Below are positions 1 to 64,000 of a stretch of 64,000 nt of DNA, in pieces. The position numbers were made by a program, and so were the translations under genes. Below the pieces are notes generated by a model. That model searched no databases and was not told the origin of the DNA. It saw nothing but the letters and a program-made list of their open reading frames with translations. This stretch comes from Malaciobacter marinus (lineage in GTDB: Bacteria; Campylobacterota; Campylobacteria; Campylobacterales; Arcobacteraceae), in the NCBI RefSeq assembly GCF_003544855.1, contig NZ_CP032101.1, positions 310,001 to 374,000 of the forward strand, written 5' to 3'. Position 1 is the stretch's first letter; the number at the start of each line of letters is the position of its first letter.

Positions 1-2178
1 CTTCTTTTTTTTATTCTATTTAATACCTTTGCTTTTGCACAATTTGAAAAAAATGTACTTATTTTAAACTCTTATCACAGAGGTTTCTTATACAGTGATA
101 ATATTATTAAAGGAATTGAACAGAGTTTTTATAAAAGAGGTGAAGTAGATATAAATGTTTTATATATGGATTATAAAAGAGTTAACTCAAAACTATATTT
201 AAAAAAGTTGGTTGATTTATACTCCTTACAACTAAAAAGACGTCAGTATGATTTGATAATTGCAATAGATAAATTTGCATATGATTTTGCAATTAAAAAC
301 TATAATAAACTTTTTAAAAATGAACAAATTGTTTATAGTGGAATTGAAGAGTTTGATAAATCAAAACTAGAAAAATATAATTTACAAAATAGAGTTCATG
401 CAATACTTTCAAGAAGAGACATAACAGATAATATTAAATTTATAAGTAAAGTTATCCCAAAATTAAAAAAGTTATATATTATAAATGATTCTTTAAGTAG
501 TGAAAAAACAAATATATATGTAGAAAAAGCATTTAAACAAATGAACAAAAGATTTGAAGTTGAATATATTCAATATTCAACATTAAAGAAATTAAGTGAT
601 GAATTTAGTGTAAAAAAACTAAATGAAGCCATATTTTTTGTGAAGTTCTATGAAAATGAGAAAAAAAATTTAAATAAAGATAGTGAAATAGCAAGGTTCC
701 TAAATTCAAGTAAACTAGCAGTTTTTGCAACAGATGATCTTTTTCTAAAAAAGGGAATAGTTGGAGGAAAATTAGTTCCCATTGTAAAACTTGGACAAGA
801 AACAGGTCAAGTTGCTTTAGATATATTAGATAATAAAATAGACTTTATGGTTAGAAAAAGTATAGCTTATGATTATAAGTTTGATAGTTTAAAGCTAGGT
901 GAATATAAAATAAATCCATATTACTACTATAATAACTATGAAATAGTAAATAAGCCATTGGATTTTTTTGAAAAACATAGAACTTTTTTAGAAATACTTT
1001 TTTTGCTTTTTCCTTTATTGGTTTTACTTGTTATTGGCTTACTTCATAATATATACTCAAGAAGAAAAACAGAAAAATTATTAAAAGAGAGAATAGATTT
1101 TGATGAAACCTTATTAAATGCAATTGAAAGTCCAATATTTTGGCAAAACAAAGATGGAAGAATTGTTGATTTTAATACTAAGTTTAGCTCTATGATTGGA
1201 ATATCACAAGAAAATCTATATCTTAGTTCATTAAGAAAATTAAGAGGGATAAAAAGAGTAGGTAATCTTTTACTTGCTTTAGAAAACTATTCAAAAAAAC
1301 CAGAAAATAATTCCCACTTTAATTTTGAGATAAAAGATGGTAAAAAAAGAGTATATTTAATAAAACAAGCAAAATATAAAGATGAAAAATCAGAAAATTC
1401 TGGACTTGTAACAATACTTACAGATATAACAAAAGAAAAAGAGATTGAACAAGAAAAAGAGAGAAATCAAGAGTTTTTAATACAACAGTCAAAACTAGCA
1501 GAGATTGGAGAGATATTCTCAGCAATTGCACATCAGTGGAAAGCACCTTTAGTTGAAATTACAACAATTGCACAAGAGAGTTTTTATACAAATGAAGATA
1601 ATAATAAAGAGAGTGAATCTTATGTAAAAGATATCATGACACAAGTAAAATATATGAATGATACAATAAATGATTTTCAAGATTTTATAAAGCCATCAAA
1701 TAAAAAAACAATTTTTGATGTTCATGAAGCAATAAGTTCTCTTTTAAAAATAGTTGAGCATAATATTAGATTTAATTACATAAAAATAAATATAAATTTA
1801 AAAACAAACACAAATGTTATGGTTTATGGTTATAGAAATGAGTTTATGCAAAGTTTATTAAATATAATAAATAATGCAAAAGATGAGTTAGTTAAAAAAG
1901 ATTTTAATAATAGAAATGTAAATATTGAAATTTTTAATGATCAAGATAAATTACTTATAACTATAAAAGATAATGCAGGTGGAATAAATGAAAAAGATAT
2001 GGAAAATATCTTTAATCCATATTATTCAACTAAAGAAGATGGAAGTGGAATTGGGCTATATATGACTAAAGTTATTATTGAAGATAAAATGAACGGTAAA
2101 ATACAAGTGAAAAATACTAAAGTAGGTGCTTGTTTTACTATTATATTGGAGCAAAACTATGAAAATACTCGTACTTGA
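1..2178 (+). CDS. Sensor histidine kinase with periplasmic ABC-substrate-binding-like domain (5' end outside window)
   Basis: The reading frame is open from base 1, so the gene starts left of the window. The first visible codons encode the hydrophobic end of a signal peptide or first membrane segment (..NTFAFAQFEKN). A roughly 300-residue extracytoplasmic domain follows, beginning VLILNSYHRGF, which resembles the ABC_sub_bind-type sensor modules common in Campylobacterota. Then come a membrane segment near 985-1055, a PAS-like domain (about 1085-1425), a short coiled coil, the phospho-acceptor motif AHQWKAPL with its His at 1531-1533, and a HATPase with N box (NIINNAKDEL), DNAGGI and GSGIGLYMTK. 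It would autophosphorylate and pass phosphate to the regulator whose start lies inside this gene. The ligand is unknown. Confidence 0.88.
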   Translation, partial: LLFFILFNTFAFAQFEKNVLILNSYHRGFLYSDNIIKGIEQSFYKRGEVDINVLYMDYKRVNSKLYLKKLVDLYSLQLKRRQYDLIIAIDKFAYDFAIKNYNKLFKNEQIVYSGIEEFDKSKLEKYNLQNRVHAILSRRDITDNIKFISKVIPKLKKLYIINDSLSSEKTNIYVEKAFKQMNKRFEVEYIQYSTLKKLSDEFSVKKLNEAIFFVKFYENEKKNLNKDSEIARFLNSSKLAVFATDDLFLKKGIVGGKLVPIVKLGQETGQVALDILDNKIDFMVRKSIAYDYKFDSLKLGEYKINPYYYYNNYEIVNKPLDFFEKHRTFLEILFLLFPLLVLLVIGLLHNIYSRRKTEKLLKERIDFDETLLNAIESPIFWQNKDGRIVDFNTKFSSMIGISQENLYLSSLRKLRGIKRVGNLLLALENYSKKPENNSHFNFEIKDGKKRVYLIKQAKYKDEKSENSGLVTILTDITKEKEIEQEKERNQEFLIQQSKLAEIGEIFSAIAHQWKAPLVEITTIAQESFYTNEDNNKESESYVKDIMTQVKYMNDTINDFQDFIKPSNKKTIFDVHEAISSLLKIVEHNIRFNYIKININLKTNTNVMVYGYRNEFMQSLLNIINNAKDELVKKDFNNRNVNIEIFNDQDKLLITIKDNAGGINEKDMENIFNPYYSTKEDGSGIGLYMTKVIIEDKMNGKIQVKNTKVGACFTIILEQNYENTRT

Positions 2179-2815
2179 AGATAACTTAAGGCTTTTGAAG
2201 TTAATAAAAAGCTCTTTAAACAAAGAGGACTTTGTTGTAGATTGTTTTGATAATGGTCAAGAAGCTTTAGAAAACTTAGAAAATGGATACAAATGTTTTA
2301 TTCTTGATATAAATGTTCCTTCAATTGATGGGATAACAATCTTAGAGTATATAAGAATGAACCATAAAGATATCCCTGTATTAATTATTAGTTCAAATCA
2401 TGATTTAGAAAAAATAGAAAAATCATATAAAATGGGTTGTGATGATTATATAAAAAAACCATTTTATATTTTTGAATTGATTCAAAAAGTAAAAAAGCTT
2501 TGTAGTCCTACTTCTTCAAAGTATGAACTTACTTCAAATACAATATTTGATATTAAACAGCAAAAACTTTATATAAATGGTATTGAGGTTTTTTTAACAA
2601 AAAAAGAGATTTTATTTTTAGAACTTTTTTCTCAAGATTTACATCATGTTGCAAGTTATGATGAAATTGTAAATTATGTTTGGGAAGGTGAAGAAACAAA
2701 CCTTACAAATATAAGAGCCATGATAAAAAGATTAAGAAAGAAAATCCCAATTGATAGTATTGTGATTGTAAAAGGAATGGGTTACTCTTTAAATAAAGAG
2801 GCAAAATTTATTTAA
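2159..2815 (+). CDS. OmpR-type two-component response regulator
   Basis: A receiver domain (MKILVLEDN start, acidic pair E7/D8, phospho-acceptor D50 in ILDINVP, conserved Lys in YIKKPF) is followed by a C-terminal winged-helix DNA-binding domain (about residues 130-215, RAMIKRLRKKI). I chose ATG 2159 over an upstream in-frame codon at 2126 because GGAG at 2148-2151 lies seven bases before it and receiver domains normally begin at MKILV. The first 20 bases overlap the kinase gene, so the two are translationally coupled and almost certainly a cognate pair. The target genes are unknown. The adjacent symporter, on the other strand, is a possible target by position only. Confidence 0.92.
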   Translation: MKILVLEDNLRLLKLIKSSLNKEDFVVDCFDNGQEALENLENGYKCFILDINVPSIDGITILEYIRMNHKDIPVLIISSNHDLEKIEKSYKMGCDDYIKKPFYIFELIQKVKKLCSPTSSKYELTSNTIFDIKQQKLYINGIEVFLTKKEILFLELFSQDLHHVASYDEIVNYVWEGEETNLTNIRAMIKRLRKKIPIDSIVIVKGMGYSLNKEAKFI

Positions 2816-2821
2816 TAATAC

Positions 2822-2837
2822 AAGAGGAAAACCTCTT
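2822..2837. terminator. Hairpin between convergent genes
   Basis: AAGAGG-AAAA-CCTCTT forms a 6-bp stem with a 4-base loop just after the regulator stop, followed by a T-rich stretch. It overlaps the stop of the converging symporter gene and could end transcription from both sides. Confidence 0.5.
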
Positions 2838-4167
2838 ATATTTTATCTTCTTTAAAATATCTTTTTGTTTCAGAAGAGATGATATTTGATAATAGTAATA
2901 ATCCTACTAAGTTAGGAATTGCCATAAGCCCATTTGCAAGATCTGAGAAATTCCATACAAGCTCAAGTTTAAGCATAGCTCCAACTAAAATAAAACTAAT
3001 AAAAACAATTCTATATAGTTTTATTACTTTATGTCCTAAAAGATACTCAAATGCTCTTTCCCCATAATAAGACCAACCAAGTATTGTTGAATAACCAAAT
3101 AAAATAGTTGCAACAACAATTACAATTGCACCTGTATCTCCTAAGAAAAATTCAAAACTTTTAAGTGTTAACTCTCCAGCACCAACACCTTCTTGCCAAG
3201 CAGGAGCCATAAGAATAATAACAGCAGTTGTTGTACAAACTATAAGTGTATCAATAAATGTTTGCGTCATAGATACCAAAGCTTGTTTTACTGGGTCGTT
3301 TGTTTTAGCAGCAGCAGCAGCAATTGGAGCAGAACCTAAACCTGATTCATTTGAAAATACTCCCCTTGCAAGACCATATCTAATAGCAGCAGCAACAGCA
3401 GCACCTGCAAATCCACCACCTGCTGCAATTGGATTAAATGCATGATAAAAAATCAAACCAAATGCATCTGCAACTTTATCTAAATTTGTAAATATAATTA
3501 TGAAAGCTGCTGTTAAATAAATTGCAATCATAAAAGGAATTAAAAAAGCAGTAGTTTTTCCAATTGATTTAATTCCTCCTAATATTACAAATGATGTAAT
3601 TGTTAAAAGTGTTATACCTGTAATCCATGTAGGAACAGAAAACTGTGTTAAAAGTGCATTTGCTACTGCATTTGACTGGGTCATGTTTCCAATACCAAAT
3701 GATGCTAATACTGTAAAAAGAGCAAATGCAGCGCCTAATTTTGGCATATTTGCACCTTTTGCAATATAATACATAGGACCACCTTTATAACCGTGTTTCC
3801 CTTTTTCTCTATATTTAACAGCTAATATTGCTTCTGAATATTTTGTTGCCATACCAACAAGTCCTGTTACCCACATCCAAAATACAGCTCCTGGCCCACC
3901 AAAAGTAATTGCAGTTGCTACACCAACAATATTTCCAATTCCAACTGTAGCTGCAAGAGCTGTTGTTAGTGCTGAAAAGTGTGAAATATCACCTTTTGCA
4001 CTCTTTTCTTTTACAAAAATTAGTTTTAAAGCATGCCCTAATGCCCAAAACTGCATACCTCTTAACTTAATTGTAAGATATAATCCTGTTCCTATAAGTA
4101 GTGTTAACATAGGAACACCCCATACAAATGAGGAGATTGCAGAAATTATATTTTCTAATGTTTCCAT
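2836..4167 (-). CDS. Sodium:alanine/glycine symporter (AGCS family)
   Basis: This 443-residue integral membrane protein has about ten hydrophobic segments. It carries the AGCS hallmarks: an N-terminal GTGLYLTIKLRG region, GIGNIVGVATAITFGGPG, a KYSEA motif and the Gly-rich stretch with YKGGPMYYI. The family imports alanine, glycine or similar neutral amino acids with sodium. It stands alone, divergent from trxB and convergent with the regulator gene. The length is normal and there are no gaps. The exact substrate cannot be told from sequence. Confidence 0.93.
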   Translation of the reverse strand: METLENIISAISSFVWGVPMLTLLIGTGLYLTIKLRGMQFWALGHALKLIFVKEKSAKGDISHFSALTTALAATVGIGNIVGVATAITFGGPGAVFWMWVTGLVGMATKYSEAILAVKYREKGKHGYKGGPMYYIAKGANMPKLGAAFALFTVLASFGIGNMTQSNAVANALLTQFSVPTWITGITLLTITSFVILGGIKSIGKTTAFLIPFMIAIYLTAAFIIIFTNLDKVADAFGLIFYHAFNPIAAGGGFAGAAVAAAIRYGLARGVFSNESGLGSAPIAAAAAKTNDPVKQALVSMTQTFIDTLIVCTTTAVIILMAPAWQEGVGAGELTLKSFEFFLGDTGAIVIVVATILFGYSTILGWSYYGERAFEYLLGHKVIKLYRIVFISFILVGAMLKLELVWNFSDLANGLMAIPNLVGLLLLSNIISSETKRYFKEDKI

Positions 4168-4314
4168 AAACTTTTTACTCCTTTTAAACTTTATAAAATA
4201 GCAAAATATATATTAAATTTAAGAAAGAATTCAACTATTTAATAATCAAAATTAATAAACTTAAGTAAATAAATTAGGGTTATTTGATTAACCTAGTGCT
4301 TAATGTTTTTACTG

Positions 4315-4320
4315 TATGAT
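4315..4320 (+). promoter_or_regulatory. Candidate -10 box of trxB
   Basis: TATGAT, directly preceded by TG, lies 31 bases before the trxB start in the 183-base divergent gap. No clear -35 box is visible, which is usual for promoters in this phylum. Confidence 0.4.
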
Positions 4321-4350
4321 TCTTCTTTAATACAATAAAGGAATTTACAC

Positions 4351-5280
4351 ATGTTAGATTTAGCGATAATAGGTGGAGGGCCAGCAGGATTAACAGCTGG
4401 ATTATACGCCACAAGAGGTGGATTAAAAGATGTAGTAATGTTTGAGATGGGGATGCCAGGAGGACAAATCACAGGAAGTTCAGAAATAGAGAACTATCCA
4501 GGACAAGAAAAAGTAATGTCAGGATTAGATTTGATGCAAACATGGCCAGAACAAGCAATGAAGTTTGGTTTAAAACATGAAATGAAAAAAACAACATCAG
4601 TTGTTAAAAATAATGATATTTTTACATTAACTACAGAAGATGGAAATACATATGAAGCTAAAGCTGTTTTATTAGCAACAGGTTCAGTTCCAAGACGTGC
4701 TGGATTTAAAGGTGAAAATGAGTTCTTTGGAAGAGGGATATCAACTTGTGCTACTTGTGATGGATTTTTTTATAAAGGAAAAGAAGTAGCAGTTATTGGT
4801 GGAGGAGATTCAGCATTAGAAGAAGCAGTATACTTATCAAAGATATGTTCAAAAGTATATGTAGTACATAGAAGAGATACATATAGAGCAGCACCTACAA
4901 CAATAGAGCATATGAAAAATACAAAAAATATAGAAGAAGTAACAAATGTAGATGTAGAAGAAGTATATGGAGATATGTCAGGAGTTACAGGATTAAAAGT
5001 AAAAAGTAAGATTGATGGAAGTATCAAAGACTTAGCTGTACCAGGAGTATTTGTATTTGTAGGAAGAGATGTATTAAATGAGCCAATAAAGAATGAAGAT
5101 GGAACATTTATATGTGAAACAAACAAGCAAGGTGAGGTTATTGTTGATTTAAAAATGAAAACTTCATTACCTGGTTTATATGCTGCTGGTGATGTTAGAA
5201 TTGATGCTGCTAAACAAGTGGTTTGTGCTGCTGGTGATGGTGCTACTGCTGCTGTTGATATTATTGAATTTTTAGGATAA
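4351..5280 (+). CDS. trxB: Thioredoxin reductase
   Basis: This 309-residue flavoprotein uses NADPH to reduce thioredoxin in the cytoplasm. Visible are the FAD motif GGGPAG near residue 8, the redox-active CATC near residue 132, the NADPH motif [10 protein letters not shown], and the C-terminal FAD contact GLYAAGDVR. The length fits the low-molecular-weight bacterial type. It is followed after ten bases by dapB, so the two are probably co-transcribed. No thioredoxin gene is adjacent. Confidence 0.96.
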
Positions 5281-5290
5281 GAGGGGAAAG

Positions 5291-6064
5291 ATGTTAAAAG
5301 TTGGTATTGTTGGAAGTACAGGAAGAGTTGGAACACTTCTAATTGATGATTTAAAAAAAGATAGTGAGGTGCAACTTGCTGGTATTCATGTATTTGATAA
5401 GTTAGAAAAAGATGTGCCTAGTGATGTTATTGTAACAAATGATATGAAAGTTTTGATGGATAGTGTTGATGTAGTAATTGATTTTTCTGCACCTAGTGCT
5501 ACAGAAGAATTGTTAACACAAGTAATAGATAATAATGTTAGAAAACCTTTAGTTATCGCAACAACAGGTTTTTCTAAACATCAACAAAACTTACTAATTG
5601 AGGCTAGTAAACTAGTTCCAATTTTATATTCAACAAATATGAGTTTAGGTGTTGCTGTTTTAAATAAACTTGTTTCTTTAGCTTCAAAAACATTAAGTGA
5701 TTTTGATATTGAAATTGTTGAACAACATCATAGATATAAAGTAGATTCTCCATCTGGAACGGCTTTAACATTAGCAGAACATGCAGCACGTGCTAGAGAT
5801 TTGGATTTAGATAAGGTTAGAGTCTCAGGAAGAGATGGAGATATCGGAGCTAGAACAAAAGATGAAATCGGAGTTATGAGTTTAAGAGGTGGTGATATAG
5901 TTGGACGTCACACTGTTGGACTTTATAATGATGGAGAGTTTATAGAACTTCATCATACTGCAACTGCAAGAAATACTTTTTCAAAAGGTGCGATAAAAGT
6001 TGCTAAATGGCTTGTAAATAAAGAACCAAGTTTATACTCAATCAATGACGCTTTAGGTCTATAA
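5291..6064 (+). CDS. dapB: 4-hydroxy-tetrahydrodipicolinate reductase
   Basis: DapB catalyses the second dedicated step to diaminopimelate and lysine, reducing the dihydrodipicolinate precursor with NAD(P)H. The 257-residue protein shows the N-terminal nucleotide motif GSTGRVG and the catalytic signature EQHHRYKVDSPSGTA, including the His pair and the Lys. GAGGGGAAAG supplies the ribosome site before ATG 5291. It sits between trxB and purF. This order (trxB, dapB, purF) is common in related bacteria, as far as I recall. Confidence 0.96.
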   Translation: MLKVGIVGSTGRVGTLLIDDLKKDSEVQLAGIHVFDKLEKDVPSDVIVTNDMKVLMDSVDVVIDFSAPSATEELLTQVIDNNVRKPLVIATTGFSKHQQNLLIEASKLVPILYSTNMSLGVAVLNKLVSLASKTLSDFDIEIVEQHHRYKVDSPSGTALTLAEHAARARDLDLDKVRVSGRDGDIGARTKDEIGVMSLRGGDIVGRHTVGLYNDGEFIELHHTATARNTFSKGAIKVAKWLVNKEPSLYSINDALGL

Positions 6065-6088
6065 AATCAAAAAACAAAATTCAAATTT

Positions 6089-6136
6089 AAAAGAGAAAAG
6101 AAATTTCATAGCGCATCAAGTTCACTTTTCTCTTTT
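6089..6136 (+). terminator. Perfect 12-bp inverted repeat between dapB and purF
   Basis: Arms AAAAGAGAAAAG (6089-6100) and CTTTTCTCTTTT (6125-6136) are exact reverse complements around a 24-base loop. The right arm ends in four Ts. It could be a weak terminator after dapB or an attenuator in the purF leader. The stem has only three G:C pairs. Confidence 0.4.
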
Positions 6137-6151
6137 AGTAAGGTTAAATAA

Positions 6152-7501
6152 ATGTGTGCAATAGTGGGAATTTACGATAATGATAATGCAGCAAGACTTG
6201 CTTCCATAGCTCTTTTTGCTATGCAACATAGAGGTCAAGAAGCAACAGGTATATCTTCTTCAATTAATGGGAAAATCCATACAATTAAAAATAGAGGTTT
6301 AGTATCAGAGGTTTTTGATGATGATGCTTTAAAAATATTAAAAGGTAACATGGCAATAGGTCATAATAGATACTCAACAGCTGGAGGTGATTCTATTTTA
6401 GATGCACAACCTGTATTTGCAAAATACAAGCTAGGTGAGATGTCTATAGTTCATAATGGTAACTTGATTAATAAAAATGAAGTAAGAGAAGAATTGACTA
6501 ATAATGGTGCAATTTTTCAAACAGGAATGGATACTGAAAATTTAATTCATCTTATTGCAAAAAGTAGTGAAAATAGATTAAGAGATAGAATTAAAGAGGC
6601 ACTAAATAAAACTATTGGTGCTTACTGTTTTATTGTTCAATCAAGATCAAAACAGTTTGTAATAAGAGATAGGTATGGAATCAGACCTTTATCTTTAGGG
6701 AAATTAAAATCAGGTGGATATATTGTTGCTAGTGAAACTTGTGCGTTTGATTTAGTAGATGCAGAATTTATTAGAGATGTAAGACCAGGTGAAATGTTAG
6801 TTTTTAGTGAAAAAACTAGTGAACCTGAATCAATTCAGCTATTTGAGCCTATATTTAGACCTTGTGCTTTTGAATATGTATATTTTGCAAGACCTGATTC
6901 AGATATTGATGGAAAAAATGTTTATACAACTAGACAAAATATGGGTAAAACACTTGCGCAAAATGATAAAAATAAAGATTTTAAAGCTGATATGGTAGTA
7001 CCAGTTCCTGATTCAGGAGTACCAGCAGCACTTGGTTATGCCTCAGAAAGTAAAATACCATTTGAATATGGAATAATACGAAATCATTATGTTGGAAGAA
7101 CTTTTATTGAGCCAACACAAGAGATGAGAAATTTAAAAGTTAGAATGAAACTCTCTCCTATGAAATCATTAATCAAAGGTAAATCTTTACTTGTTATTGA
7201 TGATTCAGTTGTAAGAGGAACAACTTCAAAAAGAATTGTAAAAATGTTAAAAGACGCAGGAGCAAAAGAGGTTCATTTTAGAGTTGCAAGCCCTGAGATT
7301 AAGTTCCCTTGTTATTATGGTATTGATACACCAAATCAAGAAGAGTTAATCTCTTATAAGATGACAAAAGATGAAATTTGTGAATATATTCAAGCGGATT
7401 CACTAGAATATCTTTCAATTGATGATTTAAAAAAATCAATTGGAGATGATAGGAATTATGCCCTTGAAAGCTTTGATGGAGACTATTTCGTAACAAAATA
7501 A
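6152..7501 (+). CDS. purF: Amidophosphoribosyltransferase
   Basis: PurF makes 5-phosphoribosylamine from PRPP and glutamine, the first step of purine synthesis. The protein begins MCAIVGIYD, so Cys2 is the N-terminal nucleophile after Met removal and there is no long propeptide. The glutaminase half has NRYSTAG and HNGNL. The C-terminal phosphoribosyltransferase half carries the PRPP loop VIDDSVVRGTTS. At 449 residues it is of usual length. Its stop overlaps the next start as TAATG, implying coupled translation with the radical SAM gene. Confidence 0.97.
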   Translation: MCAIVGIYDNDNAARLASIALFAMQHRGQEATGISSSINGKIHTIKNRGLVSEVFDDDALKILKGNMAIGHNRYSTAGGDSILDAQPVFAKYKLGEMSIVHNGNLINKNEVREELTNNGAIFQTGMDTENLIHLIAKSSENRLRDRIKEALNKTIGAYCFIVQSRSKQFVIRDRYGIRPLSLGKLKSGGYIVASETCAFDLVDAEFIRDVRPGEMLVFSEKTSEPESIQLFEPIFRPCAFEYVYFARPDSDIDGKNVYTTRQNMGKTLAQNDKNKDFKADMVVPVPDSGVPAALGYASESKIPFEYGIIRNHYVGRTFIEPTQEMRNLKVRMKLSPMKSLIKGKSLLVIDDSVVRGTTSKRIVKMLKDAGAKEVHFRVASPEIKFPCYYGIDTPNQEELISYKMTKDEICEYIQADSLEYLSIDDLKKSIGDDRNYALESFDGDYFVTK

Positions 7502-8463
7502 TGAGTAATATAAAAGAAGTTTTAACAATAGGAAGATATTTTAGACAAAAGTTTAATGAAACAATTTATAAAGTACCAATTTCAATTTCTGGATTTACAT
7601 GTCCTAATATTGATGGAACTGTAGCTAAAGGAGGGTGTTCTTTTTGTGAGAATGACTCTTTTTCTCCAAATTTACAAGAAAAAAAACCTAAATTTAAATT
7701 AAATCCAAATGTTGAAGAAAATCCATACTTGCAAAATCAATTAAAACAGCTTGATATGCAATTTAATGCAACAAAACAAAGATTAGAAAATAAATTTAAT
7801 GCAAAAAAATTTATAGTATATTTCCAATCTTTTACAAATACTTACGCTCCTCTTGAAACATTAAAAGCTTTATATTCTAAAGCTTTAAGCTATGAGAATG
7901 TAATTGGACTTTCAATTGGAACAAGAACTGATTGTGTAACTGATGAAATACTTGATTATTTGGTAAGTTTAGCAAAAGATAAAGAGATTTGGATTGAGTA
8001 TGGAATACAATCATTTTATAATGAAACTCTTGATGAAATAAATAGAGGTGATTCAAGTGAGAATATGAAGTATTGGATAAAAAGAACTAAAGAAAAAGGT
8101 TTAAATGTTTGTGGTCACTTAATATATGGGCTTCCAGGTGAAACACAAGATATGATGCTTAATACACTTGATGAAACAATACGTTTAGAAGTTGATTCTA
8201 TAAAATTTCATCCTTTGTATGTGGTGAAAAATACTCTTTTAACAGCAAAGTATAAAAAGGGAAAATTTACTCCAATTAGTGAAGATTTATATATTGATAC
8301 AGTTGTCAAATCTATAAAAAAACTACCAAATAATATATCAATTCAAAGGGTAACTGCAGGAATTGATGATAACACTTTACTTTCACCTAGTTGGTGTAAG
8401 AATAAACATAAACAAATGTTTAAAATTAGAGAAGCTTTACTAAAAGAAGGATTTGTATATTAA
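7501..8463 (+). CDS. TIGR01212/YhcC-like radical SAM protein
   Basis: This 320-residue protein has the N-terminal cluster motif C-x11-C-x2-C (CPNIDGTVAKGGCSFC), typical of the YhcC/TIGR01212 branch of radical SAM proteins. FVVYF-like and GLSIGTRTDCV elements and the IWIEYGIQS strand complete the barrel. The family is related to Elp3-type enzymes, and its reaction is not firmly established. It overlaps purF by one base and is probably in the same transcript. Confidence 0.9.
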   Translation: MSNIKEVLTIGRYFRQKFNETIYKVPISISGFTCPNIDGTVAKGGCSFCENDSFSPNLQEKKPKFKLNPNVEENPYLQNQLKQLDMQFNATKQRLENKFNAKKFIVYFQSFTNTYAPLETLKALYSKALSYENVIGLSIGTRTDCVTDEILDYLVSLAKDKEIWIEYGIQSFYNETLDEINRGDSSENMKYWIKRTKEKGLNVCGHLIYGLPGETQDMMLNTLDETIRLEVDSIKFHPLYVVKNTLLTAKYKKGKFTPISEDLYIDTVVKSIKKLPNNISIQRVTAGIDDNTLLSPSWCKNKHKQMFKIREALLKEGFVY

Positions 8464-8488
8464 AAGCTAGGAAGAGTTTCCTAAGCTT
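8464..8488. terminator. Bidirectional hairpin terminator
   Basis: AAGCTAGGAA and TTCCTAAGCTT pair with one bulged A around a 4-base loop, followed by TATTTTATCTTT. It sits between the converging radical SAM and lysR genes. Confidence 0.6.
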
Positions 8489-9383
8489 ATTTTATCTTTA
8501 GTAGATAATCAACTACATTTTCGATGAAAGCATCGTGTTTTCTATCTTTTCTATAGGCAATATATAGTTTTCTAACCATTTTTTGATTTCCTACTCTTGA
8601 TTCATATAATGCATCAGCTTTAAGAAGTGATTCAATAGCTTTTCTTGATACTACTGAAACTGTTGGTTCTTCATCTTTATTTGAGTGTAATACTGTTTGA
8701 ACAATAGTTGTTGCACTTGTAACTTCACTTGTCACATTAAATGTATCACAATCTGGATAGTTCGCTTTATCTAAAGACTCTTTAAATATAAGTCTAGTAT
8801 GTGAATCTGGATTTCTACAAACCCATTTGTATGATAATAGATCTTTTGCTTTAGCTTTTGGAGGTAGTGGTTGATTTGAGAATATTACAATTTCATCTTC
8901 CATCCATTCTCTATAGATTATATTTTCATCAGGAATATAGTTCTCAACCAAAGCCATATCTATTTTTTTGTCTAGTAAATCTTCAATTGCTTTATGTGAT
9001 ACTGAAACATTTATTGAAACATCATTATTTATGTTTTCTTTTAAATTGTTCAAAAATTTAGGTAATATATAATTTCCTATGATAAATGAAGCACCAAATA
9101 CAAAAGTTACATCCTTATTCATGATTTTTAGTAATTCTTTTTCTGCATTTGTTACACATCTTTCAATTTTTTGAGCAATTGAATATAACATTTGCCCCTC
9201 TTTTGTAAGCCTTATTCCATTTTTCTTTCTATCAACAATTTGAACATCTAAATACTCTTCGATATACTTCATTTGTTGTGTCACTGCAGGTTGAGAAATA
9301 CCAAGTTTTGCTGAAGCTTTTGAGAATGATTTTTCCCTTACAACAGTTAAAAACGTCTCTATTTTTGCAAAATCAGTTAGCAT
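8487..9383 (-). CDS. LysR-family transcriptional regulator
   Basis: A 298-residue protein with an N-terminal winged helix-turn-helix (SFSKASAKLGISQPAVTQQMKYIE, residues about 18-41) and a C-terminal periplasmic-binding-like effector domain. It is divergent from the uvrD-like helicase across a 118-base AT-rich gap, where LysR proteins often autoregulate. The effector and targets cannot be read from the sequence. Confidence 0.93.
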   Translation of the reverse strand: MLTDFAKIETFLTVVREKSFSKASAKLGISQPAVTQQMKYIEEYLDVQIVDRKKNGIRLTKEGQMLYSIAQKIERCVTNAEKELLKIMNKDVTFVFGASFIIGNYILPKFLNNLKENINNDVSINVSVSHKAIEDLLDKKIDMALVENYIPDENIIYREWMEDEIVIFSNQPLPPKAKAKDLLSYKWVCRNPDSHTRLIFKESLDKANYPDCDTFNVTSEVTSATTIVQTVLHSNKDEEPTVSVVSRKAIESLLKADALYESRVGNQKMVRKLYIAYRKDRKHDAFIENVVDYLLKIK

Positions 9384-9475
9384 TATTTTTTTACCTTTAT
9401 AATTCTTTATGATAATAATAACATTTGTTTATAAATAAATAAATTAAGTAAAAAGTTAATTTAACTAAATTATGA

Positions 9476-9481
9476 TATAAT
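9476..9481 (+). promoter_or_regulatory. Extended -10 box of the helicase gene
   Basis: TGATATAAT contains a perfect TATAAT with an upstream TGN extension, 20 bases before ATG 9502. No convincing -35 is present. Confidence 0.6.
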
Positions 9482-9501
9482 CTAGAATTATTGGAGAAGA
9501 A

Positions 9502-11556
9502 ATGTCGGAAAATTTTTTATTATCATTAAACGATTCACAAAAAAATGCAGCTCAACATATCGATGGTGCATTACTTATTTTAGCAGGTGCAGGTTCGGGT
9601 AAAACAAAAACTATTACCACGCGATTAGCATATCTTATCTCAATAGGAATTGACCCTGCTTCTATATTAACTTTGACTTTTACAAATAAAGCAGCAACAG
9701 AGATGAGAGAAAGAGCATTTTCACTTATTGACTCATCAATTGTGCATACACCACCTTTACTTTGTACCTTTCACAAGTTTGGATTACTTTTATTGAAATT
9801 TTATATGAGTGAATTAGGAAGAAAAAATAATTTTATAATAATTGATACTGATGATAAAAAAAGAATTCTAAGATCTATAGACAAAGAGCTACCTCTTCCA
9901 CTACTTGCAAGTGAAATCTCAAAATATAAAAACTCTATATTATCTCCAAATGAAGCAAAAGCTACTGCACAATTAAAGCTATATCAGGAAATTGCTGATG
10001 TGTATGAAAAATATGAGAATTATTTAGAAAAGAATAACTTAGTTGATTTTGATGATTTACTTTTATTACCATATAAAATATTATGTAATAATGAAAAGTT
10101 AGCAGAAGAAATAAGTCAAAAATATAATTATATAATGGTAGATGAGTATCAAGATACAAATGAATTACAATACAAGTTATTAAGAAAATTATGTGCTACT
10201 CACAATAATTTATGTGTTGTTGGTGATGATGATCAATCAATTTATGGTTGGCGTGGGGCTACTATTAAAAATATACTAAATTTTACTGATCATTTTGAAA
10301 ATACAAAAGTTGTAAAACTTGAAGAAAATTATAGGTCTACTAATACTATTTTAAATCATGCAAATCAATTAATTGAGCACAATAGAGATAGACTAGGGAA
10401 AAAATTAGTTAGTACAAGAGAAGATGGAAATAGTGTAAGAGTTTATGAATCACATGATGAAAATGAAGAAACAAGAAAAATAGTTGATGATATAAAAAAT
10501 CTCATTTCTAATGGTGAAAGAGCAAGTGAAATGGCAATACTATTTAGAGTAAATGCTCTTTCAAGATCACTAGAAGAGGGCTTTAATAAATCAGGAGTTG
10601 CATATAAACTTGTTGGTGGTATGAAGTTTTATGAAAGAGCTGAAATTAAAGATTTGATTGCTTATTTTAGAATACTTACAAATAATAATGATAATTTCTC
10701 ATTAAAAAGAATTGTAAATAAGCCTAAAAGAGGAATTGGTAAAACAACAATAGAAAAGCTAGATGCAAAATCAGCCCAAACACAAAAACCAATTTTTCAA
10801 TTAGTTGAAGAGTTAGAACCAGAAGAATTAGCACAAGTAGTAGGAAAGAAAAATTCAAGAACATTAAAAGTTTTTATGGCATCAATTATGGATTTAAAAG
10901 AGGCTTTAGAAGAATCAAAAATGAGATTTTTGGATTTATTTGAGGATACTTTTGATTATAGAAGTTCTTATGATAATGCTCCTGATGGATTTGATAGACA
11001 AGCAAATATTGATGAGTTTTATGGATATATTAGAGATTATTTTATTCAAAATCCACATCTAGGTTTAGAAGACTTTTTAAATGAAATTGCATTGGAGTCT
11101 GAAAATAGTGAGTTTACAGAAGAGATGGTTTCTATGATGAGTATCCATGCTTCAAAAGGGCTTGAGTATAAACATCTATTTATAATAGGACTTGAAGAAG
11201 GATTTTTCCCTATTATTGGTGATGGAAGTGATATAGAAGAAGAAAGAAGACTTGGATATGTTGCTTTGACAAGAGCTATGGATAATTTAACTTTATCTTT
11301 TGTTCATTCAAGATTTTATAAAGGTAAAAGAGCATCACTTACAAAAAGTAGATTTTTAAGTGAGAGTGGCCTTATAAAAGGGTGTTTAACCCTTGAAAAA
11401 AACTCTGCATATAAAAAAGGTGATTTAGTAAAACATAAAATCTTTGGAATGGGAAGAGTTCAAAAAGCTGTTAAAGCTGGAAAAGAGTATAAACTTACTA
11501 TAAACTTTGCAGGACAAATAAGAGATATACTCTCTTCTTTTGTAGAAAAAATATAA
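9502..11556 (+). CDS. uvrD: UvrD/PcrA/Rep-family DNA helicase
   Basis: This 684-residue superfamily 1A 3'-5' helicase shows all main motifs: Walker A GAGSGKTKT, TFTNKAA, Walker B VDEYQDT, motif III GDDDQSIYGWRGA, LEENYRST, SIHASKGLEYKHLF and YVALTRAMDNL. The C-terminal tail (HKIFGMGRV..) matches the DNA-repair-linked end of PcrA/UvrD. It would unwind DNA in excision and mismatch repair and clear replication blocks. Assignment within UvrD/Rep/PcrA is by family resemblance only. Confidence 0.93.
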   Translation: MSENFLLSLNDSQKNAAQHIDGALLILAGAGSGKTKTITTRLAYLISIGIDPASILTLTFTNKAATEMRERAFSLIDSSIVHTPPLLCTFHKFGLLLLKFYMSELGRKNNFIIIDTDDKKRILRSIDKELPLPLLASEISKYKNSILSPNEAKATAQLKLYQEIADVYEKYENYLEKNNLVDFDDLLLLPYKILCNNEKLAEEISQKYNYIMVDEYQDTNELQYKLLRKLCATHNNLCVVGDDDQSIYGWRGATIKNILNFTDHFENTKVVKLEENYRSTNTILNHANQLIEHNRDRLGKKLVSTREDGNSVRVYESHDENEETRKIVDDIKNLISNGERASEMAILFRVNALSRSLEEGFNKSGVAYKLVGGMKFYERAEIKDLIAYFRILTNNNDNFSLKRIVNKPKRGIGKTTIEKLDAKSAQTQKPIFQLVEELEPEELAQVVGKKNSRTLKVFMASIMDLKEALEESKMRFLDLFEDTFDYRSSYDNAPDGFDRQANIDEFYGYIRDYFIQNPHLGLEDFLNEIALESENSEFTEEMVSMMSIHASKGLEYKHLFIIGLEEGFFPIIGDGSDIEEERRLGYVALTRAMDNLTLSFVHSRFYKGKRASLTKSRFLSESGLIKGCLTLEKNSAYKKGDLVKHKIFGMGRVQKAVKAGKEYKLTINFAGQIRDILSSFVEKI

Positions 11557-11608
11557 AAAACTATTATTAAATAAAATATAAAAATTTTTTGAGTGGAAAA
11601 TAAAGCAA

Positions 11609-12457
11609 ATGCAAAAAAGACTTTACAATAAAGAGTTGTTAAATAAACTATTGGTTGTAAATAAACCAATGTATATTAGTTCAAACTCATATTTAAATAA
11701 AATTAAAAGAAAATATAAAAATAAAAAAGCAGGTTTTAGTGGAACATTAGATCCTTTTGCTTGTGGTTGTTTAATAGTAGCTTTTGGACAATATACAAAA
11801 CTATTTAAATACCTTAAGAAAACACCTAAAAAATATAAAGCAGTTTTATGGTTGGGCGTTAGTTCATATTCTGAGGATATTGAAAATATAATTGATATTA
11901 AAGATGAAAAAATTTTAGATATAAATGATATACAAAACGAAATAGAAAAATTAAAAGGAGATATTGAGTATCTTCCTCCAAAATATTGTGCCAAAAAAAT
12001 AAATGGTAAAAGAGCATATGAGCTAGCAAGAGCTGGGATTGAAGTAGAATTAGAAAAACAAGTTATGAAAATTAGTGATATAAAATTAATTTCATATAAT
12101 CACCCTTTTATTACTTTTGAAGCAACTGTTAGTGAGGGCTCATATATTAGAAGTTTAGCTCAAATACTTGCTAAAAATTTAGGAGTTACTGGTACTTTAT
12201 CTTATTTACAAAGATTAAATGAGGGTGAATTTTATTTTCAAAATGAAAAGGATTTGAATCCTTTGGATTATTTGGATTTAGAAGTTAATAATTATACAGG
12301 AAATAAACAGTTATTAGATGATGGGAAAAAAATACCAATTGAAAACTTAGAAAAAAAAGATAATGGAAAATATATCATTTTGTTTGAAGAGTTTTTTAGT
12401 ATAATTGAAATTTCAAATGATAAAGTTTCATATGTATTAAATAAGGTAATTAGATAA
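11609..12457 (+). CDS. truB: tRNA pseudouridine-55 synthase
   Basis: TruB isomerises U55 of the tRNA T-loop. The catalytic Asp lies in SGTLDPFACGCL, and YKAVLWLGVSS and EGSYIRSLAQ match further TruB motifs. The protein is 282 residues, normal for a TruB without a long PUA extension. ATG 11609 lacks a strong ribosome site but gives the expected N-terminus (LLVVNKP). It abuts ispE with no gap. Confidence 0.94.
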   Translation: MQKRLYNKELLNKLLVVNKPMYISSNSYLNKIKRKYKNKKAGFSGTLDPFACGCLIVAFGQYTKLFKYLKKTPKKYKAVLWLGVSSYSEDIENIIDIKDEKILDINDIQNEIEKLKGDIEYLPPKYCAKKINGKRAYELARAGIEVELEKQVMKISDIKLISYNHPFITFEATVSEGSYIRSLAQILAKNLGVTGTLSYLQRLNEGEFYFQNEKDLNPLDYLDLEVNNYTGNKQLLDDGKKIPIENLEKKDNGKYIILFEEFFSIIEISNDKVSYVLNKVIR

Positions 12458-13228
12458 ATGCAAGTTAGTATAAAATCATATGCAAAAGTAAATATATTTT
12501 TAAAAATATCACAAAAAAGAGAGAACTATCATGAAATAGTATCAAGATTTGTAAGAGTAAAAAATCTTTATGATACTATTAGTTTTATTCCAAATAATGA
12601 AACAAATGAGTTTAATTTAATTGGTGATTTTGGGTGTAAACTTGAAGATAATACTATATATAAAGCATTTTTACAATTGAGAAAATATTGTCCAAAAATT
12701 GACGCATTTTTTAGAGTATATAGTATAAAAGTAGAAAAGAATATTCCAGAATTTGCGGGACTTGGTGGAGGCAGTTCAAATGTGGCTGCATTTTTAACTT
12801 TGGCAAACAAACATTTTAACTTATATTATAAAAAAGAGAAATTAGCAAAAATAGGTGCAAAAATAGGTGCAGATGTTCCTTTTTTTATATATGAATATGA
12901 TAGTGCAAATGTAACAGGAGTTGGTGAAATAGTTCAAGAGTTTAAAGAAGAGCCTTTAAATATTGAAGTTATTACTCCAAAAGATATCAAATGTCATACA
13001 GGCAAAGTTTTTACTTGTTTTAGAAATGAGTTTTATAAACAGATTTCAAAAGATAAAAGCAATAAGCTTTTATCAATGAAAAGTAGTGAGATTTTAAATA
13101 AACTCTCACTTGAAAATGCAAATGATTTATATTTGCCAGCAGTAAAACTATATCCAAAGCTAAAAGAGTATGCAAAACAAGATTGCTTTTTTAGTGGAAG
13201 TGGAAGTTCATTTTTTAAGGTAATATAA
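12458..13228 (+). CDS. ispE: 4-diphosphocytidyl-2-C-methyl-D-erythritol kinase
   Basis: IspE phosphorylates CDP-methylerythritol with ATP in the MEP route to isoprenoids. The 256-residue GHMP kinase has the N-terminal [11 protein letters not shown], the ATP loop [12 protein letters not shown] and the C-terminal [10 protein letters not shown]. Its start follows the truB stop directly, and its stop overlaps the smpB start by one base. ispH, from the same pathway, lies elsewhere in the window. Confidence 0.95.
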
Positions 13229-13698
13229 TGGCAAAAGAAAAAAGTAAAAATTTAGAATTTAAAAATAAAAAAGCATTTCATGATTATTTTATCTTAGATA
13301 AGTATGAAGCAGGAGTTGTACTTGAGGGAAGTGAAGTAAAAGCCTTACGTGAGGGAAGAGCAAACTTAAAAGATAGCTTTGTACGAATTATAAAAGGCGA
13401 AGTTTTTATTTTAAATATGCATATTTCGCACTTAAGTACAACTCATAGTACATATAGACCCGATGAAAGAAGAAGTAGAAAACTTTTGTTAAATAAAAAA
13501 GAGATTGAAAAAATGTTTACTAAAGTAACTAAAGATGGAGTGACACTAGTGCCACTTAAAATGTACTTTAATTCAAAGAATGTAGTGAAAATTTTAATTG
13601 CCACAGCACAGGGGAAAAAGCTACATGATAAAAGAGAAGATTTAAAAAGAAAAACAATGCAAAGAGAAACACAACAAGCATTGAAAAACTTTAAATAG
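13228..13698 (+). CDS. smpB: SsrA-binding protein
   Basis: SmpB carries tmRNA to stalled ribosomes in trans-translation. The 156-residue protein begins with a basic region, then shows [36 protein letters not shown] and the basic C-terminal tail [18 protein letters not shown]. Length and motifs are standard. It is the third gene of a tight truB-ispE-smpB run. No ssrA gene is visible in the window. Confidence 0.96.
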
Positions 13699-13845
13699 TT
13701 ACAAATTATCATCTTTTTTATAAATTAAAGAAACCTTAAAAAAAAACATCAGTTATTAAGCTTAACTTTATTCAGTTTTAGCTAAGATTTTTTTTAAGTG
13801 ACAAACCTGTGACTTGATATATAAAAAATTAGTAGGAGGAGATTG

Positions 13846-15315
13846 ATGCAAAACGGTGCAAGAATTGAGTATGATTACTCAGTTGCAAAAGCCTTTACAT
13901 TTGCAACAATTTTGTTTGGTATCATTGGTATGGTAGTTGGTGTTGTTTTAGCATTTCAATTAGCATTTCCAGAGCTAAATCATTTAGCTGGGGAATATGG
14001 TACATTCAGTAGATTAAGACCATTACATACTAATGGTGTTGCATTTGGTTTTACACTTAGTGGTATCTTTGCTACATGGTATTATGTAGCTCAAAGAGTT
14101 TTAAAGGTGTCTTTAAAAGAATCACCATTTTTAATGACAGTAGCAAAGCTACACTTTGTGTTATATTTCATCACTATTCTTTTAGCAGTTGTAACTTTAT
14201 TTATGGGTTATACAACATCAAAAGAGTATGCTGAATTAGAGTGGCCATTAGATATTTTAGTGGTTGTTTGGTGGGTATTATGGGGAGTTTCTATTTTCGG
14301 ATTGATTGGAATTAGAAGAGAAAGAACTCTATATATCTCAATTTGGTATTATATTGCTGCATTTATTGCAATTGCAATGTTATACTTATTTAATAATATG
14401 GAAGTACCTACATACTTCGCTTCTGGTGGTCATGGTTCATGGTTACACTCTGTTTCTATGTATTCAGGTTCAAATGATGCGATTGTACAATGGTGGTATG
14501 GACACAATGCGGTTGCATTTGTATTTACTGTTCCAATTATTGCTATGATTTATTACTTTTTACCAAAAGAATCTGGACAAAATGTTTATTCATATAAATT
14601 ATCTATTCTAGCATTCTGGGGTCTATTATTTGTTTATTTATGGGCTGGTGGACACCACCTTATTTATTCAACTGTTCCTGATTGGATGCAAACAATGGGT
14701 TCTGTTATGTCAGTTGTTCTAATTTTACCATCATGGGGATCTGCTATTAATATGCTTTTAACTATGAAGGGTGAGTGGAAACAATTACAAACAAATACAC
14801 TGATTAAATTTATGATTTTAGCATCTACATTTTACATGTTATCAACTATTGAAGGACCAATTCAATCAATTAAATCTGTTAATGCAATTGCGCACTTTAC
14901 AGACTGGATTCCTGGACACGTTCACGATGGTGTATTAGGATGGGTTGTATTTATGGTTATGGCAGCATTATTTCATATGGCACCAAGAATGTATGGAAGA
15001 GAGATTTATTCTAAATCATTAATGGATACTCAATTCTGGTTACAAACAACTGGTATTGTATTATACTTTACTTCTATGTGGATTGCAGGTATTACTCAAG
15101 GTATGATGTGGAGAGCTTATGATGAGTATGGTTCATTAGTTTACTCATTTATTGATACAGTAACTGTATTACAACCATATTATACAATTAGAGCTGTTGG
15201 TGGGTTATTATACCTAATTGGTTTCTTTATGTTCTCATATAACATGTATAAAACTGCAACTGCAGGTAGAATACTTGATAAAGAACCATTAAATGCTTCA
15301 CCAGTTGCAGCTTAG
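13846..15315 (+). CDS. ccoN: cbb3-type cytochrome c oxidase subunit I
   Basis: CcoN is the catalytic haem-copper subunit of the high-affinity terminal oxidase used at low oxygen. The 489-residue multi-pass protein shows haem and copper ligand regions: RPLHTNGVAFGF, WYGHNAVAF, AGGHHLIYSTVPDW and PGHVHDGVLGW. I chose ATG 13846, since AGGAGG at 13834-13839 is six bases away; the preceding TTG would add one Met. The 144-base upstream gap has no perfect FNR box, only a TTGAT half-site at 13814-13818. Confidence 0.97.
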   Translation: MQNGARIEYDYSVAKAFTFATILFGIIGMVVGVVLAFQLAFPELNHLAGEYGTFSRLRPLHTNGVAFGFTLSGIFATWYYVAQRVLKVSLKESPFLMTVAKLHFVLYFITILLAVVTLFMGYTTSKEYAELEWPLDILVVVWWVLWGVSIFGLIGIRRERTLYISIWYYIAAFIAIAMLYLFNNMEVPTYFASGGHGSWLHSVSMYSGSNDAIVQWWYGHNAVAFVFTVPIIAMIYYFLPKESGQNVYSYKLSILAFWGLLFVYLWAGGHHLIYSTVPDWMQTMGSVMSVVLILPSWGSAINMLLTMKGEWKQLQTNTLIKFMILASTFYMLSTIEGPIQSIKSVNAIAHFTDWIPGHVHDGVLGWVVFMVMAALFHMAPRMYGREIYSKSLMDTQFWLQTTGIVLYFTSMWIAGITQGMMWRAYDEYGSLVYSFIDTVTVLQPYYTIRAVGGLLYLIGFFMFSYNMYKTATAGRILDKEPLNASPVAA

Positions 15316-15330
15316 GAAAAGGGGTAAATA

Positions 15331-16014
15331 ATGTTTCATTGGTTAGAACAAAGACCGTTTTTCTTTGCGGTATTCGTATTTATTTTTGTTGCATTTGCAG
15401 GTATTATTGAAGCAATTCCTGATTTTGCAAAACAAAGTAGACCTACAGTTGGTACAAAGCCATATACAGTATTGGAGTTAGCAGGAAGACATGTATATAT
15501 TAAAGATTCATGTAATGCTTGCCACTCACAATTAATTAGACCATTTAAATCTGAAACTGATAGATATGGTATGTACTCTTTATCTGGAGAATATGCTTAT
15601 GATAGACCATTTTTATGGGGATCAAAAAGAACAGGTCCAGATTTAATGAGAGTTGGAAACTATAGAACAACAGACTGGCATGAAAACCATATGTTAGATC
15701 CAAAATCAGTAGTTCCAGGTTCAATTATGCCAGCATATACTCATCACTTTGAGAATATAGCTGATTTAGATACAGCTTATGCAGAAGCATTAACTGTTAA
15801 AAATGTATTCAATACTCCATATGACCAAGATTTAGATGGTGATGGAAAAATTGATGTTAAACTTGGTGATTATGAAAGTGCAATTGCTACTGCTAAAAAA
15901 CAAGCAGAAGAGATTGCAGCTGATATGAAAAACCAAAAAGTAAAAGATGCCGTAGCAAACGGTCAAGTTCCTGAGATTGTTGCATTAATTGCATATTTAA
16001 ATTCTTTAAAATAA
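15331..16014 (+). CDS. ccoO: cbb3-type cytochrome c oxidase subunit II (monohaem)
   Basis: CcoO is a membrane-anchored periplasmic cytochrome c that passes electrons to CcoN. This 227-residue protein has one N-terminal membrane helix and a single haem c site CNACH near residue 61, with a downstream MPAYTHHF region containing the axial Met. It follows ccoN after 15 bases with GGAAAAGGGG as ribosome site. An acidic insertion (DQDLDGDGKIDVKLGD) with EF-hand-like spacing lies near residue 170. Confidence 0.96.
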   Translation: MFHWLEQRPFFFAVFVFIFVAFAGIIEAIPDFAKQSRPTVGTKPYTVLELAGRHVYIKDSCNACHSQLIRPFKSETDRYGMYSLSGEYAYDRPFLWGSKRTGPDLMRVGNYRTTDWHENHMLDPKSVVPGSIMPAYTHHFENIADLDTAYAEALTVKNVFNTPYDQDLDGDGKIDVKLGDYESAIATAKKQAEEIAADMKNQKVKDAVANGQVPEIVALIAYLNSLK

Positions 16015-16023
16015 GAGGGCATT

Positions 16024-16254
16024 ATGGATTATGAGACTTTACTGAATCTTCAAGGTTATTTGAAGTTTTTTTTAGTACTTATTGTGTTTATTATTTTTTA
16101 CTCATATGCTTTTTCTATTTATAAAAGAGAAAAAAAGGGTGAGAAAAATTTTGAAAAATACTCAAATCTTGTTCACGATGATTCTATAAAGTCTGACCCT
16201 CTTGAGCAAAGAGAAAAAGAAAAAGAGATAAACGAGAAGGAGAGTATCAAATGA
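16024..16254 (+). CDS. ccoQ: cbb3 oxidase small subunit CcoQ
   Basis: A 76-residue protein with one N-terminal transmembrane helix (LKFFLVLIVFIIFYSYAF) and a highly charged cytoplasmic tail rich in Glu and Lys. CcoQ stabilises the oxidase complex. Its position between ccoO and ccoP supports the call, and its end overlaps the ccoP start by four bases. Confidence 0.9.
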   Translation: MDYETLLNLQGYLKFFLVLIVFIIFYSYAFSIYKREKKGEKNFEKYSNLVHDDSIKSDPLEQREKEKEINEKESIK

Positions 16255-17141
16255 AATCTATGGTAATAGGTGGAATTATTCTTATCATCGCTCTAATGGC
16301 AGGAACTTACTTTATTGCAGGTGATGCTTTTAATAGTGATGATTATATTAATAGTTTAACTATGCTTGGTGCAGTAGCAATTATTTCAATTACAGTATTT
16401 GTAGCACTTAAGTATATTAATCAAATTAAAAATGATACTGCTAGTGGTGAATTAGCAGAAGAGAAGTGGGACGGTATTGGTGAATATAAAAATCCTATTC
16501 CAACTGGATGGGGACTTGCATTTATTGGTACATTAGTTTGGCTATTTTGGTATTGGTCAATTGGTTATCCAACAAATGGATTCTCTCAAATTGGTCAATG
16601 GAATGAAGAGACAATTGAGTATAATAAAAAGTTTGCTTCAAAATGGGAAAATCCAAGTGAAGAGACTTTAACAGCAATGGGTGAATCAATTTATTTAGTT
16701 CAATGTGCACCTTGTCATGGTATTGATGCTGAAGGAATTGAAGGAAAAGCTCAAAACTTAACTCATAGAATGTCAAAAGAGTCTATTGAGTACGTAATTA
16801 GAAATGGTGCAAATAACCTTAAATCTAGTTATCCAGGTGGAATGCCTCCTATGATGTTATCTGAAGAAGCTGATATACAAGCAGTATCTTCTTATGTTGC
16901 AGGTGGATTTAAAGGTGAACAACCAGCGGCTTATGGAGTTTGTGCTGGATGTCATGGAGCTGATGGAAAAGGTATAGCCTACGTTGGTCCAAATATTGTT
17001 GATTATACAGATGCTTTAGTAACATCAGTACTTAACAACGGTAAAAAAGGTGCTATTGGTATGATGCCAAGCTTTAAAGGTAGACTAAACCCTACTCAAG
17101 AAAAAGCATTAGCAACTTATATTAGAAGTTTAGGAGAGTAG
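16251..17141 (+). CDS. ccoP: cbb3-type cytochrome c oxidase subunit III (dihaem)
   Basis: CcoP accepts electrons from soluble cytochrome c. The 296-residue protein has two N-terminal membrane helices, the IGEYKNPIPTGW segment and two haem c sites, CAPCH near residue 151 and CAGCH near 231, each with a later Met ligand (GMPPMM, GMMPSF). Two membrane helices, rather than one, are typical of epsilonproteobacterial CcoP. Its ATG overlaps the ccoQ stop. Confidence 0.96.
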   Translation: MKSMVIGGIILIIALMAGTYFIAGDAFNSDDYINSLTMLGAVAIISITVFVALKYINQIKNDTASGELAEEKWDGIGEYKNPIPTGWGLAFIGTLVWLFWYWSIGYPTNGFSQIGQWNEETIEYNKKFASKWENPSEETLTAMGESIYLVQCAPCHGIDAEGIEGKAQNLTHRMSKESIEYVIRNGANNLKSSYPGGMPPMMLSEEADIQAVSSYVAGGFKGEQPAAYGVCAGCHGADGKGIAYVGPNIVDYTDALVTSVLNNGKKGAIGMMPSFKGRLNPTQEKALATYIRSLGE

Positions 17142-17142
17142 T

Positions 17143-17382
17143 ATGGCTGGAAATACTCAGATGAATGAAAATGAAAGAGGACTTTTTTCTCTTCTTCATG
17201 GAATTACAGGTATGTTAATTGCAACTGTGTTATTACTTACTATATTAGGTGTATTAACATATGGTGCAATTAAAGTACAACAAAACGAAGCAACTAACTT
17301 CTATAAGATTAATCAAGATCTAAATGCGCTTAAAGCAAATAGTAAAGATAATCACGAACAGTATGAATTAGTTGGAAAATAA
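17143..17382 (+). CDS. DUF4006 family protein
   Basis: A 79-residue protein with one central transmembrane helix (MLIATVLLLTILGVLTYGAI) flanked by NENERGLFSLLHGITG, the pattern I associate with DUF4006. This family occurs directly after ccoP in Campylobacterota. A role in oxidase assembly or stability is inferred from context only. It starts one base after ccoP, with GGAGAG inside ccoP as ribosome site. Confidence 0.8.
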   Translation: MAGNTQMNENERGLFSLLHGITGMLIATVLLLTILGVLTYGAIKVQQNEATNFYKINQDLNALKANSKDNHEQYELVGK

Positions 17383-17392
17383 GGGGAAAGCT

Positions 17393-17485
17393 ATGGACAA
17401 AATTATTGGAATTTTATTATTGGCTTCAGCAGTTTACTCTGTGTATTTATCTTTCTTTGATTCTGCTAGAGTGTTTGTTGGATAA
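17393..17485 (+). CDS. 30-residue single-helix membrane microprotein in the cco operon
   Basis: ATG 17393 to TAA 17483 encodes a 30-residue protein made almost wholly of one hydrophobic helix (IIGILLLASAVYSVYLSFF) with a short SARVFVG tail. AAGGGG seven bases upstream is a good ribosome site, and the stop touches the next start (TAAATG), as expected for a real operon gene. It is the size and type of small oxidase subunits such as CcoM or CydX, but I see no direct homology. Function is unknown. Confidence 0.7.
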   Translation: MDKIIGILLLASAVYSVYLSFFDSARVFVG

Positions 17486-18115
17486 ATGAAAGCTTTAAAA
17501 CTTACAAGAATGGCAGTGCTTTTTGCACTGTCACTTCTATTAACATCTAATCTTTATGCTTCACAATTTATACTTAGTAATGATGGATTAATTGACAAAA
17601 GAGCAGTTGAAAAGATTGAACAAATAGGGCAAGAATCTAAGCAAAAACTTGGTGTAAATATTTATGTTTATGTAAAAAGAGGTTTAGGACTTGAAGATGA
17701 TATATCTACAAAAGATAAAATTGAGTTTATTAAAAATCAAGAAAAAGAGTTAATTCCTGTTTTACAAAAACCATATGTTTTATTAACTATGGCAGTTGAT
17801 GATACTCATGTAAATTTAATTGTATCTTCACAATTAAAAGAAATTGTAAATAAAAATGAAATCTTAAATGAATACGTAGTACCATTATTAGCTTCAAAAG
17901 ATAAAAATACTGTTTTTGCAAAAGTTAGTGCTGCAGTGTTAAATGGTTATGCAGCAATAGCAGATACAATTGCACAGTCAAAAGATATCAAGCTTGAAAG
18001 TAGTATTGGAAGTTCAGGAAAAGTAGCTGGAACTATATGGCGTGTATTTATGTATACTCTTGTAGTAGTAGGTTTACTTTTATATATTTTTGCAGTACTA
18101 AAAAGAAGAAAGTAG
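17486..18115 (+). CDS. TPM-domain protein with signal peptide and C-terminal anchor
   Basis: A 209-residue exported protein: signal peptide ending near LYASQF, a TPM-like fold (GLIDKRAVEKIEQIGQESK.., VNIYVYVKRGLG) and a C-terminal helix (TLVVVGLLLYIFAVL) with a basic end. TPM domains occur in photosystem II repair proteins and in bacterial membrane proteins of unclear role. Its place between the cco genes and fixH suggests a role in oxidase maturation, by inference only. Confidence 0.75.
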   Translation: MKALKLTRMAVLFALSLLLTSNLYASQFILSNDGLIDKRAVEKIEQIGQESKQKLGVNIYVYVKRGLGLEDDISTKDKIEFIKNQEKELIPVLQKPYVLLTMAVDDTHVNLIVSSQLKEIVNKNEILNEYVVPLLASKDKNTVFAKVSAAVLNGYAAIADTIAQSKDIKLESSIGSSGKVAGTIWRVFMYTLVVVGLLLYIFAVLKRRK

Positions 18116-18123
18116 GAATTTTA

Positions 18124-18681
18124 ATGAAAAGAAATTATTGGCCACTGTTTTTTATTGGTATATTTACATTTACATTTTCAATGATTGTATGGACTATTTA
18201 TTCAGCAGTTCAAGTTCCTGTACATGAAGATGATACTTTTTTTAAAAAGTATCAAGATGTTGATATGCATTACAATGATATTATGAGATCAAATGATATA
18301 TTTTTATCAAAGTACGATTTTAAAATAACTATAAATAATCAAAAATTTGATTTAGATACAAAAGATATATTTTTATCTCAAAGAGTTATAGAAAAAAGTA
18401 AAATTCATAGAGATATATTACATGTAGGTAAAAATAGCATTAAGATAGATATTTATGATAAATCAGGAAATGTGCAGTCTTCATTTGACATAAATTTAAG
18501 AGTTACAGAATCTACAAATAATAATACAATTATTGATTTAGGGAATGATTCTTTTTCTTTTTTAGATAACTCTTATAATGCAAGTGTTGCTGTCCCAAAA
18601 CCAGGGAAATGGAATGTTATTGCAACTTTTGAAAAAGATGGTAATAAGGGTTATTTCTTTTTAAAGACAAATGCAAACTAA
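18124..18681 (+). CDS. FixH family protein
   Basis: A 185-residue protein with an N-terminal membrane helix (WPLFFIGIFTFTFSMIVW) and a periplasmic beta-rich domain ending PKPGKWNVIATFEKDG, typical of FixH. FixH/CcoH supports cbb3 oxidase assembly. I chose ATG 18124, eight bases after the TPM gene stop with TAGGAATTT upstream. An upstream in-frame extension would run back into the TPM gene. The last 11 bases overlap the nuclease gene. Confidence 0.8.
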   Translation: MKRNYWPLFFIGIFTFTFSMIVWTIYSAVQVPVHEDDTFFKKYQDVDMHYNDIMRSNDIFLSKYDFKITINNQKFDLDTKDIFLSQRVIEKSKIHRDILHVGKNSIKIDIYDKSGNVQSSFDINLRVTESTNNNTIIDLGNDSFSFLDNSYNASVAVPKPGKWNVIATFEKDGNKGYFFLKTNAN

Positions 18682-21013
18682 ACAACAACTAATTGTATTT
18701 CCAACTTCAAGGGCAATAAGAGAGTTTATTTTAAATAATAAACAAGATAACTCATTATTGCCTTTTTTTCTAACAGCTGATGAATTTTTTAAAAAATCAT
18801 TTTACTTTAATAATCGAAAATTAATAGATGAAGAACAGAAATTTCTATTTTTAAAAGAATCAATAAAATTTGATGAATTTAAAAAGCTTGGAATATCATC
18901 TAATTTTACTCAGTTTTTAAAGCAAAGTGATTATATATTTAGATTTTTTACAGAAATAACAAGTGAAAAAGTAAGTATTGAAGATATAAAAGATGTAGAT
19001 ACTTATGAGTTTTATAAAGAGCATTTACAAATCTTGGAAAAAGTTAAAGAAAACTACGAAAAAATCTTAGATGACAATGGCTTTATTGATAGGGTAAATG
19101 AACATAAATATAGTCAAATAAATTTAGAATTTTTAAATAAATTCTCTTCTATTGAGTTTAATTTTGAGGGGTATTTTACAAAATTAGAGTTTGATAAGAT
19201 ATTGGACATTTCAAAAAATAAAGACTTGATAATAAATCTATATACAAATGAGTATAATCAAAAATCCTATGAAATTTTCAAAACAATAAATTTAGATTTA
19301 AAACAAGACTTTTTTTATAAACTTGATATTACAAACAAAAAGATTTTACAAGAATCAAAACTAGAGACAAAACTTGATAGTTTTAAAATTAAAGGTTTTG
19401 CTTCAAGGGTTTCACAAATTGCATTTATAAAAACAGCAATTGTTGAAGCTATAAATAAAGGTATTGATTCTTCAAATATTGCTTTAATACTTCCAGATGA
19501 AAATTTTGCAAATAAATTAAGACTTTTTGATGAAGAAAAGTATTTTAACTATGCAATGGGACTTGATGTAAAAAATAGCATAACTTATAAATATCTTTAC
19601 TCTTTAAATAGTTATTTGATAGAAAAAGATATGAAAAATTTAAATTCATTAGAGTTTTTTAATATAAATAAAGAGTTGATTGAGTTTTTAAATAGTAACT
19701 ACAACAATAAAATATCAAAAGAGGGATTTGAATATCTTTGTAATTTTTTGATTTCTAATGAAATAAATAAAGAACTAAAAGAGAAATTAAATGAACTTTT
19801 CTATAAACTAAACAATCTGTTTTTTACATATAAAAGTGAGATTTTGTATAAAGAGTTGTTAAGAATACTTTTGCAAAAAGTAAACTCTATTAGTTTGGAT
19901 GATGTAAACTCTGGAAAAATCACAGTTATGGGACTTCTTGAAAGTAGAACTGTATGTTTTGATACAGTAATAATATGTGATTTTAATGAGCAGTTTATTC
20001 CAAAGGCTTCTTTAAAAGATAAATTCTTATCTACAAAAGTAAAAGAGTTTGCAAAATTGCCAACATTAAAAGATAGAGAAAGTTTGCAAAAGTATTATTA
20101 TAAAAGAGTTATTCAAAACTGTAAAAACTTATATGTTAGTTATGTATCAAATGATACTTCAACAATAAGTAGGTTTGCTAGTGAATTGTTTGATTTAAAA
20201 AAAGAACAAGCTTTAGAAGACAATTCATATAAACATATTTTATATAATAAAAATAGTCTAAAGCATTTTGATAAAAAGATTATTTTAGATATAGATTTAT
20301 CAAAACTTTCTTGGTCTGCAACTTCATTGAAGACATTTTTGCAGTGTAAAAGAAAGTTTTATTTGCAGTATATTTTAAAACTTAAAGAACATGAACTAAG
20401 TTTGAAACCAAAAGGCTTTGAACTAGGTGATATAGTGCATAAAATACTTTATGAGTACTATGAAGAGGGTTTTGATAGTTTAGAGCGTTTACAAGCTTTA
20501 TTTACAAAGTATGCAAATAAAAATCCTTTTTTATCACTTGAACTTGAAGTTTATAAAAAGAAAATAGAAAATTTTTATGAATATGAGAAAAACAGAATAA
20601 ATAAAGTACAAGTTTTACAAAAAGAGATGCCTTTTAACTTGATATATCAAGATATTAAAATAAAAGGTGTGATTGATAGAGTTGACAAAGAAGATGAGGA
20701 TTATTTAGTAATAGATTATAAAACATCATCATCTTTAAAAGTTGATACTATAAAAAATTATGAGAAAAGTTGTGATTTTCAGTTGGAGTTTTATTATTTG
20801 GCATTGCAAAATATATATAAAACAACTAATATTCAAAGCTTTTATTATGATTTAAATAATGCAAAACTATTAAAAGAAGTAGCATTAAATGAGAAATTAG
20901 ATTTATTAAGAGAAATTTTTCAAACACTTAAAACAACAAGTGTAGATTTTGAAAAGTGTGAAGATAAATCAGTTTGTAATTTTTGTATATATAAAACAAT
21001 ATGCAATAGATAA
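18671..21013 (+). CDS. addB: AddB-like helicase/nuclease (PD-(D/E)XK)
   Basis: A 780-residue protein with a degenerate N-terminal helicase-like region (FPTSRAIREFIL) and a C-terminal RecB-type nuclease. The nuclease shows IVHKILYEYYEEG, GVIDRVDKEDEDYLVIDYKTS, and Cys residues at LQCKRKF and VCNFCIYKTIC that would hold the Fe4S4 cluster of AddB enzymes. AddAB processes double-strand ends for RecA. The partner addA is not in this window. The gene overlaps fixH by 11 bases, which is functionally unexpected. Confidence 0.78.
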   Translation: MQTKQQLIVFPTSRAIREFILNNKQDNSLLPFFLTADEFFKKSFYFNNRKLIDEEQKFLFLKESIKFDEFKKLGISSNFTQFLKQSDYIFRFFTEITSEKVSIEDIKDVDTYEFYKEHLQILEKVKENYEKILDDNGFIDRVNEHKYSQINLEFLNKFSSIEFNFEGYFTKLEFDKILDISKNKDLIINLYTNEYNQKSYEIFKTINLDLKQDFFYKLDITNKKILQESKLETKLDSFKIKGFASRVSQIAFIKTAIVEAINKGIDSSNIALILPDENFANKLRLFDEEKYFNYAMGLDVKNSITYKYLYSLNSYLIEKDMKNLNSLEFFNINKELIEFLNSNYNNKISKEGFEYLCNFLISNEINKELKEKLNELFYKLNNLFFTYKSEILYKELLRILLQKVNSISLDDVNSGKITVMGLLESRTVCFDTVIICDFNEQFIPKASLKDKFLSTKVKEFAKLPTLKDRESLQKYYYKRVIQNCKNLYVSYVSNDTSTISRFASELFDLKKEQALEDNSYKHILYNKNSLKHFDKKIILDIDLSKLSWSATSLKTFLQCKRKFYLQYILKLKEHELSLKPKGFELGDIVHKILYEYYEEGFDSLERLQALFTKYANKNPFLSLELEVYKKKIENFYEYEKNRINKVQVLQKEMPFNLIYQDIKIKGVIDRVDKEDEDYLVIDYKTSSSLKVDTIKNYEKSCDFQLEFYYLALQNIYKTTNIQSFYYDLNNAKLLKEVALNEKLDLLREIFQTLKTTSVDFEKCEDKSVCNFCIYKTICNR

Positions 21014-21028
21014 GATTGATTATAGCAA

Positions 21029-21176
21029 GCACGAATAAATTCGAGCTTCCTGTTGGAAATGTGAATTCATCACATCAAGGATTATTTGGGCACGAATAAA
21101 TTCGAGCTTCCTGTTTGGAAATGCGAATTCATTCGCATCAAAGATTGCTTAGGTACGAATAAATTCTGGCTTCCTG
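21029..21176. repeat. REPIN-like tandem repeat, cluster 1
   Basis: Units start at 21029 (61 bases), 21090 (63 bases) and 21153 (partial, 24 bases). Each full unit has a first imperfect palindrome (GCACGAATAAATTCGAGC), TTCC-n(4-5)-GGAA, and a second palindrome. The second is ATGTGA..TCACAT (21059-21075) in unit 1 and ATGCGA..TCGCAT (21121-21138) in unit 2, a compensatory T:A to C:G change. The two halves of a unit are diverged inverted copies of each other (15 of 22 positions). The cluster fills most of the 201-base gap between the nuclease and permease genes. Confidence 0.85.
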
Positions 21177-21214
21177 TGATTTTGGCTTTGTGTTTATAAA
21201 AAAGGATATTTAAA

Positions 21215-22399
21215 TTGAATAAAAATAAGTTATTTGGTAGTATGCTAATTATAGCTGGTACTACTATTGGTGCTGGGATGTTGGCTTTGCCTATTGCTAG
21301 TGCTGGTTTAGGTTTTATGGTTTCAACTGCTGTTATGGTAGTCATTTGGGCTTTTATGGCTTATACTGCTCTTTTGATGATTGAGGTTCATCAGTTTGCT
21401 TCAAAAGATGCTACTTTACATACTTTAGCCTATAAGCTTTTAGGTAGAAAAGGTCAAGCTGTTGCAAGTTTTTCTATGATGTTTTTATTTTATGCTTTAT
21501 GTGCTGCTTATATTGCTGGTGGTGGAGAGCAAGTTTATGAGAAACTAAAAATGATTTCAGATGATTTTCCAATTCAAAGTGGAGCTATAATATTTACATT
21601 GATTATTGCTAGTGTTGTTACTATTAGTACTAGAAGTGTAGATTTATTAAATAGATTCTTCTTTATCATAAAGTTTGTGGTTTTAGCTTTTATGTTGGCT
21701 TTTTTATTCCCTTTTACTTCTGTTGAAAAGCTAGTACATATGCCAACAAGCAATGCTTTGATTTTTGCTAGTTTACCTGTGGTATTTACTTCTTTTGGTT
21801 TTCATGGTTCAATTCCATCAATTGTAAAGTATATTGGAAAAGATATAAAAGCTTTAAGATTTATTATGATTACAGGTTCTGCTTTACCTTTAGTTGTATA
21901 TATTTTATGGCAATTAGTTTCTCATGGGACTGTTTCTTCATCTGTATTACTTGAAAATGACTCTTTAAGTGCTTTTATAAAAGCTCTTAGTTTAGTTGTA
22001 AATAACTCAAGTATATCTGCACTTGTTTCTGCTTTTGCAAACTTAGCTTTAGCTACTTCATTTTTAGGAGTTAGTTTAGGGCTTTTTGATTTTATTCAAG
22101 ATGTATTATCAAGCAAAGAAAAAAGAGCTTCAAGAGTTTTTGCTTCAATTGTGACATTTCTTCCACCACTAGGCTTTGCACTATTTTATCCACAAGGGTT
22201 TATAAAAGCTTTAGGTTTTGCTGCTTTTGCATTGGTTATTTTAGCACTATTTTTACCAGCTGCCATGGTATATAAACAAAGACAATCTACAAATGAGGGT
22301 TATCAAGTAGCTGGAGGAAACCTTGGTTTAGTTTTGGTTTTTCTTTTTGGTATATCAATTATTTGTGTTCAAATCTTACAAATATTTAAACTATTATAA
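21215..22399 (+). CDS. Aromatic amino-acid permease (HAAAP family, TyrP/Mtr-like)
   Basis: A 394-residue membrane protein with about eleven hydrophobic segments, opening with SMLIIAGTTIGAGMLALPIA, the signature of the hydroxy/aromatic amino-acid permease family. GFHGSIPSIVKYIGKD is also typical. It probably imports tyrosine, tryptophan or a related compound with protons. The start is TTG 21215 with AAGGA eight bases upstream. It stands alone between repeat cluster 1 and a strong terminator. Confidence 0.87.
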   Translation: MNKNKLFGSMLIIAGTTIGAGMLALPIASAGLGFMVSTAVMVVIWAFMAYTALLMIEVHQFASKDATLHTLAYKLLGRKGQAVASFSMMFLFYALCAAYIAGGGEQVYEKLKMISDDFPIQSGAIIFTLIIASVVTISTRSVDLLNRFFFIIKFVVLAFMLAFLFPFTSVEKLVHMPTSNALIFASLPVVFTSFGFHGSIPSIVKYIGKDIKALRFIMITGSALPLVVYILWQLVSHGTVSSSVLLENDSLSAFIKALSLVVNNSSISALVSAFANLALATSFLGVSLGLFDFIQDVLSSKEKRASRVFASIVTFLPPLGFALFYPQGFIKALGFAAFALVILALFLPAAMVYKQRQSTNEGYQVAGGNLGLVLVFLFGISIICVQILQIFKLL

Positions 22400-22405
22400 G
22401 CATAA

Positions 22406-22435
22406 AAAAAGGAAAGCTTTTAAGCTTTCCTTTTT
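22406..22435. terminator. Strong bidirectional terminator
   Basis: A 14-bp perfect stem (AAAAAGGAAAGCTT / AAGCTTTCCTTTTT) with a 2-base loop lies between the converging permease and porin genes, with A/T tails on both sides. Confidence 0.85.
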
Positions 22436-22460
22436 AAGAAGTTACATTTAAACTTTCAAA

Positions 22461-23639
22461 TTAGAAAGAGTATTGTACTTGTAATCTTCCTCTTGTAGAA
22501 TCAATATCTTTATCATTTGCATCTTCTTTATCTGCTTCATATTGACCAAATCTTACATAAGTTGATAAGTTTTTACTCATATTATATGTAACTTGAGTAT
22601 AAATCTCTTCTTGATCTTGTGCAGCAGATTTAGAATCTGTATCTAAGTTAGTATATTTTAAAGCTACATTTAGTTTTGGCATAACTTGTGCATCAACTGA
22701 TGCAAATACGATTGAAGCATCAGCAATTCCTGATAATGCAATATTCCAGTGTTCATCATAACCAGTTGCAGAACTTACATCTAATCCAACAGTACCACCC
22801 TCTTCATCAGTTTCACCATATCCTAAGTGAGCTCCAAAGATTCCCATGTTTGCTCTCATACCAAGTTTCCATAGTTTGTTATCTTCTGAAGAATCATCTA
22901 AATCAAGTGAAGAGTATCTAGCATATGGAGCTAATTTTACATCACCTACATTATAATTAGCAGTTAAACCAATAGTATATGCATCAAAAGTGTCTTGTAA
23001 ATCAACATATGAAGCATCAACATTTACACCAGCAAAATTAGCCATTGCTCCAATAAATACTATATTTTTGTCTCCATTTATAATTAAATCATTGCCTTTA
23101 TTATCTTTTGCTTCATTACTATCTTGAAGGTTAGTTTGGTTGAAGTATGCACCTGCTAAAGTAACAGGACCTACATTTGTAACTGCTAAGATACCAGTAC
23201 CTGTTTGCTCATTATCCATTGAGTCTCTATGAACAGTATATGGAGTTGCTAAACCTTGTTTACCAAGTGTGATTGAAGTATTTGCAAGTCCAGTGTAAGT
23301 GAAGTTTACTTCTGATAAAGTAACATCCATTTGTTTGTCACCCTCAGTATGAGTAGATAATGAATAAGGTTTGTTACCAGCTTCTCCTATAATAAATCTA
23401 GTATTTGCAGTAACATCATCATTTACTTGTGATTTTACATTTACAGCAATTTTATAGTTATTAGATGTTGAGCTATCACTTTGTCCACCAGTAATTTCTT
23501 CATAATCATTGTATCTGTATGCAACTGTACCTGATACATCTACATTCTTAATTGCTTGCTCTAAATCTTGTGCATTTGCACATGAAAAAGAAGCTAGTGC
23601 AACTGATGTTGCTAGACTTAATTTTACTAATCTTTTCAT
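22461..23639 (-). CDS. Major outer membrane protein (Campylobacter MOMP-type porin)
   Basis: A 392-residue outer-membrane beta-barrel: signal peptide ending near SCANAQ, mature start DLEQAIKNVDVSGTVAYRY, many alternating strands, and the terminal Phe of RLQVQYSF needed for barrel assembly. These are hallmarks of Campylo_MOMP porins, which let small solutes through. A paralogue with the same start and end lies at 25811-27010. Confidence 0.9.
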   Translation of the reverse strand: MKRLVKLSLATSVALASFSCANAQDLEQAIKNVDVSGTVAYRYNDYEEITGGQSDSSTSNNYKIAVNVKSQVNDDVTANTRFIIGEAGNKPYSLSTHTEGDKQMDVTLSEVNFTYTGLANTSITLGKQGLATPYTVHRDSMDNEQTGTGILAVTNVGPVTLAGAYFNQTNLQDSNEAKDNKGNDLIINGDKNIVFIGAMANFAGVNVDASYVDLQDTFDAYTIGLTANYNVGDVKLAPYARYSSLDLDDSSEDNKLWKLGMRANMGIFGAHLGYGETDEEGGTVGLDVSSATGYDEHWNIALSGIADASIVFASVDAQVMPKLNVALKYTNLDTDSKSAAQDQEEIYTQVTYNMSKNLSTYVRFGQYEADKEDANDKDIDSTRGRLQVQYSF

Positions 23640-23672
23640 TTTGTTTCCCTTTGTGTTTTTGAAATGAGCTAT

Positions 23673-23678
23673 ATTATA
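23673..23678 (-). promoter_or_regulatory. -10 box of the first MOMP gene
   Basis: Minus-strand TATAAT in a T-rich context, about 34 bases before the start codon. The AAAGGGA ribosome site lies between. Confidence 0.55.
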
Positions 23679-23750
23679 TAAAAATTAGATTTAAGTTTCA
23701 TTAAAATCATGGGATGTTTATAAGAAAGTTACAAATAACTTTAAATATTA

Positions 23751-24857
23751 CTATTTAGAGTTATTTGTTGAAGTTGCTATTAGCACATCTTCTATTATTT
23801 TAGTGATATCTCCATCTAAGATGGCAGATACATTTGAGTAACCTATGTTACTTCTTGTGTCTTTTACTTGTTGGTATGGTTGTAGTACATATGAACGTAT
23901 TTGATGTCCCCAACCAATCTCACTTTTTTCACCCTCATTTGCTTGGGCTTTTTGATGTTCAAGTTCAAATTCATAAAGTCTAGATTTTAGCATCTTCATA
24001 GCACTTGCTTTGTTTTTGTGTTGGCTTCTATCATTTTGGCATTGAACTACAATATTTGTAGGAATATGTGTAATTCTTATGGCACTTTCTGTTTTATTTA
24101 CATGCTGTCCACCAGCTCCACTTGCTCTGTATGTATCAATTCTAATATCTTTATCTTCTATTTCAATATCAATATCATCATCAATCTCTGGACTTACCAT
24201 AACAGATGCGAAAGAAGTGTGTCTTTTTGCATTTGAATCAAAAGGTGAAATTCTTACAAGTCTATGAATTCCATTTTCTGTTTTTAAATATCCATAGGCA
24301 TTTATACCTCTTATGATAAAAGATACATCTTTTAATCCAGCCTCTTCACCATCTTGATAATCTAAAACTTCAACTTTATAATCATATCTTTCAGCCCATC
24401 TTAGATACATCCTATAAAGCATACTTGCCCAATCTTGTGATTCTGTTCCACCAGCTCCTGGGTGTATTGAAATAATAGCATTTAAAGAGTCATTTTCATC
24501 ACTTAACATAACTTCTATTTCGGTTTTTCTTACTATTTGCTCAATCTCACTTGCTTCTTCATAAAGCATATTTAAAGTCTCTTCATCTTTATCTTCTAAA
24601 GCTAAAGTATAAATATCATTTGTATCTTCAAGTGCGTTGTTTGCTTTATCAAACTTTGATAGTTTTCCTAAAATTCTATTTTTTTCTATACCTACTTTTG
24701 TAGCAAGTTTTACATCATTCCAAAACTCTGGATTCTCTTCTTGCTTTTGTATTTGCTCTAATCTTTGCTTTAATTCATCTGGATTTAAGATACTTGAAAT
24801 ATTTTCTATTTTTTTATTTAGAAGCTTTAAAAGCTCGCTATATTCATAAGCATCCAT
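23751..24857 (-). CDS. prfB: Peptide chain release factor 2
   Basis: RF2 ends translation at UGA and UAA. The 368-residue protein has the stop-recognition motif SPF and the catalytic GGQ ([19 protein letters not shown]). The frame is open throughout, so the autoregulatory +1 frameshift found in many prfB genes is absent. Its ATG overlaps the stop of the upstream cytochrome gene by one base. Confidence 0.97.
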
Positions 24858-25498
24858 TACTTAGCTTTTTCTTCTTCTTTTTCTTGATTTATACTTTTTA
24901 AGTAAATATATACATTTTTTATATCTTTGTCATTCATCAACAATGCATATGGTTTCATAACAAAAGCCATTCCTCTATCATATGTACCTAAATTATAATC
25001 TCTTATTGATATACTAAAATCTTGTAAATTCAAATCTTTAATAGGTCTTGAAACATTTCTAGCTTTTAGTTCACCTTTTTCTCCATGACATGAAACACAT
25101 TTATTTTTATATAAAGCTTCACCTGATTTACTTTTTCTTACATAAATTTGCTCTTTTTTAAGTGCAATCTCTTCTTTTTTTCTTTGCTCTAGTCTTTGAA
25201 GTATTTTTGTTTCAAGTGCTGCTTGATCAACACTGCTTAAACCTTTTGCTTCTTTTTTGAAGATATATATGTAGTTGTTTCCATCTTTTGATGAAGTAAT
25301 TTTTATATCATCTGTATTCCAACCTTCATTTTTCATATCTTGTGCAGATTTGATACCCTTGCATTCTCCTCCATTTAAACTAACTTTTTCAATAGTAGTC
25401 ATATCTTTATGGTTTTCTTTAAAACACATAGTTGTTTGAGCTGTTGCAATTGTAGCAGTTAATATAGAAGCAAGTGCTATGCTTGGTAGAAATTTCAT
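24857..25498 (-). CDS. Exported c-type cytochrome
   Basis: A 213-residue protein with a cleavable signal peptide (..TATIATAQ), an N-terminal domain of about 100 residues with two Cys (MCFKEN, GGECKG) that I do not recognise, a charged helical linker, and a class I cytochrome c domain with one haem site CVSCH and a later Met (FVMKPY). It is probably a periplasmic electron carrier. It is translationally coupled to prfB (TAATG), a functionally odd pairing. Confidence 0.85.
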
Positions 25499-25589
25499 TT
25501 ATATCCCTTTTTTTAAATTGTCAATATTATAGCAAAGTTAAGATAAATAATAATTTTAATAGTGAAGATGTGAAATTATTCCTAGGGAA

Positions 25590-25739
25590 AAGTTTTGATT
25601 TTAGCACGAATAAATTCGAGCTTCCGATTTTGGAGATGCGAATTTATTCGCATTTGGAAGTTTTGATTTTTTGTGGGGGATTGGATTTTTGCACGAATAA
25701 ATTCGAGCTTCCTTGGTGTTGGGTATGAATGAATTTATG
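25590..25739. repeat. REPIN-like repeat, cluster 2
   Basis: Two further copies of the repeat begin at 25604 and 25691. The first is complete (second palindrome ATGCGAATTTATTCGCAT) and is flanked by a 13-base direct repeat AAGTTTTGATTTT at 25590-25602 and 25658-25670. In the second copy the right half is degenerate. The cluster occupies the centre of the 312-base gene-free stretch 25499-25810. The rest of that stretch holds only the cytochrome leader and the porin terminator. Confidence 0.85.
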
Positions 25740-25752
25740 TTTGATTTAATGC

Positions 25753-25784
25753 AAAAAGCCTAGATGCGGATATCTAGGCTTTTT
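25753..25784. terminator. Strong terminator of the second MOMP gene
   Basis: A 13-bp perfect stem (AAAAAGCCTAGAT / ATCTAGGCTTTTT) with a 6-base loop lies downstream of the minus-strand porin. Its A-run reads as a T tail on that strand. Confidence 0.85.
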
Positions 25785-25810
25785 TGAGTTTAGTAGTTTA
25801 AACTTTCTTA

Positions 25811-27010
25811 TTAGAAAGAATATTGTACTTGTAATCTTCCAACTGTACCGTCGTTGTCTTTACTACCTACTGCATCTTCTAATTCAACTTCACCAAATCT
25901 AATGTATCCACCGAAGTTTTTAGACATTTGATAAGATGCTTGTAAATATAATTCAGTATCTTTTTCTTCACTTCTTGTACTAGTTTTATCTTTATCTAAG
26001 ATATTATAGTTAAGAGCTAAATTTAATGATGGCATAACTTGTGCATCAATTGATGTTTTTAAGAATGTAGCATCTTCAACACCATTTAAGTTTAAGTTCC
26101 ATGCATTCATACCTGTTTTAGCATCATTGTCAAGTGCACCAATTCCACCTTCATCATCAGTCCAACCATAAGCTAATTTAGCTCCAAAAATTCCCATTTT
26201 TGCTGCTGCTTCAATTTTTGTTAATGAGTTATCTGTTTTCATGATTTTATTTTCAAAATCTACTTCTGAATGTCTGATACCTAAAGATAATTTTACTGTA
26301 TCTAAATCAAATTTAGCATTTGCACCTAAAGTATAAGAGTCAAAAATATCTTCAAGATCTAAATACCAACCATCTAAAGCAACAGGCCCAATATTTCCCA
26401 TTATACCAGCTGTCCAAATGCTATTGTCTCCAACACCATTAGTACCAATTGCTTTTAATGTACCTTTTAAATCACCAGACTCATCTAGGTTGTTTTGGTT
26501 AAAGTAAGCAGCTGCTAAAGTAACAGGACCTACATTTGTAAGAGCTAAGATACCAGTACCATTTTGCTCATTTCCATCTGCATCAATAGCTACAGTCCAT
26601 GGAGTTGTTAACCCTTGTTTACCGAAGTTAATTGTTGTATTCTTAAGTCCAGTATATGAAAAGTAAACATTTGATAATGTAATTTGTGCTTGTGCATCTT
26701 CTCCATTTACATAATCTAAACCAACAAATCCAGCATCTTTATCTGAACCAATAATAAATCTAGTAACTGCAGTTACATCATCATTAACTTGTGATTTTAA
26801 AGTTAAACCAATTTTATATTTATTATTACTTGCATCTTTACCTCTATCAGCAGTTTGATAGTCATAATTTTGGTCATCATATCTATATACAACTGTACCA
26901 GATACGTCAACGTTTTTGATTGCTTCTTCTAATGCTTTAGCTGAAGAAGTAGTAGTAAGACCAGCAACCGCTACAGCAGCTACTAAACTCATTTTTGCGA
27001 ATTTTTTCAT
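25811..27010 (-). CDS. Major outer membrane protein (MOMP-type porin), second copy
   Basis: A 399-residue outer-membrane beta-barrel with signal peptide (..VAVAGLTTTSSAKA), mature start LEEAIKNVDVSGTVVYRYDD and terminal GRLQVQYSF. It shares the N- and C-terminal strands and several internal motifs (GKQGL, NGTGILALTNVGPVTLA) with the porin at 22461-23639, while loop regions differ, as expected for surface-exposed parts. Its long leader is unusually GC-rich. Confidence 0.9.
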   Translation of the reverse strand: MKKFAKMSLVAAVAVAGLTTTSSAKALEEAIKNVDVSGTVVYRYDDQNYDYQTADRGKDASNNKYKIGLTLKSQVNDDVTAVTRFIIGSDKDAGFVGLDYVNGEDAQAQITLSNVYFSYTGLKNTTINFGKQGLTTPWTVAIDADGNEQNGTGILALTNVGPVTLAAAYFNQNNLDESGDLKGTLKAIGTNGVGDNSIWTAGIMGNIGPVALDGWYLDLEDIFDSYTLGANAKFDLDTVKLSLGIRHSEVDFENKIMKTDNSLTKIEAAAKMGIFGAKLAYGWTDDEGGIGALDNDAKTGMNAWNLNLNGVEDATFLKTSIDAQVMPSLNLALNYNILDKDKTSTRSEEKDTELYLQASYQMSKNFGGYIRFGEVELEDAVGSKDNDGTVGRLQVQYSF

Positions 27011-27072
27011 TTGTTCTCCTAAAATTTCGAAATTTAATAATCAGTTTACCGGAGCGCGCGAACTATTCTAAA

Positions 27073-27078
27073 AGTATA
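27073..27078 (-). promoter_or_regulatory. Candidate -10 box of the second MOMP gene
   Basis: Minus-strand TATACT in TTTCTATACT, about 63 bases before the start. A locally GC-rich segment (GGAGCGCGCG, 27051-27060) lies in the presumed leader. Confidence 0.35.
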
Positions 27079-27184
27079 GAAACCTTTCCCGATACACCGT
27101 TATGCAAATTGTACATAAGTAAATTTTAAAGTTTTCTTAAAACAAGTTTTTTAAGTAGATTTGGACACAAATTTAAGCTATTTT

Positions 27185-27496
27185 TTACTTTGAAACCATA
27201 ACTTTGCAATTGGGTATTATGTGGGGCTTGCAAATAGTAAGTTTCACTTTTGTCACGCTATGCTTGTCACAAATGTGTCTTTTTAGGTGCTTTAAAGCGT
27301 CTTCTATTAGTTTAAATCTCTTTTTTTTCATGATATATTCTATATCTTGTGCAATATGTGCATAGTTTATAAAGTGATTTTTTTTATATTTGTATTTTAT
27401 TTTACAATTTATAATTACCCTTTGTTTTTTTTCTCTTTCAAAGGGTAAAATACCAATAATACAATCAAAAGTCAAATCTTCAATTTTTATAGTCAT
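27185..27496 (-). CDS. folB: Dihydroneopterin aldolase
   Basis: FolB splits 7,8-dihydroneopterin in folate synthesis. The 103-residue protein begins MTIKIEDLTFDCIIGILPFERE, with the conserved Glu, and ends in a KPHIIPNCK segment. It is slightly short and divergent for the family but otherwise complete. Its start overlaps the plsY stop by one base, so the two are co-translated. Confidence 0.85.
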   Translation of the reverse strand: MTIKIEDLTFDCIIGILPFEREKKQRVIINCKIKYKYKKNHFINYAHIAQDIEYIMKKKRFKLIEDALKHLKRHICDKHSVTKVKLTICKPHIIPNCKVMVSK

Positions 27497-28119
27497 TAGA
27501 TTACTTTTTGTTCTTCTTTTTTAATTAATCTTACAATATTTGGTATATGTTTATAATATATTATAAAAGCTATAATATAAACAGGTGCATTGCTTCCTAC
27601 TTCTAAACCATTGTTAAATAAAATAGCACTAAGTACAACTGCTGTTAATCCAAAAAGTGATGAAAGTGAAGATACTTTTATAACTTTTGCGCATATTATC
27701 CAAACAACAGCACCTATTAGTGTTGGGATTGGAATAAGTATTAAAAAAACACCAAGTCCAGTAGCAACTCCTTTACCACCTTCTAATCCTAAATAAACAG
27801 AATAGCAATGACCAAGTACAGCTAAAACTGCAATTGCCCATAATGTTTCACTAGGAGCATTTAAAAACATAGCTAAAGCAATAATTACTAAACCTTTTAT
27901 GGCATCTAAAATAACAGTTGCAATTCCAAGCTTTTTTGCTAAAGATGGATTTGTTTGTTTTACAACTCTTAAAACATTTGTAGCACCTATTGAGTTACTA
28001 CCTTGTGATTTGATATCTACATTTGCAAAGATTTTTGCTAAGATAAGACCAAAGGGAATAGAACCAACTAAATAAGCAAGTAAATAGAATATTATGTTTG
28101 AATTTGTAAAAAAATCCAT
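27496..28119 (-). CDS. plsY: Acyl-phosphate:glycerol-3-phosphate acyltransferase
   Basis: PlsY starts phospholipid synthesis by acylating glycerol-3-phosphate from acyl phosphate in the inner membrane. This 207-residue protein has five hydrophobic segments and the three family motifs: GSIPFGLILAK, GSNSIGATNVLR and GLEGGKGVATGLG. It is divergent from nadA and heads a plsY-folB pair. Confidence 0.95.
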   Translation of the reverse strand: MDFFTNSNIIFYLLAYLVGSIPFGLILAKIFANVDIKSQGSNSIGATNVLRVVKQTNPSLAKKLGIATVILDAIKGLVIIALAMFLNAPSETLWAIAVLAVLGHCYSVYLGLEGGKGVATGLGVFLILIPIPTLIGAVVWIICAKVIKVSSLSSLFGLTAVVLSAILFNNGLEVGSNAPVYIIAFIIYYKHIPNIVRLIKKEEQKVI

Positions 28120-28161
28120 ATATTACCTTTATAAATAATTTCATGTTTTTTGATTAAATGG

Positions 28162-28167
28162 ATTATA
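28162..28167 (-). promoter_or_regulatory. Extended -10 box of plsY
   Basis: Minus-strand TGTTATAAT, a perfect -10 with TGN extension, about 43 bases before the plsY start. Confidence 0.55.
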
Positions 28168-28180
28168 ACAAAAATTTTGT

Positions 28181-28186
28181 TATATT
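28181..28186 (+). promoter_or_regulatory. Candidate extended -10 box of nadA
   Basis: TGTTATATT, 58 bases before the nadA start, in the same divergent gap as the plsY promoter. Confidence 0.4.
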
Positions 28187-28243
28187 CACATTATCTATTT
28201 ATAATTGAATTTTAAACAATTAATAAACCATAAAGGTTAAACT

Positions 28244-29236
28244 TTGAATATTAAAGAAGAGATATTAAAATTAAAAAAGAGTTTAGATGTTACTGTTGTT
28301 GCACACTTTTATCAAAGGGATGAAGTTTTTGAATTAGCAGATATTACAGGAGACTCTTTAGAACTAGCAAAAAAATCCATGGAAGCAACTACAAAATTTA
28401 TTCTGTTTTGTGGAGTTGGATTTATGGGTGAGGGTGTGAAGATTTTAAGTCCAAACAAAAGAGTTTTGATGCCAAAAATTGCCTGTTGTGCAATGGCTAG
28501 AATGATTGATGTTGATTATTATGATGATAATATCGCAAAATTAAACGAAGCAGGTATTAAAAGTGAAGATATCTTACCAATTACATACATAAATTCAAGT
28601 GCAGCTGTAAAAGCTAGAGTTGGTCAAATGGGTGGACTTGTTTGTACTTCTTCAAATGCTTATAAGATTATACAAAAGGGTTTAGAATCTGGTAAAAAGA
28701 TACTTTTTGTGCCAGATAGATGCTTGGGACAAAACTTTGCAAAACAGATGAATTTAAAATCTGCAATTGTTGGTGATGGAAGCGATTTAAATGAAGCTGA
28801 TATTATTTGTTACAATGGTTTTTGTTCTGTTCATCAGCAGTTTACAGTAGAAGATGTAGAGTTTTATAAAGAGAAATATGATGATATATTGATTGCTGTT
28901 CATCCTGAGTGTGATCCAAGTGTCTGTGATGTTGCTGATTTTGTTGGTTCTACTTCACAGTTAATTAAGTATATAAAAGAGTTACCAATTGAACAAAAAG
29001 TAGCAGTTGGAACAGAGTTTAATATGGTGAATAGATTAAGAGATAAAAATACTTATATCTTAAGTTCAACAAAACCTGAATGCCCTACAATGAATGAAAC
29101 TACATTAGAAGATTTATATAATACTTTAAAAACTATGGAAGTTGAACAAGATGAACCATATGAATCTGAAATATTAGTAAGCCAAGAAGATGCAAAATGG
29201 GCAAAAATAGCACTTCAAAGGATGTTTGAAATATGA
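28244..29236 (+). CDS. nadA: Quinolinate synthase
   Basis: NadA condenses iminoaspartate with dihydroxyacetone phosphate to quinolinate, using an oxygen-sensitive Fe4S4 cluster. The 330-residue protein has the HFYQRDEV start, candidate cluster Cys residues (CCAMARM, GFCSVH, TKPECPT) and the HPECDPSVCD stretch. The start is TTG 28244 with AAAGG seven bases upstream. It overlaps nadC by four bases. nadB is not in this window. Confidence 0.95.
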   Translation: MNIKEEILKLKKSLDVTVVAHFYQRDEVFELADITGDSLELAKKSMEATTKFILFCGVGFMGEGVKILSPNKRVLMPKIACCAMARMIDVDYYDDNIAKLNEAGIKSEDILPITYINSSAAVKARVGQMGGLVCTSSNAYKIIQKGLESGKKILFVPDRCLGQNFAKQMNLKSAIVGDGSDLNEADIICYNGFCSVHQQFTVEDVEFYKEKYDDILIAVHPECDPSVCDVADFVGSTSQLIKYIKELPIEQKVAVGTEFNMVNRLRDKNTYILSSTKPECPTMNETTLEDLYNTLKTMEVEQDEPYESEILVSQEDAKWAKIALQRMFEI

Positions 29237-30054
29237 TTAATATAAAAAAGTTTGTAAAAAATGCTATCATTGAAGATAATGGTAGAGGGGATTTGTTTTT
29301 TGATGTGGCTCCAAAAGGAAGATTTAAAGCACAAGTAATTTGTAAAGATGATGGAGTTTTAGCAGGTGTTAAATATGCTCGTATCTTAGCAAGAACTGAA
29401 AAGTTTGATTGCAAGTTTTTAAAACTTGATGGAGATAGATTAAAAAAAGGTGATGTGATTGCAAAGCTTGAGGGAAAAGCTTCTATTCTTTTATCAAGTG
29501 AAAGAACTTTTTTAAACTTATTGCAACATGCAAGTGGAATTGCTACTCAAGCTAGCAAATATGCACAAGCTATTGAGGGTTATGATGTTGCTTTACTTGA
29601 TACTAGAAAAACAAGACCACAATTAAGAGATTTTGAAAAGTATGCAAGTAGAGTTGGTGGAGCTATAAATCACAGATTAGGACTTGATGATTGTTTGATG
29701 TTAAAAGATACACACTTAAAAACAATCGATAATTTAAGTGAGTTTATAAAAAAAGCAAGAAAAAGAATATCTTGGGTTACTAAAATAGAAATAGAGTGTG
29801 AAACATTTGAACAAGTAAAACATGCTATGAAAGCTGGTGCTGATATTATTATGTGTGATAATATGAAACCCGCTCAAATAGAAGATGTTGTGAAATATAG
29901 AGATGAAAACTTTACACATGTTTTACTAGAAGCTAGTGGAAATATCAATCTTAATACTATTGAAAGCTATGCTAAAACAGGTGTAGATGCTGTAAGTAGT
30001 GGAAGTATTATTCATCAAGCAACTTGGCTTGATTTTTCCATGAAGTTTGATTAG
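29233..30054 (+). CDS. nadC: Nicotinate-nucleotide pyrophosphorylase (carboxylating)
   Basis: NadC converts quinolinate and PRPP to nicotinate mononucleotide. The 273-residue protein shows LLQHASGIATQ, the substrate-binding DTRKTRPQLR, NHRLGLDDCLMLKDTH, and SSGSIIHQA near the end. It forms an ATGA overlap with nadA, giving a two-step NAD module. Confidence 0.96.
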   Translation: MINIKKFVKNAIIEDNGRGDLFFDVAPKGRFKAQVICKDDGVLAGVKYARILARTEKFDCKFLKLDGDRLKKGDVIAKLEGKASILLSSERTFLNLLQHASGIATQASKYAQAIEGYDVALLDTRKTRPQLRDFEKYASRVGGAINHRLGLDDCLMLKDTHLKTIDNLSEFIKKARKRISWVTKIEIECETFEQVKHAMKAGADIIMCDNMKPAQIEDVVKYRDENFTHVLLEASGNINLNTIESYAKTGVDAVSSGSIIHQATWLDFSMKFD

Positions 30055-30111
30055 TGATTAACTTTTTGTTAGTAATTGCTTGCTAAAATAATTAAGGAGC
30101 AAAAAAAGTAA

Positions 30112-31095
30112 ATGAAAAAAGATTTTATATTAGATAATAAATTGGATTTTTCAAATTATAAAGAGGCTTTGGATTTAATAGAAAAAAGTAGATATATACT
30201 TATAATAACACATGTAAATCCAGATGCAGATACAATCTCTTCAGCCCTTGCTCTTTCAAATTTATTTTATGAAAATAAAATAAAACATAAAGTGTTTAAT
30301 GTAAGTAGTGATTTGCCACAAAACCTGAATTTTATAAATAGGTTTGAAAAAATTACTGATCAGTTGCCAAAATTTTATGATTTGGCAATTAGTGTTGATT
30401 GTGGATTGAAAAAAAGATTAGGTTTTGAATTACCAAAGGAGATACCTTTGATAAATATTGACCATCACCAGTCAAATGATGATTTTGGAGTAATCAATAT
30501 AGTAGATTCAACTAAAAGTTCAACAGCAGAAATAATATATGACTTTTTTAAATTTAATGGTTTATATATTACAAAACATTCAGCAACTGCTCTTTATACG
30601 GGTATTTATGATGATAGTCTTAGATTTAGTATAGGAAGATGTGATGAAATTACTTTTGAAAAGGCAAATTTTTTAGTAAAATGTGGAGCAAATCCATCTT
30701 TTATTGCAAATAAACTAATAAGAAGAGACTCTTTAGCCAAATATAGAGTAATACCTAAAGTTTTAAATAGTTTGGAACTTTTTGATGAGGGTAAAGTTGC
30801 TTTTATAAAAGCTGAGCCTTTGTGGCTTAAACAAACAGGGGCACATATAAGAGATTGTGAAGATGCTCTTGATATGATAATGAGTATAGCAATTGTACAA
30901 ATTGCAGTTTTTTTAAGAGTAGTAAATAATGAAATTCGTGTATCAGCAAGATCAAAAGGTAATATAGATATATCAAAAGTTATTTCTAAGTTTGGTGGTG
31001 GCGGACATTCTAATGCTGCTGGATGTTCTTTGGATGGGACAGATTTAACAAAAGCAAAAAATATGGTTTTAAAGGAAATTCTTGAGACAGAGTAA
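30112..31095 (+). CDS. DHH/DHHA1 phosphoesterase (NrnA-like)
   Basis: A 327-residue soluble protein with the DHH motifs HVNPDADTISS, VDCG and DHHQSND, and the DHHA1 motif GGGGHSNAAGCS. This is the layout of NrnA-type enzymes that degrade nanoRNA and 3'-phosphoadenosine 5'-phosphate. AAGGAG lies 12 bases before the ATG, a long spacing. The next gene starts inside its last codons. Confidence 0.88.
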   Translation: MKKDFILDNKLDFSNYKEALDLIEKSRYILIITHVNPDADTISSALALSNLFYENKIKHKVFNVSSDLPQNLNFINRFEKITDQLPKFYDLAISVDCGLKKRLGFELPKEIPLINIDHHQSNDDFGVINIVDSTKSSTAEIIYDFFKFNGLYITKHSATALYTGIYDDSLRFSIGRCDEITFEKANFLVKCGANPSFIANKLIRRDSLAKYRVIPKVLNSLELFDEGKVAFIKAEPLWLKQTGAHIRDCEDALDMIMSIAIVQIAVFLRVVNNEIRVSARSKGNIDISKVISKFGGGGHSNAAGCSLDGTDLTKAKNMVLKEILETE

Positions 31096-32458
31096 AAATA
31101 ATTCGATAAATATAATAGTTGTAGTAGTTTTATTAATTGTAATTGGTGTTGGGGGATTTATATATTTATCACCACAGTTTGAACAAGACAAACCCCTAAT
31201 AAAATTTGATGAGAAAAAAGAGTTTTGGAATTTAAAAGATTCATTAAAAGTAAATATTAGTGATGAAAGTGGAATTAAATATTATAAAGTTATATATAAA
31301 GATGATAGTAATGAGACAGTCTTAGAAAAAGAAGTATTAAAAGAAGCAAAAAATAGTATTGATTTAGAGATTAAAGCTCCAAAACTAGATATGTTTTTTA
31401 AAGGTGAAAATGTATCTATTATAATTGAAGCAATTGATAAAAGTAAATGGAACTTTTTTGAGGGCAATAAAATTGAAAAAGAGTTTAAAATAAAAATAGA
31501 TAAAAAGTCACCAATTGCAAATGTGATATCAAACTCTTTTGCCATAAGAAAAGGTGGAAGTGCTGTTGTTGTTGTTGAGGTTAAAGATGAAAATTTAAAA
31601 GATGCGTACATATCTTTTAATGATGAGAAAAGATTTGAATTAATTCCTTTTTATAAAGAGAACTTTTATATTTCACTTATTGCTTGGCCTGTTACTATAG
31701 AAGATTTCCAAAGGGTTAATTTAGTAGCTATTGATAAAGCACAAAATAAATCACTTACTAAAGTACCATTATATATAAGAAAATTAAGAGTAAAACATGA
31801 TAATATTAAAATATCAGATAATTTTGTAAAAAATATTAGTATTAATGTACTTGAAAAAAGTGGACTTGATGTACCAAATGATATTAAAGATATTTTTGTA
31901 AAAGAGAATAAAGTATTAAGAAAATTAAATTCAGATGTTGTTGAAGAAATTACTAGAAAATTTATGGATAAAGATTTATTAAGTGATTTTTCAATTAAAC
32001 CTTTTAAAAGATTAAGTGGTTCAAAAACAGTTGCAGGATTTGCAGATAGAAGACACTACTTTTATGGTGGTGAAAAAATAGATGAAGCTTGGCATTTGGG
32101 TATGGATTGGGCTAGTGTTAAACATGCTCCAATTAAAACGACAAATGATGGAAAAGTTATATTTAATGACTATTTAGGAATATATGGAAATACTATTATT
32201 ATTGATCATAAATTAGGACTTCAAACTCTTTATGCTCATACAAGTAAATCAAATGTTACTGTTGGACAAAGAGTAAGTGCAAATAGTATTATTGCAAATA
32301 CAGGAAGTACAGGAGCAGTATTTGGTGATCATCTTCACTTTGGTGTTTTAGTTCAAGGAATAGAGGTAAATCCACTTGAATGGATGGATAGAAATTGGAT
32401 AAGAACAAGAATTACAGATGTACTAAACGAAGCCAAAAAGGTAATCAATAGCAAATGA
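31082..32458 (+). CDS. M23 (LytM-type) peptidoglycan endopeptidase, membrane-anchored
   Basis: A 458-residue protein with an N-terminal membrane helix (IIVVVVLLIVIGVGGFIYL), beta-rich Ig-like middle domains and a C-terminal LytM domain holding zinc ligands in HLGMD and DHLHFG plus the catalytic AHTSK His. It probably cuts peptide crosslinks in the cell wall. The start is TTG 31082, inside the preceding gene, with AAAGGA five bases upstream. It overlaps lpxC by four bases. Confidence 0.87.
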   Translation: MRQSKNNSINIIVVVVLLIVIGVGGFIYLSPQFEQDKPLIKFDEKKEFWNLKDSLKVNISDESGIKYYKVIYKDDSNETVLEKEVLKEAKNSIDLEIKAPKLDMFFKGENVSIIIEAIDKSKWNFFEGNKIEKEFKIKIDKKSPIANVISNSFAIRKGGSAVVVVEVKDENLKDAYISFNDEKRFELIPFYKENFYISLIAWPVTIEDFQRVNLVAIDKAQNKSLTKVPLYIRKLRVKHDNIKISDNFVKNISINVLEKSGLDVPNDIKDIFVKENKVLRKLNSDVVEEITRKFMDKDLLSDFSIKPFKRLSGSKTVAGFADRRHYFYGGEKIDEAWHLGMDWASVKHAPIKTTNDGKVIFNDYLGIYGNTIIIDHKLGLQTLYAHTSKSNVTVGQRVSANSIIANTGSTGAVFGDHLHFGVLVQGIEVNPLEWMDRNWIRTRITDVLNEAKKVINSK

Positions 32459-33354
32459 GACAAAGAACAATAGCAAAAAGTGTAGAGATACTAGGAGTAG
32501 GGCTTCATAAAGGAGTTCCTGTAAAAATGAGATTAGAACCTTTAGATGAAAATATGGGAATAATCTTTTATAGGAGTGATGAGGGAGTTTCAATTCCTTT
32601 ATCTATTGAAAATGTAGTAGATACAAAAATGGCAACTGTAATAGGAAAAGATGGAATTATTGTTTCTACCATTGAACATCTTTTATCTGCACTTTATGCT
32701 TATGGTATTGATAATATTAGAGTTGTTTTAGACAATGATGAAGTTCCTGTACTTGATGGTAGTTCATCTGGATATTGTATGCTAATTGATGAAGCAGGAA
32801 TAAAAGAGTTAAATGCTTCAAAAAAAGTAATAAAAGTAAAAAAAGATGTTCAAGTTACAACTAGTGAGGGTAAAAGAGTTGCTTTAAAACCTTCAAGTCA
32901 TATAATTTATGATTTTTCTATTGATTTTGATCATCCAGCTATTGGCGAACAAAAGTTTCATTTTGATTATTCAATTGATGAGTATAAAGAAAGCATAAGT
33001 AAAGCGAGAACCTTTGGTTTTTTGCATGAAGTTCAATACTTAAGAAGTATTGGTTTAGCTCTTGGTGGAAGTATGGAAAATGCTATAGTTTTAGATAATA
33101 CAAAAGTTTTAAATCCAGAGGGATTAAGATATGATGATGAGTTTGTAAGACACAAAATACTTGATGCAGTAGGTGATATGGCACTACTTGGATATACTTT
33201 AGTTGGTGAATATGATGCACATGCTGGAAGTCACTATTTAAATCATTTACTTACAAAAAAACTTCTTGAAAGTGAAGAAAATTATGAAATTATTGATTTA
33301 GAAGAAGCTGATGAAGAGTCAAAAGTATTTGAAATTGCATACGCAAGAGCTTAA
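32455..33354 (+). CDS. lpxC: UDP-3-O-acyl-N-acetylglucosamine deacetylase
   Basis: LpxC catalyses the committed step of lipid A synthesis with a catalytic zinc. The 299-residue protein starts MRQRTIAKSVEILGVGLHKG and shows the zinc-site motifs STIEHLLSAL and RHKILDAVGD, and DAHAGSH near the end. It starts the conserved order lpxC-tsaB-thrB-ylxR-infB-rbfA-rimP. Confidence 0.97.
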   Translation: MRQRTIAKSVEILGVGLHKGVPVKMRLEPLDENMGIIFYRSDEGVSIPLSIENVVDTKMATVIGKDGIIVSTIEHLLSALYAYGIDNIRVVLDNDEVPVLDGSSSGYCMLIDEAGIKELNASKKVIKVKKDVQVTTSEGKRVALKPSSHIIYDFSIDFDHPAIGEQKFHFDYSIDEYKESISKARTFGFLHEVQYLRSIGLALGGSMENAIVLDNTKVLNPEGLRYDDEFVRHKILDAVGDMALLGYTLVGEYDAHAGSHYLNHLLTKKLLESEENYEIIDLEEADEESKVFEIAYARA

Positions 33355-33363
33355 GGGGTATTG

Positions 33364-33819
33364 TTGATAGAGATTTTTATAATAAGTATTTCAAATCCTT
33401 TATTAATAGGTATTTATAAAGAGAATAATTTACTTGAAGAGATAAAAGTTGAGGGCAAAACATCAGATGTTTTACCTGTGATTATAAGTGAAGTATTAAA
33501 AAAACATGAAAATATATCAGGATTATATTTTGTTAATTCTCCTGGTTCTTATATGGCTATAAAAGTTGCTTATATATTTTTAAAAACTTTAAGTATTACT
33601 AAGAATATACCTTTGTATGCAAGTAATGGCTTTAATTTTAATAATAATTCACCAATAAAAGCTTTAGGTAAAAAGTACTTTATAAAAGAAAATGATATCA
33701 TTAAAGTAGATTTTTTAGATAATGATACTAAAATACACGACTTTAAATTGCCAAATAGTTTAAATAAAGAACTATTTAGTAAAAATACATTACCAATATA
33801 CAATTTACCAGCTGTATAA
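33364..33819 (+). CDS. tsaB: TsaB-like t6A synthesis partner (short form)
   Basis: A 151-residue protein with an ASKHA-like N-terminus ([17 protein letters not shown] type) and the [20 protein letters not shown] motif that corresponds to the GPGSFTGLRIG loop of TsaB. It is shorter than E. coli TsaB (about 230), as is usual for the copy found between lpxC and thrB in this phylum. TTG 33364 is preferred over TTG 33361 because GGGG lies five bases upstream of it. Confidence 0.7.
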
Positions 33820-33836
33820 AAACAAAGGAAGAGAAG

Positions 33837-34718
33837 TTGAGAGTAAGCGTACCAGCTACAAGTGCAAATATGGGGCCTGGGTTTGATACTTTAGGAATTG
33901 CTTTAAGAATGAAAAATCAAGTGGTTATAAAACCATCTAAGTTTCATAGTGTGTCACTAAAAGGGGAAGGGTCAAATAACCCTGCATTAAAAGATAATAA
34001 TATGTTTATCTCTATTTTTAATGATTTTTATCATAATTTATCAACAAAAAGAAGAAATTTTAGATTTGAATTTTTCAATGAAGTACCAATGTCAAGAGGA
34101 CTTGGAAGTTCATCTGCTGTTATTGTAAGTGCTATTGCTTCTGCTTATGCTATTGAGGGAATTGAATTACCAAAGCCAAAGCTTTTAAATCTAGCATTAG
34201 CTTATGAAAATCATCCTGATAATATTACTCCTGCTGTAATGGGTGGGTTTAATGTTGCAACTGTTCAAGATAATGAAGTTAAGTATATTAAAAAAGATAT
34301 GCCAAAATATTTAAAAGCTATAGTTGTAATACCAAATAGACCAATATCAACACATATGTCAAGAAAAACTTTACCATACAAATATTCAAAAGATGATGCT
34401 GTTTTTAATTTATCTCATGCTTCACTTTTAACAGCAGCGTTTATGACAGAAAATTGGGAAATGTTAAGAATTGCTTCACAAGATAAGTTTCATCAAAAAT
34501 ATAGAATGAAACAAATGCCAGAGCTTTTTGAAGTACAAAAAACATCTTTAAAAGCTGGCTCACTAATGAGTACATTATCAGGTTCAGGTTCAACTTTTTT
34601 CTCAATTTCACATGCAGATGATTGTAGAAAAATCGAAAAAGAGTTAAAAGCTAAATTTCCACATTTTAGAGTTTTTGTAAGCGATTTTGATAATTATGGC
34701 GTAAGAGTTGATAAGTAA
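33837..34718 (+). CDS. thrB: Homoserine kinase
   Basis: ThrB phosphorylates homoserine on the way to threonine. The 293-residue GHMP kinase has [18 protein letters not shown] at the start, the ATP loop [15 protein letters not shown] and the C-terminal [12 protein letters not shown]. It starts with TTG 33837 after AAAGGAAGAG. It follows the tsaB-like gene by 17 bases. Confidence 0.96.
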
Positions 34719-34752
34719 AATTTCAAAATTAAGAAAAAGTTGGATATAATAA

Positions 34753-35031
34753 TTGGCTGATTTAAAAAGACCTTTACGAATGTGTATAGTTTGTAGGGCA
34801 AGATTAGAAAAAAAAGAGCTATTAAGATTAAAGTGTGAATCTAAAAATCTTATAAAATATAACGGATTTGGTAGAAGTTTTTACATATGTAACTCATGTA
34901 TTGATGAGTTTTTAAAACAAGAACTTAATAGCAAAAAAAATAGAAAAATAGAAAATGCACTATGTAAACAGTGCAAAAATAAAGATGAGTACTTAGTACA
35001 ACTTAAGGAGATATTAACAGATGTCAGATAA
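34753..35031 (+). CDS. ylxR: YlxR (DUF448) family protein
   Basis: A 92-residue basic protein with [30 protein letters not shown] and further Cys pairs, typical of YlxR. YlxR is encoded next to infB in most bacteria and binds nucleic acid or RNase P. The start is uncertain: TTG 34753 gives the family's usual N-terminus but has no ribosome site, and a perfect TATAAT lies at 34745-34750. The next in-frame Met is at 34780. It overlaps infB by 11 bases. Confidence 0.85.
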
Positions 35032-37714
35032 AGTAAGAGTATATGAAATTGCAGATGAGGCAGGAGCTAGTAGTAATGAAGTTATTAGTAAAGCAAAAGA
35101 TTTAGGAATAGAATTAAAATCACCTCAAAGTGCAGTATCATTTGAACAAGCAGAAGAGATTGCAAATTATATTATGACTGGAAAAAGTTCTAAAGTAAAA
35201 GCAAAACCGGCTGCAAAACCAAAGAAAATGGTTGCAAAAGAAGAGACAAAAGAAGAAACACCTACGAAACAAGAGCCTAAAGAAAATGCTTCTGAAACTA
35301 CTAAAAAAGAAACTACACAATCCGAAGAAAATAAGCAAGAGCCTAAAAAAGAAGAAAAGATAGAAGAAAAAAAAGAAGAAAAAACATCTGCAGAAGAAAA
35401 GAAACAGCCTGTTAATACTCAACGTGATGAAAAAACAAATAGAATAATACCTAAAAGAAGAGGTTTAAAAATTGTTAAGAAGAAGAAACCTGTAGCTTCA
35501 AAACCATTGGATACTTCAAGCGAAGATGAAACAACTGCAAAAAAGAAAATGAAATCTTTAAGTGAAATTTTAGGTGGAAATAATGAAGATGACAACTCTT
35601 CAAATACAGTAAATACAACTGCTAATAAACCAAAAGTAAAAAAAGAGAAGAAAAAAGTTCCTCCAAAAGCGCATACTCATGGTAAAAAACTTGAACTAGA
35701 TGCTTCAAAAGATTTTAGAGATAGTGATGATTCTTTACTTGGAGATGAAGTTGTTTTACTTGATATGTCAGTTTCTGATAGTTCAAAACTTTTCGAAGAT
35801 CAAAAAAGACCAAATCCAAATGCTAATAAAAACTCAAAACAAACAAGAAGTTCAAAACCAGCTGCTTTTGGAAATAGACCACAAGGTTTAAAAAGAAAGA
35901 AAAGAAAGAAAAGAATTAAAAGAACAGAAGAAGTAATAGATGTAACAGAAGTTACAATACCAGAAGATATCAGAGTATATGAGTTTGCAGAAGCTTGTGC
36001 AAAATCACCAGCTGAAGTTATAACAGTACTATTTGGTCTTGGTATGATGGTTACTAAAAATGACTTTTTAAAACAAGATGAATTAGAAATACTTGGAGAA
36101 GAGTTTGGAATTGAAGTAACTGTAAAAGATGCTTTAGAAGATGCAAATTATATAGATGATTATTTAGAAGAAGAAGTTGATGAAACTAACTTTGTTACAA
36201 GACCTCCTGTAGTTACTATAATGGGTCACGTTGATCATGGTAAAACTTCTTTATTAGATAAAATTAGAAGCTCAAAAACAGCATCAGGTGAAGCAGGTGG
36301 TATTACTCAACATATTACAGCTTATACAATTAAACAAAATGATCAAAAGATTACTTTTGTTGATACTCCAGGTCACGCAGCTTTCTCATCAATGAGAGCA
36401 AGAGGTGCTAGTGTTACTGATGTTATTATTATTGTTGTTGCAGCAGATGATGGTGTAAAACAACAAACAGAAGAAGTAATTTCTCATGCAAAAGCTGCAA
36501 ATTGTCCTATTATTGTTGCAGTTAATAAAATGGATAAAGAAGGTGCTAATATCGATATGGTAAAAGCACAAATGGCAGAAAGAGAAATGACTCCTGTTGA
36601 TTGGGGTGGTGATATAGAGTTTATCCCAGTTTCAGCTAAAACAGGTAATGGAATTGATGATTTATTAGAAAATATTCTTTTACAATCAGAGATTTTAGAA
36701 CTTGCAGCTGATCCAAAAGCAAAAGCAAAAGCAACTGTAGTTGAATCTTCTTTAGAAAAAGGAAGAGGGCCTGTTGCAACTGTAATTGTACAAAATGGTA
36801 CGCTAAGAGTTGGTGATAATATTGTTTGTGATACTACATATGGTAGAGTAAAAGCAATTACAAATGATTTAGGAAAACAAGTAGAAGAACTTGGACTTTC
36901 TGAAACAGGTAGAATTTTAGGACTTAATGATGTACCTGATACTGGTACATTTATGGTAGCTCAAGATAGTGATAAAGAAGCAAGAGATATTGCTACTACA
37001 AGAGCTGAACATGCAAGAGCAAAAGAGTTATCTAAATCAACTAAAGTTTCACTTGAAGAGATGAGTGGACTAATAGCAGAAGGAAAAATCAAACAACTTC
37101 CAGTTATTATTAAAACTGATGTTGGTGGTTCATTAGAAGCTATTAAAGGTAGTTTAGAACAAATTCAAAATGAAGAAGTTAAAGTAAAAGTTATTCATGC
37201 AGGTGTTGGTGGAATCACTGAATCTGATTTGATTTTAGCAAGTGCTAGTGAGGGTTGTATTATCTTAGGATTTAATGTAAGACCTACAGGTAGTGTAAAA
37301 AGTAAAGCAAAAGCTGATGGAATAACAATCAATACTTATTCAATTATTTATGATTTAATTGATGATGTAAAAGATGCATTATCTGGTATGATGAGTGCAG
37401 TAATTAGAGAAGAAAATACTGGACAAGCAGAAGTTAGAGATACTTTTGTTGTACCAAAAGTTGGAACAGTTGCAGGTTGTTTAGTAACTGATGGTAAAGT
37501 TATTAGAGGTGGTCATGCAAGAATCATTAGAGATGGTGTTGTAACTTATACAGGTAAAATCTCAAGTCTAAAAAGATTTAAAGATGATGTTAAAGAAGTT
37601 ACAAACGGTTATGAGTGTGGTATTATGTTTGATAAATTTAATGATATTAAAGTTGGTGATTTCATTGAAACATTTATACAAATTGAAGAAAAAGTACACA
37701 TAGACGACAAATAA
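35021..37714 (+). CDS. infB: Translation initiation factor IF-2
   Basis: IF-2 is the GTPase that places initiator tRNA on the 30S subunit. The 897-residue protein has an N-terminal IF2_N domain, a long Lys/Glu-rich linker (about residues 55-300), and a G domain with GHVDHGKTS near residue 402, DTPGH and NKMD. Beta-barrel and IF2 C-terminal domains follow. The length is typical. It is followed by rbfA after two bases. Confidence 0.98.
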
Positions 37715-37716
37715 TC

Positions 37717-38070
37717 ATGAAAAGCGTTAACCTACAAAGAACAGAGTCATTGCTAATGGAATTAGTTCCTGAAGCATTGGCTACTTTAAAAGATAGTAGA
37801 ATCAATTCACTTGCAGTTACAGGTGTTGATTGTAAAAATGGTAAATATGATGCGACAGTTTATTATGATGGAACTGATTATTCAAAAGAAGAGCATAGGG
37901 TTATTAACTCATTGTTGAATAAAGCAAATGGACATATAAAATCTCATTGCTTAAACTCAACAGGATGGTATAAATGCCCTAATTTTAAATTTAAAGCTGA
38001 TGATACTTTAGAACATAGTATGAAAATGGAAGCTTTATTTGAAAAAATAAAATCAAAAAAAGAGGATTAA
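37717..38070 (+). CDS. rbfA: 30S ribosome-binding factor A
   Basis: RbfA matures the small ribosomal subunit. The 117-residue protein is of usual size, with NLQRTESLLMELVPEAL at the start and VTGVDCKNGKYDATVYYDG as the KH-like core. Its place between infB and rimP is the standard order. Confidence 0.93.
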   Translation: MKSVNLQRTESLLMELVPEALATLKDSRINSLAVTGVDCKNGKYDATVYYDGTDYSKEEHRVINSLLNKANGHIKSHCLNSTGWYKCPNFKFKADDTLEHSMKMEALFEKIKSKKED

Positions 38071-38076
38071 TCTTAA

Positions 38077-38505
38077 ATGAGTTTAGAAGAATCTATAAAG
38101 ATGACTGTTGAAAGTTGTGGTGTTGAACTTTATGATATCGTGACAGCTAAAGAGAATGATAATAATATTTATAGAATATATATAACATCAAAAGACAAAG
38201 TAACACTTGATAAGTGTGCTGAAGTTTCAAGACTTATATCTCCTATACTTGATGTTGAAGAACCTATGAATTCAAACTATAATTTAGAAGTTAGCTCACC
38301 AGGAATAGAAAGAAGACTTAAAAAGACTCAACACTTTAAAGGCTCAGTTGGTGAGAAAATTAAAGTAAAAGATATAGCAACAGAAGTTTACAAAGGTGAA
38401 CTTTTAAGTGCTGATGATGAAAAAATTGTAATTAAAACAGAGTTTGGAAATGAAGAAATTTCATATGACTCTATTTTATCAGCAGCTACATATTTTGAAT
38501 GGTAA
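38077..38505 (+). CDS. rimP: Ribosome maturation factor RimP
   Basis: RimP assists 30S assembly. The 142-residue protein has the family signature [18 protein letters not shown] and an N-terminal half with [20 protein letters not shown]. It ends the infB block, and its stop codon lies in the left arm of a hairpin. Confidence 0.94.
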
Positions 38506-38523
38506 TAGAGTAAATCTCTATTA
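38503..38523 (+). terminator. Hairpin at the end of the infB operon
   Basis: TAATAGAG-TAAAT-CTCTATTA is a perfect 8-bp stem that begins at the rimP stop codon, followed by CTTTAACTAC. The T tail is poor. Confidence 0.5.
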
Positions 38524-38583
38524 CTTTAACTACTAATTTACTACTTTTAATATATACTTAACAAAAACTTTTTGGAATTTAAA

Positions 38584-39600
38584 ATGAAAATAGATGATAA
38601 ATTTTTTATGAAATTAGCAATAAATGAAGCTTGGAAATATCAGTTTTTGACATATCCAAACCCATCAGTTGGATGTGTTGTTGTAAAAGGCGATAGTGAA
38701 ATTTTAAGTATTGAAGCACATAAAGAAGTTGGAAAAGCTCATGCAGAAGTAAATGCACTAAAAGAAGCATTTTTAAAATATCATCCAAATGATGTATTAA
38801 AAACATTAAGTAATAGTTTTGAAATACATGAGTACTTGATAAAACATCATAATGATTTTTTCAATGATTGTACAATATATGTTACTTTAGAACCTTGTAA
38901 TCATGTTGGCAAAACACCATCTTGTGCGAACTTATTAAAACAATTAAAACCAAAAAGAGTTGTTATTGCACATAAAGATATGAATAATCAAGCAAAAGAT
39001 GGGCAAAAAACCCTAGAAGAAGCCTCAATAGAGTGTGAAGTAGGCTGTATGAAAAAAGAAGCATATGATCTTTTATATCCTTTTTTAAAATGGAATAGTG
39101 GAACTTTTATTTTTTATAAAATGGCTCAAACATTAAATGGTACTATTGATGGTGGAAAAATCTCTTCAAATCAAACTTTAGCTTATGTTCATACATTAAG
39201 AGATAGAATTGATTTGCTTGTCATAGGTGGAAATACAGTAAGAACTGATAGACCAACACTTGATGCGAGATATGTAGTAGGAACAGCACCTGAGGTATTA
39301 ATATACTCACAAAAAACTATTTTTGATACACAAATTCCTTTATTTAAAATACCAAATAGAAAAGTAACAATTAGTGATGATTTATTTAAGTTGTTAGATT
39401 ATAAGTTTGTTATGATTGAAGGTGGATATACGTTGCTTGAAAAATTAAAAGAGAAAATTGATTTTTTAATACTGTTAGTAACTCCAAAAATAAGAAATGG
39501 ACTAAATGCACAAAATATTATTGATATGGATTTTGAAATTATTCATGAAAATTTTATTGGAAAAGAAAAAATCATATATTTACGAAGAAAAGTTAAATAA
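38584..39600 (+). CDS. ribD: Bifunctional riboflavin deaminase/reductase
   Basis: RibD performs the second and third steps of riboflavin synthesis. The 338-residue protein has an N-terminal zinc deaminase (HAEVNAL, TLEPCNHVGKTPSC) and a C-terminal reductase (RTDRPTLDARYV). I chose ATG 38584 because GGA lies seven bases upstream; TTG 38572 would place its ribosome site too far back. It is the last core gene before the accessory island. Confidence 0.94.
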   Translation: MKIDDKFFMKLAINEAWKYQFLTYPNPSVGCVVVKGDSEILSIEAHKEVGKAHAEVNALKEAFLKYHPNDVLKTLSNSFEIHEYLIKHHNDFFNDCTIYVTLEPCNHVGKTPSCANLLKQLKPKRVVIAHKDMNNQAKDGQKTLEEASIECEVGCMKKEAYDLLYPFLKWNSGTFIFYKMAQTLNGTIDGGKISSNQTLAYVHTLRDRIDLLVIGGNTVRTDRPTLDARYVVGTAPEVLIYSQKTIFDTQIPLFKIPNRKVTISDDLFKLLDYKFVMIEGGYTLLEKLKEKIDFLILLVTPKIRNGLNAQNIIDMDFEIIHENFIGKEKIIYLRRKVK

Positions 39601-39681
39601 ATTCACAAATTAGCTCTCATTAAATAATTTTTTAACTTATTATTAGATAATATTTTCTATTACTTTAAAAAAGGCACTTTA

Positions 39682-42555
39682 ATGTCAAAAATAATAGAAA
39701 ATATCTCAAAAACACTACGAAAAGAAATAACACAAAGCATAAAATCAAGAATCAAGTTGTTAAACTATAGAAGTGACCTGCCAGATATACTAAATGAAAG
39801 CTTGAGTGTATATAAACTAAATGGATATAGTAAAGTAAATAAACCTTATGAATTTGAAGTAATATTTGTAAGTGAAGAGTTTATACAAATAGAAGATATA
39901 GTAGATACAGATGTAGAACTAATAATTCAAGATGAAATAAATCCTTTAGATAAAAAAACAATATTTGGAAAAGTCTATGAAGCAAGTGAAGATAGTGTAG
40001 TAGCAAGAAAACATCTGTATAAAGTAAAAATAGTATCGCCCTTGTATTACTTAGGATTAAATAATAGATATGAGATATATCATGAAAGAAAAGTAAGTAC
40101 AATTTTTAGTGAAATACTAAATAGATATAATCAACTGCTAAATATAAATGTAGATGTAAAAATAGATATAAAAAATGAAGTAACAAGAGAGTATATAACT
40201 CAATATAATCAAAGTGATTTGGAATTTCTTACAATGCTTTGTGAAGAAGAGGGATATAGCTTTATAGTAGAATACTCTTCAAATAATCCATATAATATAA
40301 TTTTGTGTAACTTAAATGAACATGCAATAATAAATAGCTATAGCGCAGTAAGCCAATTTAATCATAGTAAAAAATTTAGTGCAACAAATATAATAGAAGA
40401 TTATTATGATAAAAATAGACCAAGCTTAGAATATAAAGTGCAAACAGGTGCAGCAATAACTTCTAGCATAAAAGATAATCAATCAACAACTCAATTAAGA
40501 ACAGATATAAAAAGAAATAATCTAAGAGATAAACTAAATGTACTTGATGAGAGCTTGTATAAAGATTTGGATAAATATAATAAAATAGAAGCAAAAAGAG
40601 AATATGTAAAATCAAATATAATATATGCAACAAGCCAAGAAGTAGTAATAAATGACTCTTTGTGTATAAAATTAGAAGATGAGGCTGCAAAAAAAGTATT
40701 TGATGTAATAGTAATAGAAGTAAAATATAATGGAATTTTTCCAAATGCATTGGATGAATATATACAAAATATAAATGAAAATAAAAAACATGAACTTGAA
40801 TATGAAGTAGAATTTACTTCAATACCAAAAGATATAGAGTATGTTCCACCATATACAGTAATAAAACCCAAAATAAACTCAGTACAAACAGCAATAGTAG
40901 CAAGTAGTAATAGTAATACAAAAGAAGATGTAAATACAATAGATGTAGATGAACAAGGAAGAATAAAAGTATTGTTTCACTTTGAACAGAATAGAACAAT
41001 ATCTTGCTACTTAAGATACTCAAACTTCTTTGCAGGAGATAACTATGGAGCACAATTTCTGCCAAGAGTAAATAGTGAAGTAATAGTAAGCTTTGTAAAT
41101 GGAGATATAGATAAACCAATAATAATAGGAAGCTTGTATAATGGTGAGAATAAAGTACCATATAACCTTCCAAAAGATAAAACAAAGAGTTATATCAAAA
41201 CAAACTCAATGCCACAATATGAACATAAGCAAGGCTATAATGAGATATTGTTTGAAGATAAACAAGGTGAAGAGTTATTATCATTTAGAGCACAAAAGAA
41301 TCTAAAAACTCATGTGTTAAATGATGAATATAAACATGTAGAGAATAACTCAAAACTATTAGTAGATAATGATAAAGAAGAGACAATACAAAAAGACTCA
41401 ATCATAATAGTTGGAGAAGAAGAAAGAAAAAACATAAAAGCAAACAAGATTTTAACTGTTGAGAAAGAGTCTATTACAACTATTAAACAAGATTGTGAAA
41501 AACACTATAAACAAAACTTAGAAACACTAATAAAACAAGATGAAAAGACATACCTAGAAAGAGATGTAGAACTTAGAATCAAAAATATCTTGCATAAATA
41601 TATTCAAAAAGATGTATCAGATAAATATTTGCAAAATCTATTTGTAAAAATAGGAAAAGAGTTAAGAGTTGATATAGAAGATGGCTTTCATCTAAATACA
41701 AGTGATTTAAAAGTACAAGCTTCAGATAACTGCTTACTTGATGGAAGTGATGGCATAAGCTTTAAATGTGGAAGTAATATCCTAACAGTAGATGCAAGTG
41801 GCATTCACTTTAATACTTCAAACTTTGTGGATAATAGTGCTAATGGTGGGGTTGGTGTTGAGGATGTAGTAAAAACAGAGATACCAAAACCACTATATGA
41901 AAAAGTAAGAGTAGTGGAATTAATTCCTACACTTACAAAACAAGATGATATAACACAAGTTTTAGAGTATGAAGCTGTTGTTGAGAAGTTTTATAATGGT
42001 GTTTGGAGTAAAACTACAGATTTAAATGAAACACAATTAGCTCAACTTCAATGGTATTTTATTAAAAACAATGATGAAGCTGATACTAATATCATAACAG
42101 ATAATCCAACAAATGATAATATTACTATTACTGGATTAAAAATGAGTGTTTCTTTAGAAGAAGAAAATATTTATAAAGTAGGACATGCACATTGTTTTGT
42201 AAGTAATAGTGAAGAAGAGGGATATACACAAACACAACTTGTAAGATATTTAGAAGTTAAAGATATTATTTCAAGCCATTCTTCACAAGAAGAGGGTGAA
42301 TGTATAGCAGTATTAAATGTAGAAAGTCCAAGGCAAGAAGAACTAGCGCAAATAAGATGGCAAATAGAAGATACACAAAGAGAAAAATATAATGGAAAAG
42401 AGACAATAATTCATAATCTAAAAGAAGAAAAAGTTCATGAGATTAATTTCTTAGCATATATTGATGGAAAAATTCAAGATGGTGCAAATAGTAGATTAAC
42501 TTATGATGAAAAAGGAAAATATATAAGTAGTTTAGGATTTGAAGATGATAACTAA
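39682..42555 (+). CDS. vgrG: Type VI secretion spike protein VgrG with C-terminal extension
   Basis: A 957-residue VgrG: gp27-like base (about residues 30-400), gp5-like OB fold near 420-500 (DEQGRIKVLFHFEQ, PRVNSEVIVSFVNGDIDKPIIIGSLYNG), and a beta-helix needle with many charged repeats to about residue 720. The last 230 residues are an extension with two Trp-containing Ig-like segments (QLQWYFIKNND, QIRWQIEDTQ), likely an effector-docking platform. No other T6SS structural genes are in the window, so this is an orphan vgrG island. It overlaps the effector gene. Confidence 0.93.
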   Translation: MSKIIENISKTLRKEITQSIKSRIKLLNYRSDLPDILNESLSVYKLNGYSKVNKPYEFEVIFVSEEFIQIEDIVDTDVELIIQDEINPLDKKTIFGKVYEASEDSVVARKHLYKVKIVSPLYYLGLNNRYEIYHERKVSTIFSEILNRYNQLLNINVDVKIDIKNEVTREYITQYNQSDLEFLTMLCEEEGYSFIVEYSSNNPYNIILCNLNEHAIINSYSAVSQFNHSKKFSATNIIEDYYDKNRPSLEYKVQTGAAITSSIKDNQSTTQLRTDIKRNNLRDKLNVLDESLYKDLDKYNKIEAKREYVKSNIIYATSQEVVINDSLCIKLEDEAAKKVFDVIVIEVKYNGIFPNALDEYIQNINENKKHELEYEVEFTSIPKDIEYVPPYTVIKPKINSVQTAIVASSNSNTKEDVNTIDVDEQGRIKVLFHFEQNRTISCYLRYSNFFAGDNYGAQFLPRVNSEVIVSFVNGDIDKPIIIGSLYNGENKVPYNLPKDKTKSYIKTNSMPQYEHKQGYNEILFEDKQGEELLSFRAQKNLKTHVLNDEYKHVENNSKLLVDNDKEETIQKDSIIIVGEEERKNIKANKILTVEKESITTIKQDCEKHYKQNLETLIKQDEKTYLERDVELRIKNILHKYIQKDVSDKYLQNLFVKIGKELRVDIEDGFHLNTSDLKVQASDNCLLDGSDGISFKCGSNILTVDASGIHFNTSNFVDNSANGGVGVEDVVKTEIPKPLYEKVRVVELIPTLTKQDDITQVLEYEAVVEKFYNGVWSKTTDLNETQLAQLQWYFIKNNDEADTNIITDNPTNDNITITGLKMSVSLEEENIYKVGHAHCFVSNSEEEGYTQTQLVRYLEVKDIISSHSSQEEGECIAVLNVESPRQEELAQIRWQIEDTQREKYNGKETIIHNLKEEKVHEINFLAYIDGKIQDGANSRLTYDEKGKYISSLGFEDDN

Positions 42556-44125
42556 AAAACTAGATGATAAGATAAAACTAACAGCAAGAACAGTAAATGT
42601 ACAAATAGGACAAGAAGTAAAAGTAATCCTAAAACTTTATGATGAAAATAAAAAAGTATTAAAACAAAAAGAGTATAAAGAAAAAGTACAAGAAAATAAA
42701 AAAGTAGAAAAAAGATTTACAATCTCAAACTTAGTAGATGAGTTAAAAATAGATTCCTCAAAAGTTAAATATGTTTCAGGATGGATTGATGTAGATAATG
42801 ATGGAGAGATAACAAGAGAGTATGAAAAAGAGGTTTGGATTGAAGTAATTGAAGAAAAGATAACAGCTCTTTATTTTTCTTATAATCAACCTTCTAAGCC
42901 AACTGTTCATGAAGTAAAAGAAGGTGAGAATCTCTCTTTAATTGCCCAAAAATATAATACAACCGTAGAAGAACTAGTATCAGTAAATAAACTTGCAAAT
43001 GCAAATATTATATATCCAAAACAATCTATACTTATTCATGATATAAATCAAGAAGAGGTAAATAGTATTAAACTTAATAATACATTTATTCCTTTAGGAA
43101 CTAAAGTAAATGTTGTAGCACATGGAACCAAAGATTCAAAAGCTAAAATAAAAATTCTAGCAAATAATTCAAACTTTAACTTTTTAAAAGAAGACCAAGA
43201 AATAAGTGAATTTGATGTAACATTTGATGAAAATGGTCAATCAATAACTCCAATAACTTTACGTCCTAAAAATATAGAGGATTATAAAAGTCTTATAAAT
43301 AAATTTACGCCTAAGCTAGGACATGGTATAAAACAAGAGAAACTTATTTTAAAAGGTGAGATAAAAAAAGGCAATTATCAATCTTCACTAGAAGTTGATG
43401 ATATGAATACAATTGGATTAGCCCACTATCAAACATATATAAAAAGTGCATATATTACAAATGCCTCAACAGGTAAAATAGAAGCAAAACTTACAGCAAA
43501 AAAGCAAGGTAATGATATAATCTTTCAAGATATAGAAGGACAAAATGTAGCAAGTACTCCACAAGATAAAATAGCAAGTGCATTTGGTGATATAAATAAT
43601 GGTTTAGGTGGATTAGCAGAAGGTATGGAACATAAAAAAGGAAGCTTTGCATTAACAAATTCAAAAGGCATACATATAAAGCATTATGAAAGTGGATGGA
43701 GTGGAAATCCATATGTAAAAACTTATAGTATGTCTAAATGGGCTGATGGACTTAGTAAAGGTACATTTATTATAAGTCTTGTTATTGGATATATCCAAAT
43801 AGATTCAGCAATTGATAAAGATATAATGGAACTAAAGAAAAGAGGTATCAAAACATCAAATTTTATTGATGAGTTTGGACAACAAACAGAACAACAAATA
43901 GGAAGTACTGCTTTAGGATTTGCAGGTGGGGTAATTACAAGTATTTTGATTGGTATAATAGCATTACCTGTTTCATCTATTTTAGTTGTTTTAGGAGGCT
44001 CTATTCTAATTGGAGGATCAGTAGGTTGGATATTTTCAAAAGTGGGAGAAGAAGGAATTAAGTTTATTCAAGATAGCAAAGGAAGTACAATAATAAATAA
44101 TTATCCACTAAAGGAAGAAAATTGA
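42545..44125 (+). CDS. Putative T6SS effector: Ig-like/LysM protein with hydrophobic C-terminal hairpin
   Basis: The 526-residue protein has four regions. Residues 1-105 are an Ig-like domain (SGWIDVDNDGEI) resembling the VgrG extension. A LysM domain follows (about 121-166, VHEVKEGENLSLIAQ..YPKQSILIHD), then a long region I do not recognise (about 170-455), and then a Gly-rich hydrophobic hairpin near 460-510 (GFAGGVITSILIGIIALP, ILVVLGGSILIGGSVGWIF). LysM would bind peptidoglycan, and the hairpin suggests membrane insertion or pore formation. It is coupled to vgrG (AGGA before ATG 42545) and to the membrane protein after it, as in effector-immunity pairs. Toxicity is inferred. Confidence 0.7.
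   Translation: MITKKLDDKIKLTARTVNVQIGQEVKVILKLYDENKKVLKQKEYKEKVQENKKVEKRFTISNLVDELKIDSSKVKYVSGWIDVDNDGEITREYEKEVWIEVIEEKITALYFSYNQPSKPTVHEVKEGENLSLIAQKYNTTVEELVSVNKLANANIIYPKQSILIHDINQEEVNSIKLNNTFIPLGTKVNVVAHGTKDSKAKIKILANNSNFNFLKEDQEISEFDVTFDENGQSITPITLRPKNIEDYKSLINKFTPKLGHGIKQEKLILKGEIKKGNYQSSLEVDDMNTIGLAHYQTYIKSAYITNASTGKIEAKLTAKKQGNDIIFQDIEGQNVASTPQDKIASAFGDINNGLGGLAEGMEHKKGSFALTNSKGIHIKHYESGWSGNPYVKTYSMSKWADGLSKGTFIISLVIGYIQIDSAIDKDIMELKKRGIKTSNFIDEFGQQTEQQIGSTALGFAGGVITSILIGIIALPVSSILVVLGGSILIGGSVGWIFSKVGEEGIKFIQDSKGSTIINNYPLKEEN
42680..42846 (+). repeat. Effector N-terminal homology block, intact copy
   Basis: Codons 46-101 of the effector. The same block, clearly similar in DNA and protein, starts both silent cassettes at 44729 and 46755. 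It would provide the homology for recombining alternative C-termini into the gene. Confidence 0.85.
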
Positions 44126-44691
44126 AACAAATAGAATATTTTTACAATATAATATATTACTTTTTTTATAGAGTTTCTATAAAGTTTGCAAACTTTATTG
44201 CAAAACCAATATTCTTTATTTATAAATACATATATAAAATACCTAAAATAAGACAGTATTATAACAATAAAGGTATAAATAATCCTCTAAAATGGCATAA
44301 ACAAAAATTTAAAAATGAACTCTTAGAAAATTCCAATTTAGGTTATGGAACAATAATGAGTGCAGGCTTTTCAATTTCAATTATATTTTTTATTTATATG
44401 GGAATTTATCATATATTTAAATATTCATTATTCCCTACTTTTGAAGAATCACATCATATGGATTTTATTATTCTTGCAATACTAGCTTTTTTAACAGATG
44501 TAATATTGTGCCAAAAAGATAATAAAGGTGAAAAATATATAAAAGAGTTCAATAAAAGAAAAGGTTGGTGGAGAACTAAGTGGAAAATCATCACAATACT
44601 ATCTTTATTTTTAAGTCTTTGGTTTTGTTTATCTACATCTAGTATTGGAAGTATTGGACGTTTTCTTATTAATTTACATTCAAATATATAA
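44122..44691 (+). CDS. Multi-pass membrane protein, putative immunity protein (copy 1)
   Basis: A 189-residue protein with about four hydrophobic segments (two near residues 5-45, then 75-105 and 115-180). It starts with TTG 44122 overlapping the effector stop (TTGA), with AAGGAAG upstream. Translational coupling to the effector and the membrane location fit immunity against a pore-forming toxin. I recognise no Pfam family. Two paralogues follow at 46156 and 48090 with identical first 17 residues (MKQIEYFYNIIYYFFYR) and C-terminal GWWRTKWKIITILSLF region. Confidence 0.7.
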   Translation: MKQIEYFYNIIYYFFYRVSIKFANFIAKPIFFIYKYIYKIPKIRQYYNNKGINNPLKWHKQKFKNELLENSNLGYGTIMSAGFSISIIFFIYMGIYHIFKYSLFPTFEESHHMDFIILAILAFLTDVILCQKDNKGEKYIKEFNKRKGWWRTKWKIITILSLFLSLWFCLSTSSIGSIGRFLINLHSNI

Positions 44692-44725
44692 ACTAATTCT
44701 TTCTAACTATTGTAAAAATTGATAA

Positions 44726-45408
44726 GAAGTAAAAGTACAAGAGAATACAAAAGTAGAGAAAAGATTTACAATCTCAAACTTAGCAGATGAGTTAAATATA
44801 GACTCCTCAAAAGTTAAATATGTTTCAGGATGGATTGATGCAGATAATGATGCAGAAATAACAAAAGAGTATGAAAAGAGGTTTGGATTGAAGTTGAAAA
44901 TATAGTTTTTATAGGATTTATACATAGACCTAATACAAATAAAGTTCATCTACTTACTTCAAAAGATATACAAAAATATAAAATCCAAAAACGAAATCCT
45001 ATAACAAAAGGATTTGAAAATATACATCCTATGTTTCAAGGTTCTGCTTCAATATTTGCAGGATTATATGGATTTGGAGATTGGGCAGCTAGAATTTCAG
45101 GTTTTAGAGATTGGCAATTAGATAATATAGAACAAAAAAATAGTAGTAAAGAAACAGAGTATACATTAAGATTAATTAAACATATTATATCAAATAATCA
45201 AGGTGCCAGAGAAATTTTTCTCAAAGTTGCATCTAAATATATTAAATCAAATCCAGGGTATGTTACCAGTAGGTTTATAACAGGAGTGGGTCTTTCTTAT
45301 TTAAGTAAAGCACCATTGGTTATTCCTAGTAGTGCAACCGCAGGTGATGTATTATTCACAGCAAAAGAAATTGATGATTTTGCAAAAAATATAATTTTAG
45401 GAAAATAA
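44726..45408 (+). pseudogene. Silent effector cassette A: start-less N-terminal fragment fused to a different C-terminal domain, frameshifted
   Basis: From 44726 the frame encodes EVKVQENTKVEKRFTISNL.., matching effector residues 46-101, but no start codon precedes it. At about 44874-44877 an A-run has four As where the effector has five, so the frame shifts. In the new frame the match continues (EVWIEVEN) into about 170 residues unlike the LysM effector (VFIGFIHRPNTNKVHLL..FQGSASIFAGLYGFGDWA..). Only the last 125 codons, from ATG 45031, are a simple open frame. I interpret this as an alternative effector C-terminus stored without promoter or start. Confidence 0.75.
44729..44894 (+). repeat. 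Effector homology block in cassette A
   Basis: The second copy of the effector N-terminal block, one base shorter than 42680-42846 because of the A-run deletion, begins 37 bases after the immunity-like gene. Confidence 0.8.
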
Positions 45409-45410
45409 AA

Positions 45411-45701
45411 ATGAGTCGTATCAAAACACTAAAAAATACATTAATTTTAACTTTTAAAGGAAAAATAAATATAGATGGACATATATATTTATTACCTCTA
45501 TTTTCTAAACTTCTCAAAACTATCATCAACGTTTTATTTATTATGGGAGGTTTTTTATTTCTAGGAGCAGTAATAAGTATTATAAGTCAAAGTTTTAATA
45601 TTTTAATACCTTTTTGGATATTAATTTTATTTCTATTCTTAATTTTATTCAGCATTAATTTTTTAATTACATACTTTTCAACTTGGAAAAAAGTCATTTA
45701 A
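45411..45701 (+). CDS. Small membrane protein in cassette A, putative immunity
   Basis: A 96-residue protein with two long hydrophobic helices (TIINVLFIMGGFLFLGAVIS and PFWILILFLFLILFSINFLI) and a basic N-terminus. It starts two bases after the cassette A toxin-like frame, the expected place for a cognate immunity gene. I recognise no family. It has no copy elsewhere in the window, unlike its neighbours. Confidence 0.6.
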   Translation: MSRIKTLKNTLILTFKGKINIDGHIYLLPLFSKLLKTIINVLFIMGGFLFLGAVISIISQSFNILIPFWILILFLFLILFSINFLITYFSTWKKVI

Positions 45702-45734
45702 ATTTTTATCAAATATTTTCTATTAAGAATCAAA

Positions 45735-45941
45735 ATGAAAAAACTTACAAATAATCAAAAAGCTTTAATTGGTTCAATTAGTATTATATTTGCATGGATA
45801 TTTGGTATAGTATTTGAGAATTTAATACCACAATTAATAGAATGGCTACTTTTCTTATTTCTTAATATTTTAGGGGGATATTTAATTTGGCCTATGGCAA
45901 AAGATATTGATAAGTTTAATGATATACACAATAAAAGATAG
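45735..45941 (+). CDS. Small two-helix membrane protein (68 residues), duplicated
   Basis: The protein has two membrane helices and ends GGYLIWPMAKDIDKFNDIHNKR. The copy at 47672 shares this tail exactly and the start MKKLTNN.KALIG, while the middle differs. It precedes a 52-residue membrane protein in both cassettes. Function is unknown. The context suggests an accessory or immunity role. Confidence 0.6.
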   Translation: MKKLTNNQKALIGSISIIFAWIFGIVFENLIPQLIEWLLFLFLNILGGYLIWPMAKDIDKFNDIHNKR

Positions 45942-45957
45942 TATTTAAAGGTGAAAA

Positions 45958-46116
45958 ATGAATAAAAATTTTATATTACAAACAGTTGGATATATTATAA
46001 GTTTTATAGGATTATATTTTAATATAAATGAGATTCATTATTTTTTCTTTATGGATATGCTTTTAATATTTTTAGGTGGTGGAATAGTTTTTTATGCAAG
46101 AAAATATATGAAATAG
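45958..46116 (+). CDS. 52-residue membrane protein, duplicated
   Basis: ATG 45958 to TAG 46114 encodes a two-helix protein (ILQTVGYIISFIGLYF, FFFMDMLLIFLGGGIVFYA) ending RKYMK. A near-identical copy lies at 47892-48050, differing at only a few residues. GGTG upstream is a weak ribosome site. Conservation between the two cassettes supports it as a real gene. Confidence 0.55.
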   Translation: MNKNFILQTVGYIISFIGLYFNINEIHYFFFMDMLLIFLGGGIVFYARKYMK

Positions 46117-46155
46117 TATAAATAAAGTATATGATTATCCATTAAAGGAAGAAAA

Positions 46156-46734
46156 TTGAAACAAATAGAATATTTTTACAATATAATATATTATTTTTTT
46201 TATAGAGCTATTATTAAATTATTCATAGGAATCGATTTTCTATTAATGCCTATAATCAAGATATTTTATTTTTTTGTAAATAAAATACCTTCAATTCGTA
46301 AATATTATGTAACAAAAGAAAATAATGATCCACTGGATGTTGCAATCAAAAGAACAAAAAAAGTTACAGAAAACCCTAAATTAGGTTTAGGAACAATGAT
46401 AGGTGCATCTGGTCCAATGTTAATTACATTCTTTTTATATATGAGTATATATCATATTATTTTATATCTTTTCTTCCCTTTTTTTCAAGATAACTTTGGA
46501 TATGTTGTAACAATTATTGCCATACTAGCTTTTTTAACAGACGTAATATTATGTCAAAAAGACGATAAAGGTGAAAAATACATAAAAGAGTTCAATAAAA
46601 GAAAAGGTTGGTGGAGAACTAAGTGGAAAATCATCACAATACTATCTTTATTTTTAAGTCTTTGGTTTTCTTTGACTACTTCTAGTGGTGGTAATGTTGG
46701 GCAGTTTCTTATTAGTTTACATTCAAATATATAA
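46156..46734 (+). CDS. Multi-pass membrane protein, putative immunity protein (copy 2)
   Basis: A 192-residue paralogue of 44122-44691 with the same TTG start and the same upstream AAAGGAAGAAAAT, which is a remnant of the effector's last codons. Residues about 20-100 differ strongly (LFIGIDFLLMPIIKIFYF..), the segment AILAFLTDVILCQKD matches copy 1, and the tail SLTTSSGGNVGQFLISLH matches copy 3. The mosaic suggests recombination among the copies and changed specificity in the middle. Confidence 0.65.
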   Translation: MKQIEYFYNIIYYFFYRAIIKLFIGIDFLLMPIIKIFYFFVNKIPSIRKYYVTKENNDPLDVAIKRTKKVTENPKLGLGTMIGASGPMLITFFLYMSIYHIILYLFFPFFQDNFGYVVTIIAILAFLTDVILCQKDDKGEKYIKEFNKRKGWWRTKWKIITILSLFLSLWFSLTTSSGGNVGQFLISLHSNI

Positions 46735-46751
46735 ACTAAAAAATAGGATAA

Positions 46752-47671
46752 GAAGAAAAAGTACAAGAAAACAAAAAAGTAGAGAAAAGATTTACAATCT
46801 TAAGCTTAGCAAATGAGTTAAAAATAGATTCCTCAAAAGTTAAATATGCATCTGGATGGATTGATGCAGATAATGATGCAGAAATAACAAGAGAGTATGA
46901 AAAAGAGGTTTGGATTGAAGTTGAAAAAGAAAAGAAAAAACTTCACTTTCTATTTTATACTCTAACTGGCTCAAAAAATGATGAAATATTTATAGAACAA
47001 GTAAATTTAAAAGAGAAAATAATTAAAGAAGATAAAAACTATAATAATAAAATTGATATAGTATATAAAAAGGAAGTAAAAACATCTTCTGAAATTTTAA
47101 AATTTGTGAAAATTAAAATTAAAGAAAATAGTGATAATATAAAAGTAGAAGTAAAAACAGTAGAACTATTTGCGGAACTATTTAAAGAAAAAAAAGAACA
47201 TAAAAAAGAAACTCATATTGATACAAGTAATCATTGGATAAATAATTTGGCACAACCTTATATTCCAAATGATATGAATATAGAAGAAGCAAGAAATATA
47301 ATCAATAATAATATAAAAAGAAAAGATTATTTAAATAAAATATATGAAGAGAATCAAGAAGAGTTTTTATCTCAATTAAAAAGTGGTATCATACAAGGTT
47401 TGAAATATGTAGAACAAACTTCTACAGCAATACTTTTAACAACAACAGGAAAAGTTCCTTTTCAATTTACATTATTTTTTGGTTTTGTTAATGGAGCATC
47501 AAAAACTTCAATTTATTATTTAGAAAGACAAAAAGAGAAGATTTTATAATTAAATTAGCATTTGATACTTTTGTAGATACAGTAGCAGGGAACAGTAAAT
47601 ATATACAAATAGCAAATGAATTAATCATAAAACCATATTTTAGCTACATATATGATAAAAAGGAAAAATAA
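46752..47671 (+). pseudogene. Silent effector cassette B: start-less N-terminal fragment fused to another C-terminal domain, frameshifted near the end
   Basis: A stop (TAA 46749) precedes an open frame matching effector residues 46-101 (EKVQENKKVEKRFTI.., EYEKEVWIEVE), then about 200 residues unlike either other effector end (KKLHFLFYTLTGSKND.., HWINNLAQPYIPNDMN.., hydrophobic ILLTTTGKVPFQFTLFFGFV). There is no start before GTG 47106. At about 47530-47534 adding one A to the A-run would avoid the stop at 47547 and give EDFIIKLAFDTFVDTVAGN.. to a stop at 47669, right before the next gene. I interpret it as a second stored effector end. Confidence 0.75.
46755..46921 (+). repeat. Effector homology block in cassette B
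   Basis: The third copy of the effector N-terminal block has the same 167-base length and frame phase as 42680-42846. It begins 20 bases after immunity-like copy 2. A crossover here would be in frame with the effector. Confidence 0.8.
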
Positions 47672-47875
47672 ATGAAAAAACTTACAAATAATAAAAAAGC
47701 TTTAATTGGTTTGATAATTTTAATTATTGGATGGGTTATTTTGCCAAATTTTTTTGATTTTTTTTGGGGAGGAATGTTAATTTTAATATTTTTAATTACA
47801 TTCTTAGGGGGATATTTAATTTGGCCTATGGCAAAAGATATTGATAAGTTTAATGATATACATAATAAAAGATAG
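47672..47875 (+). CDS. Small two-helix membrane protein (67 residues), second copy
   Basis: A paralogue of 45735-45941 with identical last 22 residues and a diverged hydrophobic middle (IILIIGWVILPNFFDFFWGG). Its ATG follows directly on the restored stop of cassette B (TAAATG), which fits a toxin-immunity coupling. Confidence 0.6.
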   Translation: MKKLTNNKKALIGLIILIIGWVILPNFFDFFWGGMLILIFLITFLGGYLIWPMAKDIDKFNDIHNKR

Positions 47876-47891
47876 TATTTAAAGATGAAAA

Positions 47892-48050
47892 ATGAATAAA
47901 AAATCTATATTACAAACAGTTGGATATATTATAAGTTTTATAGGATTATATTTTAATATAAATGAAATAAATTATTTTTTCTTTATGGATATGCTTTTAA
48001 TATTTTTAGGTGCTGGAATAGTTTTTTATGCAAGAAAATATATGAAATAG
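47892..48050 (+). CDS. 52-residue membrane protein, second copy
   Basis: A near-identical copy of 45958-46116 (starts MNKKSILQTVGY, ends VFYARKYMK). After its stop comes a short remnant matching the last effector codons (ATTATCCACTAAAGGA), then immunity-like copy 3. Confidence 0.55.
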   Translation: MNKKSILQTVGYIISFIGLYFNINEINYFFFMDMLLIFLGAGIVFYARKYMK

Positions 48051-48089
48051 TATAAATAAAGCATATAATTATCCACTAAAGGAAAAAAA

Positions 48090-48653
48090 TTGAAACAAAT
48101 AGAATATTTTTACAATATAATATATTACTTTTTTTATAGAGCTTCTATAAAGTTTGCAAACTTTATTGCAAAACCAATATTTTTTATTTATAAATACATA
48201 TATAAAATACCTAAAATAAGGCAGTATTATAACAATAAAGGTATAAATAATCCTCTAGAATGGCATAAACAGAAATTTAAAAATGAACTCTTAGAAAATA
48301 CCAATTTAGGTTATGGAACAATAATAGGTCATGGCTTTGCAACATCTGTCTTATTATTTTTTTATATAGGAATTTATCATATATTTAAATACTCTTTTTT
48401 CCCTACATTTCAAGATAGCTTTGGTTATGTATTAACAGTTACTGGAATACTTGCATATTCTACAGATATTATATTTACTCAAACATCAGATAAAGATATA
48501 AGATATATAAAAGAATTCAATAAAAGAAAAGGTTGGTGGAGAACTAAGTGGAAAATCATCACAATACTATCTTTATTTTTAAGTCTTTGGTTTTCTTTGA
48601 CTACTTCTAGTGGTGGTAATGTTGGGCAGTTTCTTATTAGTTTACACTTTTAA
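48090..48653 (+). CDS. Multi-pass membrane protein, putative immunity protein (copy 3)
   Basis: A 187-residue paralogue with TTG start. Its first 75 residues nearly match copy 1 (ANFIAKPIFFIYKYIYKIPK), the segment FQDSFGYV resembles copy 2, ILAYSTDIIFTQTSDKD is unique, and the tail matches copy 2. It is the last gene of the island. No further effector fragment follows, only a terminator and efp. Confidence 0.65.
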   Translation: MKQIEYFYNIIYYFFYRASIKFANFIAKPIFFIYKYIYKIPKIRQYYNNKGINNPLEWHKQKFKNELLENTNLGYGTIIGHGFATSVLLFFYIGIYHIFKYSFFPTFQDSFGYVLTVTGILAYSTDIIFTQTSDKDIRYIKEFNKRKGWWRTKWKIITILSLFLSLWFSLTTSSGGNVGQFLISLHF

Positions 48654-48658
48654 ATAAA

Positions 48659-48679
48659 AAAAGAGAGTTATTCTCTTTT
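48659..48679. terminator. Terminator at the right end of the island
   Basis: AAAAGAGA / TCTCTTTT, an 8-bp perfect stem with 5-base loop and A/T tails, between the last immunity-like gene and the converging efp gene. Confidence 0.65.
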
Positions 48680-48685
48680 CTTATT

Positions 48686-49246
48686 TTATTTAACTTTTTC
48701 TAGGTATTCCCCAGTTCTTGTATCACATTTAATAACATCACCTTCAACTAGGTGAAATGGAATTTGAACTACAGCACCTGATTCTAAAGTTGCAGGTTTT
48801 TTACCACCTTGTGAGTCACCTTTAAAGTTTGGTGGAGTATCAATGATTTTTAATTCAACTGTCATTGGTGGTTCAACTGTGATTGGTTTTTCATTAAAAA
48901 ACATCATATCAACACTCATCCCATCAATAATCCAGTTTTGTGCATCACCTACTTGATCATGCACTAATCCTATTTGTTCATAGTTTTCTGTGTCCATGAA
49001 TTGTAACATTTCACCATCATCATATAGGTATTGCATATTTTTTTGTTCTAAATTTGGAGTTTCACATTTATCACCAGCATGGAAAGTTTTTTCGATAACT
49101 TTTCCATTTAGAAAAGATTTTATTTTACATCTAACAAAAGCAGCTCCTTTACCAGGTTTTACATGTTGATACTCTGTAATTTTATAAGGGATACCATCTA
49201 ATTGTATCTTTAATCCCTTTTTTAATTCACTCATTGAAATTGCCAT
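48686..49246 (-). CDS. efp: Elongation factor P
   Basis: EF-P relieves ribosome stalling at proline runs. The 186-residue protein has KOW, OB and C-terminal domains. The modification-site loop reads KPGKGAAF, with Lys at about residue 33. No modification enzyme gene is nearby. It is the last gene of the minus-strand run from pheS, nine bases after serA. Confidence 0.97.
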
Positions 49247-49255
49247 TGTTTATCC

Positions 49256-50839
49256 TTAAATTTCTGCATAAGAAACAGATATTGCTGCTTCTAGGTTTGC
49301 TAATTTACTTAAAATATCACTATTTATTGTAGCATCAACTAAAATCACTGCAAGTGCGCCATTTTTGCCTCTTGATAGTCTAAAGTCTGCAATATTGATA
49401 CCTTCATTACCTAATACTTTACCAACTTCTCCAATTACTCCAGGTACATCAGAGTTTCTAAGGAATATCATATTACCTTTTGGTTCAATATCTAAAGCGA
49501 AATGATTAATATCAACAATTCTTTGCATATTATCATTAAATACAGTTCCAGATATAGTATTTACACCTTTTTCTGTAGTAATTTTAACAGTAACTTTATT
49601 GTTATAGCCACTATTGTGAGAAATTTCAGCAGTATCAAAAGTGATACCTTTCTCTTCTGCCCAGAATTTTGCATTTACATAGTTTACATCTTCTCCACCT
49701 GATACAGATAGCGAACCAACTGCTGCAAATGTAGTCAAAGAATCTAAGTATTCTGCAATTTTACCTTCTGCTTGCACACTAATTGATCTAATAGCACTTT
49801 TGTCACTTTGTGCACTTAAAAATGCCATTTTTTGAGTTAATTCGATATATGGTTTTACAAAAGAAGGAATTTTACTTTCATCAATTGGTAAGTTAAGAGC
49901 ATTTGGATATGCAATTCCACGTGCTGATTCAATTGCATTTTGTGCAGCTTGAATAGCGATTTTCTTTTGAGACTCTTTTGTATTTGCACCTAAGTGTGCA
50001 GTTACAGTTATATTATCTAAGTCTAAAAGAGGGTGATTTATTGCAGGCTCTTTTTTAAATACATCAATACCAGCCATTGCAATTTTTCCAGATTTTAAGT
50101 TGTTTACTAGTGCTTCTTCATTATATAAACCACCTCTTGCGCAGTTTATTAAAATAACACCATCTTTCATTTTAGCAATCTCTTTTTCACCAATAATATC
50201 AAGTGTTTCTTTATTTTTTGGTGTGTGTATTGTAATAATATCGCAAGATAAAATATCATCGAAATTTGTAGTATATTCAATACCTAAATCAGTTGCTTTT
50301 GTTGATGGTATATATGGGTCATAAGTTACAACATCCATCTCAAAAGATTTTGCTCTTAGTGCAACTCTATGTCCAATGTTACCAAAACCAATAACACCTA
50401 ATTTTTTACCAAATAACTCATTTCCATACCAATCTTCTCTTTTCCAGATTCTGTCTTGTTTTAATTGATTGTGAGCATAAGGGAATTTTCTCATACAAGA
50501 TAACATGTGAGCCATAGTAAGTTCAACTGCTGCAATAGTGTTAGCTGTTGGAACATTCATAGCAATTATTCCTCTTTTGCTACAACCTTCCATATCAACA
50601 TTGTCATATCCAACACCAGCTCTAATTATTGCTTTTAAATTAACAGCTGCGTTTAAAAACTTTTCATCTACATCTGTAGAACTTCTCGTAATTGCAATAT
50701 CAGCATCTTTAATTACATCTAATAGTGCAGTTTTATCTATATTTGCGGCATAAACGTAGTTTATGTCCTCTGTGTTCTTAAGGATGTCTAGTCCATCCTC
50801 ATGAATGTGGTCACAAACTACGATAGTATGTTTACTCAT
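49256..50839 (-). CDS. serA: D-3-phosphoglycerate dehydrogenase
   Basis: SerA starts serine synthesis. This 527-residue long form has the NAD motif GVIGFGNIGHRVA, the catalytic region (INCARGGLYNEEAL, TAHLGANTKESQ), an intervening ASB-like domain and a C-terminal ACT domain (MIFLRNSDVPGVIGEVGKVLG) that would bind serine. It lies 25 bases after rpsA. Confidence 0.95.
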   Translation of the reverse strand: MSKHTIVVCDHIHEDGLDILKNTEDINYVYAANIDKTALLDVIKDADIAITRSSTDVDEKFLNAAVNLKAIIRAGVGYDNVDMEGCSKRGIIAMNVPTANTIAAVELTMAHMLSCMRKFPYAHNQLKQDRIWKREDWYGNELFGKKLGVIGFGNIGHRVALRAKSFEMDVVTYDPYIPSTKATDLGIEYTTNFDDILSCDIITIHTPKNKETLDIIGEKEIAKMKDGVILINCARGGLYNEEALVNNLKSGKIAMAGIDVFKKEPAINHPLLDLDNITVTAHLGANTKESQKKIAIQAAQNAIESARGIAYPNALNLPIDESKIPSFVKPYIELTQKMAFLSAQSDKSAIRSISVQAEGKIAEYLDSLTTFAAVGSLSVSGGEDVNYVNAKFWAEEKGITFDTAEISHNSGYNNKVTVKITTEKGVNTISGTVFNDNMQRIVDINHFALDIEPKGNMIFLRNSDVPGVIGEVGKVLGNEGINIADFRLSRGKNGALAVILVDATINSDILSKLANLEAAISVSYAEI

Positions 50840-50864
50840 TTTTAAAATCCCTCTTATTTAAAAA

Positions 50865-52517
50865 TTATTTAATTTGATCTTTTAATAAATCGCCTAAAGT
50901 CATATGTGAATCATCATTTACAGCTTTAAGAACTTCTCTTTCTTGTTGTATTTCTAATCTTTTAATAGATAATCTAACTCTATTTCTTTTTGTATCAATA
51001 TTTACAACAACAGCTTCAATCTCTTCACCAATTTTAACTTCATCAGCTTTTAATGGACCAAAATCTTCTGTTCTTACTAAACCATCTAAATTGTCATCTA
51101 GTTTAATAAATAGACCAAAATCTTTAACATCTTTAATTGGTCCTTTTACAATATCACCAATTCTGTGTGCATCTTGGAATTTTTTAGCAGGAGAATCTGA
51201 AATTTCTTTGATACTTAAAGAAATATTTTCTTTATCTTTATCAATTTTGATGATTTTAACTTCAACTTCATCACCTTTTTTAAACATTGATTTACATTTT
51301 GCGTTAGTTTCCCAAGAAGCTTCTTCATTATGTAATAATCCATCAATTTCACCAATAGTAACAAATGCACCAAAGTCAGTTAAAGTAGCAACTTTACCTT
51401 TAATAACATCACCTACATTGTTCTCTTTTAGGAATTTTGCAAAAGGTTTTTCTTGTAAGTTCTTTAATGAAACTCTTAATCTTTTTTTATCAATATCAAG
51501 CTCAATTACTTCAACATTAACTTCTTCACCTAAAGTTAAAATCTCTTTTGGATTTTTGATGTTTTTATTCCATGTAATTTCAGAAATATGTAATAATCCC
51601 TCAATATCATTTCCTAAATCAACAAATGCACCATAAGATTCAAAGTTAGAAACAGTAACAGTGATTGTATCACCAACTTCTAATTGATCTTTAATTTCTT
51701 CCCATGGATTTGGTAATGCAGCTTTAATTGATAATGATAAGTGTTGTTTTGCTTTATCATAAGAAAGAATAGAAACTGTAACTTCATCACCTTCTTCATA
51801 ATAATTAGCTGGATTAACAGGACCTTTGTAAGAGATTTCATTGTAGTTTACTAAACCATCAATTCCACCTAAATCTACAAACATTCCATAAGAAGTGATT
51901 TTTTTAATTGTTCCATTTACTGGTTCACCTGATTCTAAAATTTCAGCAATTTTAGTATCTTTTTGTGCTTTTGCTTCTTCAATTAGTTTCTTTCTAGAAA
52001 CAATAATTGAGTTTTGGCTTTCGTTTACTTTTAAAACTTTAGCTTTAACTTTTTTACCGATTGCACCATAAACTTTTAAGTAAGATTGAGCCATTGGCAT
52101 GAAATATTCACATCCATCCTCATCTTCAATTATGAAACCACCTTTATTTTTAACAGAAACAACTTTACCTTCAATTACTACATCTTCAAGGTCTTCTTTG
52201 TGTTTCTCTACAAATGCGTCAAATTTCTCTTTTTGTAAAACTTTTCTATGTGAGATTGCAGGTCTTTCACCTCTTGTTCCCATTAACATAACAGGGATAG
52301 TATCACCCTCTTTATATTTCACTTCACCATTTAGCGTGATTTCAGAGATATTTAATCTACCTTCAATCTTTTGACCAACGTCAACAAGCGCGTTTTCTTC
52401 AGTAATTTCTACAATTACACCATTTACTACAGAGTTATTTTCAGCATTCTCAAAAGACTCATTAAGCATTTGCTCAAAGTCAAAGTCTTCACCAATTTCA
52501 ATATCTTCGATACCCAT
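50865..52517 (-). CDS. rpsA: 30S ribosomal protein S1
   Basis: S1 helps bring mRNA to the ribosome. The 550-residue protein consists of six S1 RNA-binding repeats (recurring G-x-V..D-x-G-A-F-V-x-L..G-L-L/V-H motifs), such as GFGAFVTIGEIDGLLH. It has its own promoter upstream and heads the rpsA-serA-efp part of the run. Confidence 0.96.
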   Translation of the reverse strand: MGIEDIEIGEDFDFEQMLNESFENAENNSVVNGVIVEITEENALVDVGQKIEGRLNISEITLNGEVKYKEGDTIPVMLMGTRGERPAISHRKVLQKEKFDAFVEKHKEDLEDVVIEGKVVSVKNKGGFIIEDEDGCEYFMPMAQSYLKVYGAIGKKVKAKVLKVNESQNSIIVSRKKLIEEAKAQKDTKIAEILESGEPVNGTIKKITSYGMFVDLGGIDGLVNYNEISYKGPVNPANYYEEGDEVTVSILSYDKAKQHLSLSIKAALPNPWEEIKDQLEVGDTITVTVSNFESYGAFVDLGNDIEGLLHISEITWNKNIKNPKEILTLGEEVNVEVIELDIDKKRLRVSLKNLQEKPFAKFLKENNVGDVIKGKVATLTDFGAFVTIGEIDGLLHNEEASWETNAKCKSMFKKGDEVEVKIIKIDKDKENISLSIKEISDSPAKKFQDAHRIGDIVKGPIKDVKDFGLFIKLDDNLDGLVRTEDFGPLKADEVKIGEEIEAVVVNIDTKRNRVRLSIKRLEIQQEREVLKAVNDDSHMTLGDLLKDQIK

Positions 52518-52557
52518 ATTATTCCTTCGTATTAACCGTTATTTATTAAATGGGATG

Positions 52558-52563
52558 ATTATA
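52558..52563 (-). promoter_or_regulatory. -10 box of rpsA
   Basis: Minus-strand TATAAT in GGATATAAT, 41 bases before the rpsA start, in the 63-base gap after ispH. Confidence 0.6.
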
Positions 52564-52580
52564 TCCAAAACTGGCTTAAA

Positions 52581-53429
52581 TTAAAAATTTTCGTTATATT
52601 CTTCTACTTTATTAACTACTTCTTGAATGATCCAATCAGGTGTTGATGCACCAGCTGTTATACCACAGATTTTTTTATCTTTAAACCACTGTTTTTCAAG
52701 CTCTTTAGAATTTTCAATTAAATAAGAATCTGTACAATTCTCTAAACAAATTGCATGTAATTGTTTTGTATTTGAAGAGTTTTTCCCTCCAATTACAATC
52801 ATTATGTCAACCTCTTTTGATAAATCTCTTGCTGCATCTTGATTTTCAAAGGTTGCATCGCAAATAGTATTAAATACCCTTACTTCTTTATTTTTTAATA
52901 TAAGTGCATTTACAATTTCAAGATATACTTCTTTTTTCTTTGTAGTTTGAGCAACAGTTGCAATCTTGTCATATTTGAAATTTATCTTATCTAAATCTTT
53001 GACGCTCATTACAACATGAACATCTTCTTGATCTTCTCCATAAGATTTTACACCTTTAACTTCTGGATGAGTACTATCCCCAAAAATTAGTATTGAGTAG
53101 TTTTCCTTTGACATTTTCTTAACAATTTGCTGAGGAGTTGTAACAAAAGGGCAGGTTGCATTTATAACTTTTGCATCTTTATTTTTTTTTAGATTTCTTA
53201 GCTCATCTTTTGGAATACCATGAGTTCTAATAATAACAGTATCATCTTTTTTTACTTCTGAAAGTGAATTATATAAACCTACATTAAAATTATTTTTTAA
53301 TCTATCAATCTCATTTTGATTGTGAATTAGTGGTCCCATAGTAGCAGAATTTTCATACGATTCTGCTATTTTTATAGCTCTTTTTACTCCAAAACAAAAA
53401 CCATAACTTGAAGCTAATTTAACTTGCAT
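52581..53429 (-). CDS. ispH: 4-hydroxy-3-methylbut-2-enyl diphosphate reductase
   Basis: IspH is the last enzyme of the MEP pathway and makes IPP and DMAPP with an iron-sulfur cluster. The 282-residue protein has the three cluster Cys residues in GFCFGVKRA, NATCPFVT and TICDATFENQ, and the catalytic TxxxE-like motif region. It follows aroA by eight bases. Confidence 0.96.
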   Translation of the reverse strand: MQVKLASSYGFCFGVKRAIKIAESYENSATMGPLIHNQNEIDRLKNNFNVGLYNSLSEVKKDDTVIIRTHGIPKDELRNLKKNKDAKVINATCPFVTTPQQIVKKMSKENYSILIFGDSTHPEVKGVKSYGEDQEDVHVVMSVKDLDKINFKYDKIATVAQTTKKKEVYLEIVNALILKNKEVRVFNTICDATFENQDAARDLSKEVDIMIVIGGKNSSNTKQLHAICLENCTDSYLIENSKELEKQWFKDKKICGITAGASTPDWIIQEVVNKVEEYNENF

Positions 53430-53437
53430 AATTTTCC

Positions 53438-54712
53438 TTAATATAGGGTGTCAAGTATCTCTTTGAAGTTAGGAAATGATGTTTGAATACATTGTGTATC
53501 TTCAATATCCATATCACATATGGTTCCAGCAATTGCAAAACTCATAGCGATTCTATGATCCCCATATGAGTTAATTGTAGCTTTATTTATTGAACCACCA
53601 ACAATTTCATAACCATCTTCAAACTCTGTATAATCAACACCACAAAGTTTTAAATTTTCTATTACAGAAGATATTCTATCACTTTCTTTAACTCTTAACT
53701 CTTTTGCATTACTTACTTTAGAATTGCCTTTTGCTAAACTCATTGCAATTGATAAAGCTGGTAATTCATCAATTAGCCAAGAGATATTTTCATTTACATC
53801 TACGCCTTTTAGTTCATTGTGTTCTACAATAATATCACCAATTGGTTCATAAATATTCTCTTTTTCAATATACTCAACTTTAGCACCCATTTTTTCAAGA
53901 ATCTTGTATGCTTCAATTCTTGTAGGGTTTAAAGTTACATTTTTTATCGTAACTTTTGAGTTTGGGTTTATTGCTGCTGCAACTGCAAAGAAAAAAGCTG
54001 AAGAGGGATCAGTTGGAACTGTAATATCTAATGGTTTTAAATAATCATTTAAAGGCTTAATATTTATAAAACCTTCATTATCTAGTTTTATATTTGCACC
54101 CATGCCATTTAGCATTCGTTCTGTGTGATCTCTTGTTAATTCTTCTTCTTTGTATTTACATGTATCTTCTGCTTTTAAAGCAGCTAAAATCATAGCAGAT
54201 TTTACTTGTGCAGAGTTTACGGGTGATTGGTACTTAAATGCTTTAAGTTTATTTCCTCTAATAAATAAAGGAGCTTTATTTCCATCTTCCCTTCCATCAA
54301 TTTTGGCACCAATACTTCTTAATGGATTTGCAACTCTTTTCATAGGTCTTGCTCTTAAGTATTTATCACCTGTTAGAGTAAAAGCACCCTCAACACTTGC
54401 AAATAAACCGCAAAAAAGTCTTATTGCAGTTCCTGAGTTACCACAATCTAAAACATCTTCTGGCTCAGTTAATTTATTTGGTGGAGTAATTTCTATGTAT
54501 GAGCCATCTTTTTTGATTTTTGCACCAAGTTGTTCTACGATACTTAATGTATTTAAAGTATCCTCAGCTGTAAGATAGTTTTTTATGTATGAAGTTTTAT
54601 TTGAAAATAGTGAAAACATTGCACATCTATGAGAGATTGATTTATCACTACTTATTGTATCAATTGTAATATCAAATGATTTTCCAATTTTCTTTATGTT
54701 TAATGTTTCCAC
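53438..54712 (-). CDS. aroA: 3-phosphoshikimate 1-carboxyvinyltransferase (EPSP synthase)
   Basis: AroA adds the enolpyruvyl group to shikimate-3-phosphate. The 424-residue protein has [47 protein letters not shown] and RVKESDRI, the family's substrate motifs. It lies 11 bases after pheT in the same transcript. Confidence 0.96.
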
Positions 54713-54723
54713 TTTTTACCTCT

Positions 54724-57045
54724 TTATTCTCTTAATCCAATACCTAGTTCTGTATCAAGCTTTTCTAAAATTTTATTCATTGTTGAAGTTATATCTTCTT
54801 CTTCCAATGTTTTTTCATCATTTTGTAAAATAAATCTAATAGTTAAACTTTCACTCTCTTTAAGTTTTTCATCACTATAAATATCAATTAAATTAAACTG
54901 TTTTATATTAGTATCTTCAATTGAGTTTATTACTTTTTTTATTTCTATATAAGGCATATTTTTAGGTGCAATAATACTTAAATCTTTTCTTGAAGCTTGA
55001 AATTTTGATGTTGTATGTACCTTTATTAAGTCATCTTTAATTGCATCAAAATCAATTTCTGCAATAAATGTATCTGGTAGATCAAATTCAGTTGCAATAC
55101 TTGGATGAAGTTTACAAATAAATCCAACTACTTTACCATCAATTATTACATTTGCATTTTGATAAGGATGAATAAAACTATTTTTAATACTATGCATAGG
55201 TTCTAATTCAAATTTTCCAATTGAGTTTAATACTCTTTTTGAAAATTCAAAAAAATCAATATTTGCTGGTTTCCCTGCATTTGTGAAGCTTTCTTCTTCT
55301 TTTGATCCACTATGAATAAAAGAGATTTTAAAACTCTCTTCTCTATTTATATTTATTACTTTACCAATTTCAAAAAATGCAGCACTTTTAATACCTTGTT
55401 TGAAGTTATTAGAACAAGCTTCTACTAAATTTAAAAGAATCGTTGTTCTTAAAGTGTTTAATTCATTTACAATAGGATTTAATACATCTAGTTCTTCTTT
55501 TACAACATCAAAACCATATTTTTTCAAGTTTTCTTTATTTGAAAAAACATAAGTTAAAGTTTCATAAAAACCATTTTCAATAGCTTTTCTTCTTATTTTA
55601 TTTTTTTTGATTAAATTTGCTGATGTTTTATTAAATCTATTTACTTCATCAATTGCTAAAGGTTTTGCTTTAATGTTGTCAATTCCTACAATTCTTACAA
55701 TCTCTTCTGTAACATCAGCCATATTTTTAATATCATGTCTGTGTAAAGGAATTTGAATAGAAAATACATTGTTCAAGCCTTCTTTTACTTCAAATCCAAG
55801 TGCATTTAAAATATTTTCAATTTGTGCTTTTGGTATATCTTGACCAATTATTGAGTTTATTTTATCTATATTGATATCTAAATATTTTTTTTCTATATCT
55901 TCTACAAAAGCTTCTGCTCCATTGTATATTTTTGCACCATATTTTGATATAAAAGTTGTAAAACAATCAATCCCTTGTTTAATATCAGGTTCACTTCCTC
56001 TTGAAGTTCTATAATAAATATCTCCAGTTTTTTTCTTTGTCTCAAAAACTCTTTTAGATAATTTTTCTGGATTAATATATGAAGCTTCAACAATAAATAT
56101 ATTGTCTTGAACTTTTGTTTTTTTATGTTCAATACTAATTGTACTTAAATGTTCTTTTCCATATATATTATCAAAACCATCTTTGTCTTTTTTTACATGT
56201 AATACTGACAAGCCATCATCTGTATCAGCATCTTCATTTGCATATGAATTTAAAATTACACCGTGTGAGTGAATCGAATAAGATATTGCATCATTTATAT
56301 CATTTTCTTCAAACTTATCAATTTCTCCAACTCTTATTTTATATAAAACAGGAAGTTTAAAATCAGTAAAATCAATTGCTTTAAATAGTAATGAACTTTC
56401 AATGCTACTTTCACATTCAACTTCTAAAAATTGACCAATTCCAAGCTCATTATTATCAAGATTTTTCTCTTTTTCGATAATTGGGATATTATAAAAAGCA
56501 CTTAATTCTCTTGCAATACCATTTATACTTAAACAGTCACCTCTATTTGCAGTTAGTTCAATTTCAATAATATCATCATTTAATAAAGGATATTCATTTA
56601 ACTCTTTCCCAATTTTTAGTTTTCCAATTGAGTTATCAAGTTCTAAAATTCCATCATTTAGTTTTGCTAATCCTAATTCAGTTGAAGAACAAATCATTCC
56701 ATTTGATTCAACACCTCTTAGTTTTGCTTTTTTTATTTTAAAATTATCATTTAATTTACAACCAACTTTAGCAACAGGTACATATTGCCCTGCATCAACA
56801 TTTTTTGCCCCACATACAATTTGTACAGTCTCATCTCCAACATCTACTTGACAAATATTTAACTTATCTGCATCTGGATGTTTTTCTTTTTCTAAAACTT
56901 TTCCTACTACAACTTTAGAAGCAATTCTTACTTCTTTTACACTATCAACTTCAAGTCCAATTGAGTTTAGTGTTTTGCAAATATCATCAGTAGAAATTTT
57001 TGATATATCAATAAACTCTTCTAACCATTTTCTTGTAACTATCAT
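54724..57045 (-). CDS. pheT: Phenylalanyl-tRNA synthetase beta subunit
   Basis: PheT forms the alpha2-beta2 synthetase with PheS and edits mischarged tRNA. The 773-residue protein has an N-terminal tRNA-binding OB domain ([21 protein letters not shown]), B3/B4 and B5 domains, and a C-terminal anticodon-binding FDX domain ([15 protein letters not shown]). It overlaps pheS by four bases. Confidence 0.97.
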
Positions 57046-58034
57046 CTAAACTGTCCTAATAATTTTAAATCACTTTCAAATAGAGATCTTAAATCTCCAA
57101 TATTGTGTATAAGCATCGCAAATCTTTCAACGCCTAAACCAAAAGCATATCCTGAAACATTTTCATATCCCACAGCTTTAAATACATTAGGGTCAACAAC
57201 ACCACAACCTAAAACTTCAAGCCATCCTGTATGTGAACATACTCTACATCCATCACCTTTACAAAATACACATGAAATATCAACTTCTGCACTTGGTTCT
57301 GTAAAAGGGAAGAAAGATGGTCTAAATCTAACTTCAACATCACCAAACATATGTTGTAAAAACTCAACAAGAACATGTTTTAAATTTGCAAATGATACTT
57401 TATCTGCACTATCAACTACAAGTCCTTCTACTTGGTGAAACATTGGAGTATGTGTTAAATCAAAATCTCTTCTAAAAACAGTACCCGGAGCTATCATTCT
57501 AATTGGTGGCTTTTGTGATAGCATTGTTCTTATTTGCACAGGAGAAGTGTGTGTTCTTAATACTGTAAAGTCTTTATTGTAAAAAGTATCTTGCATATCT
57601 CTTGCAGGGTGATATTTTGGAAGGTTCAATGCTTCAAAGTTGTGAAAATCATCTTCAACTAAAGGTCCTTCTTCTACTGCAAAGTTTAGATTTTGGAAAT
57701 AAGTTATTATTCTATCCATTGTATCAATTACTGGATGAATTGAAGCACATGATAACTCATTATTAAATCTAGTAACATCAATTTTTTCATTTTCTAATTT
57801 TTTATTTAAAGCCTCTTTTTCAAGTACTTCTTTTTTTGTATCTATTGCTTCATTTATTGCAATTTTTTGCTCATTTAAATTTTGAGCAAAAGCTTTTTTC
57901 TCTTCATTTGGTATAGTTTTAAGTTTTGCAAATTCTTTTGTTAAAACACCTTTTTTTCCAAGTGTTTCAACTCTTAAAGATTCTAATTCTTCAAGTGAAT
58001 TGGCATTATTTATTTTTTCAATCCATACTTTCAC
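57042..58034 (-). CDS. pheS: Phenylalanyl-tRNA synthetase alpha subunit
   Basis: PheS carries the class II active site for phenylalanine activation. The 330-residue protein has an N-terminal coiled coil, motif 2 ([19 protein letters not shown]), [13 protein letters not shown], and motif 3 ([11 protein letters not shown]). It heads the run pheS-pheT-aroA-ispH. I see no obvious Phe-rich leader peptide in the upstream 103 bases. Confidence 0.97.
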
Positions 58035-58074
58035 TTAACTTTCTCCTGTTCAATAGTTCTTTCTAAAGTTAGGG

Positions 58075-58080
58075 ATTATA
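58075..58080 (-). promoter_or_regulatory. -10 box of pheS
   Basis: Minus-strand TATAAT in AGTATAATCC, 41 bases before the pheS start, in the gap shared with the divergent HIT gene. Confidence 0.55.
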
Positions 58081-58104
58081 CTTAATAATTTATTAGAGTT
58101 TGGT

Positions 58105-58110
58105 TATAAT
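58105..58110 (+). promoter_or_regulatory. -10 box of the HIT gene
   Basis: TATAAT in GGTTATAAT, 28 bases before ATG 58138. Confidence 0.55.
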
Positions 58111-58137
58111 AATTCCATAAAAATAAAAGGAAGAAAT

Positions 58138-58476
58138 ATGTGTTTATTTTGTAAAATTATAGATGGTGAGATACCAAATAAAACTGTTCATGAAAATGAA
58201 GAGTTTTTATGTTTTCATGATATAAATCCTGCGGCTAAAATTCATGTGCTTATTATTCCTAAAAAGCATTATGACTCTTTTGATGTAATCAAGCCAGAAC
58301 TTATGGCAAATATGACAAAATTTATTCATGAAGTTGCTGATAAATTAGGTGTAAGAGAGAATGGTTATAGATTAATAACAAATATAAAAGAGCATGGTGG
58401 ACAAGAAGTAAATCACTTACATATGCATTTATTAGCAGGAGAGTATGTTGGTAGACTAGTGGGAGCTAAAAAGTAG
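58138..58476 (+). CDS. HIT-family nucleotide hydrolase/transferase (HinT-like)
   Basis: A 112-residue histidine-triad protein: CLFCKIIDGEIP at the start, HVLIIPKKH, and the catalytic VNHLHMHLL. HinT-type enzymes cleave AMP-linked phosphoramidates. AAAGGAAG precedes the ATG. It is the only plus-strand gene in the 48.7-64 kb part. Confidence 0.93.
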   Translation: MCLFCKIIDGEIPNKTVHENEEFLCFHDINPAAKIHVLIIPKKHYDSFDVIKPELMANMTKFIHEVADKLGVRENGYRLITNIKEHGGQEVNHLHMHLLAGEYVGRLVGAKK

Positions 58477-58490
58477 TTTTACTACTTTTT
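58468..58490. terminator. Bidirectional terminator between HIT gene and accA
   Basis: AAAAAGTAG / CTACTTTTT, a 9-bp perfect stem with 5-base loop. It overlaps both stop regions and ends in five Ts on each strand. Confidence 0.75.
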
Positions 58491-59426
58491 GCTGTCTTCA
58501 AACTTACCAAGATTCATAAGTTTTTCATATCTTTTTTCAAGTCTTTGAGCAGTAGTTTGAGATTTTAATTCTTCTAAAGTATTTAAAAAATAATCTCCAA
58601 GTGCTTGAATAGCTTGTTCTTTTTGTCTATGTGCCCCAATTAGTGGTTCATTTATAACATCATCAATTAATTCTAATTCTTTTAATGATTCAGCTGTTAT
58701 TTTAAGTGAATTTGCTGCTGTTTCTGCTTGTGCTGGGTCATTCCATAAAATAGCAGCACAGCCCTCAGGCGAAATTACTGCATAAACAGAATATCTCATC
58801 ATTGCTAGCTTATCTGCAACTGAAATAGCAAGTGCTCCACCTGAACCACCCTCACCAATTACAACTGAAATAGTTTGGGTTTTTAAATTAGAAAATTCAT
58901 ATAAGTTTCTAGCGATTGCTTCACTTTGGTTTCTCTCTTCTGCTCCAATTCCAGGATATGCACCTGGAGTATCAACTAGCATAAGAATTGGAATATTGAA
59001 TTTTTCAGCCATTCTTGCACATCTTAAAGCTTTTCTATAACCTTCAGGACTTGGCATTCCAAAGTTTCTTTTTAGTTTATTCTTTGTTCCTCGACCTTTT
59101 TGTTCACCAATAACCATTACTTTTTGTGAACCAATATATCCTAAATAACAAATTATTGCATTATCATCATTATAGTGTCTATCACCATGTAATTCATAAG
59201 CATCAGTTAATAAACCTCTTATATAATCAAGAGCATATGGCCTATCTGGATGTCTTGCAAGTTGCAGTTTTTGATAATCATTTAAGTTTTTAAATGTTTT
59301 TTCAACTTCTTTTTGAAGTTTTTTATCTAAAATCTCAACAGCATGTTCATCTGCACGACTTTTTGCAACTAAAATGTCTTCTTCAATTTGTTGTATTTTA
59401 TTTTCAAAATTTAGATAAGTTGCCAA
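58482..59426 (-). CDS. accA: Acetyl-CoA carboxylase carboxyltransferase alpha subunit
   Basis: AccA, with AccD, moves the carboxyl group from biotin to acetyl-CoA to make malonyl-CoA. The 314-residue protein has the family layout: an N-terminal helical part, [33 protein letters not shown] and [10 protein letters not shown]. It is the last gene of the fab block, 47 bases after fabF. Confidence 0.96.
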
Positions 59427-59442
59427 ATATATTCCTTTTTTC

Positions 59443-59461
59443 TAGAGGGAAAGTCCCTCTA
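59443..59461 (-). other. Hairpin between fabF and accA
   Basis: TAGAGGGA-AAG-TCCCTCTA is a perfect 8-bp stem lying just before the accA ribosome site. On the transcribed strand it is followed by A-rich sequence, not a T-run, so it looks like an mRNA processing or stability element rather than a terminator. Confidence 0.5.
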
Positions 59462-59473
59462 TAAGAGTGTTTG

Positions 59474-60733
59474 TTAGTCTATAAATTTTTTGAAGATGAT
59501 AGAACCATTTGTTCCACCAAAACCAAAGTTATTACTCATTACAGTAGTTAATTGAGTTTTTCTTGATTTATTAGGAACAAAATCAAGATTACATTCTTCA
59601 TCTTGGTTTTCTAAGTTAATTGTTGGAGGAATTATTCCCTCTTTTAAAGCTTTAATAGCAAATATTGCTTCAATAGCACCTGCTGCACCTAAACAATGTC
59701 CAATTTGACCTTTTGTTGATGTAACAGGAGGACAATTTGAAATATCACCAAATAGATCTAAAATAGCCTTTGATTCATTTCCATCTCCCACAGGAGTTGA
59801 TGTACCATGAGCATTTACATAATCAATTTTAATATCTTCACCAATAGTCTCTTTTGCCATAGCAAGTGCTGCTTTCATAGCTCTTAATGGACCATCAATA
59901 ACAGGAGCAGTGATATGATTTGCATCTGCACTTTCCCCAAATCCTATAATTTCAGCATAGATTTTAGCACCTCTTGCTTTAGCAGATTCTAATGTTTCAA
60001 TAACTAAAGCACCAGCACCTTCACCCATTACAAAACCATCTCTATCTTTATCAAATGGTCTTGAAGCTTTTTGAGGGTCATCATTTCTAGCACTTAATGC
60101 TTTCATTGAAGCAAATCCACCAACACCAGCACCACAAATAGCACTTTCTGCACCAACAACTAATATTTTATCAGCTCCATTAGTTGCAATTGTTTTAACT
60201 GCATCTGCAAGGGCATGTGTTGAAGCTGCACAAGCTGTAACATGAGATAAACTTGGTCCTTTTAAACCATGTTCAATTGAGATAAAACCACCAAGCATAT
60301 TAACTAATGATGATGGAATAAAAAATGGTGAAATTCTTCTAGGACCTCTTGATTGACACACAACAGAGTTTTTTTCAATTGTTCCTAGTCCACCAATTCC
60401 AGATGCTGAAATAATACCAAATCTTTCAGAAATTGAATCATCAACTTTTTTATTCTCATCTGTAATGAAATTTGCATCTTTCATTGCTTCTTTTGCAGCT
60501 TTTATACCTAATTGAATAAATCTATCAGCTTTCTTTACTTCTTTTTTGTCCATTACTTCTGTTGGATCAAAGTTTTTAACTTCTGCTGCAATTTGTACAG
60601 GGTACTGTGAAGCATCAAATAGTGTTATTTTTTCAACACCACATTGACCTTCAACTACAGCTTTGAAAGATTCATCAACGTTGTTTCCTACAGAATTAAT
60701 AGTACCTAAACCAGTTACAACAACTCTTTTCAT
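59474..60733 (-). CDS. fabF: 3-oxoacyl-ACP synthase II
   Basis: FabF elongates fatty acids by condensing acyl groups with malonyl-ACP. The 419-residue protein has the catalytic triad: Cys in VTACAASTHALADA, His in NAHGTSTPVGD and His in GQIGHCLGAAG. It lies 129 bases after acpP, behind a terminator, so it probably has its own promoter. Confidence 0.97.
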   Translation of the reverse strand: MKRVVVTGLGTINSVGNNVDESFKAVVEGQCGVEKITLFDASQYPVQIAAEVKNFDPTEVMDKKEVKKADRFIQLGIKAAKEAMKDANFITDENKKVDDSISERFGIISASGIGGLGTIEKNSVVCQSRGPRRISPFFIPSSLVNMLGGFISIEHGLKGPSLSHVTACAASTHALADAVKTIATNGADKILVVGAESAICGAGVGGFASMKALSARNDDPQKASRPFDKDRDGFVMGEGAGALVIETLESAKARGAKIYAEIIGFGESADANHITAPVIDGPLRAMKAALAMAKETIGEDIKIDYVNAHGTSTPVGDGNESKAILDLFGDISNCPPVTSTKGQIGHCLGAAGAIEAIFAIKALKEGIIPPTINLENQDEECNLDFVPNKSRKTQLTTVMSNNFGFGGTNGSIIFKKFID

Positions 60734-60819
60734 TAATTATGCTCCGTTTCGTGTATTTATATTTTATTTAAAATATTCAATTTTCAATAAAAACTCAAGA
60801 TTTTAAATAAAAGAGGCAA

Positions 60820-60849
60820 AATAAAAAGCTAGAAGTCTAGCTTTTTATT
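60820..60849 (-). terminator. Terminator after acpP
   Basis: A 14-bp perfect stem (AATAAAAAGCTAGA / TCTAGCTTTTTATT) with a 2-base loop, downstream of acpP on the minus strand with a T-rich tail. Confidence 0.8.
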
Positions 60850-60862
60850 CAAAAGTTTAAAA

Positions 60863-61093
60863 TTACGCGTGCTCTTCGATGTATTTAATAGCATCAGCAA
60901 CAGTTTGGATACCTTCTGCATCTTCATCAGGGATTTCGATATCAAACTTTTCTTCTAAAGCCATAACTAATTCAACTACGTCTAAAGAGTCTGCTCCTAA
61001 ATCCTCAATAAATTTAGAATCTTCTTTGATCTCTGCAATATCACAATCTAGTTGCTCTACTACCACTTCTTTTACATCATCTAATAATGCCAT
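60863..61093 (-). CDS. acpP: Acyl carrier protein
   Basis: AcpP carries growing acyl chains on a phosphopantetheine arm attached to Ser in [12 protein letters not shown]. The 76-residue acidic protein is of standard length. It has its own promoter and terminator, fitting a highly expressed single-gene unit inside the fab cluster. Confidence 0.98.
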
Positions 61094-61122
61094 ATTTTTT
61101 CCTTTTATAAAATTATCATCGT

Positions 61123-61128
61123 ATTATA
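61123..61128 (-). promoter_or_regulatory. -10 box of acpP
   Basis: Minus-strand TATAAT in GGCTATAATACG, 30 bases before the acpP start and directly after the fabG terminator hairpin. Confidence 0.65.
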
Positions 61129-61132
61129 GCCA

Positions 61133-61154
61133 AAAAGATTTTAAAAAATCTTTT
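61133..61154 (-). terminator. Terminator or attenuator between fabG and acpP
   Basis: AAAAGATTTT-AA-AAAATCTTTT, a perfect 10-bp stem, followed on the minus strand by a T stretch. It sits between the fabG stop and the acpP promoter. Confidence 0.55.
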
Positions 61155-61174
61155 AAATATTTTTTTAGTGGAAA

Positions 61175-61918
61175 TTAAACGTATAAACCGCCATTAACTT
61201 TTAGGATTTCTCCAGTAATATAACTTGAGTGATCACTTAGTAGAAACGCTACTGCATCAGCTATCTCACTTGCTTGACCAAATCTATTTAATGGAATATT
61301 TTTTTCATAATATTCTTTTACTTCATCTTTTAATTCATCAGTCATATCTGTTTGAATAAATCCAGGAGTTACTGCATTATATCTAATACCTCTTGCTGCT
61401 GCTTCTTTTGCGAAAGATTTTGTCATTGCATTTAAGCCACCTTTAGAAGCTGAATAATTTGTTTGTCCAGGGTTTCCCATTTCTCCCACAATTGAAGAAA
61501 TATTTACAATAGAACCAAATCTTTTTTTACCCATAACTTTTAAAGCACTCTTACAACCAATGAATGCAGAAGTTAAATTGGCATTAATTACATCATTAAA
61601 ATCATCAACTGACATTCTTAAAGCAAGTTTATCTTTTGTAATACCTGCATTATTTACTAAATATGATAATTCTGCATCAGCATCAATAATTGTTTTAACA
61701 GCTGCATTAAACTCTTCTTCAATTGTTACATCAGCTTTAATAATAGCAGCACATCCACCATCTGCTTCAATCTCTTCTTTTATTTTTTCAGCAGCAGTAG
61801 CACCACTTCTATAATTAATCCACACTTTAAGTCCATATGTTGCTAATGTTTTAGCAATTTGTGCACCTATACCTCTACTAGCGCCTGTAACTAGTACATT
61901 TTTTCCACTAAATTTCAT
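61175..61918 (-). CDS. fabG: 3-oxoacyl-ACP reductase
   Basis: FabG reduces beta-ketoacyl-ACP with NADPH. The 247-residue short-chain dehydrogenase has TGASRGIGAQIAK, NNAGIT, the catalytic Ser in NISSIVGE, and YSASKGG. It lies 35 bases after queE, so the que transcript may run into it. Confidence 0.96.
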   Translation of the reverse strand: MKFSGKNVLVTGASRGIGAQIAKTLATYGLKVWINYRSGATAAEKIKEEIEADGGCAAIIKADVTIEEEFNAAVKTIIDADAELSYLVNNAGITKDKLALRMSVDDFNDVINANLTSAFIGCKSALKVMGKKRFGSIVNISSIVGEMGNPGQTNYSASKGGLNAMTKSFAKEAAARGIRYNAVTPGFIQTDMTDELKDEVKEYYEKNIPLNRFGQASEIADAVAFLLSDHSSYITGEILKVNGGLYV

Positions 61919-61953
61919 CTTTATCCTTTCTTTTTATTAAATTATTTTTTAAA

Positions 61954-62706
61954 TTAAACTCCACGTTTATTATCCCAAACTCTTATGTGTAATCTATCAC
62001 AATATTTAAAACCATTTTCTAAAGCAAGATTAATAACTGCTTCACTATTTTTATTCATTTCTTGTGTATTATCACCCATAGGCATAAGATAAGTTTCAAC
62101 ATTTGGTAGTTGTTTTAAAATATCTTGAATTTCATTATTTGCTTGAGTTAAAAAATCTTTATTTACTACAAACTTCAAATATTTGTCTTTACACTTATTA
62201 ATAATAGATGTAAGTGTTTTTATATTAACTCTTTTTTTCAAAGGTTCTAAGGAATTACTTAATTTTACACTCATAGAAAAAAGTATATCTTCTTGATACT
62301 TTTCTGTAATATCTATATTTAAAGATGCATTTGTTTCAATAGTTACTTTATAATCATTTGTTATATAATATTTTAAAAGTTTTTGAAACTCTTTGTTTTT
62401 CCAGTAAAGTAGGGGTTCTCCACCTGTTATTACAATATCACATTTATATGAGGGAAGAATTTTATTTACTTCTTCAATCAAATCATTTGCATTTGAAAAT
62501 GTATGCCATTGATCTTTAAAAGCTGGATCAACTGCATAATAAGAGTCACATGCACATTTTTTTATGCCACTTGGTGTTTCATACTCTACTGCAAAGCCCT
62601 CACATTTGAAGTTGCATTTACCAAAACGTATAAAAACAGAAGCTGTTCCTACTCGTTTACCTTCACCTTGTATTGTAGGACCAAATATTTCATTTACTTC
62701 AAGCAT
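61954..62706 (-). CDS. queE: 7-carboxy-7-deazaguanine synthase (radical SAM)
   Basis: QueE rearranges carboxytetrahydropterin to carboxydeazaguanine on the way to preQ0 and queuosine. I chose ATG 62706, giving MLEVNEIFGPTIQGEGKRVG (250 residues), the family's normal start. The frame extends 14 codons upstream without a typical start. The Cys pattern is C-x3-C-x15-C-x-C rather than C-x3-C-x2-C. It overlaps queD by eight bases. Confidence 0.92.
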   Translation of the reverse strand: MLEVNEIFGPTIQGEGKRVGTASVFIRFGKCNFKCEGFAVEYETPSGIKKCACDSYYAVDPAFKDQWHTFSNANDLIEEVNKILPSYKCDIVITGGEPLLYWKNKEFQKLLKYYITNDYKVTIETNASLNIDITEKYQEDILFSMSVKLSNSLEPLKKRVNIKTLTSIINKCKDKYLKFVVNKDFLTQANNEIQDILKQLPNVETYLMPMGDNTQEMNKNSEAVINLALENGFKYCDRLHIRVWDNKRGV

Positions 62707-63232
62707 AAAACGTACTCTTACTTTTTGGAGTTTCCAAAAATTCAACATGGGATACTTTTATACCTAAGTTATTCATTTTTTCTTGAACAATTTCTAAAAA
62801 CCATGCTGATAAATTTTCACTTGTTGGTACAAAGTCAACTAAAACATAGCCCTCATAAAGTTCAATTATATGATTTTCTTCATCTTGAAGCTTTGATAAA
62901 TCTACTAAATAATATCCCTCATTAAATTTTATTAAGTTTTTTTTATTTACTTTAGGAAGTAAAGTTTCAAATAATGGATCATTTATATCTAAAATAAATT
63001 TATGATCTAAAACATCATCAATAAAAGATTTAAACCAATTTAAGTGCTTAAAATCAGTTACCATACCATCTTTGAGTTTTTTAGCTTCTAGATATACTAA
63101 TATTTTTCCTTGATGACCATGTAGATGTCTACATTTTAAGCATCCATCTAAAGAAAAATCAGTATTTAAAGTTTGTGACCAAACTCTATGCCCATAACAA
63201 AAATCAAACTCTTTTGATATTTTCCAATGCAT
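62699..63232 (-). CDS. queD: 6-carboxytetrahydropterin synthase
   Basis: QueD converts dihydroneopterin triphosphate to carboxytetrahydropterin. Zinc His ligands are visible in CYGHRVW and HLHGHQGK, and the catalytic Cys in CLKCRHLHGH. At 177 residues it is longer than the 120-residue E. coli enzyme, with an added segment (about residues 95-135). Its start overlaps the queC stop by one base. Confidence 0.92.
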   Translation of the reverse strand: MHWKISKEFDFCYGHRVWSQTLNTDFSLDGCLKCRHLHGHQGKILVYLEAKKLKDGMVTDFKHLNWFKSFIDDVLDHKFILDINDPLFETLLPKVNKKNLIKFNEGYYLVDLSKLQDEENHIIELYEGYVLVDFVPTSENLSAWFLEIVQEKMNNLGIKVSHVEFLETPKSKSTFYA

Positions 63233-63903
63233 TATTTTACCTTATAAGGAATTTTATCTTCACTATTTGCTTTTTTAAACCCATTTAATCTTAATCTACA
63301 ACTATCACAAACTCCACATGCCTCTTCTTCTTCTTTATAACAAGACCAAGTAAGATTTAAAGGAACATTTAATTCAAGTGCTTTTAATACAATTTCATTT
63401 TTCATTAGATGAACTAGTGGTGTTTTTATTTCAAGTTTTGTATCTTCTTTTGTACCTGTATTAATTGTATTCGTGATTGATTTAATAAAATCATCTGTAC
63501 AATCTGGATATCCAGAACTATCTTCTTCTACAACTCCTATATACAATGCACTTGCATTCTCTTTTTCTGCAATTGCTGTTGCAATTGATAGAAAAATACC
63601 ATTTCTAAATGGAACATATGTAATAGGAACACCAGCTTCAACACCACCAACTGGTACATCAATATTTTTATCAGTTAATGCACTAGCTCCAATTTGAGTG
63701 AAAAATGGTATATCAATTTCGTATTTTTCTTCAATTTTTAAGTCATTGCATATATCTCTAAATGCTTTTAGCTCTCTATCTTGTGTCCTTTGTCCATAAT
63801 TAAAATGAACTGCAATAATTTCATAGCCTTCATTTTTTGCAATATAAGATGCTAATGTAGAGTCCATTCCTCCACTTAATATACAAACTGCTCTTTTTTT
63901 CAT
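63232..63903 (-). CDS. queC: 7-cyano-7-deazaguanine synthase
   Basis: QueC makes preQ0 from carboxydeazaguanine with ATP and ammonia. The 223-residue protein has the PP-loop [10 protein letters not shown] and a C-terminal zinc site ([10 protein letters not shown]). I chose ATG 63903; an in-frame TTG at 63945 would add 14 residues. Its start overlaps the stop of the preceding gene (ATGA), so the que genes belong to a longer transcript. queF is not in view. Confidence 0.95.
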
Positions 63904-64000
63904 TTTGTTATAAAATCCTTTTTTATATCCGTAAAGAATTTCCAATTAATTGGTAAAATTTTAACTTCATCATTTTCTAAAAGTTCATCATTGTTTTCAT
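63900..64000 (-). CDS. 3' end of an unidentified gene upstream of queC
   Basis: On the minus strand the frame is open from the window edge to TGA at 63900-63902 and encodes ..[19 protein letters not shown].. to a DFITK end (about 32 residues). It overlaps queC by four bases (ATGA), which marks a true operon neighbour. The fragment is too short to identify. Confidence 0.65.

Follow-up and report, generated by a model that had tools for sequence, protein, structure and literature searches.

BIME-like arrays of a GGAR-footed REP family in Malaciobacter marinus and their probable spread by a Y1 transposase

The window, meaning the whole 64,000-nucleotide stretch analyzed here, corresponds to bases 310001–374000 of the closed, one-contig M. 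marinus chromosome (2,917,098 bases; 2.92 Mb), which starts at dnaA, and contains two arrays of short palindromic repeats. The first, at 21029–21176, has a PD-(D/E)XK nuclease gene on one side and a tryptophan/tyrosine permease gene on the other, and comprises five palindromic units of alternating orientation; on the plus strand these read A' (21029–21050), B (21055–21075), A' (21090–21111), B (21117–21138) and a degenerate A' (21155–21174). The second, A'-B-A' at 25604–25712, is located between a gene encoding a cytochrome c-type protein and one encoding a major outer membrane protein of the Campylobacter type. The individual features are as follows.

21029–21050, minus strand: REP half of type A, with GGAA foot, 8-bp stem, T.T third pair and 2-nt loop (R1 match, 36.4 bits)
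21055–21075, plus strand: REP half of type B, a 21-nt variant with GGAA foot and stem ATGTGA/TCACAT; read from the sequence, a hairpin in the array fold, missed by the 22-nt model
21090–21111, minus strand: REP half of type A (R1 match, 36.4 bits)
21117–21138, plus strand: REP half of type B, with GGAA foot and stem ATGCGAAT/ATTCGCAT (R1 match, 33.2 bits)
21155–21174, minus strand: degenerate REP half of type A (R1 match, 16.9 bits, E 0.096; core with two mismatches)
21055–21111, plus strand: REPIN-type doublet 1, GGAA-B-linker-A'-TTCC, tags outside; B-A' gap of 13 nt with B scored as 22 nt, or 14 nt with the 21-nt B
21117–21174, plus strand: REPIN-type doublet 2, arranged as doublet 1; B-A' gap of 16 nt
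25604–25625, minus strand: second array, REP half of type A (R1 match, 36.4 bits)
25632–25653, plus strand: second array, REP half of type B with GGAG foot (R1 match, 31.7 bits)
25691–25712, minus strand: second array, REP half of type A (R1 match, 36.4 bits)

The initial annotation described the first array as units of 61–63 bases, and the measured direct-repeat spacings are 61 and 63 bases. The compensatory stem change that it reported is also present: the stem of unit 1 is ATGTGA/TCACAT and that of unit 2 ATGCGA/TCGCAT. The former has lost one base, leaving a 6-bp stem and a 5-nt loop, and the latter has 8 bp and a 2-nt loop. A chance palindrome is ruled out, as the 19-base core (≤3 mismatches) occurs five times in the window against an expectation of 0.00 from shuffling. 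Folded as single-stranded DNA, the array gives a z-score of −4.27, with none of 200 shuffles as good; folded as RNA, it gives −2.23, with five of 200 as good.

Searching the whole genome with a covariance model of the unit gives 48 copies at E≤0.01 and 56 at E≤10. These occupy 13 sites: two in the window, ten at 873–924 kb, and a solo copy at 2,280 kb. Confinement of the repeats to the two window clusters is ruled out, as the core has 42 genome-wide matches with ≤3 mismatches, compared with one for the reversed-pattern control; the annotation had proposed such a genome-wide count. It had also anticipated an excess of paired inverted copies, and 38 of 43 neighboring copies alternate in orientation, a BIME-type feature that none of 2000 within-array shuffles reproduces. 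This count covers 54 of the 56 model hits plus two copies read by eye, the two weakest hits, which overlap B copies on the opposite strand, being left out. The REPIN arrangement, in which a B copy is followed across a spacer by an A' copy with the tags outside, occurs 19 times, with gaps of 4–37 nt. The copies listed at 868–928 kb are intergenic, with none inside open reading frames of at least 130 aa.

The repeat unit is a hairpin of ~22 nt with a 5' foot GGA[A/G], an 8-bp stem and a 2-nt loop. The foot is GGAA, GGAG or, in three copies, GGAC in all 47 copies listed, and in every one of these it differs from the canonical REP tag GT[A/G]G, which is absent from the stem foot here. Two types of half are distinguished by the third stem pair, as read from the copy list: type A, GGAAGC[G/T]CGAATTYATTCGTGC, has G.T or T.T at this position in 26 of 26 copies, whereas in type B it is Watson-Crick in 21 of 21.

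Covariation between the stem arms shows that the hairpin has been kept. In an alignment of both types, holding 31 of the 47 listed copies (26 distinct), the covariation score is 0.423 compared with 0.150 after shuffling, and in a type B alignment of 30 copies from two species (16 distinct) it is 0.356 compared with 0.145; none of 500 shuffles, which leave relatedness among the copies in place, reaches the observed value in either case. Sliding the partner column by 1–3 positions lowers the score to ≤0.116 in both alignments. Two of the five measures, the number of pairs with two-sided changes and that of further pair types, do not rise above the shuffles. The hairpin is kept, as the earlier argument for selection on its structure supposed, but such changes could also arise through template-switch correction without selection. 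When the lagging strand is made, a template switch inside a palindrome can copy one arm onto the other, and the changes in both arms do come jointly and as whole blocks, such as CCCC/GGGG and ACTC/GAGT. An unselected origin of this kind is possible, if somewhat improbable: automatic correction should erase the flawed third pair, yet the T.T or G.T persists in all type A copies listed. This lasting flaw is reminiscent of a bulge in the stem that is required by E. coli TnpA-REP (PMC8266576).

A search of the genome with PF01797 identifies two genes. The first, at 876,326–876,841, is intact, encodes a RAYT of 171 aa, and lies within the 876-kb repeat group, flanked on both sides by arrays of the same repeats, with gaps of 13 and 23 bp between arrays and gene. 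A Y1_Tnp gene flanked by the same element, predicted from the window alone, therefore exists on the same chromosome. The protein scores 45.5 bits against PF01797 (cut-off 23), and the alignment reveals the motifs NHIH (HUH), WQ and YIYNNP. Of the two NCBIfam families listed, the REP_Tyr_transpos equivalog is the better match at 70.5 bits, below its cut-off of 80 bits, which is a curated naming threshold and not a biological feature. The closest PDB entry by profile search is 4er8 (E 2e-11). The same entry, E. coli TnpA-REP with a REP hairpin, is closest to the predicted fold (Z 15.0, with an rmsd of 2.3 Å over 133 residues); the transposases of IS608 and ISDra2 score lower, at Z 11.8–13.2. The fold was modeled on the M. 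halophilus protein, which is 96% identical, with a mean pLDDT of 87.2.

The second Y1 transposase gene (1882934–1883269) is ruled out as the mover of the A/B repeats by its own, different flanking repeat, AGGGTCAGGTGATAACGATAAC, which surrounds it in inverted copies and has more copies nearby. Its product of 257 aa carries NHYH and a weak HTH_23 match, and looks like a transposase of the TIRYT or subclass 2.1 type.

Comparison of six Malaciobacter species, including M. marinus, shows the RAYT in two, the other being M. halophilus DSM 18005. Arrays are found in the same two species (48 copies in M. marinus and 26 in M. halophilus), and the remaining four have neither. The arrays differ between species in several ways. 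First, both window arrays are missing in all five congeners, with the flanks on both sides in place in four of five for the first array and in five of five for the second. Second, the RAYT and its flanking arrays form an added piece between a DNA-ligase gene and a gene that, from its sequence, we take to be gmhB; this piece is absent in four of four RAYT-less congeners, in three of which the two genes are just 10–26 bp apart. Third, the 911-kb array of M. marinus is cleanly missing in M. halophilus, and three others, at 913, 920 and 924 kb, have different lengths in the two. The arrays thus vary in presence among Malaciobacter species, and in length between the two that have them.

These comparisons also bear on a possible fossil origin, in which a single horizontal transfer of a surface-polysaccharide region brought in the RAYT and its REPs, whose copies have changed from then on solely through tandem duplication and recombination, the window arrays stemming from recombination or an old event. 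Length variation requires no transposase, all arrays share one orientation, and ten of the 13 sites surround a species-variable block at ~887–911 kb. However, the window arrays lie 545 kb away, between ordinary genes whose order is conserved in the congeners and where other imported DNA was not seen, the 911-kb array has been added at a site that is otherwise clean, and the cognate repeat family of another Arcobacteraceae genus (G006, below) is scattered over its chromosome. We consider immobile fossils unlikely.

The block itself (887000–911200) is bracketed by REP arrays and aligns poorly between M. marinus and M. halophilus. Sugar-nucleotide epimerase and oxidoreductase genes were identified among four proteins tested, and we read it as a surface-polysaccharide block; the arrays might supply homology for its exchange.

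Every A copy is on the minus strand and every B copy on the plus strand, regardless of the direction of the neighboring genes. The single array orientation is seen across gene pairs of the types ++ (6), −− (3), −+ (2) and +− (1), a tally in which the linked arrays are non-independent and the 2,280-kb solo copy is unscored. All arrays except this solo are in one chromosome half; the solo lies in the other and runs in the opposite sense with respect to the fork, with origin and terminus placed from sampled GC skew and dnaA only. The constancy across gene pairs argues against the repeats being transcription terminators or mRNA-stabilizing hairpins that were copied for that role and are linked to the RAYT only incidentally. 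T runs do follow several of the B hairpins close to the RAYT, e.g., GGGGCTTTTTT, and five arrays start 16, 15, 17, 2 and 5 bp past the end of a plus-strand gene on their left, as terminators might; but no T run follows the B copies in the window, and co-occurrence with a RAYT is unexpected of terminators. A role as terminators is thus highly unlikely to explain the arrays.

A RAYT 53% identical to that of M. marinus is encoded in G006, and the repeats near it (L086, G006:C1:1655001–1667000) combine a different stem with a GGAA foot; they too come in two types and carry their tags on the outside, the hairpins being GGAACGCCAG...CTGGTG and GGAACCCCAG...CTGGGC. Exact GGAAC cores number 52 of B type and 70 of A type over the whole chromosome, compared with two and zero for reversed controls. 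This pair of RAYT and repeats is an independent replicate of the GGAA-tagged dimorphic system. The G006 hairpins lie inside open frames of at least 80 aa in 19 of 101 cases, spurious frames included, and the M. marinus repeat model has a single hit in this genome, at 434 kb. Outside the RAYT region, G006 orientation is 25 forward to 10 reverse below 1.25 Mb and 1 to 12 above (p 1.4e-4, the cut being chosen post hoc), and 21:10 and 5:12 with a 1.12-Mb cut (p 0.016). Orientation also tracks gene direction (++ 1:9, −− 14:6), such that replication and transcription are confounded. The fork-relative polarity of the A/B naming is opposite in M. marinus and G006, where the correspondence of A and B is one of labels and implies no homology.

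Taken together, the window cluster is very probably an array of BIME type, formed by a REP family that is being spread, or was until recently, by the Y1 (HUH) transposase whose gene lies at 876 kb. This interpretation is supported by the position of the RAYT inside the repeat group of the same chromosome, its Y1 motifs and predicted fold, its co-occurrence with the arrays, the empty array sites in congeners, the covarying type B stem together with the constant third-pair difference between the types, and the GGAAC family that accompanies the related RAYT of G006. Counting against it are the sub-threshold NCBIfam score, a tag other than GT[A/G]G, the few places occupied and stray model hits in genomes where this RAYT clade was not found. 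The initial annotation's REPIN-like element moved by a RAYT is accordingly sustained as a REP-type element with a cognate RAYT, whereas its movement is deduced, its tag is GGA[A/G] and its copies are few and regional.

Mobility, guide use and any replication coupling are inferences. The RAYT would bind single-stranded DNA at the extruded hairpin and the GGAR foot and cut at a site selected by the foot, and the B-linker-A' doublet would then be moved into another single-stranded intergenic site, where arrays may grow and shrink through tandem duplication. By analogy with the cross-complementarity model published for the GTAG guide (PMC8266576), the predicted cut would fall at TT for GGAA and at CT for GGAG.

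The system is of a known type, from which it departs in three respects: the tag, the restriction of the copies to the neighborhood of the RAYT and the uniform orientation of the arrays. Most REPs are spread over the genome, and the tags of Pseudomonas REPINs are on the outside of the doublet, as in M. marinus. According to PMC3116915, these REPINs (GI–GIII) are likewise inverted-REP doublets that form tandem clusters beside the RAYT, and doublets with compensatory changes are already known; unlike them, M. marinus has dimorphic halves, short linkers (4–37 nt) and copies confined to a few places. Dimorphic REPs and BIMEs on the flanks of RAYT genes have also been described (PMC2817692). In E. 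coli, BIME-2 (REP Y and Z2) and TnpA-REP (yafM; subclass 2.2 or group 2) likewise combine two alternating REP types, arrays on both sides of the transposase gene and an imperfect stem (PMC2817692 and PMC8266576), and the two proteins probably share a fold, judging from the model. The E. coli foot is GTAG in contrast to GGA[A/G], its motifs are DHLH/WE/YIHYNP rather than NHIH/WQ/YIYNNP, and, unlike BIME-2, the M. marinus family has ~50 copies at few places. Dimorphic, low-copy and regional, the M. marinus arrays are closer to the E. coli BIME than to the symmetric Pseudomonas REPINs.

By the published motif table of Quentin et al. 2018, the RAYT fits TnpA-Y1 subclass 2.4 (NH[IFV]H/WQ/YIxNNP), although the REPs given there for this subclass have the canonical GT[A/G]G, unlike those of M. 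marinus. The same source gives REPs without GT[A/G]G for subclass 2.6 and class 3; subclass 2.6 recalls M. marinus in this respect but has YIH[QN]NP and is listed for Bacteroidetes. The GTAG-23 repeats of T. roseum are likewise clustered at few loci (PMC3733652), but have a GTAG tag and belong to another phylum. The string 'GGAA' is absent from the main texts of PMC3733652, PMC8266576 and PMC2817692, whose motif lists are in supplements. Judged by title and abstract, no paper on RAYTs or REPs in Arcobacter, Malaciobacter, Campylobacterota or Epsilonproteobacteria was found, so the GGAR family looks undescribed within the literature searched.

A complete RAYT/REP system of the kind best studied in Gammaproteobacteria is thereby identified in Arcobacteraceae. 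The way in which REPs move is known by deduction rather than by observation. The M. marinus system is a small set of ~50 copies with one cognate RAYT and sister species that have neither, its foot, with two positions unlike those of GTAG, predicts a different cut site, and G006 offers a relative with a different stem and the same foot; together these make guide choice and RAYT-REP pairing testable by in vitro cutting. A bolder, and quite unlikely, extension is that a distinct Campylobacterota RAYT lineage, with a GGAR guide, dimorphic halves of which one always has a non-Watson-Crick third pair, and insertion in one fork-relative orientation and preferentially near its own gene, has left arrays that record strand-specific, cis-biased and replication-coupled transposition.

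Of 80 loci that carry RAYT relatives, 40 have repeated hairpins at most 500 bp from the gene, as detected by script; set A4 comprises 18 of the 80, leaving out L110 (broken frame) and L141 (split match). Among the 40, feet read by eye are GGAA at four loci (L106, L107, L113 and L114) and GTAG at at least 15, chiefly in more distant relatives, indicating that the foot differs between RAYT lineages. Stray hits of the M. marinus model, in genomes where this RAYT clade was not found, number one in G020 and two in G029; G046, which also has one, is outside the family and beyond the scope of the RAYT search. The G020 hit, from another genus of the family, is a 22-nt type B REP, GGAACCTCGAATTCATTCGAGG (L041 682–703), apparently in a coding frame and identical to the M. 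marinus copy at 885,677. A further foot variant is present in G026, where a 52%-identical RAYT (L085 5402–6015) is flanked by hairpins, GGGGATACGACTTCAGTCGTAT, with a foot of the GGGG type. A Sulfurimonas RAYT relative (L111 3689–4582) has dense alternating ACCGACTTCAGTCGGT and ACCGGTTAAAACCGGT hairpins on both sides, with an apparent GTAAC foot.
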